A DNA stretch of 42,318 nt from Candidatus Sumerlaeota bacterium (GTDB taxonomy: Bacteria > Sumerlaeota > Sumerlaeia > MWCT01): assembly GCA_016931135.1 (NCBI GenBank), contig JAFGFK010000279.1, positions 1-42,318 of the forward strand. Reading direction: 5' to 3'. Under the pieces are notes generated by a model, which was given only the letters and a program-made list of their open reading frames with translations, ran no database searches and was not told the DNA's origin. How positions within the stretch are numbered: position 1 is the first letter of the stretch; each line of letters starts with the position of its first letter. The position numbers and the translations under genes are program-made. Below, one piece after another: positions 1 through 42,318 of the stretch.

Positions 1-139
1 ATTGACTTTTTTCATCCTTTGAACTTTAAACCAATATCAGTTTTCCGAGAGTTTCAATATGATATTTTTTTCTCGGAATAACAAGGTTCTTTCTCGTTCA
101 TTTGAGAGAGGAGACAAATTTTTTACAAGGAGAATCGCC

Positions 140-1675
140 ATGAGAAATCTTCCTGCCATTTGTATTTTAACCATTATCATGATGTTCGGTCTTATTGCTC
201 CGGATTCCCGGGCGGCTTGGGAAACTATCGCCACGGGTTTCGATTACCAGATGTTCACCGAGGCGGGTCCTACGCGCGTTTTTGTAACGCGGATGCAGAA
301 CGGAAATTCCAATTACGCCTTTGATACGATGAACGCCGGGGGGTACTTCAACTCTTCGGCAGTCTCCTACGGGCGCGAAACAGTCAGCGGGATGGTCTCG
401 CGTTACAATAATTCCCTGAATGATTATTTCTGGAAGGAGTGGGGAAAGCGCAATGACATTATCGCCGCCGTGAACGGGGATTACTGGGAGCGGGAATATT
501 ATCCCAGCGGACCTTATACAGGGTATCCTGCGGGGGGAATGGTCCAGAGCGGCTGGTTCTGCCGGAGGTTTCCCGGTTTCAGCGGCGGAAGCGGCGTATT
601 TGTGAACGCCTGGGGCGTTCCTCATATCGGCGGCGACGTGTGGAACGGGGACAACTCGGCAGCCTGGCAGAAAGTTGTTTTTTTCGATTCTTCCGAGGCG
701 CATATTACCAATATAAACAAAACCCGCGGATCGGATGATTTGATCGTCTATACGCGGCACCAGGGACCTCATACAAAAACCGATAACAGCGGGGTGGAGG
801 TTGTTGCGGAGGTAAACCGCACCGCATTGCCGTACGCCTACAGCGCCCCCTCCAATTCCTGCACCGCAACCATCAAGGAAATCCGCGATGGACAAGGCTC
901 CACCTATATCCCTTATGACCAGATCGTTCTTTCCGGTTCCGGCTCCTATGCCACAACCCTTAGAGATAAATGCGTCGTGGGGCAAACCATGTCCATCTAT
1001 TTGACCATTCGCGATTATGGTTTTTCCGGTAGAACCCCCGCGCATCCCGCGCAGGATTGGACCAGCGGTTATGCCAGCTGTGGATGCGATCGCGAAATCC
1101 TTATTGACAGCCAGGTGACAAACCTGCCTTCGCCCGATACCACCAAGCGCGCACGAACGGCGTTCGCCTATAATGCCACTTATACCTTTCTTGTGGTTGT
1201 TGAAGAACAATACTCGGGCGGCGCGTATGGAATGAACTTTCAGGAACTCGCCGAATTCTGCCGCGACCGGTTATCCGCAACCCATGCCGCCTCTGTGGAT
1301 GGCGGAGGCTCTTCCTGCATGTGGGTGAAGGGAAAAGGCATTGTGAACAATCCCTCCGATGGCGGTGAACGCGCCACCTATAACGGCATGATGTTCACTT
1401 CTCTTCAAGCCCCCAGCTATTCCACGGCATTTTCCACAGGGCTGACGGTTCAAACCAATAAAAGCACAACCCTTTACCTCGGTCCGGGCAGCAATTTCTG
1501 CGCCAGGGCGTCCTTATCAACGGGACAAACCGGAATTATTCTCAGCCATACTCAAAACGGATATTACGCAAAGAGCAAAAACTGGTGGAAATGCTCGATC
1601 GGCGGCATGGAAGGCTGGATTGCGGAAAGCGATCTTACCCTGGCTGCCCGCATTACGACATGGGAGCAATATTGA
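140..1675 (+). CDS. Secreted phosphodiester glycosidase family protein (NAGPA-like) with C-terminal SH3-like domain
   Basis: ORF 59..1675. ATG at 140 is preceded by AAGGAGA and followed by signal peptide MRNLPAICILTIIMMFGLIAPDSRA. NAGPA-type motif 'AASVDGGGSSCMWVKGKGIVNNPSDGGERATYNGMMF'. The C-terminus ('TNKSTTLYLGPGSNFCARASLSTGQTG...WWKCSIGGMEGWIAESDL') looks SH3b-like. Confidence 0.85.
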   Translation: MRNLPAICILTIIMMFGLIAPDSRAAWETIATGFDYQMFTEAGPTRVFVTRMQNGNSNYAFDTMNAGGYFNSSAVSYGRETVSGMVSRYNNSLNDYFWKEWGKRNDIIAAVNGDYWEREYYPSGPYTGYPAGGMVQSGWFCRRFPGFSGGSGVFVNAWGVPHIGGDVWNGDNSAAWQKVVFFDSSEAHITNINKTRGSDDLIVYTRHQGPHTKTDNSGVEVVAEVNRTALPYAYSAPSNSCTATIKEIRDGQGSTYIPYDQIVLSGSGSYATTLRDKCVVGQTMSIYLTIRDYGFSGRTPAHPAQDWTSGYASCGCDREILIDSQVTNLPSPDTTKRARTAFAYNATYTFLVVVEEQYSGGAYGMNFQELAEFCRDRLSATHAASVDGGGSSCMWVKGKGIVNNPSDGGERATYNGMMFTSLQAPSYSTAFSTGLTVQTNKSTTLYLGPGSNFCARASLSTGQTGIILSHTQNGYYAKSKNWWKCSIGGMEGWIAESDLTLAARITTWEQY

Positions 1676-1722
1676 TGGAATAAGCAGCGCCCGATGAGGG
1701 GCGGTTACCTGAATTTCCGAGT

Positions 1723-2460
1723 TTAAAACAGAACCCAATCCTGCACCAGTGATGAGGATGTTCCGTAAAGATAGGCGCGGATATAATTCAAGCGGATTTC
1801 CCTGATTCCATCCCGAATGCCGATTTCCACGGGTCCGGAAACCGGCTCTTTCGTTTCTATAACGAAATCTGCGATGTTGGATTCCCCGGGAGCGTTCCCA
1901 ACCTTGATGATCTGTTGAGCTGGCGTTTCCCCATTGGATAACCAACTGACGAACTGCCGTTCGCCGCTCGAGATTTTATGGGGATAGAAGGAAACGTTAC
2001 CGCTTGCCTGCGTTATAATGGTTTGTCTTTTAAAATCGATCAGATAGATTTTTTTGTTACTATCGGTTTCCTTCCCCGAGGGAAAGAAACGGGATTGCCC
2101 GAAGGAGATCACCAGTTCCATCCGATCCCCGATATTGATGTAAAATTCGCCCTTTCCCGTATCCACATTCGTGAATTCGATCGCAGTGTGGAGATCGAAA
2201 TTCGGGGGCAGGCTTCGGGAAGGCAGCGTGATCATCGCCTCTTCAAGTCCCGGATTCTTGTCTTCTATATTCAGAATACAGCGTTTGTTTTCAAGCCTGG
2301 TCGTGCCTGTAGTGTTCTTCATATCCCACAAGAGTTCGTGAATCAATTCGTCGCTGAAATCGTCCTTCCATAAAACGGCGGCGGAAAGGGGGTTCAGGAT
2401 GAACATGCTGAAAGCCGGAAGGAATAGAATTATGGGAATATTTTTAATCCTGAGAATCAT
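1723..2460 (-). CDS. Secreted hypothetical protein, possible concanavalin/jelly-roll-like domain
   Basis: Intact ORF with N-terminal signal-like hydrophobic segment (IIPLFLPAFSMFI-type) followed by 'VLWKDDFSDELIHELLWDMKN', resembling the start of LamG/DUF1080-like domains. Confidence 0.6.
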   Translation of the reverse strand: MILRIKNIPIILFLPAFSMFILNPLSAAVLWKDDFSDELIHELLWDMKNTTGTTRLENKRCILNIEDKNPGLEEAMITLPSRSLPPNFDLHTAIEFTNVDTGKGEFYINIGDRMELVISFGQSRFFPSGKETDSNKKIYLIDFKRQTIITQASGNVSFYPHKISSGERQFVSWLSNGETPAQQIIKVGNAPGESNIADFVIETKEPVSGPVEIGIRDGIREIRLNYIRAYLYGTSSSLVQDWVLF

Positions 2461-2505
2461 AGTGATTGAGACGCTTTCATAAACAAAAAAAATTGCATGA
2501 CATCT

Positions 2506-4950
2506 TTACTTTATAATGACCTTGTTCGCCTGTTCCGAAGTTTGGTTTTTCGTCGTTTTCTGCGGTTGATAATTGACGGAATAGAGTTCATTGCCGCCCG
2601 CCTTGAAAATCGGCTTCAGATAACCGGAAGCAATCCATTGCTCCAGATTCAATTCCCGCAGTATCTTATGCTTTTTTTCCATGTCGATCCTGAGATAATA
2701 ATCGATCTTCAACTCCTTGAAGAATTTCAATTTCTCCCGTTCGTCTTTTATGCCGTACGCCTTCTGCATCTCCCAGTCATCGAGGTGAACGATGTTAATC
2801 GAGGGGTCGTAAAGCAGATAACGATTGTCATGAGTTAGAAGCGTTTTTCCGAGCATCAGGGTATTGACATGATCGATCATTCGGGCGTCGGCGCCAAAGA
2901 CATGGCTGTAAAACTCATCCGGCATCATGCCCGGACGCCTCAGGGCGGGGAGATGCTGGGGATATTCCTCCTTGTCTTTTATAACGACCGGGTGAGTTAT
3001 CTTGAAATTCATCAAAGCAAAGGGCAATCCCGGGAGGATAATCACGAGGATACACCAGACATGGAATAGCGCCCGCATTTTTTCACTGGAAAAGTATTCC
3101 ATTACGACAAAAGCGAACAGGATCATCGGCGCAAGGATCGGGATGATCTGATAAAGGTAGTATCCAGCCAGAAAATAATGATAGGACAAAAGACACACAA
3201 AAAGGAACAGCGCCAGAAAAATGGTTTTTTGATTATTGGTAAGATATTTGATCAGCCTGCCGGATCGGGGGTGCCTTTTGCCTTTCAGTTTTTGCGAAAG
3301 GGCTTGCGCAATCCATATTATGATCCCTGGAACGCACAAGGCAAGAAATATCGGAGCGAGTAACCATGCCCATCTCTGGAAGAGGATCAGATAGTAAAAG
3401 GTGGCGATGATTTTGGCAAACAAGGTGAAACGAACGCCGCCTTCCTGGGTTTGCGCATACCACAAATGACGGTTTTCTTCATTGATCGTTCCGGTTTTCT
3501 GTTTATCGTTCACCATGTAGAGAGCGGCTGTATCGATGCCATCCCCATTTTCCAGCCATTCGCCCTGCATGGAAGATAGAATCCGGGGATTGATGTTTTT
3601 CCCTCCGAAGATCGAGGAAAAATAAGGATAAACCGGATTACCGGTCAATGCCCAGTTCCGCGCATACCAGGGCGCGGCAATCAGAAAACACGCCAATATC
3701 AACCGCAGGAAAAATCCGCTTTTGAACAATTCCCCGAGCGTGTCCCAGTCGTCATTATAGGTATATTCCGGTTCAGCCACCTGCTTCAACCGCTCCGGAT
3801 CTCCCAGCATCTCGGAATATTCCTCCTGATCGGAAAGCATGGGAACCCTCGAATGAACCAGGAATATGAGAAAAACCCAGGCAACGAGCAAGAGGGGCGT
3901 CAAATAATTGATATGACAGGCAAATGCAGCGACCAGGGCGCTGAGCATGGCATAGGAGCGAAGTTTTGTGTCGATATACATAACGGCGAGGTAAAGAAAA
4001 GCTGCCGTAAAAAGAATCGTGAGGGCGTAATCGGATGTAAGCGTGAAATACCGGATGCCATAAGGGATGGTGCAGAAGAGCAGCGTCAAGGCTAAGGCGC
4101 TCAGCGTCACGCGGGTCAACCGGAGGATTAAATGATAAATCAGGAGGAGAGAACCCACGCAGCATACAGGCGCCAGAATCTGGGCGTGACAGTTTGACCA
4201 GAAACCGAATACGACTGAAGGCATGGCGCTCGCCAGGCGGTACATCTGGGGATAATTCGATCCTGTTCCGATCCCCATTTGGGCGACAATCTTCACCGGG
4301 AACCGGTGATTGAGAAAAAGGCTCCGCGCCATTCCAAGATAAGAGAGGCTGTCCCAGTAAGTGACAGGATAAAACAGGGCATGATAAAAGATGAGGAGGG
4401 TGATGAGAATCGCGCCTCCCAGGAAAAAGACCGCGCACATCCCCTGGAAAAATCCTGCGGGATGGATGATGGTTTGGGAATAGGCCCGGGACGCCACGGA
4501 GCGTTGTGCGGAACGCATCAGGAAATCATCCGCATATCCTTTGGAAACCTTGACCGGTCTCACCCAGTGCGCGGATGATGAAACAAGCAACGCTACAGTC
4601 AAAGCCAGAAGCAGACCCATGATCGCCCAGCCATAAAAGAATCCGAAGACGCCGCATATCTCCCCCAGGAACGTCGTCATGCTCAATCCCAGAACAAAAC
4701 TCAGAGCCAGGTAGGCAAGGCGGGGGATGAAGATATCAAAACATTTTAACAGAAAATGCCCCAGAAACATGTAAACCGCCAGGGGAACAAGGGAAAGAAG
4801 CGTCTCTTTAAAAGGAAAGTGGGCGAAGGTCAAATCCCATGATCGGAAAAGAGAGGGATAAACCAGGAACAGATTGGGATGTTTATACGTTAAAAATCCC
4901 CACCAGAAGAACATCCAGAATATCAGGAATACTTTGCCCGTGCTCTTCAT
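2506..4950 (-). CDS. Polytopic membrane glycosyltransferase-like protein (GT-C / family 39-like)
   Basis: 814-aa ORF with many hydrophobic helices; loop with 'YWDSLSYLGMARSLFLNHRFPV' typical of GT-C enzymes; next to other glycosyltransferases. Confidence 0.65.
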   Translation of the reverse strand: MKSTGKVFLIFWMFFWWGFLTYKHPNLFLVYPSLFRSWDLTFAHFPFKETLLSLVPLAVYMFLGHFLLKCFDIFIPRLAYLALSFVLGLSMTTFLGEICGVFGFFYGWAIMGLLLALTVALLVSSSAHWVRPVKVSKGYADDFLMRSAQRSVASRAYSQTIIHPAGFFQGMCAVFFLGGAILITLLIFYHALFYPVTYWDSLSYLGMARSLFLNHRFPVKIVAQMGIGTGSNYPQMYRLASAMPSVVFGFWSNCHAQILAPVCCVGSLLLIYHLILRLTRVTLSALALTLLFCTIPYGIRYFTLTSDYALTILFTAAFLYLAVMYIDTKLRSYAMLSALVAAFACHINYLTPLLLVAWVFLIFLVHSRVPMLSDQEEYSEMLGDPERLKQVAEPEYTYNDDWDTLGELFKSGFFLRLILACFLIAAPWYARNWALTGNPVYPYFSSIFGGKNINPRILSSMQGEWLENGDGIDTAALYMVNDKQKTGTINEENRHLWYAQTQEGGVRFTLFAKIIATFYYLILFQRWAWLLAPIFLALCVPGIIIWIAQALSQKLKGKRHPRSGRLIKYLTNNQKTIFLALFLFVCLLSYHYFLAGYYLYQIIPILAPMILFAFVVMEYFSSEKMRALFHVWCILVIILPGLPFALMNFKITHPVVIKDKEEYPQHLPALRRPGMMPDEFYSHVFGADARMIDHVNTLMLGKTLLTHDNRYLLYDPSINIVHLDDWEMQKAYGIKDEREKLKFFKELKIDYYLRIDMEKKHKILRELNLEQWIASGYLKPIFKAGGNELYSVNYQPQKTTKNQTSEQANKVIIK

Positions 4951-5246
4951 CGTTATTTAAAATGAAAGACTCCTTCTAAAGACTGCATACTATCAAGAGT
5001 AATAACGACATACTTTTTTCGATCATACAAGTACTTTTTGAAAAATATCTTGATGGGCGCATCCTGACTCTATTCCGGGAACGCAGGATGATTCCCGCGG
5101 GGTCATTATCTATAAACATCCTCAACTTTAATGGGTTTTGGCGTTGTTTGTAGTGAAGGGTATGGTATTATTCATAATCGGTATCATGATCCTCAAATTT
5201 TGACCCCATAATCCTCCCTATTACTCGGAAAACTGATGCGCCATTT

Positions 5247-5660
5247 TTACGCGATTCGCAGTTTGTATGTTACGGGGCATGATACGGAGTTGGATATGGC
5301 GCAGTATTTTTCGGTGAGACTTTCCAATTCTTCCCCGATATCGCCGGTTTGCCCTGAGATCGAAAGGGTGGCTTCCACGTTCACGGAAGTAAACATGAGT
5401 CCTTTGGGAGTTTTTTCCAGACGCCCCGTCGCCTTGCTTTCATAGCGCGTGGGGGAGAGTTTTTTCTTACGAAGGAAGAAGAAAAGAGTTGTCATCAGAC
5501 AACCTTCAATAGAGGCGACGAACAAATCCTCCGGAGTCCAGACTCCCGGCGTTCCCTGGAATTCGGGGGGTGAGGAAACCTCCAGTTGGGGTTTTTCGGG
5601 CAGGATGAATATTCCCTTTTCCTTTTCCGCCTTTTTCAAAAAGGTGGTATAAGCGTACAT
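5247..5660 (-). CDS. OsmC-like family protein
   Basis: 137-aa ORF with 'WTPEDLFVASIEGCLMTTLFFFLRKK' and 'CAISNSVSCPVTY', the two-Cys pattern of OsmC/Ohr-like proteins. Confidence 0.8.
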   Translation of the reverse strand: MYAYTTFLKKAEKEKGIFILPEKPQLEVSSPPEFQGTPGVWTPEDLFVASIEGCLMTTLFFFLRKKKLSPTRYESKATGRLEKTPKGLMFTSVNVEATLSISGQTGDIGEELESLTEKYCAISNSVSCPVTYKLRIA

Positions 5661-5719
5661 TTGTCCCTCCTTGCAGTTATAGGATCATTTCGCGTCATTG
5701 CATCGGTTTTCGATGGTTT

Positions 5720-6844
5720 TTAACGCGGTTTCTTACGAAGGAGCGCTTTCAAGATGGTCATGGGATGGCTCAGGATATAGAAAAGGAAATTCCAGAAATC
5801 CTCCTGAATCATGTTCCGGAAGTCGCAGTTATTGGAACAGTTGCGGCAATAATTGTGATTTTGCAGCCGTTTTCGGATGTCATTGGCTTTCTTTGAAAAC
5901 CATATCTTTTCCAGGCTTTCCCCCGATTCCGGAAAATTGCCGAAACAGAACTGTTTTTCGACATAGTGGCAGGGGAGAAGGTTTCCCTCGACGTCGATGT
6001 AAGCGCTGCGATAACCCGCCATGCAGGGATAGGTCCGTCTTTTTTTGATGAGATGATCTTTATATTTGGAATACAGATACGCCTTTTCCGGGAAGCATGG
6101 GATCAGAATCCGGTTGATAAAGTCGATGATCTTTTTTGTCGTTTGAGGGGAACGGGGAATCATTTCCTTATTCTGATTATCGAAGAAATCGGATTCTGTC
6201 GCTAAAGTCCAGGTCATCGATGGCGTAAGGGCGCGCAGCAGGTGGTGAATATCCGTCAACCGGTTCACATTTTGTTCGGTTATAAGGGAAAGGACGCCCA
6301 CTTCGAAATGAGGACTCGAAAGGGAGCGAAGGCGGCGAATGGTTTCCACAGCCTTTTGATAGGCTCCCGGGACTCCCCTCATCCGGTCATGAACCACTTC
6401 GTCCCCATCGATGGATATCCCGATCTTGAAATCTATGGTTTGAGGAATCACGGAAAGAATCTGTTTCGTGGTTTCCACTATGGCGGAAGTCAATATCCCA
6501 TTTGACGGAATGGAAATTCTCCTGAGATTTGTCAGACGCCTGGAGGCGCTTGAAAGGATGTCCTTCAGGTCTTTCCGCAGAAAGGGCTCTCCACCGGTCA
6601 GGCTCAATATGCGCAGGTCTTTCCAGAGGGGGTCCTGAAAAAGACGGTCAAAATCCTCGAAGGAGAGCTCCTTCAGGTCTTTTTTTTTCCAGATCTGGCA
6701 CATGGAACACCGGCAATTGCATCGTTCCGTGATATTGAGAAGGAGAAAAGTGGGATATTGACCATGATGGATGAATTTATGAAACCGGGAGATAACGCCT
6801 TTTACCGGTCCGGCAAACATTATTTTTAGATAACCGGAATTCAT
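5720..6844 (-). CDS. Radical SAM protein with C-terminal Cys-rich (SPASM-like) region
   Basis: 'LNITERCNCRCSMCQIW' (Cx3Cx2C), 'LTGGEPFLRKDL', and C-terminal 'CMAGYRSAYIDVEGNLLPCHYVEKQFCFGNF...CRNCSNNC'. Start overlaps the upstream GT4 stop by ATGA. Confidence 0.87.
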   Translation of the reverse strand: MNSGYLKIMFAGPVKGVISRFHKFIHHGQYPTFLLLNITERCNCRCSMCQIWKKKDLKELSFEDFDRLFQDPLWKDLRILSLTGGEPFLRKDLKDILSSASRRLTNLRRISIPSNGILTSAIVETTKQILSVIPQTIDFKIGISIDGDEVVHDRMRGVPGAYQKAVETIRRLRSLSSPHFEVGVLSLITEQNVNRLTDIHHLLRALTPSMTWTLATESDFFDNQNKEMIPRSPQTTKKIIDFINRILIPCFPEKAYLYSKYKDHLIKKRRTYPCMAGYRSAYIDVEGNLLPCHYVEKQFCFGNFPESGESLEKIWFSKKANDIRKRLQNHNYCRNCSNNCDFRNMIQEDFWNFLFYILSHPMTILKALLRKKPR

Positions 6845-7977
6845 AGGCTTTTTTTCAGGCGATTGAATACGGCAAGATATTTTCTGGCGGTATTTTCCCA
6901 GGAAAAGAGTTTGACTCTCTCATATCCCCGCTTGATAAGATTCTTCCTTTTGTCTTCATCCGCGAGGAGATTGCTCAACGCTTGAACCATGGACCCCTCA
7001 TCGTTCGGATCAACCAGGACGGACGCCTCTCCGGCAACCTCCGGCATGGAGGATCTGTTCGATGTGATGACAGGCAATCCGCACGCCATGGCTTCCACTA
7101 TGGGGAACCCGAAACCTTCGTATAAGGAGGCGTAAAACAGGACGGCTGCATGTTTATAGAGGGAAACCAGATGTTCCGTGGTCGCCCATTTGATATGATG
7201 AATCCGTTCTCTCAAGTTGGAGTTATACGCCTCTTTTTTTATGGTATGTTCTATTTCGTTCCATCCCGCGCCTGTTTGACCAACCAGGACAAAGTCATAT
7301 TCATCCGCCTCCCGGCACCTTTTGAAGGCGCGGATCATCCGGGGAACGTTTTTACTCCGAATCATCTGCCCGACAAAGAGGATATATTTACTGGAGATGC
7401 CATGGATCCGCTTGAGGGAATCGAATGGAATGCCTTCTTCTTCGGATATGGATGGGTCCAGCCCGTTGTGCGCCACTATGATGCGATCAGCGGGGATGTC
7501 CAGGTATTTCATGATGTCTTTTCCCGAACTCTGCGAAACCGTGAAAATCAGGTTTGCGTTCTTTGCCGTTGTTTTCAGAAACATGCGGAAATAATGCCTT
7601 TCCAGGAAGGGAAATTCATAAGGTAATACAAAACGCTTCAGATCATGGATTGTAACGGTAGAAATACAGGGAAGGCGGAACGGGGCGATATCGCTGGGAG
7701 ACCAGAAGACATCCACATCATGTTTCCGGGAAAGGCGGGGAAGGATAAAGTGTTCATAAAAGATTCGTCGAAGTCTGAATTTCCTCGTGATATCACAGAC
7801 AACATTGGTGAAATTATCACTTTTTATGGAATAATATCCGGCATTGTCTTTTCGGAGAAAAAGGATATATTCATTTTCCCTGTCAATCTCCGAAAGGGCG
7901 CGCAGGAGGTTTTTGGTGAATCGCCCTGCGCCGGTAATCCTGCGGTGCAATGGAAATGTATTGACTCCGATCCGCAT
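6841..7977 (-). CDS. Glycosyltransferase family 4 protein
   Basis: 'FYASLYEGFGFPIVEAMACGLPVITSNRSSMPEVAGEASVLVDPND' GT-B donor-binding motif; 'LFVGQMIRSKNVPRMIRAF'. Confidence 0.92.
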   Translation of the reverse strand: MRIGVNTFPLHRRITGAGRFTKNLLRALSEIDRENEYILFLRKDNAGYYSIKSDNFTNVVCDITRKFRLRRIFYEHFILPRLSRKHDVDVFWSPSDIAPFRLPCISTVTIHDLKRFVLPYEFPFLERHYFRMFLKTTAKNANLIFTVSQSSGKDIMKYLDIPADRIIVAHNGLDPSISEEEGIPFDSLKRIHGISSKYILFVGQMIRSKNVPRMIRAFKRCREADEYDFVLVGQTGAGWNEIEHTIKKEAYNSNLRERIHHIKWATTEHLVSLYKHAAVLFYASLYEGFGFPIVEAMACGLPVITSNRSSMPEVAGEASVLVDPNDEGSMVQALSNLLADEDKRKNLIKRGYERVKLFSWENTARKYLAVFNRLKKSL

Positions 7978-7985
7978 TTAATCGT

Positions 7986-8924
7986 TCATTCCAATGTCTT
8001 TCCCCTGTATAAGGGGTTTAATCTTCTCAAGATTTCCCGGTAAGCCTTTTTCCTCTGATTATTGTCAATTTGAAATGATTCTTTTCCAGGATATATCCTT
8101 ATCAATATCAATCGTAGAATCATATCGACGCATATAAACGAACGCAAGAGAAATCTCGTAACGGGACTTTTATGTTTTTGAAAGTACAAGTCCATGCTGA
8201 CGAAGAGTTGGATGATAGTGAAATACCTTGCCTTTTTGCTGCTTTGACGGTGGAGATGACACACGCGGGATGCCGGAACAAGGCGCCTTTTCCATCCGTT
8301 CTTTTTCAGCCTTAAACAAAGGTCCGCATCCTCGGAATAGAGGAAGAACCGTTCATCGAAAAGAGGCTCTCCCTCCAAGGCGGAGCGCCGCGCCAGGAAC
8401 GCCGCCCCAGTAGCCCAGTCAATCTCGCGCGGCGCTCTTGTCGATTTTTCATGTCGCTTCCGCCGCCTGATCCTTTCCAATCCCTTCGCAAGAAGGGAAT
8501 GCTCTATCCAGTAATTCCAGATTGAGGGGAATCGAAAAACGGAAGAGACTATAACGTCATTTTCATCGACTATTTGGGGAGCGGCAAGCCCCACATCGGG
8601 ATTCTTATCCAAAAAATCGGATAATGCCTCCAAGGTCCCCGGAAATATTCGCGTATCCGGGTTGAGAATAAAAAGATATTCCGCCCCGGTCATGGATAGG
8701 GCGAGATTATTGGCTTTTGCAAACCCGAGATTGCGCGATTGCGTAGAAAACCGGATTTCCGGAAACTCCTTTTTGATCATCTCTGAAGTCGAATCAGAAG
8801 AGGCGTTATCTATTACGATGATCTCCAGATCTACTTGAGGAAGGTTCTGGCGGAGGGAATAAAGGCATTCCCGTAAAACCTCCCGACAGTTCCAGCTCAC
8901 AATCTGAATGGCTACCTGTACCAT
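7986..8924 (-). CDS. Glycosyltransferase family 2 protein
   Basis: 'VQIVSWN...EIIVIDNASSDST', 'FILNPDTRIFPG', 'FLYSEDADLCLRLKKNGWK' (rhamnosyltransferase-like GT2). Confidence 0.92.
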   Translation of the reverse strand: MVQVAIQIVSWNCREVLRECLYSLRQNLPQVDLEIIVIDNASSDSTSEMIKKEFPEIRFSTQSRNLGFAKANNLALSMTGAEYLFILNPDTRIFPGTLEALSDFLDKNPDVGLAAPQIVDENDVIVSSVFRFPSIWNYWIEHSLLAKGLERIRRRKRHEKSTRAPREIDWATGAAFLARRSALEGEPLFDERFFLYSEDADLCLRLKKNGWKRRLVPASRVCHLHRQSSKKARYFTIIQLFVSMDLYFQKHKSPVTRFLLRSFICVDMILRLILIRIYPGKESFQIDNNQRKKAYREILRRLNPLYRGKTLE

Positions 8925-8973
8925 GGAACCCCTTTTTACAAATCAACGGGCTTTTTTCCGGTAATTGAATCTT

Positions 8974-9003
8974 GAAATATTGACCCTGACTGCGTTATGT
9001 CAA
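8974..9003 (-). promoter_or_regulatory. Putative sigma70-type promoter for the minus-strand glycan cluster
   Basis: Minus strand: TTGACA (9003..8998), N18, TATTTC (8979..8974), upstream of the GT2 start at 8924. Confidence 0.35.
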
Positions 9004-9046
9004 CTTCTATTCATTTTTTTAGTGAAATTTATTAAATATTTCTTGC

Positions 9047-9074
9047 TTGACGCATATTCTGAGCTATATATAAT
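9047..9074 (+). promoter_or_regulatory. Putative sigma70-type promoter for the SPOR/jelly-roll + giant repeat protein locus
   Basis: TTGACG (9047-9052), N16, TATAAT (9069-9074) in an AT-rich divergent intergenic region. Confidence 0.6.
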
Positions 9075-9169
9075 CATATAGATAATTCGATAAACTAAAA
9101 ACATTAGAATCTTTCCAGAATCAAGAATCAGGATTGATCAGTATTTTATGTTTGAAAGGGGTTTGTTGG

Positions 9170-12100
9170 ATGAAATCAAAGACCATTTTAATGGTGTTTT
9201 TAATTTCACTGGTCGCCCTTTGCCATATTGACGCCCAAGGAGATATTTTATTCTCAGACACCTTTACCGGCACCGATGGGACCAGGCCGGCTAATTGGAA
9301 GATCGTCAATGCCCCTGAAACGAACTTCTGGTTCCTGCAGGATGGACAATTATGCACGGGAAACGGAGATGATATATTGACGGGAGGGGGCTTCTCTTAC
9401 GCCATTATCAGCGCTCCCGCCGCGCAGTCATGGACGGATTACAGTATCCAAACCTCCTCCTGGATGTATCAGGCGAATGGCAATATGATGATTATTGCCA
9501 GATGGCTGGATGAGAACAACCATTATCGGGGAGTTATGGAAACCTTGAAGGGCGCTCGTTCTCTCAAGATAGAGAAGGTTCTCAAGGGAAATAGAACCGT
9601 TCTTGCCGAAGTCAAGGACGGCGTTGACGGAGTCAATATTCCCCCGATGGAAAATGGAACGTCTCCCGCCGATGCCCGCACGTTTCAATTCATTGTTTCC
9701 GGGTCGAAACTGACCTTCATTATGGGGGGAGCGGTATCGGTTCAAGCGACGGACGCCAGCTTCCCGTCGGGATCGGCAGGCGTCGGCGAATGGTTTCATT
9801 ACGCCTATTTTGATGATGTTGTCGTTCAGAAAGTTCAGGAAGGAGAAATCCCCTCAAAACCGGTTTCCCAGATACCAACGGTGATTCAACCATTGGGCTC
9901 TCTTGGAACGTCCGCTTCCACTCCGGGAACCATTTTCCGGATATTGATAGGTGAGGAATTGCCGGAACAAACGGCAAAGGATCTCCGGGATCAGCTTATC
10001 AGTTGGGGATACACCCCTGTCGAGTTATTTCAGAAAGATACCGGATACGATGTATATCTGGGCGCGTTTCTGTCCGATGCGGAGGCTCAGTCTGCCAAGG
10101 GTTTCCTGGAAGAGGAAGGTTTGAGTCCGCGCCGGATCGTTTCTTTGAGCGGCGACAAGGCGGTGGAAGTCAAAAAACAGGCAACCACAGCCAAAAGAAA
10201 TTTCCGCGTTCTGGCGCGTGAGTTCACGGATATAAGTTTCGCTGAAAAAATGAAAAAAGCCCTGGAAGAAGACGGGTATTTCCCGGTGGAAATTGTCAGT
10301 ATGGGCGCTAATCACAGGGTGTATATTGGCAGTTTCAATAATAGCGATGAGGCGGATAAACTTTCCAGAGCCTTGAAAGCGGATGGATATGACACCGCCA
10401 CTGTTATCGAAACGGAATTGGATACAGACATGTCAACGATTTTTCCGCCTTCCACAATAGCGTCCGCCCCTTCTTCGCCCGAACCGTTCAATCCGGCGAT
10501 GATTGCCGGCAAGTCCTCTGAATGGGAAGCCCTTTCCGAAAAACAAAAAGGGGAAGTTATGGATATCATTACCCTTCAGGAATCCTTGAAGCATGGGGAC
10601 ATGGTCACCAACGAGATATTGGGTATCAAGAAAAAAATTGAAGAACTGACCATGGAGCAGAAAAGAATCGTTGATATCTGGCGCGGCGAGGCGGAAAAAG
10701 AACAATCCAAACAAAGAACAATCGCGGAATTGGTCAAGAAAGCGGAAAACGCAAGAGATCAGAGGCAATGGGATGAAGCGCTCAAGTTCTGCGAAGAAGT
10801 CAAGAAACTGGACCCTAATAACGGTCGCGTCGTCATGATCGAACGATCGATCAAGGTCATAACGGAAGAAGATTATGAAGGCAAGAAGATCATCGAGGAG
10901 CAGGAGCGGGAAAAGATCAAAAGGGCGCGCGATATGGCGGAATCTCTGGAAAAACAGCAGAAATTCGAAGCCTCCCGCGCCCAATGGGGAATGGTTTTGA
11001 GCCTCGCCAAACCTGGTTCCCTCGATTATAACGACGCCAATACCGCGATCGGAAGAATCGACGGACTCCTTGCCGAAGCGGAGACCCAAAGACACAAACG
11101 GGAACAAAGCAGGCTCTATACCCTCTATGGTATCGGAGCTATCATGCTCCTTCTTGTTTTCCTGATCGTCATGATTGTCATTCGAAGCAGAAAACATGAC
11201 CGCGAACTTCTGCGTCAGGTTCAGGAATTGACGCTGAAACCACTCCTTGAGCTTCAGGAGGGCAAGGGACCCGCTGCCATTGAGGATATGACCTCTGACG
11301 TTCAATCCGCTGCTGCGGCTGCAATGCAAACTCCCGCAAGTACGGGAAAGAAAAAACATAAAAAACCGATAGCGGCGCCTGCGCCGGTGGAGGTTCCGGA
11401 ACCGGTCTTTGCGGAAGAGCCCGAAGAGATTCCCGAACCCGAACCCATTCCCGCTCCCGATATATATCCCGTTCCTGAAGTGGAAACGGCTCAAACCGGT
11501 TTCGAGAGCGTGAAATCCGTGGAAAAAGAGGAATTACCCGTTCCCTCCATCGACGACCTCGCTTTTGAGGAATCCCTTGCGTTGTCAGGCGATAAACAGG
11601 AGTCGGTTCCTCTGGAACCTTCTTCGTTGGACGCCTTGGAAGGGGGAGAGTTTGAACCCGCCCCTGTTTTATCGGAACCTGTCAAAGGACCTTCCGTGGA
11701 TGTCGATGACCTCTTTGATGAGACAACCCTGGAAGATGAAACCCTGAAATTGTCGCCTCTTTCTAATCTGGAAGAAAAGACGCCGCTGCCCGGTTTCCAG
11801 GAGATTTCCCTGGAGCCCATCACCCCTTCTTCTTCAAAGGAAAAGAAACAAACCCCGCCCCTTTATTCCCATAAAGAAGACGATATTACCGAGGTTATCC
11901 TTCCTTCCCGGATGGTTCGGGAACCTCTCGATGTCGGGACGCCGAATATCAACTCCCTGGAAACGCCCAGACCTGTTGAAGTCTCGGAATCTGTCCCTTC
12001 CATATCAAAAGCCGACACGACTCCCGAGGCGTTCAAACCCTCCAGCGTCGATTCCAACGTCATTTACGAGCAGGATTTTGATCAGGAGCAAAACGGGTCT

Positions 12101-12631
12101 ATTCCCGCAAATTGGAAGGGTAATTATAATTACGCCTCCCTCGTTGTCAGTGATCAATCCCCGGCTCCGGATTCCAGAAAGTGCATTGTCTTTGAAAAGG
12201 AGAAGGGAGCGGGCAGCGCCTTCTATTGTTGCCATTTTGCCGAAACAAGCGGAGTTGTGGGAATCGAGTTCGATCTTCGATGCGATATGAAAAACAAATA
12301 TCTCCTGGGCTTCTATATCGAAAAGGATGAAGATTATCGCTATTCCATTCACACGGTTATCCAATATATCAACTCCGGGAAACAAAGCGCCAAACCCTCT
12401 CTGCGCGTTCAGGGAAAACCGGTGCCTTACAATTGGGGGGATTGGAGACACATCAAATATATCGTCAATCTGATTGACGCTACGGTGGATGGATACGTGG
12501 ATGGCGAATTGATCGCCAACGGTGAAAAACTGGCAAGTTGTCCTACCAGCTTGAATACGATTTCAATACGGGATAATTTAGCCACTGTCGGAAAGCTAAT
12601 GATTGACAATATCAAAATTTATAAGGCATAA
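9170..12631 (+). CDS. Large single-TM protein: N-terminal jelly-roll-like domain, two SPOR-like repeats, coiled/TPR region, TM, acidic Pro-rich linker, C-terminal jelly-roll-like domain
   Basis: ORF 9134..12631; internal ATG at 9170 starts signal peptide MKSKTILMVFLISLVALCHIDAQ. Tandem 'FRILIGEELPEQTAKDLRDQLISWGYTPVELF...YDVYLGAFLSDAEAQ' and 'FRVLAREFTDISFAEKMKKALEEDGYFPVEIV...HRVYIGSFNNSDEAD'. TM 'LYTLYGIGAIMLLLVFLIVMIVIRS'. Confidence 0.75.
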   Translation: MKSKTILMVFLISLVALCHIDAQGDILFSDTFTGTDGTRPANWKIVNAPETNFWFLQDGQLCTGNGDDILTGGGFSYAIISAPAAQSWTDYSIQTSSWMYQANGNMMIIARWLDENNHYRGVMETLKGARSLKIEKVLKGNRTVLAEVKDGVDGVNIPPMENGTSPADARTFQFIVSGSKLTFIMGGAVSVQATDASFPSGSAGVGEWFHYAYFDDVVVQKVQEGEIPSKPVSQIPTVIQPLGSLGTSASTPGTIFRILIGEELPEQTAKDLRDQLISWGYTPVELFQKDTGYDVYLGAFLSDAEAQSAKGFLEEEGLSPRRIVSLSGDKAVEVKKQATTAKRNFRVLAREFTDISFAEKMKKALEEDGYFPVEIVSMGANHRVYIGSFNNSDEADKLSRALKADGYDTATVIETELDTDMSTIFPPSTIASAPSSPEPFNPAMIAGKSSEWEALSEKQKGEVMDIITLQESLKHGDMVTNEILGIKKKIEELTMEQKRIVDIWRGEAEKEQSKQRTIAELVKKAENARDQRQWDEALKFCEEVKKLDPNNGRVVMIERSIKVITEEDYEGKKIIEEQEREKIKRARDMAESLEKQQKFEASRAQWGMVLSLAKPGSLDYNDANTAIGRIDGLLAEAETQRHKREQSRLYTLYGIGAIMLLLVFLIVMIVIRSRKHDRELLRQVQELTLKPLLELQEGKGPAAIEDMTSDVQSAAAAAMQTPASTGKKKHKKPIAAPAPVEVPEPVFAEEPEEIPEPEPIPAPDIYPVPEVETAQTGFESVKSVEKEELPVPSIDDLAFEESLALSGDKQESVPLEPSSLDALEGGEFEPAPVLSEPVKGPSVDVDDLFDETTLEDETLKLSPLSNLEEKTPLPGFQEISLEPITPSSSKEKKQTPPLYSHKEDDITEVILPSRMVREPLDVGTPNINSLETPRPVEVSESVPSISKADTTPEAFKPSSVDSNVIYEQDFDQEQNGSIPANWKGNYNYASLVVSDQSPAPDSRKCIVFEKEKGAGSAFYCCHFAETSGVVGIEFDLRCDMKNKYLLGFYIEKDEDYRYSIHTVIQYINSGKQSAKPSLRVQGKPVPYNWGDWRHIKYIVNLIDATVDGYVDGELIANGEKLASCPTSLNTISIRDNLATVGKLMIDNIKIYKA

Positions 12632-12709
12632 GCATGCGTCATTCTCGCTGATTTGGCTGAGCGTCATGTAATTATGTCTTTTTTTGTAACATTTTATGAG
12701 TGGTAGGGT

Positions 12710-15700
12710 ATGGGGAAGCTATCACAAAGCGGCATTATCGAGCAGATTAATGATAAGATCGACGCCAAAGTATTGTTCGATAAAATCAACTATGCCCCTG
12801 ATAAGGTTCAGATTATCGGGACGACATTGAAATGTTTCTGTCCCCTGCATAAGGAAAAGGCGTTTCGATCTCTCATCGTCGATCTTAAAAAGAACTCCTT
12901 TCGTTGCAGTCTCAAAGGGTGCCCCGGATTTGAGGGGGGAACCCTCGTTCATTTCTACTCCCTTCATACGGGACAACCTGAAATCAAATCCGCATTCAGC
13001 CTGGCGAAACTCCTGAACCTGGAGATAGACCCGGATATGATTCAGGGACTGTCTCAAAGTTTCAAGGAAGAAGCCCAACAAGCCTTTCTGGAAAGGGATA
13101 TCGAAAAAGCCCAGAATTTCGCCTCTCAAGCCCTGGATGTCGATCCCGGCAATCTTGGCGCCAGATTCCTGATGGCTCAAGCCTTGGAGGAACTCGGAAA
13201 TAATGTCGGAGCCATCAAGGAATTCCAAGCCACTGCGGATGGTTACTCGGACCTGGGTGAATTCAACAGAGCCATCGAAATTTATGAAATGTATATCCTT
13301 AAAAGAGAACCTCGGAATGAGGAAATACTTCAGAAAGTGGCGATCCTGTACGAAAACCTCGGAGATAAGGATCGCGCCATCGAATTCTATCTGATCATTG
13401 CCTCCGAGAACGATAAAAAGAGCCAGAATGACAAGAATATTCCCCTTTTTCATAAAATCCTGGAGATGAACCCCTCAAGGAATGAAGTTCGACTCCAACT
13501 GGCGCAACTCTATGAATCCATCGAAAATCTCCCGATGGCCGTTGACCAGTATCTGGACGTCGCATCCTGGCGCCGCAATCAGGGAGATCTTCCCTCCGCT
13601 CTGTCCATCCTCGAACATATCAAACAAACTGTTCCGGAAAATTTCAACTGCCGGGAACAAATTGCCGAAATCTATTACGAACAGGGCAATTATGAAAAGG
13701 TCGAACAGGAATATCTGCAACTGGGAGAAATCGCCATTGAACAGGATGAATTGCATACCGCAGAAAGATTTTACAAGATACTTCTCGAGAAATTTCCTCA
13801 ATCCCTTGAAGGGCGCCAGGGACTGATCAATCTGTTCGAGAAAATGGAAAACCGCACCGCTTTCAGCCGCGAAAGCATAGGGCTTGCCGATATTCTCGAA
13901 TCAATGGGCGATCTTGAACGCGCTACGACGGTTCTGGCGCGGGCAAAACGTCAAAGTCCCAGCGATGTTTATATCAGGGAAAAGCTCATCCAGTTGCTTA
14001 TCAAGGCGAATCTTCGCGATGAAACGGTGGAAGAGTATTTTGAACTCGCAGACCTTTATAATGAGGTGGGGGAGGATCAGACGGTCGCCTCATGCCTCGA
14101 TAAAATCAAAAGCCTTCATCCGAAAAACCTGAAAACGCTCATCAGGGCGGCGTCTCAGTTTTATAAATACGATGATAAACAAAAGGGGCTGGCGGAATTT
14201 TTACAGTTAGCCGATGATCTCCAGGATGATGAATCCTTTGATTCCAGTATCAGCGTTTGTGAAGAAGCCCTCAAATGGGAACCCGATAATATTTCCATTC
14301 TGGAGCGGTTGCTGTCGGCGCAGACACAGGTCGGCTTGAAGGATCAGGCTCTGGAAACGTATCAGAAACTTTATCAGATTTATCGTAATGCCGATAATAT
14401 CGGAAAAGCGGAAGAAGCGCTTCGGGACGCCCTCACGCTCGATGAAAAAAATGTCCGCATTCATTCCCAGCTGACGGATATATATCTTTATCAGAACAAC
14501 ACGGCAAACGCCCTTTCCACACTGACTTCCTTAAGTCAGATCTATTATGAAAATGAGGATATCGATGGGGGAATCGAAACCGCCAGAAAAATCCTGGAAC
14601 TCAATCCTGATTCCGTCGCTATCAGGGAACGCCTGGCTTATCTCTACAGGGAAAACAAGATTTTTGACCAATCCATCGAGGAATACAATCTCGCAGCGGA
14701 ATATTATATCAGCCAGAATCAGCATACCGCTGCCATTAACGATCTCAAAGCGGTCCTCGAGATCGATGAAAACAATTATGAATCTGTGCTGAAAATCTCG
14801 AACCTCCTTCTGGAATACGAGTCGTTCGAGGAGGCGCTCCCTTATCTGATGAAAGGATTGGAACTTCTCAAAAGCGGGTGGGGAAGCCCCGAGGACGTGG
14901 TCAAGGAATACCACAGAATCCTCGCTTTGAAAGAAAATCAACTTCAACTCCGCGAGGAATTCATCGCCTATCTGAAATCCATTGATTATAAGGATGAAGC
15001 CTTCAAGGAAATTCGATCCCTGGTGGATTTGTATAAAGAACAGAAGAATTTCCCCAAATCGGCAGGCCTTTTGGAAGAACTAATTCCTCTCAAACCTGAA
15101 GATAACTCCCTGAAGTCTGAATTGGCTGATATGTATATGTCTATGGATATCCATCAGGAAGCCCTGAATTATTACGCCCAGGCAGCCGCCGGGTACAGAG
15201 AACAGGGCGAGGAATCCAAAACCATTGAAATCTATCGCAAGATTCTCCAAATCGATCCCCAGGAAGAATCCATCCGGGAAGAACTCGCCCAGATTCTTGC
15301 CTCCCAGGCTTCTCAATCCGAGAAATCATCCAAACGCTCCAAAGGCGCAAACCTGAAAACCGAAGCCATTGAACATTTCCTCTTCCTGATCAACAAAAGA
15401 AGACAGGAAGAGCGGGAACATGAAAATACCCGATTTTATATGAAAATACTCGATTTGGACCCTGAAATGAAAGATATTCGGGAAAAACTCGCCGCAGCTT
15501 ATGAAATGGCTCAGGATCCCGAATCCGCTCTGGAACAGTTGATGATCCTGGCGGAATCTTATAAAAAGGAGGGCGATTTTAATACCGCCATTGAACGGTG
15601 CAAGCGCGCCAAAACCATCCTCCCGGGGAATGAAATGCCCAGGGGGCTCCTCTTGAATCTTTATGAAGCCTCGGGCGATACGGCGTCCCTGAAAAATGAA

Positions 15701-18700
15701 CATATCGCGCTCGGTGAAATATGGCTGAACAGGTTGATGCCGGACAAGGCGGAAAAACATTTCCTCGAAGCTCAAAAACTCGATCCTACCGATATTGGCG
15801 TAGGGGAGAAACTTGCCGAGATTCATGAAGCCAGGGAAGATTATGAGGCGGCTTGCTCACAATATCGAAAAGTCAGCTCTTTGTATGAAGAGAAAGGCGA
15901 ACTGACGAGCGCAATCGCCGCGCTTCGGAAAATCAAACTTCTCGATCCTTATAACTTCGAGTCCCGGGAAAAAATCGCGGATTTGCTTGCCAAAGTCCGG
16001 GAAATTCCCGAGTCGCTTGAGGAATATTATGAACTCGCCGTGCTTTCTTTTGAAATCCAGAAGCCTGATAAAGCCCGGCTTTTCATAGAAAAGATTTCCG
16101 AAATCGCTCCCGATCATTTTGAATTCCGTCTCAAAGTGATCCAGCTCCTTCATAATTACAACAAAGCGGATGAAGCCATCGAGGAACTTCTCAATCTGTG
16201 CGCCATCCTCCTCCAGGGAGGGCGCCTGGACAATCTTCTCAAAGCCGTTGATTTCGGATTGAAACTCGATGAAACGCTTCTGAATCTCAGGGAATTCAGG
16301 ATCAAAGCCCTCCTGGGCTCTAATAATATCAAGGACGCGCTCGATGAGTACCACATTGCTGCGCGCTTCGCCTTCCATCAGGAGAAATACGAAAACGCGG
16401 AAACATATTTGAACGCCATACTGGAAAGAAAACCCAAGGACCTGGAAGCCCTTCAGCAAAGCGTCGAGTGCGCCTTGAAACTCGATAAAATCGAATCTGC
16501 GGTTGATTTCCTGATGAAACTGATCCCCCTCTTCGAGAAAAACGAGGATTTTGAAAAAGCAATCGACGCCTCCAAACGTATCCTGGAGCTTACGCCGGAT
16601 AATGTGGAAGTCATGAAACAACTGGCGAAATTCTACCTCAACGCCTCTCGGGAATCCGAAGCGGTGCGCGCCTTTGGCGCCATCGCTGATTTCTACGTCT
16701 CTCATGGAAATTATACCGAAGCCTGCACGTATCTTTCCCGCATCCTCGAATACGATACGGATTCCATTCCCACGATCCGAAAACTGGCTTTCCTGATTTA
16801 TGAAAACGAGAATCTCTTCAAGGCGCGTCCTCATTTCAGGAAGTTCCTCGAACTCTGTAAGTCCCAATTGCCCCCGGAGGAAACGATAAAAGAATATCAC
16901 AATGTCCTCAAAGTCGATCCAGCCAATCCCCAACTGATCCTCGAATTCGCGCGATTCCTCCAGAGCATCGAGGAATTGGAGAAAGCCCGGGAACAGTATT
17001 TGAAGGCGTCATCGCTTCTCACGGAAGACGCCAGAACCCGTGGGAAAGCCATTCAAATCCTGAATGAATTGATGGAAGTCTTCCCCAATGACACGGACAT
17101 CCTTTCTCAACTGGCTGATCTCTGCGTAAAGGAAAACAAGCCGGAACAAGCCTTTATCCATTTCAACAGGATTGCCGGTATTTTTCTCGAGAGAAAAGAC
17201 TTGAAGGAATCCATCAATTTTTATCTCAAGGCCTTGCGAATCAAACCGGATGACGCTGACTTGATATTGAAAATCGGGGAACTGTATGAAGAGATGGGGG
17301 ACGCTACAAAGGCGGTTCAACAATACCTCAATCTTTCTGATCTGAATGTCAAACTGAACAAGACAAGCCAGAATATTGAGATTTATCAGAGAATCCTTTC
17401 TCTTGATGAATCCATGAAACCGGTTCGTCATAAACTTGCCCGGCTTTATGAAAAGGAAAAACGAATCGACAAAGCCACGATTCATTATCTGTATCTTGGA
17501 AGGCAGTATGAAGAGGAGAAAGAGCGGAATCAAGCCCTCGCCGTTTATCAGCATATCAAATCCATCAATCCTGAAGAGGAGGAAAATCGCAAATTCATGG
17601 TGGAGATTTATCTCGCCACCAAGAGAAAGGAACAGGCGAAGCTTGAGTTGGAGGAACTGGCTGATCTGTACATGAAAAACCAGCAACTGGCCGAAGCCCA
17701 GGTTCACCTCCTGAAAGTGAAGGATATTGCCCCCCAGGACATTGGAGTAGCGGAAAAACTCGCGCTATTGTTCGATCAACAGGGCGAGAAGGAGCTATCC
17801 GCAAACGAATATGCGCGGGCATCCGCCCTTTATTTGAAAAGCGACGATTTTGAAAAAGCCGTTCACGTTCTTTTAAAAGCCAAGGAATTGATTCCCGAAA
17901 ATACCGAATATCGCGAAGAACTCCTGAAATGCTATGAAAAATCCCGGAAGAACAGCGAATTCCTGAGCGAAGGCATGGCATTGGCGGGCCTTTATTTCTC
18001 GTTCCAGAAAAATAAAGAGGCAACCAGGATATGCAAAATCATTTCCGCCTTTCAACCTTCCAACGTGGAATTGCGACTTCAAGTCGCCAATCTGTACGAG
18101 GCGAACGGTTTGCGGGAGCAGGCGCTCGAGGAATATCTCAATCTGTGCCGGTTTCTTCTGGAATCCAAGAATTTTGCCAAAGCCGGGGAAGCGTGCGAAA
18201 CCGGACTTGCCCTTTCTCCGGATCATGTCCCTCTTCTCGAAGCTGAAATCGATGTTTTCCTGGGACTCGAGAATCTTCCCAAAGCCGTTGAATTGTTCCT
18301 GAAACTCGCCGGAATACATCATGCCAGCGAAAATCCAACCGCAGAGGAACAGTCCTATCGCAAAGCCCTTGAAATCCTTCCGGAACATATCCCGGCTCAT
18401 GATGGATTGATAAACCTCCTCACCGTGGCCGGAAGAATACAGGAAGCCGTCGATCAACTCCTTGTTCTGAGCGGCATTCATGAAAAACAAAATAACATTG
18501 AGGCAGCCATACAGAAACGCCAGGAAATTCTTATTCTGCAACCGGAAAATATCAATGTTCGGGATGGACTTGCCACACTGTACAAATCCCAGGGAAACAA
18601 CAACGCCGCTATCCAGGAATATTTCACCCTTGCCCAGATGTGCGAGGATGATGAGAATTTCAAGGGGGCTCGAAATTATTACGAGGCGATTCTGCAGATC

Positions 18701-21700
18701 GACAACAGAAAAGTGGACGCTATCAGGGCTATTATAAACCTTGCCCAGAAAAAGAAGGACGTCGAAGTCTTCATCCAGTATTCCCAGCGCCTCGCCGATT
18801 ATTTTGAAAGCGTTCAAGCCTTCGCCGACGCGATTCCTCTCTATCAGGGGATCATTGATTGGGACAAGAACTATCTGGCTGCGTATCAGAAGTTGGGATT
18901 CTGCCTGGAGGCCGTCGGGAAGATCGAGGAAGCCGTCCATATCTATAAAGAGCTTGGGGAACAGTATCAGAAACAGGACGCCCTGAACGCAGCCGTTCAA
19001 TATTTTCAACTTGTGGAAAAACATCGTCCCAATGATTGGAACAATTTGAAGAATATGGCGGATCTCTATGTCAAACTCAAGAATACCGATCAAGCCACTG
19101 TTTATTATACGCAAACCATAGATATTCTCAGGTCTTTGGACAATCTGGATGAGGCGTTGAAACTAGCCCAAACTCTTGTTAAAATAAAACCCAACCACGT
19201 TCCCTCTTATCAGATATTCGCGGAAATCCTGGAAACGAAGGGCGAAGACCCCAAGGCGAGTGAGGCGTACGCGTATATAGCCTCCCTTCTGGATAAGGAG
19301 AAAAAGATTCAGGAAGCCATGAACGCGAGGGCTTCCGCCCTTCGCCTCTCTCCCGATCTGGTGGAAGAAAGGGAAAAATATGCAGCTAATCTCGTCCAAC
19401 TGGGACAAAACGATGAGGCGATCTTTCAATATCTCCAGATTACCGATGAATATGTCAAACGTCAGAATCATGACAATGCCATAGCCTCTGCGCGAACAGT
19501 TTTCAAACTCGATGACGCCAATCCGGACGCTCACCTCAAACTGAAAAATATCTTTATGACCATCGGCAATACCCGGGACGCCCTCCAGGAAATGGGATGG
19601 ATCGCCAGGGATTATATACAAAAAGGACTTCTCCAGGATTCCGAGACGATTCTATTGGAAGCAGTCCAACTGAATCCAAACGACCTTTCCTTCAGGGAAG
19701 ACCTTGCTTTGGTTTATCAGAAAACCGACCAGCCCGCAAAAGCTACGGAACAACTCCTCAAGATTACCCAGCAGTCCCTTGTCGATGGAGATTTGAACAA
19801 GGCTATTTCCAGCCTGGAGAAAGCCAAGTCTCTGGCAAAAGATAATATCGAAATCCGAAAGAACCTGGCGGAACTTTATTATCGGAATAATCTTCCGGAA
19901 AAAGCCCGGGAGGAACTCTTCAGCGTCGCAAATATTTATCTGGAACAAGGCTTGATCGAAGAAGCCAATAAAATCTGCGATATGATGATCCAGGAGTCTC
20001 CCAAGGATTGCTCCCTCAGGGAACTGATTGGAGACCTTTTCAAGGAACAGGAAATCCCGGAGCTTGCCGTCAAACAATACCTGGAAATCTCTTTCCTGAA
20101 AAAGACGGAATCCGCCTATGAAGATGTCATCAAATATGCCGACATGTCCCTGGAATTGAATCCTAAATGTCTTGAAGCGCACGAAAACCGTATCGAGGCG
20201 CTTCTTAAAATCGACAGACGCTCCGAGGCGTACGATGCACTCCTGACCGTTTCCGAATTTTATTCGGACCTGGGGCTGTTTGAAAAGGCGAGAGACGCCT
20301 ACAGGATGATGGCGGAACTGGCCCCGGACGATCCGGTTCCCATCCAGAAACTCGCCCTGGTCTATTCCCTGATGAATAAAAAGGACGATCAGATTAACGC
20401 GCTTCGGGAGTTGGGCGATATCTTCCTGAGACTCGATCGGACAGAGGACGCCGTGAAAACCTTCCGCTCCATTATCGATCTCAGACCCGATGACACGAGA
20501 GCCAGGGTTCAATATATCGATCTGTATTCCCGTATCGGACCGGAACAGGAATTGGTCGATGATTATATCAAGCTGATCGATATTTTCATAAAACACAAAG
20601 CGACCGCTGAAGCCACGCGTATCTTCGAGAAACTGATTCGCATCACGCCCGAAGACGCCGAAATCCGGGAGAAGTTCATCCGCTTCCTCGTTCAGAATAA
20701 TGATAGAGCCAAAGCCTTCGGGGAAATGTCGTCCCTTTCCTCCATGTATATGGAAAGCGGGGAACTCAAAAAGGCCTCGAGACTTCTGGGGGAGGCGGTG
20801 AAAATCGCCCCTGAGGATCCTTCCGTTCATCTGCAACTCGCGGAAACCTATGTCATGATGAATGCCAAAGGAATGGCGGTGCAGGAGTTCAAGAAATCCG
20901 CCACTCTGTTCGAAAAAATCGACAATCCCGCGAAGTCCCTTGAAATATGTGAAAGAATCATCATGATCGATCCTTATAACCTCGAAGTCAGACAGACCTA
21001 TATCGAACGACTGAAGAAAACAGACCGTATAGAGGATATCGTGGTTCACTCCCAAAAACTGGCTGACTTGTATATCGAAAGAGGACTTCTGGACCTTGCC
21101 GAGAACGTCTATCGGGACATCCTTAAAATCCAACCGGATAATATTGAAATCTGGAATTTTCTGATTCAAACCCATCTCCAGATCGGGCTCGAAGAAGACC
21201 TTGTCGATGATTATCTTTCCCTGGGAGACCTGTATCTCTCCAAGGGCGCGTTAAAGGAGGCTCTGGTTCAGTATAAAAAGGTGATCGAAGCCGATCCCTT
21301 GAATGTCGAGGTTCGACGGAAATATATTGATACCTATCTGCAGATCGGACTGGAACATGACCTGATAGACGATTATCTGGAATTGGCGGACGCCCTCATG
21401 AATCGCCAGCAGATCGAAGACGCCATCCGACTTTATTCCCATGTCATGTCTTTAGATCCCGATAATAAACAGGCGCGGATGAAATTATCCGAAACCAGGG
21501 GGCAAACCGACAAGCCCGATAAAAAGGGCAAAAGAAAAAAGGCTGACAAGGAAGAAAGGGAACAGATATCCCTGGCGACTGACCTTCCTAAAAAACCGGT
21601 CGAACGCCCATCCCTTCCGGAAGTTTCTTATCAGTCAGCCATTGATAATTATAAAAATATTCTCTCCATGAATCCGGCAAATGCCAATATCCGCTGTAAA

Positions 21701-21982
21701 CTCGCTGAAATTTATTCGAAAACCGGGAAGATGGATGAAGCGGTCGATGAATGGGATAAAGCCAGTGAAACATTCATCCTCAAGGGAGAACTGGATAAGG
21801 GAATATCTCTTTGTGAAAAAATACTCGAAATCAAACCCAAACACGCCGTTTCCAGGGATCGTCTCTCCAAGGCTATCCTGCAGCGCGATTCCTTCAAGGC
21901 GATTGAAAGCGCCATCTCTTCCTACGCCGATTCTCAGGACAAAGCCCCCGGCGAAAATACAAGCACCGAAGGCGACGCTTGA
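12710..21982 (+). CDS. Giant (3090 aa) TPR-like solenoid protein with N-terminal CHC2-like zinc finger
   Basis: Single uninterrupted 9.3 kb ORF. N-terminus 'CFCPLHKEKAFRSLIVDLKKNSFRCSLKGCPGFEGGTLVHFYSLHTG' matches the DnaG-type CHC2 pattern (CPxH...Cx4C...G). The remainder is repeats of the form AIxxYxKILxLxPxNxxxREKLAxLYxxxGxxxxAIxEYLxLAxxYxxxxxxxx. Confidence 0.9.
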   Translation: MGKLSQSGIIEQINDKIDAKVLFDKINYAPDKVQIIGTTLKCFCPLHKEKAFRSLIVDLKKNSFRCSLKGCPGFEGGTLVHFYSLHTGQPEIKSAFSLAKLLNLEIDPDMIQGLSQSFKEEAQQAFLERDIEKAQNFASQALDVDPGNLGARFLMAQALEELGNNVGAIKEFQATADGYSDLGEFNRAIEIYEMYILKREPRNEEILQKVAILYENLGDKDRAIEFYLIIASENDKKSQNDKNIPLFHKILEMNPSRNEVRLQLAQLYESIENLPMAVDQYLDVASWRRNQGDLPSALSILEHIKQTVPENFNCREQIAEIYYEQGNYEKVEQEYLQLGEIAIEQDELHTAERFYKILLEKFPQSLEGRQGLINLFEKMENRTAFSRESIGLADILESMGDLERATTVLARAKRQSPSDVYIREKLIQLLIKANLRDETVEEYFELADLYNEVGEDQTVASCLDKIKSLHPKNLKTLIRAASQFYKYDDKQKGLAEFLQLADDLQDDESFDSSISVCEEALKWEPDNISILERLLSAQTQVGLKDQALETYQKLYQIYRNADNIGKAEEALRDALTLDEKNVRIHSQLTDIYLYQNNTANALSTLTSLSQIYYENEDIDGGIETARKILELNPDSVAIRERLAYLYRENKIFDQSIEEYNLAAEYYISQNQHTAAINDLKAVLEIDENNYESVLKISNLLLEYESFEEALPYLMKGLELLKSGWGSPEDVVKEYHRILALKENQLQLREEFIAYLKSIDYKDEAFKEIRSLVDLYKEQKNFPKSAGLLEELIPLKPEDNSLKSELADMYMSMDIHQEALNYYAQAAAGYREQGEESKTIEIYRKILQIDPQEESIREELAQILASQASQSEKSSKRSKGANLKTEAIEHFLFLINKRRQEEREHENTRFYMKILDLDPEMKDIREKLAAAYEMAQDPESALEQLMILAESYKKEGDFNTAIERCKRAKTILPGNEMPRGLLLNLYEASGDTASLKNEHIALGEIWLNRLMPDKAEKHFLEAQKLDPTDIGVGEKLAEIHEAREDYEAACSQYRKVSSLYEEKGELTSAIAALRKIKLLDPYNFESREKIADLLAKVREIPESLEEYYELAVLSFEIQKPDKARLFIEKISEIAPDHFEFRLKVIQLLHNYNKADEAIEELLNLCAILLQGGRLDNLLKAVDFGLKLDETLLNLREFRIKALLGSNNIKDALDEYHIAARFAFHQEKYENAETYLNAILERKPKDLEALQQSVECALKLDKIESAVDFLMKLIPLFEKNEDFEKAIDASKRILELTPDNVEVMKQLAKFYLNASRESEAVRAFGAIADFYVSHGNYTEACTYLSRILEYDTDSIPTIRKLAFLIYENENLFKARPHFRKFLELCKSQLPPEETIKEYHNVLKVDPANPQLILEFARFLQSIEELEKAREQYLKASSLLTEDARTRGKAIQILNELMEVFPNDTDILSQLADLCVKENKPEQAFIHFNRIAGIFLERKDLKESINFYLKALRIKPDDADLILKIGELYEEMGDATKAVQQYLNLSDLNVKLNKTSQNIEIYQRILSLDESMKPVRHKLARLYEKEKRIDKATIHYLYLGRQYEEEKERNQALAVYQHIKSINPEEEENRKFMVEIYLATKRKEQAKLELEELADLYMKNQQLAEAQVHLLKVKDIAPQDIGVAEKLALLFDQQGEKELSANEYARASALYLKSDDFEKAVHVLLKAKELIPENTEYREELLKCYEKSRKNSEFLSEGMALAGLYFSFQKNKEATRICKIISAFQPSNVELRLQVANLYEANGLREQALEEYLNLCRFLLESKNFAKAGEACETGLALSPDHVPLLEAEIDVFLGLENLPKAVELFLKLAGIHHASENPTAEEQSYRKALEILPEHIPAHDGLINLLTVAGRIQEAVDQLLVLSGIHEKQNNIEAAIQKRQEILILQPENINVRDGLATLYKSQGNNNAAIQEYFTLAQMCEDDENFKGARNYYEAILQIDNRKVDAIRAIINLAQKKKDVEVFIQYSQRLADYFESVQAFADAIPLYQGIIDWDKNYLAAYQKLGFCLEAVGKIEEAVHIYKELGEQYQKQDALNAAVQYFQLVEKHRPNDWNNLKNMADLYVKLKNTDQATVYYTQTIDILRSLDNLDEALKLAQTLVKIKPNHVPSYQIFAEILETKGEDPKASEAYAYIASLLDKEKKIQEAMNARASALRLSPDLVEEREKYAANLVQLGQNDEAIFQYLQITDEYVKRQNHDNAIASARTVFKLDDANPDAHLKLKNIFMTIGNTRDALQEMGWIARDYIQKGLLQDSETILLEAVQLNPNDLSFREDLALVYQKTDQPAKATEQLLKITQQSLVDGDLNKAISSLEKAKSLAKDNIEIRKNLAELYYRNNLPEKAREELFSVANIYLEQGLIEEANKICDMMIQESPKDCSLRELIGDLFKEQEIPELAVKQYLEISFLKKTESAYEDVIKYADMSLELNPKCLEAHENRIEALLKIDRRSEAYDALLTVSEFYSDLGLFEKARDAYRMMAELAPDDPVPIQKLALVYSLMNKKDDQINALRELGDIFLRLDRTEDAVKTFRSIIDLRPDDTRARVQYIDLYSRIGPEQELVDDYIKLIDIFIKHKATAEATRIFEKLIRITPEDAEIREKFIRFLVQNNDRAKAFGEMSSLSSMYMESGELKKASRLLGEAVKIAPEDPSVHLQLAETYVMMNAKGMAVQEFKKSATLFEKIDNPAKSLEICERIIMIDPYNLEVRQTYIERLKKTDRIEDIVVHSQKLADLYIERGLLDLAENVYRDILKIQPDNIEIWNFLIQTHLQIGLEEDLVDDYLSLGDLYLSKGALKEALVQYKKVIEADPLNVEVRRKYIDTYLQIGLEHDLIDDYLELADALMNRQQIEDAIRLYSHVMSLDPDNKQARMKLSETRGQTDKPDKKGKRKKADKEEREQISLATDLPKKPVERPSLPEVSYQSAIDNYKNILSMNPANANIRCKLAEIYSKTGKMDEAVDEWDKASETFILKGELDKGISLCEKILEIKPKHAVSRDRLSKAILQRDSFKAIESAISSYADSQDKAPGENTSTEGDA

Positions 21983-22043
21983 TTTCGGATCGGTTCCCTT
22001 CTCCGCCTCCAGTCATTTCTATAACGCTGATCATGGCGTCCCG

Positions 22044-23027
22044 CTACAGGCGTTGACTCTTTTGATTTTGAGTCATTTGCAGGGCAAGACCCACGGAACC
22101 GATGACTCCGGCGTCATTGCCAAGTTCCGCGGGTATTATCTTCAGATTCTCGAAGTGTTCGGGGAATACGCGGCGTTTGACCTCGCGTCTTACCGGTTCA
22201 ATAATCACCGCTCCCGCATTCATCATTCCTCCCCCGATGACGACGACATCGGGATTCAACGCCATGACTGCCGTTGACACCCCCACGCCAAGATAATATC
22301 CCAGCTGCTCGAGCATCTCTTTTGCGAAAACATCTCCCTGTTGATATGCCTCATAAATGAGTTTCGCCGTCAGTTTCTTCCCTTCCCGAGACCATTTTTG
22401 AAGCAGGGGGGCTCGCCCTTGCTTGATATTCAATTCAACGATCCGCACAAGGGATGTGGCAGACGCATACGCCTCGAGACAACCCTGGTTTCCGCATCCG
22501 CAAAGCCTGCCGTCGGGTACAATGGTGACATGTCCCAGTTCTCCCGCACAATCGCTTGCGCCGCGGATCAATTCCCCGTTGATGATGATTCCACCGCCGA
22601 CTCCCGTTCCCAGCGTATAGGCAAGCATGATGGAGGAGTTTTGCCCCGCTCCTTTCCAGTATTCTCCATAAGCGGCGGCATTGGCGTCATTCTCCAAGTT
22701 GGCGGGTATTCCAAAGACTTTTTCTATGCGATCCCGCAGCGGGACGTTGATCCATCCCGGTAGATTGACCGCGTTACAAACGATACCCTTCCTGGTATCG
22801 AGAGGACCGGGAGAACCTATTCCTATCGCGCATATTTCGTCTTCTGTCGTCTTGTTTTGTTTCATGACAAGCCGGATCGCCCGGAGGATGTTTTCAATGA
22901 CGCCTTCCGGACCCCGATCCCTTTCCGAGTCGATCTCTACTTTTCCAACGATTTCTCCGTGGATCCTAACGAGGGCTGTTTTGATAAATGTGCCTCCCAG
23001 ATCAACGCCTATGGCATATGATTTCAT
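22044..23027 (-). CDS. ROK family sugar kinase (glucokinase-like)
   Basis: 'YAIGVDLGGTFIKTALV', 'GIGSPGPLD', 'ENDANAAAYGEYW', 'GTGVGGGIIINGEL', 'GELGHVTIVPDGRLCGCGNQGCLEAYAS'. The ATG at 23027 has an AGGAGG upstream; the ORF extension to 23087 is unlikely to be translated. Confidence 0.93.
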   Translation of the reverse strand: MKSYAIGVDLGGTFIKTALVRIHGEIVGKVEIDSERDRGPEGVIENILRAIRLVMKQNKTTEDEICAIGIGSPGPLDTRKGIVCNAVNLPGWINVPLRDRIEKVFGIPANLENDANAAAYGEYWKGAGQNSSIMLAYTLGTGVGGGIIINGELIRGASDCAGELGHVTIVPDGRLCGCGNQGCLEAYASATSLVRIVELNIKQGRAPLLQKWSREGKKLTAKLIYEAYQQGDVFAKEMLEQLGYYLGVGVSTAVMALNPDVVVIGGGMMNAGAVIIEPVRREVKRRVFPEHFENLKIIPAELGNDAGVIGSVGLALQMTQNQKSQRL

Positions 23028-23216
23028 ACCTGTGGGAAACCTCCTTGTTCCCTCCCGGGAAAATTTTTTCTCGCTTCCTGGTTTCATAGCGTTAAAATCA
23101 ATTCATGTCTTTTAGGTTTTTCCTTCATAAACGTCAAGTGAATGAATAAATAAATAATTGACTTTTGTTCGATCCCGGTATTCCGTTATGTTATCTATGT
23201 ATAGGAGATAGGGAAT

Positions 23217-23609
23217 ATGACGTCAAAACTGATTTACATCGTCGATGATGAAAAGGAAGTCAGCGAGCTCTTGCGCCTCGCTCTGGAAACAAGGAATTAT
23301 AACGTAAAGACCGGTAGCGACGGTGAACAAGCCATGACGATGGTGAAACAGAAAAAACCGGACCTTCTTATCCTTGATTTCAAGATGCCCAAGATGAATG
23401 GCTATGAAGTCGTCAACGCCCTGAAATCTGACAAGGAATATTCCGACATTCCTATCATGGTGCTGACCATTATTACCCAGGGATCGAACAGAACGGACGA
23501 AGATTGGAAGAAGAGCCTTGGCGTCGATGACTTTATCACGAAGCCCTTCGATCCCCTCGTTGTCGTTGAAAGAGTGAAACATATCCTGGAGAAGAACAAA
23601 ACGGGATAA
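23217..23609 (+). CDS. Single-domain response regulator (CheY-like receiver)
   Basis: 'YIVDDEKEVSELL', 'PDLLILDFKMPKMNGYEV', 'MVLTI', 'DFITKPFDPLVVVERV': D-D/D/T/K receiver residues present, no output domain. GGAGAT-type RBS upstream. Confidence 0.93.
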   Translation: MTSKLIYIVDDEKEVSELLRLALETRNYNVKTGSDGEQAMTMVKQKKPDLLILDFKMPKMNGYEVVNALKSDKEYSDIPIMVLTIITQGSNRTDEDWKKSLGVDDFITKPFDPLVVVERVKHILEKNKTG

Positions 23610-23646
23610 AACGGGTCGGATGATCGGGTTTTCTATCCGATAGCGC

Positions 23647-26034
23647 ATGGAAGAACATCTCGTTTTTCGCAAACCAATCTCAATGATCCAAAACCAACAC
23701 ATCCACAGCAGCCCTTTTTTTCGGGCGCTTCTGGGAATTGCCGTTTTTTTCCTCTTTGTTCTTTTTTGTATCCTGCTCGATATATCCAATTTCTTCCTGA
23801 ATTACATCCTTTTTTTATTATTGGCGGCTAGTATTTTTAAACCTTTTTATCCTCTTTATCTTCTTTTTCTTCTGTTGCCGTTTTTTGGCAACAATCCCGG
23901 GGGGAAACATTTCCTTTTCTTTGTCGATCAGATTCTTTTGATTGCGCTCCTGCGTTGGCTGATCCCTCTCCTTTTTGCAAAAAAGATCGTCCTCCGCGGT
24001 GCGCGCTTTGGCGTATGGATATGGCTTTTCTTCATTGCCACGATTCTTTGCCTTTTCCCCCTGCGCCTCGAAATCCTCAATGAGATGCGCGCTATCGGGA
24101 ATATCAAATGGCTTTTATATAACGTCTTCAACGCTTATGCCGTGAATTATTTCTGGTCCTTGAGGGTTCCTCTTAATTTGTTCTTATCCATCATGTTTTT
24201 CTATCATGTCATCAATAATGTCTCCGAAAAAAAACAACTGTCGAATCTGGCGCTGTGCGCCCTTTCGGGAATGTTCCTTTCCCTTGCGATCGGAATTCTC
24301 GATTTTCATAATATCATCGACCTGACCTTCTTTCGTTCCTTGAATCCCGATATCCAGCGCTTTGGCTATAAACGTTTGATGAGCCTGTTCTGGCATTCCG
24401 GATGGTTCGCCGAATACCTGTCCCTGTTATCTCCTTTTTACCTGGCGTTTCTCTGTTATCGTAAATTCAAACTGAAATTACGTCATATACTCCTGTTCAC
24501 GATGATTCTCTATGGCGTCGTTTTTACCTATCAACGCGCGGGGTGGATCTCCTTTATGAGCAGCGCCGTTGTTCTGCTGTTTTTATGCGGGAAAACTTAT
24601 CACTATTCATACAGGCGTCTATTGAGGATTTTCGTCGGACTTTTTGTTCTTTCTCTTGGCTTCGCGATGCTGTTTCTTGTTTTTTTCGATACAGACATGA
24701 AAATGTCTCTTGTTCACCGCCTGCAAAATATCTTTCAGTACAAAGATCGTACCCATATATGGAACCAGGCTTTGATTCTTTATTCGAAAAAGCCTTTTCT
24801 TGGCGTTGGATCGGGGAACTATTATCTTTATCATCGCTCTGCGTTTCCCCCGGATCATCCTTTTTTCGATTATGACAAGGTGACCGCGCATAACACTTAT
24901 ATCCATCTGCTTGTCGAAAGGGGACCTTTTGCCCTCTTGTTTTTTATAGTTCTTCTCGGTTCGGCGTTTCACTCATTGATCAAGTCGTTTGGCAGGGGAG
25001 AAAACAATCCCGATCGCCGCATGATCGTTGTCGCCTTGTTGTCTTCCCTGACAGCCTTCACGGTTTACGGCATCGCCCAGTATATGTTTTATATTCGTAT
25101 CATCGAACTCATATTCTGGTTCATCCTCGCTTTATCCGAGATCGTCTCACGCGCGGAACAGGATCAATATCAGGAAAACAAGAGAAATCCTTATAGATGG
25201 CATTTAGTCGTTTTTGTCGCAATTCTATCGGTTTTCCTTTGTTTTCAACCCACATCACGGGATATGTTTTATTGGAACAAGTGTGAGCATATCGATTCCA
25301 GTTTCATTGGATCCTGGTTCGATCCCTGGGATGAAGTGACTTTGCCTTGTGAAGGAGATGTGGTGGAAACGCGCTTCTTTCTTTTCCATCCCGACGTCAA
25401 AACGAATCCCGTTCATGTGAGTCTTACGGTAAACGAGCGGGCGCTAGCCACTTTTCTTACGCGGGATTTTTACGCGCACGCCATTGCAGCTTACGTTCCT
25501 TCCAGTTTTAAAAGGCCTCTTCGCATAGGTCTTCGTACCGATCGTCTCGTCCGCATGAACGAACTTTTTCCTGAATTCAAACATGACAGGAAGCAATTCC
25601 AGTGCGTGGGCGAGAGAAATATCCATTGCAGGAATCTCGGTTTGGAAGGGGTGGGTTTTTATCCATGGGAAGAGACGGATGGGCGCCGTTTCCGATGGAC
25701 TTACGCAAAACGGGCGTTGTGCGAGGTGAAGGTGACTTCACCCATTCTTCATCTTCAACTCGCGGCTTCCAATCCGGACCTCTCCCAAAAACCTCTATCC
25801 GTATCCATCGGTTTTTATAATGACAAGAACCGGACTATTTCTTCACAGGTTTTTCTCCTCGAGAAACAGAAAGGAGACAATTCTTCTCTGAACGCCGTTT
25901 TCGATCTTAAAGATTATATCGGGAAAACAGTCCGGATGGAAATAACGACTGATCGTCTCTTTTGTCCCCTCGATGACGACATCGAGGACCCAAGAACTCT
26001 GGGGATTTATGTCAGCGAACCTTTTTGGGAATGA
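23647..26034 (+). CDS. O-antigen ligase/polymerase-like (Wzy_C-type) membrane protein with duplicated C-terminal soluble domain
   Basis: Polytopic; 'YQRAGWISFMSSAVVLLF', 'IWNQALILYSKKPFLGVGSGNYY', 'AHNTYIHLLVERGPFALLFF' typical of O-antigen ligases; ~260-aa C-terminal extension. Confidence 0.82.
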   Translation: MEEHLVFRKPISMIQNQHIHSSPFFRALLGIAVFFLFVLFCILLDISNFFLNYILFLLLAASIFKPFYPLYLLFLLLPFFGNNPGGKHFLFFVDQILLIALLRWLIPLLFAKKIVLRGARFGVWIWLFFIATILCLFPLRLEILNEMRAIGNIKWLLYNVFNAYAVNYFWSLRVPLNLFLSIMFFYHVINNVSEKKQLSNLALCALSGMFLSLAIGILDFHNIIDLTFFRSLNPDIQRFGYKRLMSLFWHSGWFAEYLSLLSPFYLAFLCYRKFKLKLRHILLFTMILYGVVFTYQRAGWISFMSSAVVLLFLCGKTYHYSYRRLLRIFVGLFVLSLGFAMLFLVFFDTDMKMSLVHRLQNIFQYKDRTHIWNQALILYSKKPFLGVGSGNYYLYHRSAFPPDHPFFDYDKVTAHNTYIHLLVERGPFALLFFIVLLGSAFHSLIKSFGRGENNPDRRMIVVALLSSLTAFTVYGIAQYMFYIRIIELIFWFILALSEIVSRAEQDQYQENKRNPYRWHLVVFVAILSVFLCFQPTSRDMFYWNKCEHIDSSFIGSWFDPWDEVTLPCEGDVVETRFFLFHPDVKTNPVHVSLTVNERALATFLTRDFYAHAIAAYVPSSFKRPLRIGLRTDRLVRMNELFPEFKHDRKQFQCVGERNIHCRNLGLEGVGFYPWEETDGRRFRWTYAKRALCEVKVTSPILHLQLAASNPDLSQKPLSVSIGFYNDKNRTISSQVFLLEKQKGDNSSLNAVFDLKDYIGKTVRMEITTDRLFCPLDDDIEDPRTLGIYVSEPFWE

Positions 26035-26819
26035 CGCTTCATCCAAAGGTGATTCACCGGGGATATCCCATGTCCGATCGAGTGAGCGTGACGGATGGCT
26101 TCCGTAACATATTCTTTTGCCAGCCCTACGGCTTCCCGCAGGGGTTTCCCCATTCCAATATAAGCCGCAAGCGCTGCGGACAGTGTGCATCCGGTTCCAT
26201 GCGTGTGTGAAATGTCTAGACGCGGAGACGTATATTCCATGAATTCATCTCCATCGAAGAACAGATCGATAGAGGCGTCGCCCTTCCTATGTCCTCCTTT
26301 TATAAGGACGGCGCGGGCGCCCATCCTCATGATGACTTCCGCTGATTCCTTCATTTCTTTCAGATTCGTTATTTCCCTTCCCGTGATAACGGAGGCTTCA
26401 TCGAGATTCGGGGTGACGATCATTGCCAGAGGCAGGATATCCCGCGAAAGGGCGCTTTCCGCTTCTTTCTTCAATAGGCGGGCGCCGCTTTTGGATACCA
26501 TGACAGGATCCACGACAATGTTCGCCATGTTGAATTCCCGCAATGTTCCGGCGACAATCCGGATAATGGAGGCGTTGAGCAGCATGCCGGTTTTTACGGC
26601 GTCAATCCCGATATCGGAAAAAACCGATCGCATCTGACATTCCACAAACCTTGACGGCACAGCGTGAATGTCCTGAACGCCCAGGGTATTTTGCGCCGTC
26701 AGGGCGGTTATGGCTGACATGCCGAATACCCCGAGATTCTGGAATGTTTTGAGGTCTGCCTGGATACCCGCCCCTCCTCCGGAATCCGATCCGGCAATTG
26801 TCATCACTCGTATTGTCAT
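26007..26819 (-). CDS. thiD: Hydroxymethylpyrimidine/phosphomethylpyrimidine kinase
   Basis: '[41 protein letters not shown]', '[15 protein letters not shown]', '[12 protein letters not shown]', '[30 protein letters not shown]'. GGAG lies upstream of the ATG at 26819. Confidence 0.95.
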
Positions 26820-26860
26820 AGTCTTTTTCTCCACTTGTCAGGAAATCGGAAAATGCCGAG

Positions 26861-27571
26861 TTACGTTTCACAGACGCCTTTGAGTCTTCTCAGTTCATCT
26901 TCCAGGGAGGCGCGGATTTTCTCGATCCCCTCTCGTTCTGTTTCCGGCGGCGCCATGAGGGGTCTGCCGATTTTGATCAGGCATTTTGAAAAGGGGAGGG
27001 GTATCTCGCACCGGTCCCAGGAAGGGAGGGCGATTTTCCATGAATAGTTCGCAGCGGAAGGCAGGATAACTGCGCCGGTCGTTTTTGCCAGGAGAATGGA
27101 TCCTGGTTTGACCCTGTAGCGGGGACCCTGTGATCCATCGACGGCAAGAGCGGTGTTGAAGTTTTGTTTCAGTCGTTCGTGGAGATTGAGGAATCCGCCG
27201 ATCGCTCCCCGGTTGCCGGAACCCCTCACTGTTCCAAATCCGAATTTGTGAAGGAAACAGGATAAAAGTTCGCCATCCCTGCTTTTGCTCGTGAGAATGT
27301 AGATTTTTCTTTTCTTGTTTTGATTTATCCCAGCGCTTGCAGTGATAAATAGATCACCGTGCCAGAATGCGAAAATTACGCCCAGCCCTTTTTCATAAGC
27401 TTCTTCGAGATATTCCTTGTTCTCATAGTGAATTCGTAGGGTCATGCTCCAGAGGCGAAACAGGTAATAAAATATCGGAACTGCGATCTTCCGAAGCATG
27501 AAATATTTGAAATCTTTTCCCCAATGGGCTTTCTTTTTGCGTTCAGGGTTTGAGGAATACGGATTACTCAT
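26861..27571 (-). CDS. DUF374 / lysophospholipid acyltransferase-like protein
   Basis: '[17 protein letters not shown]', '[30 protein letters not shown]', '[29 protein letters not shown]'. ATG at 27571 overlaps the HU stop. Confidence 0.85.
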
Positions 27572-27839
27572 TGACTGTTTCGCGGAAGGCTTTGCCCGGT
27601 TTAAACACTGCCACGCGCTTCGGGGGAATATCGATCTTCTGACCTGTCCTGGGATTACGTCCGCTTCTCGCATTCTTTTCTTTGACGCAAAATGTTCCAA
27701 AACCTACCAGGCAGACTTTTTCTCCCTTTTTCAGGGCATTTTTGACCGACTCGAGAAAAAATTCCACGGTATCGACCGCCTGGTTCCGGGACAATCCCGT
27801 TTTGTCCATCAAGGATTTCACCATTTCAACTTTTGTCAT
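27564..27839 (-). CDS. HU family DNA-binding protein
   Basis: 'MTKVEMVKSLMDKTGLSRNQAVDTVEFFLESVKNALKKGEKVCLVGFGTFCVKEKNARSGRNPRTGQKIDIPPKRVAVFKPGKAFRETV' is a classic HU sequence; GGGAGA RBS before the ATG at 27839. Confidence 0.96.
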   Translation of the reverse strand: MTKVEMVKSLMDKTGLSRNQAVDTVEFFLESVKNALKKGEKVCLVGFGTFCVKEKNARSGRNPRTGQKIDIPPKRVAVFKPGKAFRETVNE

Positions 27840-27891
27840 TGCATTCTCCCCATAGTTTTTCCTGTTCATATAAATCATAAAAACAATACTA

Positions 27892-27919
27892 TGAATATCG
27901 TATCATGCTCCGATGTCAA
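27892..27919 (-). promoter_or_regulatory. Putative sigma70-type promoter for HU/DUF374
   Basis: Minus strand: TTGACA (27919..27914), N16, TATTCA (27897..27892), about 50 nt upstream of the HU start. Confidence 0.5.
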
Positions 27920-28106
27920 GCTGAAAAATATAAGCCCTCTTCCGGTCTTCCGGGAGGCGCGCATCAGTTTTCCGAGTAATAGGCGGGATTATGGGGCCAT
28001 ACTCAATAAAAATCCTTCAAACTATCCTGAGTTTTTTCTACAACAGGGATGCGGGATGATCTTGATGCGCTCCCGATTTTGTATCCGAACGGTTTAGACT
28101 TGACAA

Positions 28107-28135
28107 TTGAAGCCGCCGCTCCATAGCTGTATATT
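28107..28135 (+). promoter_or_regulatory. Putative sigma70-type promoter for the PHP-domain gene
   Basis: TTGAAG (28107-28112), N17, TATATT (28130-28135). Confidence 0.4.
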
Positions 28136-28220
28136 CATCGATTTTGAAGGTTTTTCGTCGTATATCCTTAAACGTCAACAGGCGCTCGGACAATACGGGA
28201 ATCAGCATGAATCAGGTGTG

Positions 28221-29072
28221 ATGATGGCGTGCGATTTACATATTCATTCAACCGCTTCCGATGGAAGCTTCACCCCTTCTCAAGTTGTGGATCATGCCTG
28301 GAATATCGGACTCACCTGCATTTCCCTTACGGATCACGACACGGTGGAAGGAATCGAAGAGGCGGAGACCTGCGCCCGGGAACATGGCGTTCCCTTTATC
28401 CCGGGAATCGAGATGACGACGGTAGTGGATGAGCATGAAATCCATATCCTGGGATATTTTATAGATTATCGCAGCCCTGATTTCCACAATTTCCTGAAGT
28501 TCAGCAGGGATCAGACCTATTGCCGTTTGAGCGAGATTGTCAGCGCCTTGTCGAAACAAGGGTATTCCCTCACCATGGAGGAAGTTTCCGAGATCGCGGG
28601 CCCTGGCAGTATGGGAAGACCCCATGTTGCCCAGGCAATGGTTCGACATGGATATGTCGAGAACACACAGGAGGCTTTTGAGCGTTTCATAGGTTCTGAT
28701 GGGCTCGCTTATGTTCCGCCAAGGGGAGTACACTCGAAAGAAGCGTATCGCGTGATCGCGGAGGCGGGGGGCGTTTCCGCTTTCGCCCACCCGGGACAGG
28801 GCGGAAGAGCCGATATGGTTCGCGATCATGAAATTGAACTGCACAGGGAATGGGGAGCCAGGGCTCTTGAAGTCTTTCATCCCCGCCATGATGATTATAT
28901 GATCAATTATTATTTGAAACTGGCGCATAAGTTGAACCTGGGAATTGTCGGGGGCTCCGATTGCCACGGCGCCTATTATCCCAAAATCCTCATGGACAGG
29001 AAACTCGTACCCGATTGGGTGGCTGAAAAGATAAGGGAATTCCATGATAAGTTATCTTTAGGTTCGATCTGA
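28221..29072 (+). CDS. PHP domain-containing phosphoesterase (TrpH/YciV-like)
   Basis: 'CDLHIHSTASDGSFTPSQVVDHA...ISLTDHDTVEGIEEA', 'FIPGIEMTT', 'FAHPGQGG', 'IVGGSDCHG'. The ORF track starts at TTG 28107; ATG 28221 fits PHP N-termini better. Confidence 0.9.
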   Translation: MMACDLHIHSTASDGSFTPSQVVDHAWNIGLTCISLTDHDTVEGIEEAETCAREHGVPFIPGIEMTTVVDEHEIHILGYFIDYRSPDFHNFLKFSRDQTYCRLSEIVSALSKQGYSLTMEEVSEIAGPGSMGRPHVAQAMVRHGYVENTQEAFERFIGSDGLAYVPPRGVHSKEAYRVIAEAGGVSAFAHPGQGGRADMVRDHEIELHREWGARALEVFHPRHDDYMINYYLKLAHKLNLGIVGGSDCHGAYYPKILMDRKLVPDWVAEKIREFHDKLSLGSI

Positions 29073-29088
29073 GCATGGTCTTGAAAAA

Positions 29089-30072
29089 ATGAAACGGGGA
29101 CAGAACAAATTCAAACGACGGTTAAAGGAATATTCCGAGGCGTATCTCTATCTTCTTCCCGCATTAGGCGTTGTCGCGCTGTTCTGGTTGTTTCCCGTCA
29201 TTCTTTCCATCATCGTTTCCTTTACCAATTGGAAGGGATTGGATACCTGGTCCACGGTGAAATGGGTAGGATTCGCTAATTACGCCAATGTCCTGATGGA
29301 TGAGGAATTCCACCAGTCTCTTTTGAATACCTTTCATTACGCCATGTACAGCGCGCCTCTGACTTTCATCGTCTCCCTGATCGCAGCCATTTTGCTCAAT
29401 ACCCGGATTCGAGGCAGGTCGTTTTTTCGAACGGTTTATTTCCTCCCGTTTATTACCACCTGGGTGGCAATTTCCATCTTATGGAAGTATTTCTATCATC
29501 GCGATTTCGGTCTTGCCAATTATTTCCTGAAATCGCTGGGATTGAAACCCCTGCAATGGTTGAGTGAACCCAAAGGAATTTTTACCCTTTTATTCGCCCC
29601 TCTTGGCATCGATATCAAACGCCCGCTGCTGGCAGGACCCAGCCTCGCGATGTTTTCCATTATCCTGACTTCGATCTGGAGATCCGTGGGATACTACATG
29701 ATCATATTTCTCGCCGGTTTGCAGAATATCGACAAATCCTATTACGAGGCTGCGGAAATCGACGGCGCCAATCCCTGGCAGCGGTTTCTTCATATCACGT
29801 TTCCCCTCTTGTCTCCCATCACTTTTTTTATCCTGATTGTTTCTCTTATCAATAGTTTCAAGGTATTTGTTCCGATGTTGATCATGACGCCCAGCGGGGG
29901 ACCCGACAATACGACCATTACGATTGTATTTCATCTCTATGAAAAGGGCTTTCAGGGACTCTGGCTGATGGGACGCGCATCGGCAGTCGCTTATATCCTT
30001 TTTCTGATTATCCTGGGCATTACCCTGATTCAGAATTTATTCCTGGGTCGCAGGGTGCATTATGAGAGTTGA
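29089..30072 (+). CDS. Carbohydrate ABC transporter permease (MalF/UgpA-like)
   Basis: Six-TM pattern and EAA loop 'YYEAAEIDGANPWQRFLHITFPLLSP'. Confidence 0.93.
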   Translation: MKRGQNKFKRRLKEYSEAYLYLLPALGVVALFWLFPVILSIIVSFTNWKGLDTWSTVKWVGFANYANVLMDEEFHQSLLNTFHYAMYSAPLTFIVSLIAAILLNTRIRGRSFFRTVYFLPFITTWVAISILWKYFYHRDFGLANYFLKSLGLKPLQWLSEPKGIFTLLFAPLGIDIKRPLLAGPSLAMFSIILTSIWRSVGYYMIIFLAGLQNIDKSYYEAAEIDGANPWQRFLHITFPLLSPITFFILIVSLINSFKVFVPMLIMTPSGGPDNTTITIVFHLYEKGFQGLWLMGRASAVAYILFLIILGITLIQNLFLGRRVHYES

Positions 30073-30090
30073 TCGAAACGGATCGGTTTC

Positions 30091-31170
30091 ATGAAAAGAC
30101 AAAAACAGAATAATATCACAATTCATCACGAAAGAAAATTCCTCGATCTGGTATTTGTATCGAATATCTTCGTTTTTATCCTTTTCCTGATAGGATTTCG
30201 CCTGGGGACCCGTATGAATGGAGAGTTTTCTCTTTTTACTCCCGCAAGATGGATTCTTCTTTATATCGCTGTTCTGGGTATTCTCGTTGCTTTGTCCATT
30301 TTCTGGCGAACCGGGGGAGCCTGGGTCAACCAGACCCTTGTGTATCAAATATTGCTCGCAGGATGTATTTTCATGATCCTTCCCTTTTTCTGGATGATCA
30401 TCACTTCGTTCAAGACATATAAGGAAGCCATGGCTTTCCCCCCCCTGTGGTGGCCCGAAAAGTTTCAATGGAAGAACTGGGTGGAAGCCTGGAATGCGCC
30501 GAAAGCCAATACCTATGGCGATCCTCCGGTTCCTTTGACCTTCACACGGTATTTCTTTGTCAGCGTTCTGGTGGGATTGGCGACCACAGGCGGGATTCTT
30601 TTCACATCCGCATTGGCGGCTTATGCCTTTGCCAAAATGAAATTTCCGGGTAAAGGGCTCTTTTTTTATATTATTCTTGCCATGATGATGGTGCCGGGAC
30701 AAGCGCTCCTGATCCCCAATTATCTCACCCTTGCCAAATTTCACTGGCTGGACCGCTATCATGCGCTGGTCATCCCCTGGCTTGCCAATGTCTTCACCAT
30801 ATTTCTGATGCGGCAGTTTTTCATGACCATTCCCAATGATCTCTGGGATGCAGCGCAAATTGACGGGGCGGGACGTTTTCGCTTTCTCTGGCAGGTCATG
30901 ATACCTCTTTCCAAGCCCGTCTTGATTACAGCCGGTATTTTCGATTTTCTCGGCAGCTGGAATTCCCTGTTCTGGCCCCTTATCGTGGTGACGCGCCCCG
31001 AAATGAGAACCCTTATGGTGGGATTGCAGGCTTTCAACCAGGATGCAGGCTCCGATTATCATCTTCTCATGGCTGCATCCACATTCGCCGTTCTTCCCAT
31101 TGTCTTCATTTTTTTCTTTCTCCAGCGATTTTTCATTCAGGGCATTGCCAGAACAGGCTTGAAATCATAG
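30091..31170 (+). CDS. Carbohydrate ABC transporter permease (MalG/UgpE-like) with N-terminal extension
   Basis: EAA loop 'LWDAAQIDGAGRFRFLWQVMIPLSKP' and 'PFFWMIITSFKTYKEA'; roughly 80 extra N-terminal residues with two hydrophobic segments. Confidence 0.92.
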   Translation: MKRQKQNNITIHHERKFLDLVFVSNIFVFILFLIGFRLGTRMNGEFSLFTPARWILLYIAVLGILVALSIFWRTGGAWVNQTLVYQILLAGCIFMILPFFWMIITSFKTYKEAMAFPPLWWPEKFQWKNWVEAWNAPKANTYGDPPVPLTFTRYFFVSVLVGLATTGGILFTSALAAYAFAKMKFPGKGLFFYIILAMMMVPGQALLIPNYLTLAKFHWLDRYHALVIPWLANVFTIFLMRQFFMTIPNDLWDAAQIDGAGRFRFLWQVMIPLSKPVLITAGIFDFLGSWNSLFWPLIVVTRPEMRTLMVGLQAFNQDAGSDYHLLMAASTFAVLPIVFIFFFLQRFFIQGIARTGLKS

Positions 31171-31182
31171 AGGGGTTGAAAA

Positions 31183-31422
31183 ATGGCTTTTGAAGATATT
31201 AAAATCATCATCAAGACAAATGGGGAGATATGGGTGGATTTGGGGGATATGGAACCTCACAGGATCAATCATTACAAGGAACTGTTTGAGGAGGCGATCG
31301 GACCGGTAAAGGGTTCGATAACAGGCGCCGATGGCGGCGGCGGCAAGGGCGCGGCGCCTCTGCTTAGCCAGGGGATAACCGCCGATGAGAAGAAGGAAAA
31401 GGAACAAATCAAGGATGGTTGA
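31183..31422 (+). CDS. Small protein of unknown function (79 aa), weak resemblance to DUF2997-type small proteins
   Basis: Intact ORF in tight spacing after the permeases, AGGGG upstream: 'MAFEDIKIIIKTNGEIWVDLGDMEPHRINHYKELFEEAIGPVKG' plus Gly-rich and charged tail. Confidence 0.6.
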   Translation: MAFEDIKIIIKTNGEIWVDLGDMEPHRINHYKELFEEAIGPVKGSITGADGGGGKGAAPLLSQGITADEKKEKEQIKDG

Positions 31423-31460
31423 CGTTATCATCTCATTGAAATTGTTTCATTGATTCGGAG

Positions 31461-32561
31461 GTGTCTCATTTGAAGGTCTGTCCCCACTGCCATTTTTACA
31501 ACCAGGAACGAAACAAGAGATGTTTGAAATGCGGCTGGATTTTAGACCCTGTCAAGGACCTTCCTCAATTCAAGACAGGTCTCAAATCCAGGCGTTTCCC
31601 CCTGCTGGATGAAACTTTCCGCAAAATTCTCTGGAGACTGAAAAAAATATTCCGGTCGGAAATCCCGGAAGGAATTCCCCATCGCTTCCCTTTTCTGGCG
31701 GCAGGATTGTCCCTGTTATTCGGCGCGGGGCAGGTTTACAATCGGCAATATAAAAAAGCCGCTTTTTTCTTTCTCGCCGATGTCTTATGGCTCTGGATTG
31801 TCGCAGCGACCATTACCTTGTGGTATTCCAATATCATTATATTCTTTTTCGTCGCCTTTCTTCTCTATGCCTATAATGATGGTCTTGTCACTGCCGTGAA
31901 AATAAACGGACAGCAATGGACCTTGCGATATTCCCTGGCAGCCTATTCCGCGCTTTTTTTTATTCTGGGTTTTGTCATGATTATAAGTCAGTTTTTCTTT
32001 TTTTCCATCTTCAAACTGGTTCATGTTACGCAGCCCACGCTCGAGCCATTTTTTCACGATGGAGACCTGGTTTATGTGGATTGTCTCACCTACAAATTCA
32101 GAAAACCTCAAAGGGGCGAAATAATATTCTACACCCCGGAACGTTTTTATATGGAAATCCCTTCCGCCGGTTGGGATGGGACAAAATACGCCGTTTGGGA
32201 AAGGCGCACCTTTGAAAGAATCATGGGGCTGCCTGGAGATGTCGTGGAACGTAAACAGGGAAAATTTTATCTCAACGGCAATCCCATGCCTTACTGGATG
32301 CAGCCGATATTGCCGGATAATGTGTTTCCCGATATGAAATTCGAGGTTCCGGAGAAGCGTTATCTCGCCATCTTTTCCCATTCCCCCCAGGAAATATCGC
32401 TGGGTCCTTCCTGGGGAGGGAAAAGCCCCTCTCTCCGGGCGCCTGGAGTCATTCTGATCGGATGGGATAAAACCTGTCTTGTGGAAAAAAAACAGATTTT
32501 CGGAAGAGCCATGTTCATTATCAATCCCCCCAAACATCGAAGGGCGCTTTTGTATCAATAA
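31461..32561 (+). CDS. Zinc-ribbon/multi-TM protein with signal peptidase I (S26)-like domain, probably catalytically inactive
   Basis: N-terminal 'VCPHCHFYNQERNKRCLKCGW'; 'GLSLLFGAGQVYNRQYKKAAFFFLADVL'; S26-like 'TLEPFFHDGDLVYVD...PQRGEIIFY...ERIMGLPGDVVERKQGKFYLNG...IFGRAMFIINP'. TTG at 31470 after GGAGG is an alternative start. Confidence 0.8.
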   Translation: MSHLKVCPHCHFYNQERNKRCLKCGWILDPVKDLPQFKTGLKSRRFPLLDETFRKILWRLKKIFRSEIPEGIPHRFPFLAAGLSLLFGAGQVYNRQYKKAAFFFLADVLWLWIVAATITLWYSNIIIFFFVAFLLYAYNDGLVTAVKINGQQWTLRYSLAAYSALFFILGFVMIISQFFFFSIFKLVHVTQPTLEPFFHDGDLVYVDCLTYKFRKPQRGEIIFYTPERFYMEIPSAGWDGTKYAVWERRTFERIMGLPGDVVERKQGKFYLNGNPMPYWMQPILPDNVFPDMKFEVPEKRYLAIFSHSPQEISLGPSWGGKSPSLRAPGVILIGWDKTCLVEKKQIFGRAMFIINPPKHRRALLYQ

Positions 32562-32593
32562 TCTATCTTGGGAACTCAACCTGTTCGTATTCC

Positions 32594-35149
32594 TCAAACT
32601 TTGAGCAGGATATTTGTTCTCATCACTCTCATTTCCTGACGCGCCGAAGCGTCAAGAGCCAGAATGCTCACGAGAGCCGACCTCGGATCAATATAGTTCT
32701 TATCGTCCAAACGGATTCGGATACAAAATCTGGATGCCTGCTCTTTTTCCTGAAGATGCGTCAGATTCACAACGCTTTTTTTAAGGTCTCTCTCGATCCA
32801 TCCGGACTTTCGGGGAATACGGACCTGCCATGCGCTGGATTGAATGAACGATTGGAGGCTGGATAAGGATTGGCATTGTAACGGCCGGGGTAGAACCGCC
32901 TCATAATCTGCAGCAGTGGCGGCGCTTCCCAGCGATGGATGTTTCAAAGGAATTTCTTCGATTTTCAGGAATTCCAATCCCTGGGGCGCTTGCTCCCCCA
33001 TTCTGACCAGTATATCTTCTGGATCGGAGATTCGGGAAAGGAAGAGGTCGATCAGTTCTCCGGCGCCTTCATAACCCAGGGGCAGGGGAGGACCGTATTG
33101 CGCCCGGGGAAGGGGATTGAAACCCTGGGTAAACGCCATGGGGACGCCGGCGCGTTTCAGAATGGCGTGTATGGTTTTACCCAGGTCCAGGTGCGAGATC
33201 AGGCATATCGCTCCTTTTTTGGCGTACGTGATGCGTAATCGTTGAAGGGGGATAGCGGGAATGCGAGGCTTTTGAAGAAGGGGCGAAGATTCGGAAGCCT
33301 TCTTCTCATACGAGGGTGAGAGAATATTCCCCTGCCCTCCCTCACAGGCGCCGCAGCCCTGGCAACCTTCGTGAACGCAATTGGGAGTGATCTCTCCGGC
33401 AAATCCCTTTTTCCATTCCCTGTATAGAAAGGATTTATTCACGCCCGGATGGATATGATCCCATGGGAAGAGTTCGTTTTCCCTTCTTTCACGGGTGGCG
33501 TAGAAGGATGGATCGATTCCAGTTTCCTGAAACGCCCGCTGCCAGAGATCAGGACGGAAGGTTTCGTTCCAGCTGTCGAATCGGCAACCCAGTTCCCATG
33601 CCCTGAGAAGCGCCCGAGCGAGTTTTCGATCTCCCCGGGCAAATACCGCCTCCAGGTTGCTTTGGTTGATGTTATGCGCTTTGATGGTTATCCTCCTGGA
33701 TTTTATCCCGCTTTTGATATGCTCGATGCGCTCCTTGAGGATCGCAGGGCTGCATTGGCTTTCCCATTGGAAAGGAGTATGCGCCTTGGGGACAAAAGGA
33801 GACAATGTGACATTGATAGTATAGATTCCCCTCTTTGCCTCCCTTGCCGCGTTTTCCACCTGTTTGATCAACCGAATCATCCCATCGATGTCCTCGATAG
33901 TTTCCGTGGGAAGTCCGATCATGAAATAAAGTTTCAAGGTTTTCCTCCCGGAAGAAAAAGCCTTTCGGATGATATCGAGAAGCGTTGCGTCGTTGACAGG
34001 TTTATTGATGATGCGTCGCAATCTTTCCGTTCCCGCCTCGGGCGCCAGCGTAAGCCCGCTTTGCCGTACCGATTGCGCAGAGTCGATCATCTCAAGATCG
34101 CAGGAATTGATCCTGATGGAGGGAAGGGAAACGCTCACGCCGCGGGAGTCGAATTTCTCCCTGAGGGCGCGCATGAGGGGAGAAAGGCGGCTGTAATCCG
34201 CCGTAGAAAGGGCGAGGAGAGATATTTCTTCAAATCCGGTATTCTTGATACCGCATTCCGCGATTTCAAGAATCTGCTCCACCGGGCGTTCTCTGATCGG
34301 ACGGTTGATCATGCCGGCCTGGCAGAATCGGCATCCATTGGCGCATCCACGACACGCCTCGATTGCCAGACGCTCCTGGATGATTCTCAGGTTCGGCGCG
34401 ATAGGGCGAACAGGACCCTTATCCAGCGCTATGTTGAATCGTCTTGCCTCGATGGATGGCGGGACTCCCTTTTTTGTCACCTTCATTGCGGAAAGCGTTT
34501 GATCCGAAGCGTACTCAGGGATATAAAAAGAAGGCGCATAGACTCCAGGAATATCCTTCAGTTTCCACAGGAGATCGTTTCTTGTTCCTTTTCCATTTTT
34601 TTTGAAATCCGCAACCATGTCCATGATTTCAAGCGCCACATCCTCGCCATCACCGATGACAAAGGCGTCAAAGAAATCGGCGACTGGTTCCGGCGCCAAG
34701 GCGCCCTCCCCCCCTCCGATTACCAGGGGAAACGCCTCGGTTCTATCGGAAGATTTGATGGGCGCTCCTCCGACTTCAAGCATTGTGAGGATATTGGAAT
34801 AAAGGAGCTCATGTTGGAGAGTAAATCCAATGATGTCGAATTGATAAAGAGGCGCGCCGGTTTCAAGAGAGCAGAGGGGGGAACCGGTTTCACGTAACAA
34901 TTTTTCCGCATCCAACCATGGGGCGAAGGCGCGTTCCGCCGCATACCCTTCTCTGGCGTTGATCCGTTCATATAGAATCCTGAATCCGTGATAGGACATG
35001 CCGATTTCATAAACATCGGGAAAGGCGAGAACCATGCGAACCAGACAGGATTCTGCGTCTTTGGCGATTGCGTTCCATTCTCGGGCAATATAACGCCCCG
35101 GACGCTCCACCTTTATGTATTCATACCAGCTAGCGGCTTTTGCGTTCAT
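32594..35149 (-). CDS. Radical SAM protein, TIGR03960-type fused to TIGR03936 (DUF2344)-type domain
   Basis: 'YIAREWNAI', 'LAFPDVYEIGMSYHGFRILYERIN', 'IEACRGCANGCRFCQAGMINRPIRER', 'LTLAPEAGTERLRRIINKPVND'; C-terminal 'LRITYAKKGAICLISHLDLGKTIHAILKRAGVPMAFTQGFNPLPRAQYGPPLPLGYE'. Confidence 0.93.
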   Translation of the reverse strand: MNAKAASWYEYIKVERPGRYIAREWNAIAKDAESCLVRMVLAFPDVYEIGMSYHGFRILYERINAREGYAAERAFAPWLDAEKLLRETGSPLCSLETGAPLYQFDIIGFTLQHELLYSNILTMLEVGGAPIKSSDRTEAFPLVIGGGEGALAPEPVADFFDAFVIGDGEDVALEIMDMVADFKKNGKGTRNDLLWKLKDIPGVYAPSFYIPEYASDQTLSAMKVTKKGVPPSIEARRFNIALDKGPVRPIAPNLRIIQERLAIEACRGCANGCRFCQAGMINRPIRERPVEQILEIAECGIKNTGFEEISLLALSTADYSRLSPLMRALREKFDSRGVSVSLPSIRINSCDLEMIDSAQSVRQSGLTLAPEAGTERLRRIINKPVNDATLLDIIRKAFSSGRKTLKLYFMIGLPTETIEDIDGMIRLIKQVENAAREAKRGIYTINVTLSPFVPKAHTPFQWESQCSPAILKERIEHIKSGIKSRRITIKAHNINQSNLEAVFARGDRKLARALLRAWELGCRFDSWNETFRPDLWQRAFQETGIDPSFYATRERRENELFPWDHIHPGVNKSFLYREWKKGFAGEITPNCVHEGCQGCGACEGGQGNILSPSYEKKASESSPLLQKPRIPAIPLQRLRITYAKKGAICLISHLDLGKTIHAILKRAGVPMAFTQGFNPLPRAQYGPPLPLGYEGAGELIDLFLSRISDPEDILVRMGEQAPQGLEFLKIEEIPLKHPSLGSAATAADYEAVLPRPLQCQSLSSLQSFIQSSAWQVRIPRKSGWIERDLKKSVVNLTHLQEKEQASRFCIRIRLDDKNYIDPRSALVSILALDASARQEMRVMRTNILLKV

Positions 35150-35181
35150 TGGTTTAAATATATTGTTTTTCCTTTTTTATG

Positions 35182-35211
35182 TTGAAGTCGATCTTCTTGA
35201 TACGATATTAA
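35182..35211 (+). promoter_or_regulatory. Putative promoter for the double-receiver gene
   Basis: TTGAAG (35182-35187), N18, TATTAA (35206-35211). Confidence 0.35.
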
Positions 35212-35246
35212 AAACAGTTAAATAACATCGCAAGTGGAGGGAAGCA

Positions 35247-36281
35247 ATGCCAAATTGGAGGATAATGATCGTTGACGATGAGCCAGATCTGATCAGTTTA
35301 TTGACCCAGGTCATTTCCACCCGCTACGAGGTTGTTGTTGCGCATAACGGCATGGACGCCCTGGAAAAACTGGATCGGTATGAACCGGATTTCATCATCC
35401 TCGATGTGATGATGCCCCTTATGGATGGATTTGACGCCTGCGCCGCCATCCGTAAAAAAAACTTGTACAAGGACGCCCCCATCTATTTCCTTACCTCATC
35501 TTCCGATCGGGAGGATATTAAAAAAGGATATGCCCTGGGATGCAATCTCTATCTTCAGAAACCATTCGATCCATTCCGATTGTTGAAGAATATCGACTTT
35601 TATTATGAGAAGAACCCCATCCCTCCCAAGACAAAAAAGTATAACCTGAAGCAGCTTCAGGAGATGGACGCCAAACCATCTCCCCGTAGGGAATTCAAGC
35701 CCTCCCCGGAGAAAAAAATCCTGGTGCGCGTGATGTATATCGATGATAATGAGGAAACCCTGGGATTTGTTTCCTTTGCCCTGAAAAATGAGAAGGATCC
35801 CCAGTTTGAATTTGAAATCATCACCACCTCCCAACCCATCGAGGCGCTCTCTCAAATCGTTCATTATGAGCCGGATATTGTCCTCCTCGATATCAAGATG
35901 CCCAAACTGGATGGCTTTCAACTCTCCCAGATCATCAAAATCAATCAAAATCTTAAATCCACCGAGATTCAGTTTGTCTCCGCAGTGGCGACTCCCAAAG
36001 ACGTGGAATATGTAAATCATGTAACCGGAAATCCTTTGCTCAGAAAGCCTTTTGAAATCAAAAGCCTTGTTCAGGCGTTGAAGAATATATGCCGGAAACC
36101 GGAGTTTCATATAAAAGAAAAACGCATCTCATACGAAGAGATACAGAAGGAATTGCGGATTGAAAAACAATCAAAAGAAGATGAAATCAGGCGTATCCAG
36201 GAACAAAAGGCTATCCAGGATCATTTGAAACCTCTTACCGAATTCTATAAGGATTTCGAGAAAAAAGAGAAGAAAAGTTGA
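35247..36281 (+). CDS. Tandem double-receiver response regulator with charged C-terminal tail, no output domain
   Basis: REC1 'MIVDDEPDLISLL...FIILDVMMPLMDGFDA...YFLTSSSDRE...LYLQKPFDP'; REC2 'VMYIDDNEETLGFV...IVLLDIKMPKLDGFQL...QFVSAVATP...PLLRKPFEIK'. Confidence 0.92.
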   Translation: MPNWRIMIVDDEPDLISLLTQVISTRYEVVVAHNGMDALEKLDRYEPDFIILDVMMPLMDGFDACAAIRKKNLYKDAPIYFLTSSSDREDIKKGYALGCNLYLQKPFDPFRLLKNIDFYYEKNPIPPKTKKYNLKQLQEMDAKPSPRREFKPSPEKKILVRVMYIDDNEETLGFVSFALKNEKDPQFEFEIITTSQPIEALSQIVHYEPDIVLLDIKMPKLDGFQLSQIIKINQNLKSTEIQFVSAVATPKDVEYVNHVTGNPLLRKPFEIKSLVQALKNICRKPEFHIKEKRISYEEIQKELRIEKQSKEDEIRRIQEQKAIQDHLKPLTEFYKDFEKKEKKS

Positions 36282-36327
36282 GGGAGACATCCCGAACGAT
36301 ACGGATCAAAACCTGATGAATCTTCCC

Positions 36328-38589
36328 TTATCGATATTTCTTGAAATCCTTCAGTCGATTCAGAAAATCCTGCAATTGTCGGGATAGTTCAGTGATTTGT
36401 TTGTCAGGTCCGAACCTGATTGCGTAATACAGCCGGCTTCCTTCTTCCAGGAGGTCGTAAGGCGCATGACATTCTCTTCCCAATTCAAAAAGGAATTCTC
36501 TTGCCGTAAGATTCACCGGGCGATGAATGGTTTTCCCCGCGATCAGTTTGATCATCCGGTAGTAGAAAAGGTTGCTCATTCTTCTCAAAGGGGGGAAAAA
36601 CGGCGAATAGGTCTTGCCGCGCGTTCTATTCTTTAAACGCCTGTAAAAGACAATGGCGGAAAGATTCAAGACGAAAAGAAATCCCGCAAAGGATATGATG
36701 AGGGGGTGCCGCAGATTGAGAAACAGCCTTTGCATCGCGCGGCTTTTCCTGAGCCTGATGATAAGAGGGTTCATGACTATACCGCATTTCTTCTTCATAT
36801 ATTCATAAGACCGCTGGATCAGCTGCGCCTGTTGCCTGTCGTTGTATCCGAAGGTGAAGTTCTCCCATTTCCGCGAAAGAGACGTAAAAAAATCCGAAAT
36901 CTTCTTGAAATACAGTCGATCGGTATAAATCGTCATGGGCGCCGGGGGAGTGGGATCGAATCTTTCCCATCCATATTCCCTGTCATATACCTCTACCCAG
37001 GTATGGGCGTCACTTTGACGAATGATAAACTTTTGTTCCTTTTTGTCATAAGAACCGCCGTGAAAACCGGAAGCCAGACGGCAGGGTATGCCTTGGGTTC
37101 GCAAAAGCATCATCATACTCGTAGCGAATAATTCGCAATGTCCCTGTTTGGTCGAAAATAAAAAATCCTCGATGGGATTGTCATCCCTCAGGGATCCCAC
37201 CTTCAAAGAATATTGATAATCGTTCATGAGAAACGATTCGATCCTTCGCGCCTTCTCAAATGTCGAGGATGACTTACCGGCGATCCTCGCAGCCAGAAGA
37301 TCAATCTTATCCCCATCGAGATTTCTGGGAATATAAGTGAACCAGGGATTGGACAATATGGAAGATTCGTCTTCTTCCCGGAATGGGGTGGAAAGGCAAT
37401 AAGCCTCGTATTGGGTGATCATTTTCGGAGGAAGGATGAAAATGGCGTCGCCATGGTCTTTGAATACGGTTTCCGACAATCCACTCTCACTTTTCAGCAT
37501 GATAAGATGGGCAAGAGAGAAAATGTGTCGAGATGGAAAATCGATATATGAAATCTCCTGTTTGATTGTTTTGGGAGATTGTTTACCCGTATGTTGGAGT
37601 CGTGGCGTCATATCCGGTATTCCCGGAGTAAAATTGACGGTTCTGTTTTGAGGATCGATCGTATAAGTCTCATATTGTCGAAGTTGCTGGCTTTTAATCC
37701 AGGAAGTTCCGGTAAAAAGATCGAACGCGCCGCCCCTCAGGTAAAGATTTTCCTCTGTTATGCTTGTATCGTTGATTTTCACCTCCATGACCGGCTGGGG
37801 ATTGTTCTGTATGTTTCTAAGGCAACCCAGGTTGATTTCCGTCGAGAAACCGCTGAAAAGAACCTGTTCCGTAGTGGAGGGCAGGGGAATATCAGAATAA
37901 TAATAATGGCTGGATACTCGGGGAATCAGGAGAAAGATCAAGAGAGAGAGAAATACCACAAGGAAACCGGATAGCGTCATGATGCGCCGCCAGGAGGAAG
38001 GAAGCCCTTTTTCCTTTAATGACGTTTCCAGTTCTCTGAGCGTATCAACCGGCGTTGAATCCTGGATCTGGGATGAGAGAAGCGCGGACCTGGTTTGGAT
38101 TTCCAGGACTTTTTCCGCCTCGAACTGGACATTCAGCCATATCAGGGCGTATAGGGAGGAAAGGATGAAAAAAAACAAAAAGAACGGGAACAGGGAACTT
38201 CTAGTCAGAACCGCCGTGATGATGATCATCAGGAATGCCAGAATCCACATCAGGAGAATATCACGCGATTTCTTGGGATTGAAGGCTTTGCTGATTTGAA
38301 GAAATCCGATCTGGTAGGCAAAAATCACATGCATGGGTTTTACCCGAAAGAAAATAAGAATCAACGTGAAGAGAATAAAAAGCGCAGACGCCAGATTCCA
38401 TGCGCGCGTGTAACCTGGAAAGGGTTCCGTATTGCGGGTGATGAACCAGCTCGGAATAAGGACAAACAGAAAAAATCCAACGGCGATAAGCGAGTAATCC
38501 GGCAGCAGGAGCAGGGTTAAAAAGCCTGCGACTGTGGTTGAATAAATACCCCATTTCAACTTGAGCATGATCATTTTTGTATCAAACAT
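36328..38589 (-). CDS. TgpA-like membrane transglutaminase (DUF3488 + transglutaminase core)
   Basis: N-terminal TM bundle; catalytic pattern 'STKQGHCELFATSMMMLLRTQGIPCRLASGF...QSDAHTWVEVYDREYGWERFDPTPP' (Cys/His/Asp); C-terminal TM and DUF4129-like tail. Confidence 0.92.
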   Translation of the reverse strand: MFDTKMIMLKLKWGIYSTTVAGFLTLLLLPDYSLIAVGFFLFVLIPSWFITRNTEPFPGYTRAWNLASALFILFTLILIFFRVKPMHVIFAYQIGFLQISKAFNPKKSRDILLMWILAFLMIIITAVLTRSSLFPFFLFFFILSSLYALIWLNVQFEAEKVLEIQTRSALLSSQIQDSTPVDTLRELETSLKEKGLPSSWRRIMTLSGFLVVFLSLLIFLLIPRVSSHYYYSDIPLPSTTEQVLFSGFSTEINLGCLRNIQNNPQPVMEVKINDTSITEENLYLRGGAFDLFTGTSWIKSQQLRQYETYTIDPQNRTVNFTPGIPDMTPRLQHTGKQSPKTIKQEISYIDFPSRHIFSLAHLIMLKSESGLSETVFKDHGDAIFILPPKMITQYEAYCLSTPFREEDESSILSNPWFTYIPRNLDGDKIDLLAARIAGKSSSTFEKARRIESFLMNDYQYSLKVGSLRDDNPIEDFLFSTKQGHCELFATSMMMLLRTQGIPCRLASGFHGGSYDKKEQKFIIRQSDAHTWVEVYDREYGWERFDPTPPAPMTIYTDRLYFKKISDFFTSLSRKWENFTFGYNDRQQAQLIQRSYEYMKKKCGIVMNPLIIRLRKSRAMQRLFLNLRHPLIISFAGFLFVLNLSAIVFYRRLKNRTRGKTYSPFFPPLRRMSNLFYYRMIKLIAGKTIHRPVNLTAREFLFELGRECHAPYDLLEEGSRLYYAIRFGPDKQITELSRQLQDFLNRLKDFKKYR

Positions 38590-38595
38590 ACCCTA

Positions 38596-39165
38596 TTATT
38601 TATGGGAAAAAGTGATGACATCCCCGTCGCTGATGATCCCATTGGTCGGATCGTAGGTTTTATTGATAAGGTATATGGGCAAAACATAATCCAGCGCTTC
38701 TTCCCTTGAATAATCCCCGGTTCCATCGTTGTTTTCATCGGAAGAGCTTGCCAGCAGCATGTATTTTTGTATCAGAATATCCAGATCGGAATCGCCATCA
38801 GGACCCACGCTTATGATAAAGTATTCATATTCCCCGGATGGCTGGTGGTAATAAGCATAATGTTTGATGTTGGACTGTTTGGTAAAGGGATCGCCTGGCA
38901 GGCTCGATATATATGCCGTCGGCGCATTCAGCCGGCTTAATTGCATGGGATAATCGTTGTAATCCATCCGGTAATTCTGAAGCGCTCGGGAAAGCGCCCT
39001 GTGTTCCTCTTTTACGCGTTCCACTTTTGTCCGCACAATGATGAATTTGGAGGAATAAACAAATATCAGGGAGAGAATCAAGGTGAGGGTAAGGACTATC
39101 ATCATTTCAAACAGGGTGATTGCCCGTTTCGCATCGTTACCGCTTTTTGTTAAATTCGGGAGCAT
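38596..39165 (-). CDS. Type II secretion/type IV pilin-like pseudopilin (GspG-like)
   Basis: 'KRAITLFEMMIVLTLTLILSLIFVYS' N-terminal methylation-type helix; 'LPGDPFTKQSNIKHYAYYHQPSGEYEYFIISVGPDGDSDLD' GspG-like C-terminus. Confidence 0.85.
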   Translation of the reverse strand: MLPNLTKSGNDAKRAITLFEMMIVLTLTLILSLIFVYSSKFIIVRTKVERVKEEHRALSRALQNYRMDYNDYPMQLSRLNAPTAYISSLPGDPFTKQSNIKHYAYYHQPSGEYEYFIISVGPDGDSDLDILIQKYMLLASSSDENNDGTGDYSREEALDYVLPIYLINKTYDPTNGIISDGDVITFSHK

Positions 39166-39200
39166 GAATTATACCCATTACTGAATATTTTTAATATATA

Positions 39201-39230
39201 TTTATATGTCTTTTTGATTCTGAGTTTCAA
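39201..39230 (-). promoter_or_regulatory. Putative promoter for the pseudopilin/TgpA operon
   Basis: Minus strand: TTGAAA (39230..39225), N18, TATAAA (39206..39201), about 35 nt upstream of the start at 39165. Confidence 0.5.
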
Positions 39231-39284
39231 CAAAAAAATGAAGATTTCCCTGAACCTATTGTCATTTTTCAATCAAGATGCGCC

Positions 39285-40517
39285 CTAATCGAGATATAAA
39301 AGGAACTCTTTTCTTATATTGATGAATCCCTCCAGGCTCTTTTGATACGAGGAGTGAATCTGGGAAACGGTTTCTCCCTTTTTAATCCTCTCAATGACAT
39401 TCCGGCTTCCAATCAGCCCGTAATTGGGGTCCAGTTTGTATGTTTCTGGATATAGTTTGTACAAGGCGCAAAGAATGTGCAATCCCGTATCAACCGGATC
39501 GAAATCCGCGCGATTATTCAATGTAAGCCTCACTCCATGACATTCCTCTCCCTTGAATTTACTTTCCGCCGGAATGAAGTGGCAGGGCGTGAATTGAACC
39601 CCCGCCGGATTTCTCGCCGTTAACTCGGCTGCCAGTTTATCAGCATCGATCCATGGTGCTCCGAACAATTCAAAGGGAGTGTCCGTGCCTCTTCCAACCG
39701 AAACGTTCGACTCTGACGCCTCTGTAAGGGCAACACCCGGATACAGTATCTCCTGCGTTACGCTGCGGATGTTCGGGGAGGGATTGACCCAGGGAAGCTC
39801 CGTTTCATCGAAAAACATCTTCCTTTTCCACCCCTCCATTTTGATTACCTTTAGATTGCATTGAATCCCGTAAAACTCGTTAAACATCCTGGCAAGTTCC
39901 CCTATCGTCATTCCGTGAACGATCGGCAGGTAATGATAGCTGGTGAATCTTCTCAGAAGCTCCTTATCCTGTACAAGACCGGCAACCCGAAGACCTGTTA
40001 TCGGATTGGGACGATCCAGAACCACAAAGTCGATGTTGTTTACAGCCGCTTCTTCCATGCACATTGCCATGGTGGATATATAGGTATAGAAACGCGCCCC
40101 AATATCCTGGATGTCGAATACAAACGTATCGATGTCTTTCATCTGTTCCTTTGTTGGCCTGTAGCTTTCGCCATATAGACTATAGATCATGAGACCCGTT
40201 TTTTCCTCGGTCAAATTATTGACCCGTTCATCCGCCACGCCTTTGAAACCATGTTCCGGCGCAAAAATTGCGCGAATGTCCACATTTTGCGAGGAGGTCA
40301 TTAAATCGAGAATCGATCGCCCCTGAAAATCAACGGCTGAATGATTGGCGATCAAACCTACTTTCTTACCTTTCAGAATGGAAAAATCGTCACGAACGAG
40401 AACATCCAGCCCCGTCAATACGACTGGCTTCTTCGGACTCTCCGGAACGACTTCCACCCTTGCGCACGATACCAGAATAACGAGTAAAAGCAGACTTCCT
40501 ATATGCCATCTTTTCAT
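39285..40517 (-). CDS. DUF1343 (NamZ-like exo-beta-N-acetylmuramidase) lipoprotein
   Basis: Lipobox 'LLVILVSCARV'; 'GLDVLVRDDFSILKGKKVGLIANHSAVD', 'IFAPEHGFKGVADERV', 'FDIQDIGARFYTYISTM', 'VLDRPNPITG', 'ASESNVSVGRGTDTPFELFGAPWID'. Confidence 0.93.
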   Translation of the reverse strand: MKRWHIGSLLLLVILVSCARVEVVPESPKKPVVLTGLDVLVRDDFSILKGKKVGLIANHSAVDFQGRSILDLMTSSQNVDIRAIFAPEHGFKGVADERVNNLTEEKTGLMIYSLYGESYRPTKEQMKDIDTFVFDIQDIGARFYTYISTMAMCMEEAAVNNIDFVVLDRPNPITGLRVAGLVQDKELLRRFTSYHYLPIVHGMTIGELARMFNEFYGIQCNLKVIKMEGWKRKMFFDETELPWVNPSPNIRSVTQEILYPGVALTEASESNVSVGRGTDTPFELFGAPWIDADKLAAELTARNPAGVQFTPCHFIPAESKFKGEECHGVRLTLNNRADFDPVDTGLHILCALYKLYPETYKLDPNYGLIGSRNVIERIKKGETVSQIHSSYQKSLEGFINIRKEFLLYLD

Positions 40518-40544
40518 GTTATGCCCTCCTCCGGCTGTTTCCTT

Positions 40545-41537
40545 TTATGTCAGATTCTTGACTTCTCCAAACGCATTGCATATAATATCCCATGTTTTTT
40601 CAGGATTATCCGGCGCAATGCTTGATATGTGAGAACAGGCGTCAAATCCCCAAACAGCCAGGTTGCGAATGCCGGATTGAACCGCTTCCTTTACCGCAGT
40701 TTGTATCTCTTCCTCTCTTCCTCCCGGCACCTTGAATCCCTGTATCCAGATATGCCCTTCCCTGTTCATTTCCCTGCATACCTTGTTCACCTTCCGGGAA
40801 AAATCCCCCACGTACTGCTTCACTTCCTTTTTCAAGGCGTACCAGTAAGGATCCGTTCCGAAGTTGTCGAGGTTCTCCATGGCTGCGAGCTCCTGAAACC
40901 ATTCATCTTTTACCGTTGATCCGGGCAGAATGCACAGGGAATTCCTGACCCCCAGCTCATGCCCGTAATCGATCATCTCCTGGAGAAAATCGACGATGCT
41001 GCGGTGTTTGAATTCCTTCACCTCTTCCGTTTCTTCCATGGGAAGGGGATGACCGTAGAGTTCTTCGAACCTGACTTTGCAGAATTTGCATCGGCAGCCC
41101 CATGTTCCGGGGCGCCCCCCCATCCATCCGGAGATATAAAAATGAGGTTCATCCCAGAAAAGGTAGTCCGGCTCCGCTGCAACAGCCGTTTCACACCATT
41201 GGCGCATGAATTTGCGGAATTCCGGGTTATTGGGGCACGCAATACCTGCGGGTTTTCCATCGGAAAGTATCTCGCAAACCTCCGGATGCGAGGCGATATA
41301 CTCGGAAAAAGCCTCTCCTCCGAATACCTTTCCTACGCCCCAGGGATCGATCTGAGTCTCGAGCCCCTGATCCCGGCTGATTTTGACGATCTCCTTCATG
41401 GTTTTGGCGTAGAAGTGATAATCATTCTCGCTGAAGGTATGAACGACATAGGTAAAATGTTTATCCACAAGGTATTGCATATCCTTTTGCGCATGGCGCG
41501 GGATGCGGTTTCCAAAATAACTCGATCCGATTTTCAT
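40545..41537 (-). CDS. Putative TIM-barrel / glycoside-hydrolase-like protein
   Basis: 330-aa ORF; 'YLFWDEPHFYISGWMGGRPGTWGCRCKFCKVRFEELYGHPLP' and 'WIQGFKVPGGREEEIQTAVKEAVQSGIRNLAVWGFDA' resemble GH-like TIM barrels with a Cys-rich loop. Confidence 0.6.
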   Translation of the reverse strand: MKIGSSYFGNRIPRHAQKDMQYLVDKHFTYVVHTFSENDYHFYAKTMKEIVKISRDQGLETQIDPWGVGKVFGGEAFSEYIASHPEVCEILSDGKPAGIACPNNPEFRKFMRQWCETAVAAEPDYLFWDEPHFYISGWMGGRPGTWGCRCKFCKVRFEELYGHPLPMEETEEVKEFKHRSIVDFLQEMIDYGHELGVRNSLCILPGSTVKDEWFQELAAMENLDNFGTDPYWYALKKEVKQYVGDFSRKVNKVCREMNREGHIWIQGFKVPGGREEEIQTAVKEAVQSGIRNLAVWGFDACSHISSIAPDNPEKTWDIICNAFGEVKNLT

Positions 41538-41679
41538 TTTTTCATCCCCCGAATTTAATAGGAACGATAATTACGATTGACCTTTCCCCCGTCAATGGAA
41601 AACAAAGACGGCATGGATCTTTTTCAATATATCCTGATTTGAAATTTTATTCTTTTGTTTGATCGGGAGGCGTATTTCC

Positions 41680-42006
41680 ATGAATCTCTTTCAATTGCCC
41701 CAGGAAGCCCTGAAGGAAGAATTCTTCGAACCCTTGATGCCGGATTGCGGGATTCTCATTGAAAGGATTATCTCAAAAGGCAATGCATCGCCACCCGGTT
41801 TCTGGTATGATCAGGATCGCGATGAATGGACGGCTCTCCTCCAGGGAAAGGCTAAAATTGCATGGTTCGATGGCAGAACCAGAGACCTTGTCCCCGGAGA
41901 CTGGCTTTTTATCCCCGCTCATGAAAAACATCGCGTCGAATGGACTTCCACCGATCCCCCCTGCATCTGGCTTGCCGTTCATGGAAAATTGCGGAATGAT
42001 GAATGA
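41680..42006 (+). CDS. Cupin domain protein
   Basis: ATG at 41680 preceded by GGGAGG; 'DEWTALLQGKAKIAWFDGRTRDLVPGDWLFIPAHEKHRVEWTSTDPPCIWLAVHG'. Confidence 0.88.
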   Translation: MNLFQLPQEALKEEFFEPLMPDCGILIERIISKGNASPPGFWYDQDRDEWTALLQGKAKIAWFDGRTRDLVPGDWLFIPAHEKHRVEWTSTDPPCIWLAVHGKLRNDE

Positions 42007-42014
42007 AGAATGCG

Positions 42015-42051
42015 CCCTCCTTCGTTAAACCCGAGGTTTAACTACGGAGGG
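42015..42051. repeat. Near-perfect intergenic hairpin (17-nt arms, 15/17 paired, 3-nt loop)
   Basis: CCCTCCTTCGTTAAACC-cga-GGTTTAACTACGGAGGG just downstream of the cupin stop. Confidence 0.8.
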
Positions 42052-42056
42052 GAAAA

Positions 42057-42077
42057 ATGCGGAATGCGGAATACGGA
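42057..42077. repeat. 7-bp tandem repeat (ATGCGGA)x3, last copy ATACGGA
   Basis: ATGCGGA ATGCGGA ATACGGA read directly. Confidence 0.85.
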
Positions 42078-42132
42078 GTGTATTAAATAACAATTCCACA
42101 CTTTAAATCCCGCCGATGTCGGGACTTCGTCC

Positions 42133-42149
42133 TCACGCTTTCAGCGTGA
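42133..42149. repeat. Perfect 7-bp hairpin
   Basis: TCACGCT-ttc-AGCGTGA. Confidence 0.75.
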
Positions 42150-42198
42150 TTCCTCAGAATAACTATCCTGCCTTCTTATTTTTATATTTGAATTCCTT

Positions 42199-42231
42199 AC
42201 TTCAAACTTTTAACTTCAAACTTCAAACTTT
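42199..42231. repeat. Short direct repeats of ACTTCAAACTT
   Basis: ACTTCAAACTT at 42199, 42213 and 42220 (the last two overlapping). Confidence 0.75.
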
Positions 42232-42318
42232 CTATTTCCCCTGCGACGCCCAGTAATCATCCAGGATCAACTGCCCCTTTTCCTGCATCCTTTTCACGGC
42301 GACATCCACAGCGCGAAA
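42232..42318 (-). CDS. C-terminal fragment of a CDS truncated by the window edge; product unknown
   Basis: Minus-strand open frame to the window edge: '...FRAVDVAVKRMQEKGQLILDDYWASQGK*'. Too short to assign. Confidence 0.5.
   Translation of the reverse strand, partial: FRAVDVAVKRMQEKGQLILDDYWASQGK

Follow-up and report, generated by a model that had tools for sequence, protein, structure and literature searches.

FimV/HubP proteins combine a periplasmic wall-binding domain, a transmembrane segment, an acidic cytoplasmic part and a tetratricopeptide repeat (TPR) domain (PMC12918733). The window analysed here, a stretch of 42,318 nucleotides from a Candidatus Sumerlaeota bacterium, encodes a comparable series of modules distributed over two neighbouring genes, the second of which specifies a giant protein headed by a primase-type (CHC2) zinc finger (Table 1). 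Literature searches for CHC2 combined with TPRs, for a three-helix TPR-like repeat and for a 54-residue repeat found no paper, and a search for DnaA with a TPR domain had only unrelated eukaryotic work among the ten best matches listed. The Sumerlaeota genome paper (PMC8092238) likewise makes no mention of TPRs, primase, zinc fingers, giant genes or DnaA. The family is conserved within the uncultured phylum Sumerlaeota and has hitherto been undescribed. Most of the functional information is carried by two components absent from the original prediction, namely the DnaA-fused paralogues of the giant and the neighbouring envelope protein.

Table 1. Coordinates of the features discussed, in the window unless another locus is given
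Feature	Position	Strand	Basis or properties
Partner gene, 1,165 aa	9134..12631	+	Signal peptide, periplasmic part, transmembrane segment, acidic linker, C-terminal domain
SPOR domain of partner, residues 355-420	10196..10393	+	Pfam PF05036, E 7.9e-11
Predicted transmembrane segment of partner, residues 659-688, then basic residues	11108..11197	+	Hydropathy scan
Predicted concanavalin-like jelly roll, partner C-terminus	11987..12625	+	Predicted structure; sequence comparison
Giant CHC2-TPR protein	12710..21982	+	Single ORF, 3,090 aa, 355 kDa, pI 5.0
CHC2 (DnaG-type) zinc finger, residues 6-101	12725..13012	+	Pfam, PDB profile search, invariant columns, AlphaFold2
Helix pair joining finger to array, residues 108-144	13031..13141	+	AlphaFold2 secondary structure
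Tandem 54-aa units (~53), residues 146-3042	13145..21835	+	Autocorrelation, repeat HMM, AlphaFold2
C-terminal platform, residues 2777-3072	21038..21925	+	Conservation profile, segment HMMs
Lys/Pro-rich linker breaking the array ahead of the last unit, residues ~2930-2975	21497..21634	+	Repeat map, sequence
CHC2-TPR-DnaA fusion, giant's own genome, contig C401	L051:8656-12741		DnaA ATPase profile

A giant solenoid built of 54-residue units

The giant had been predicted as one uninterrupted reading frame, and no internal stop was found in it. Since two other genomes encode collinear orthologues of 3,071 and 3,079 aa, it is unlikely to be an assembly artefact. Neither a signal peptide nor a transmembrane or other hydrophobic segment was detected by the hydropathy scan, and no enzymatic domain, AAA+ included, was found. 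Elsewhere in the window, two open frames on the minus strand (2506-4950 and 1723-2460; 814 and 245 aa) lack a Pfam match.

Autocorrelation of residues 111-2960 (BLOSUM62, z over shuffles) peaks at 54 (z 29.8) and 108 (z 27.4), with secondary peaks at 20 (z 12.9) and 34 (z 11.3) and another at 88 ranked between them, while a canonical TPR array (L132) peaks at 34. The proposed spacing of 54 rather than the canonical 34 residues was thus confirmed, together with the three-helix unit that had been suggested from an alternation of 34 and 20 residues. In the AlphaFold2 model of residues 1-440, built from 35 aligned sequences (mean pLDDT 94.6), the predicted solenoid is present and each unit consists of three helices, about 13, 17 and 14 residues long (e.g., 258-270, 274-290 and 294-307), so that the array does not match the canonical 34-residue unit of two helices. 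The number of units, estimated by eye at about 54, comes to 53 with the repeat HMM: residues 146 to 2989, from the first to the last unit, correspond to 52 x 54 residues plus 35 inserted ones. The unit could be summarised in a consensus of 54 residues (letters not shown), whose middle helix combines the pattern of TPR helix B (A..Y..L) with that of TPR helix A (LA..Y). On this ground the modelled unit reads as two 34-residue TPRs that overlap by 14 residues (2 x 34 - 14 = 54) and have the middle helix in common. Foldseek related the predicted segment to TPR superhelices, with E-values down to 1.5e-11 and query-normalised TM-scores of about 0.13-0.26 among the 50 matches listed; in the model, therefore, local helix packing is TPR-like, but the global path differs from that of the structures listed.

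The repeat had been described as unusual, which holds for its 54-residue, three-helix form but not for its being special to the giant. When a five-unit query was run against 197 other genomes as a specificity control, TPR proteins with a top period of 54 were found in unrelated bacteria (e.g., L118, L119, L122, L130 and L133), including a protein of 2,721 aa (L141), and no CHC2 finger was seen at those N-termini that were read. As these matches were picked by the query, they show that 54-residue arrays occur elsewhere and not how frequently. The new part is consequently the combination with CHC2 and not the repeat, and the shared-helix unit seems to be under-described and more widespread than Sumerlaeota.

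TPR helices in tandem exceed family thresholds, with TPR_19 reaching 483.6 bits on the giant, and two alternative explanations draw on scores of this kind. According to the first, the giant is a long but ordinary TPR protein of the type of PrsT from the exosortase system, whose model (TIGR02917) scores 347.3 bits in the NCBIfam scan, above its cut-off of 312.2. However, that score is a sum over many repeats, the model has 899 positions against the 3,090 residues of the giant, and the giant combines a CHC2 head with the absence of an export signal or membrane segment; the PrsT annotation was rejected on the missing export signal and the finger, and we regard this explanation as very improbable. 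Automatic annotation may nevertheless mislabel the giant in this way. The second explanation, a polarity or pilus hub in which a protein-only scaffold like SgmX uses the zinc finger as a protein-binding cap, is in keeping with the existence of CHC2-less 54-residue arrays in other bacteria and with a match of the SgmX model (NF052243) to 16 stretches of the giant. That match amounts to 259.7 bits, far below the cut-off of 1,800, and reflects the TPRs common to both, and among the Pfam matches of the window no pilus gene was recognised. We regard such a hub as improbable.

Relatives of the giant are encoded by metagenome-assembled genomes of Candidatus Sumerlaeota/BRC1, and the co-occurrence of CHC2 and solenoid across genomes, a check proposed in the original prediction, proved to be phylum-wide. 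The finger profile matches all 39 genomes of the class, with DnaG alone accounting for the match in two of them (G027 and G033); giants of 1,800-3,845 aa are present in at least 22 of the 39. The largest lies at L075:8664-19901, where the stretch fetched covers 3,746 aa or more and the genome search gives a frame of 3,845 aa. Two further CHC2 types occur in the class, TPR-containing proteins of 430-600 aa and single fingers of 130-180 aa, and no conserved neighbour gene was found for the 490-aa and 135-aa representatives in the neighbourhood comparison. Among the CHC2-TPR proteins from the phylum that were retrieved and had sufficient length for the test, nearly all have a top period of 54 or 108. 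Within one order, giants can be aligned over their whole length (52% and 33% identity). The number of units is stable within families, being 52.3-52.7 in the giant and its two nearest full-length orthologues and 44.1-44.2 in three members of family f6.

Conservation along the giant is concentrated at its ends. The mean over four orthologues is highest in residues 20-93, 2777-2912 and 2980-3072, the last two stretches belonging to the C-terminal platform, which includes a KAIESAI-type end motif in most orthologues. The mid-array is fast-evolving, and identity there is mostly ~13-32% for the more remote orthologues among the four. Judging from this pattern, the ends could be functional contacts, and the middle a spacer or a variable client surface.

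The primase-type finger and its DnaA-fused relatives

The CHC2 finger narrowly misses the Pfam cut-off (PF01807, residues 10-107, 22.3 bits, E 1.2e-4; cut-off 24.9), which the CHC2-TPR paralogue of the same genome clears (25.9-30.7 bits). Its identification, already made in the original prediction, is borne out by this score together with the match of a family profile built from ten relatives to DnaG zinc domains of known structure, 2au3 (E 1.9e-5) and 1d0q. The ligands C44, H47, C66 and C71 are invariant in the alignment of relatives, and 23 of the 24 giant-type fingers retain the C-x2-H...C...C pattern. The finger is basic (pI 8.7) in a protein that is acidic as a whole, although the finger of one orthologue (L073) has a pI of 6.0. 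No TOPRIM domain is present among the 25 Pfam matches listed for the giant, and its mapped part beyond residue 108 is helical repeat, in agreement with the claim that no primase core follows; a separate DnaG exists. A tree of 67 fingers sets the family apart from DnaG (SH-aLRT 100) and groups 19 of the 24 giant-type fingers in a single clade (support 98); its alignment is short, many of its forks are open and the fingers from outside Sumerlaeota sit on long branches without a settled position. A protein combining CHC2 with DnaB (L104) was set aside from the family as primase-helicase-like.

Paralogues with a DnaA-type ATPase are also widespread. Frames of at least 900 aa, mostly 1,360-2,150 aa, are present in at least 31 of the 39 class genomes, and most genomes with such a fusion also encode an ordinary DnaA. 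In the paralogue from the giant's own genome, residues 1125-1284 match the DnaA ATPase with 212 bits (PF00308 range 212-222 bits), and the AAA+ domain scores 312 bits with TIGR00362 and 79 bits with Hda. Aligned against genuine DnaA from two genomes, the paralogues retain Walker A (VGLGKTH), Walker B (DDVQF), the TSDRPP sensor and the RLxSRF arginine, and their chains end after the AAA+ lid, with domain IV absent. In several genomes the fusion adjoins a nadC-like gene.

These observations raise the possibility of a replication or chromosome factor, in which the CHC2 heads would bind single-stranded DNA or primers as in DnaG, the giant and the DnaA fusion would act jointly at origins or the replisome, and the envelope link would be secondary. 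The kinship of the finger with DnaG, the occurrence of the fusion alongside genuine DnaA and its conserved ATPase motifs all argue for this explanation. On the other hand, the giant has no enzymatic domain, the fusion lacks domain IV, and the zinc ligands of the finger have been lost in two DnaA-type paralogues of family f14 (L046 and L050). In addition, a genome of the UBP4 phylum encodes a CHC2-type head ahead of a GGDEF domain (L095:2886-3743, 25.8 bits), so the head is not bound to replication. We consider a replication factor rather unlikely.

The membrane protein encoded upstream and a possible envelope anchor

The partner gene stops 78 bases 5' of the giant on the same strand. Its product contains two stretches recognised by Pfam as SPOR, a peptidoglycan-binding kind of domain, and an acidic, proline-rich linker (21% D+E, pI 4.2). 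The C-terminal domain of about 210 aa, 39-72% identical to 13 relatives, is predicted to form a jelly roll (pLDDT 89.8) similar to concanavalin-like folds (5mqr, TM 0.66; calreticulin). From hydropathy and the positive-inside rule, the partner is predicted to be a single-pass protein with the SPOR part in the periplasm and the jelly roll in the cytoplasm.

The C-terminal domain of the partner was found in 40 of 393 genomes, namely 38 of the 40 from Sumerlaeota and both of those from the phylum to which UBP4 belongs. The position comparison places the partner directly upstream of a CHC2 gene on the same strand in 24 of these genomes, and a CHC2 match of the giant's family occurs in 39 of the 40, as opposed to nine of the 353 others, six of these nine being weak. 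In one partner-bearing genome (G027) no CHC2-TPR protein was detected, and in family f9 and in G036 the partner and the giant are located on separate contigs. In f9 (L074, L080 and L083) the giant is preceded by a lipoprotein-like gene and the partner is encoded at another site; the lipoprotein-like product was examined and proved to be a different protein, which indicates that the linkage was lost in this family.

We tentatively put forward, as a reading that falls short of probable, that the giant is a cytoplasmic scaffold anchored to the envelope via the partner, with a FimV/HubP-like layout spread over two proteins and the zinc finger presented to nucleic acid or to a protein. The SPOR domains would put the partner at the septal or polar wall, and its jelly roll would dock on the giant, with the C-terminal platform as the likeliest site. 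The solenoid could act as an extended spacer whose grooves bind clients, and the finger, away from the membrane, might bind nucleic acid or another component, with the CHC2-TPR-DnaA paralogue as a putative ATP-dependent member of the same system. Counted in favour of the anchored scaffold are the upstream position and co-occurrence of the partner, the resemblance of its SPOR, transmembrane and acidic parts to those of FimV, the conservation of both ends of the giant, the unit number stable within families, the retained ligand pattern and the basic finger on an acidic protein. Counted against it are the contig separation in f9 and G036, the lipoprotein-like gene of f9, the genome with a partner and no CHC2-TPR protein, and the orthologue whose finger is not basic. 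Segment HMMs also show a weak platform or none in f6 giants and the UBP4 genome, despite an adjacent partner in both, which likewise speaks against the anchored scaffold and makes the docking site a guess.

The nucleic-acid- or protein-docked assembly suggested by the original prediction is an inference, and the giant may link the cell envelope to nucleic acid. It is a further step, and a doubtful one, to suppose a phylum-wide system in which primase-type fingers, 54-residue TPR giants and a DnaA-derived ATPase form a physical link between the chromosome or its replication and a SPOR-marked division site in the envelope. Most Sumerlaeota genomes encode giant scaffolds that reuse the DnaG finger and the DnaA ATPase of the replication machinery, and one of these scaffolds is paired with a membrane protein of the wall-binding type. 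If the envelope link is true, this would be a new mode of cell organisation connecting chromosome and division.

Comparison with known systems

The partner and the giant repeat the FimV/HubP order, with a putative wall-binding module, a single transmembrane segment, an acidic part and a TPR scaffold. They differ in being two genes, in having SPOR in place of LysM and ~53 TPR units, and in the addition of the CHC2 finger and the jelly roll; neither LysM nor the C-terminal FimV domain was matched in the Pfam and NCBIfam scans. SgmX, a TPR protein of Myxococcus, shares the long cytoplasmic TPR array and a weak profile similarity, but is about a third of the giant's length and, to our knowledge, has no CHC2 finger. 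The giant resembles TPR superhelices such as O-GlcNAc transferase (1w3b) in local helix packing, whereas the global TM-score is 0.16 and three helices per 54 residues stand against two per 34. With DnaG, the giant has in common the N-terminal CHC2 domain and its ligand pattern, but its second ligand pair is C-x4-C and both the TOPRIM core and the helicase-binding domain are missing. Finally, the CHC2-TPR-DnaA paralogue shares its AAA+ domain with DnaA and Hda, and differs from DnaA in carrying CHC2-TPR in place of domains I-II and in ending ahead of domain IV.
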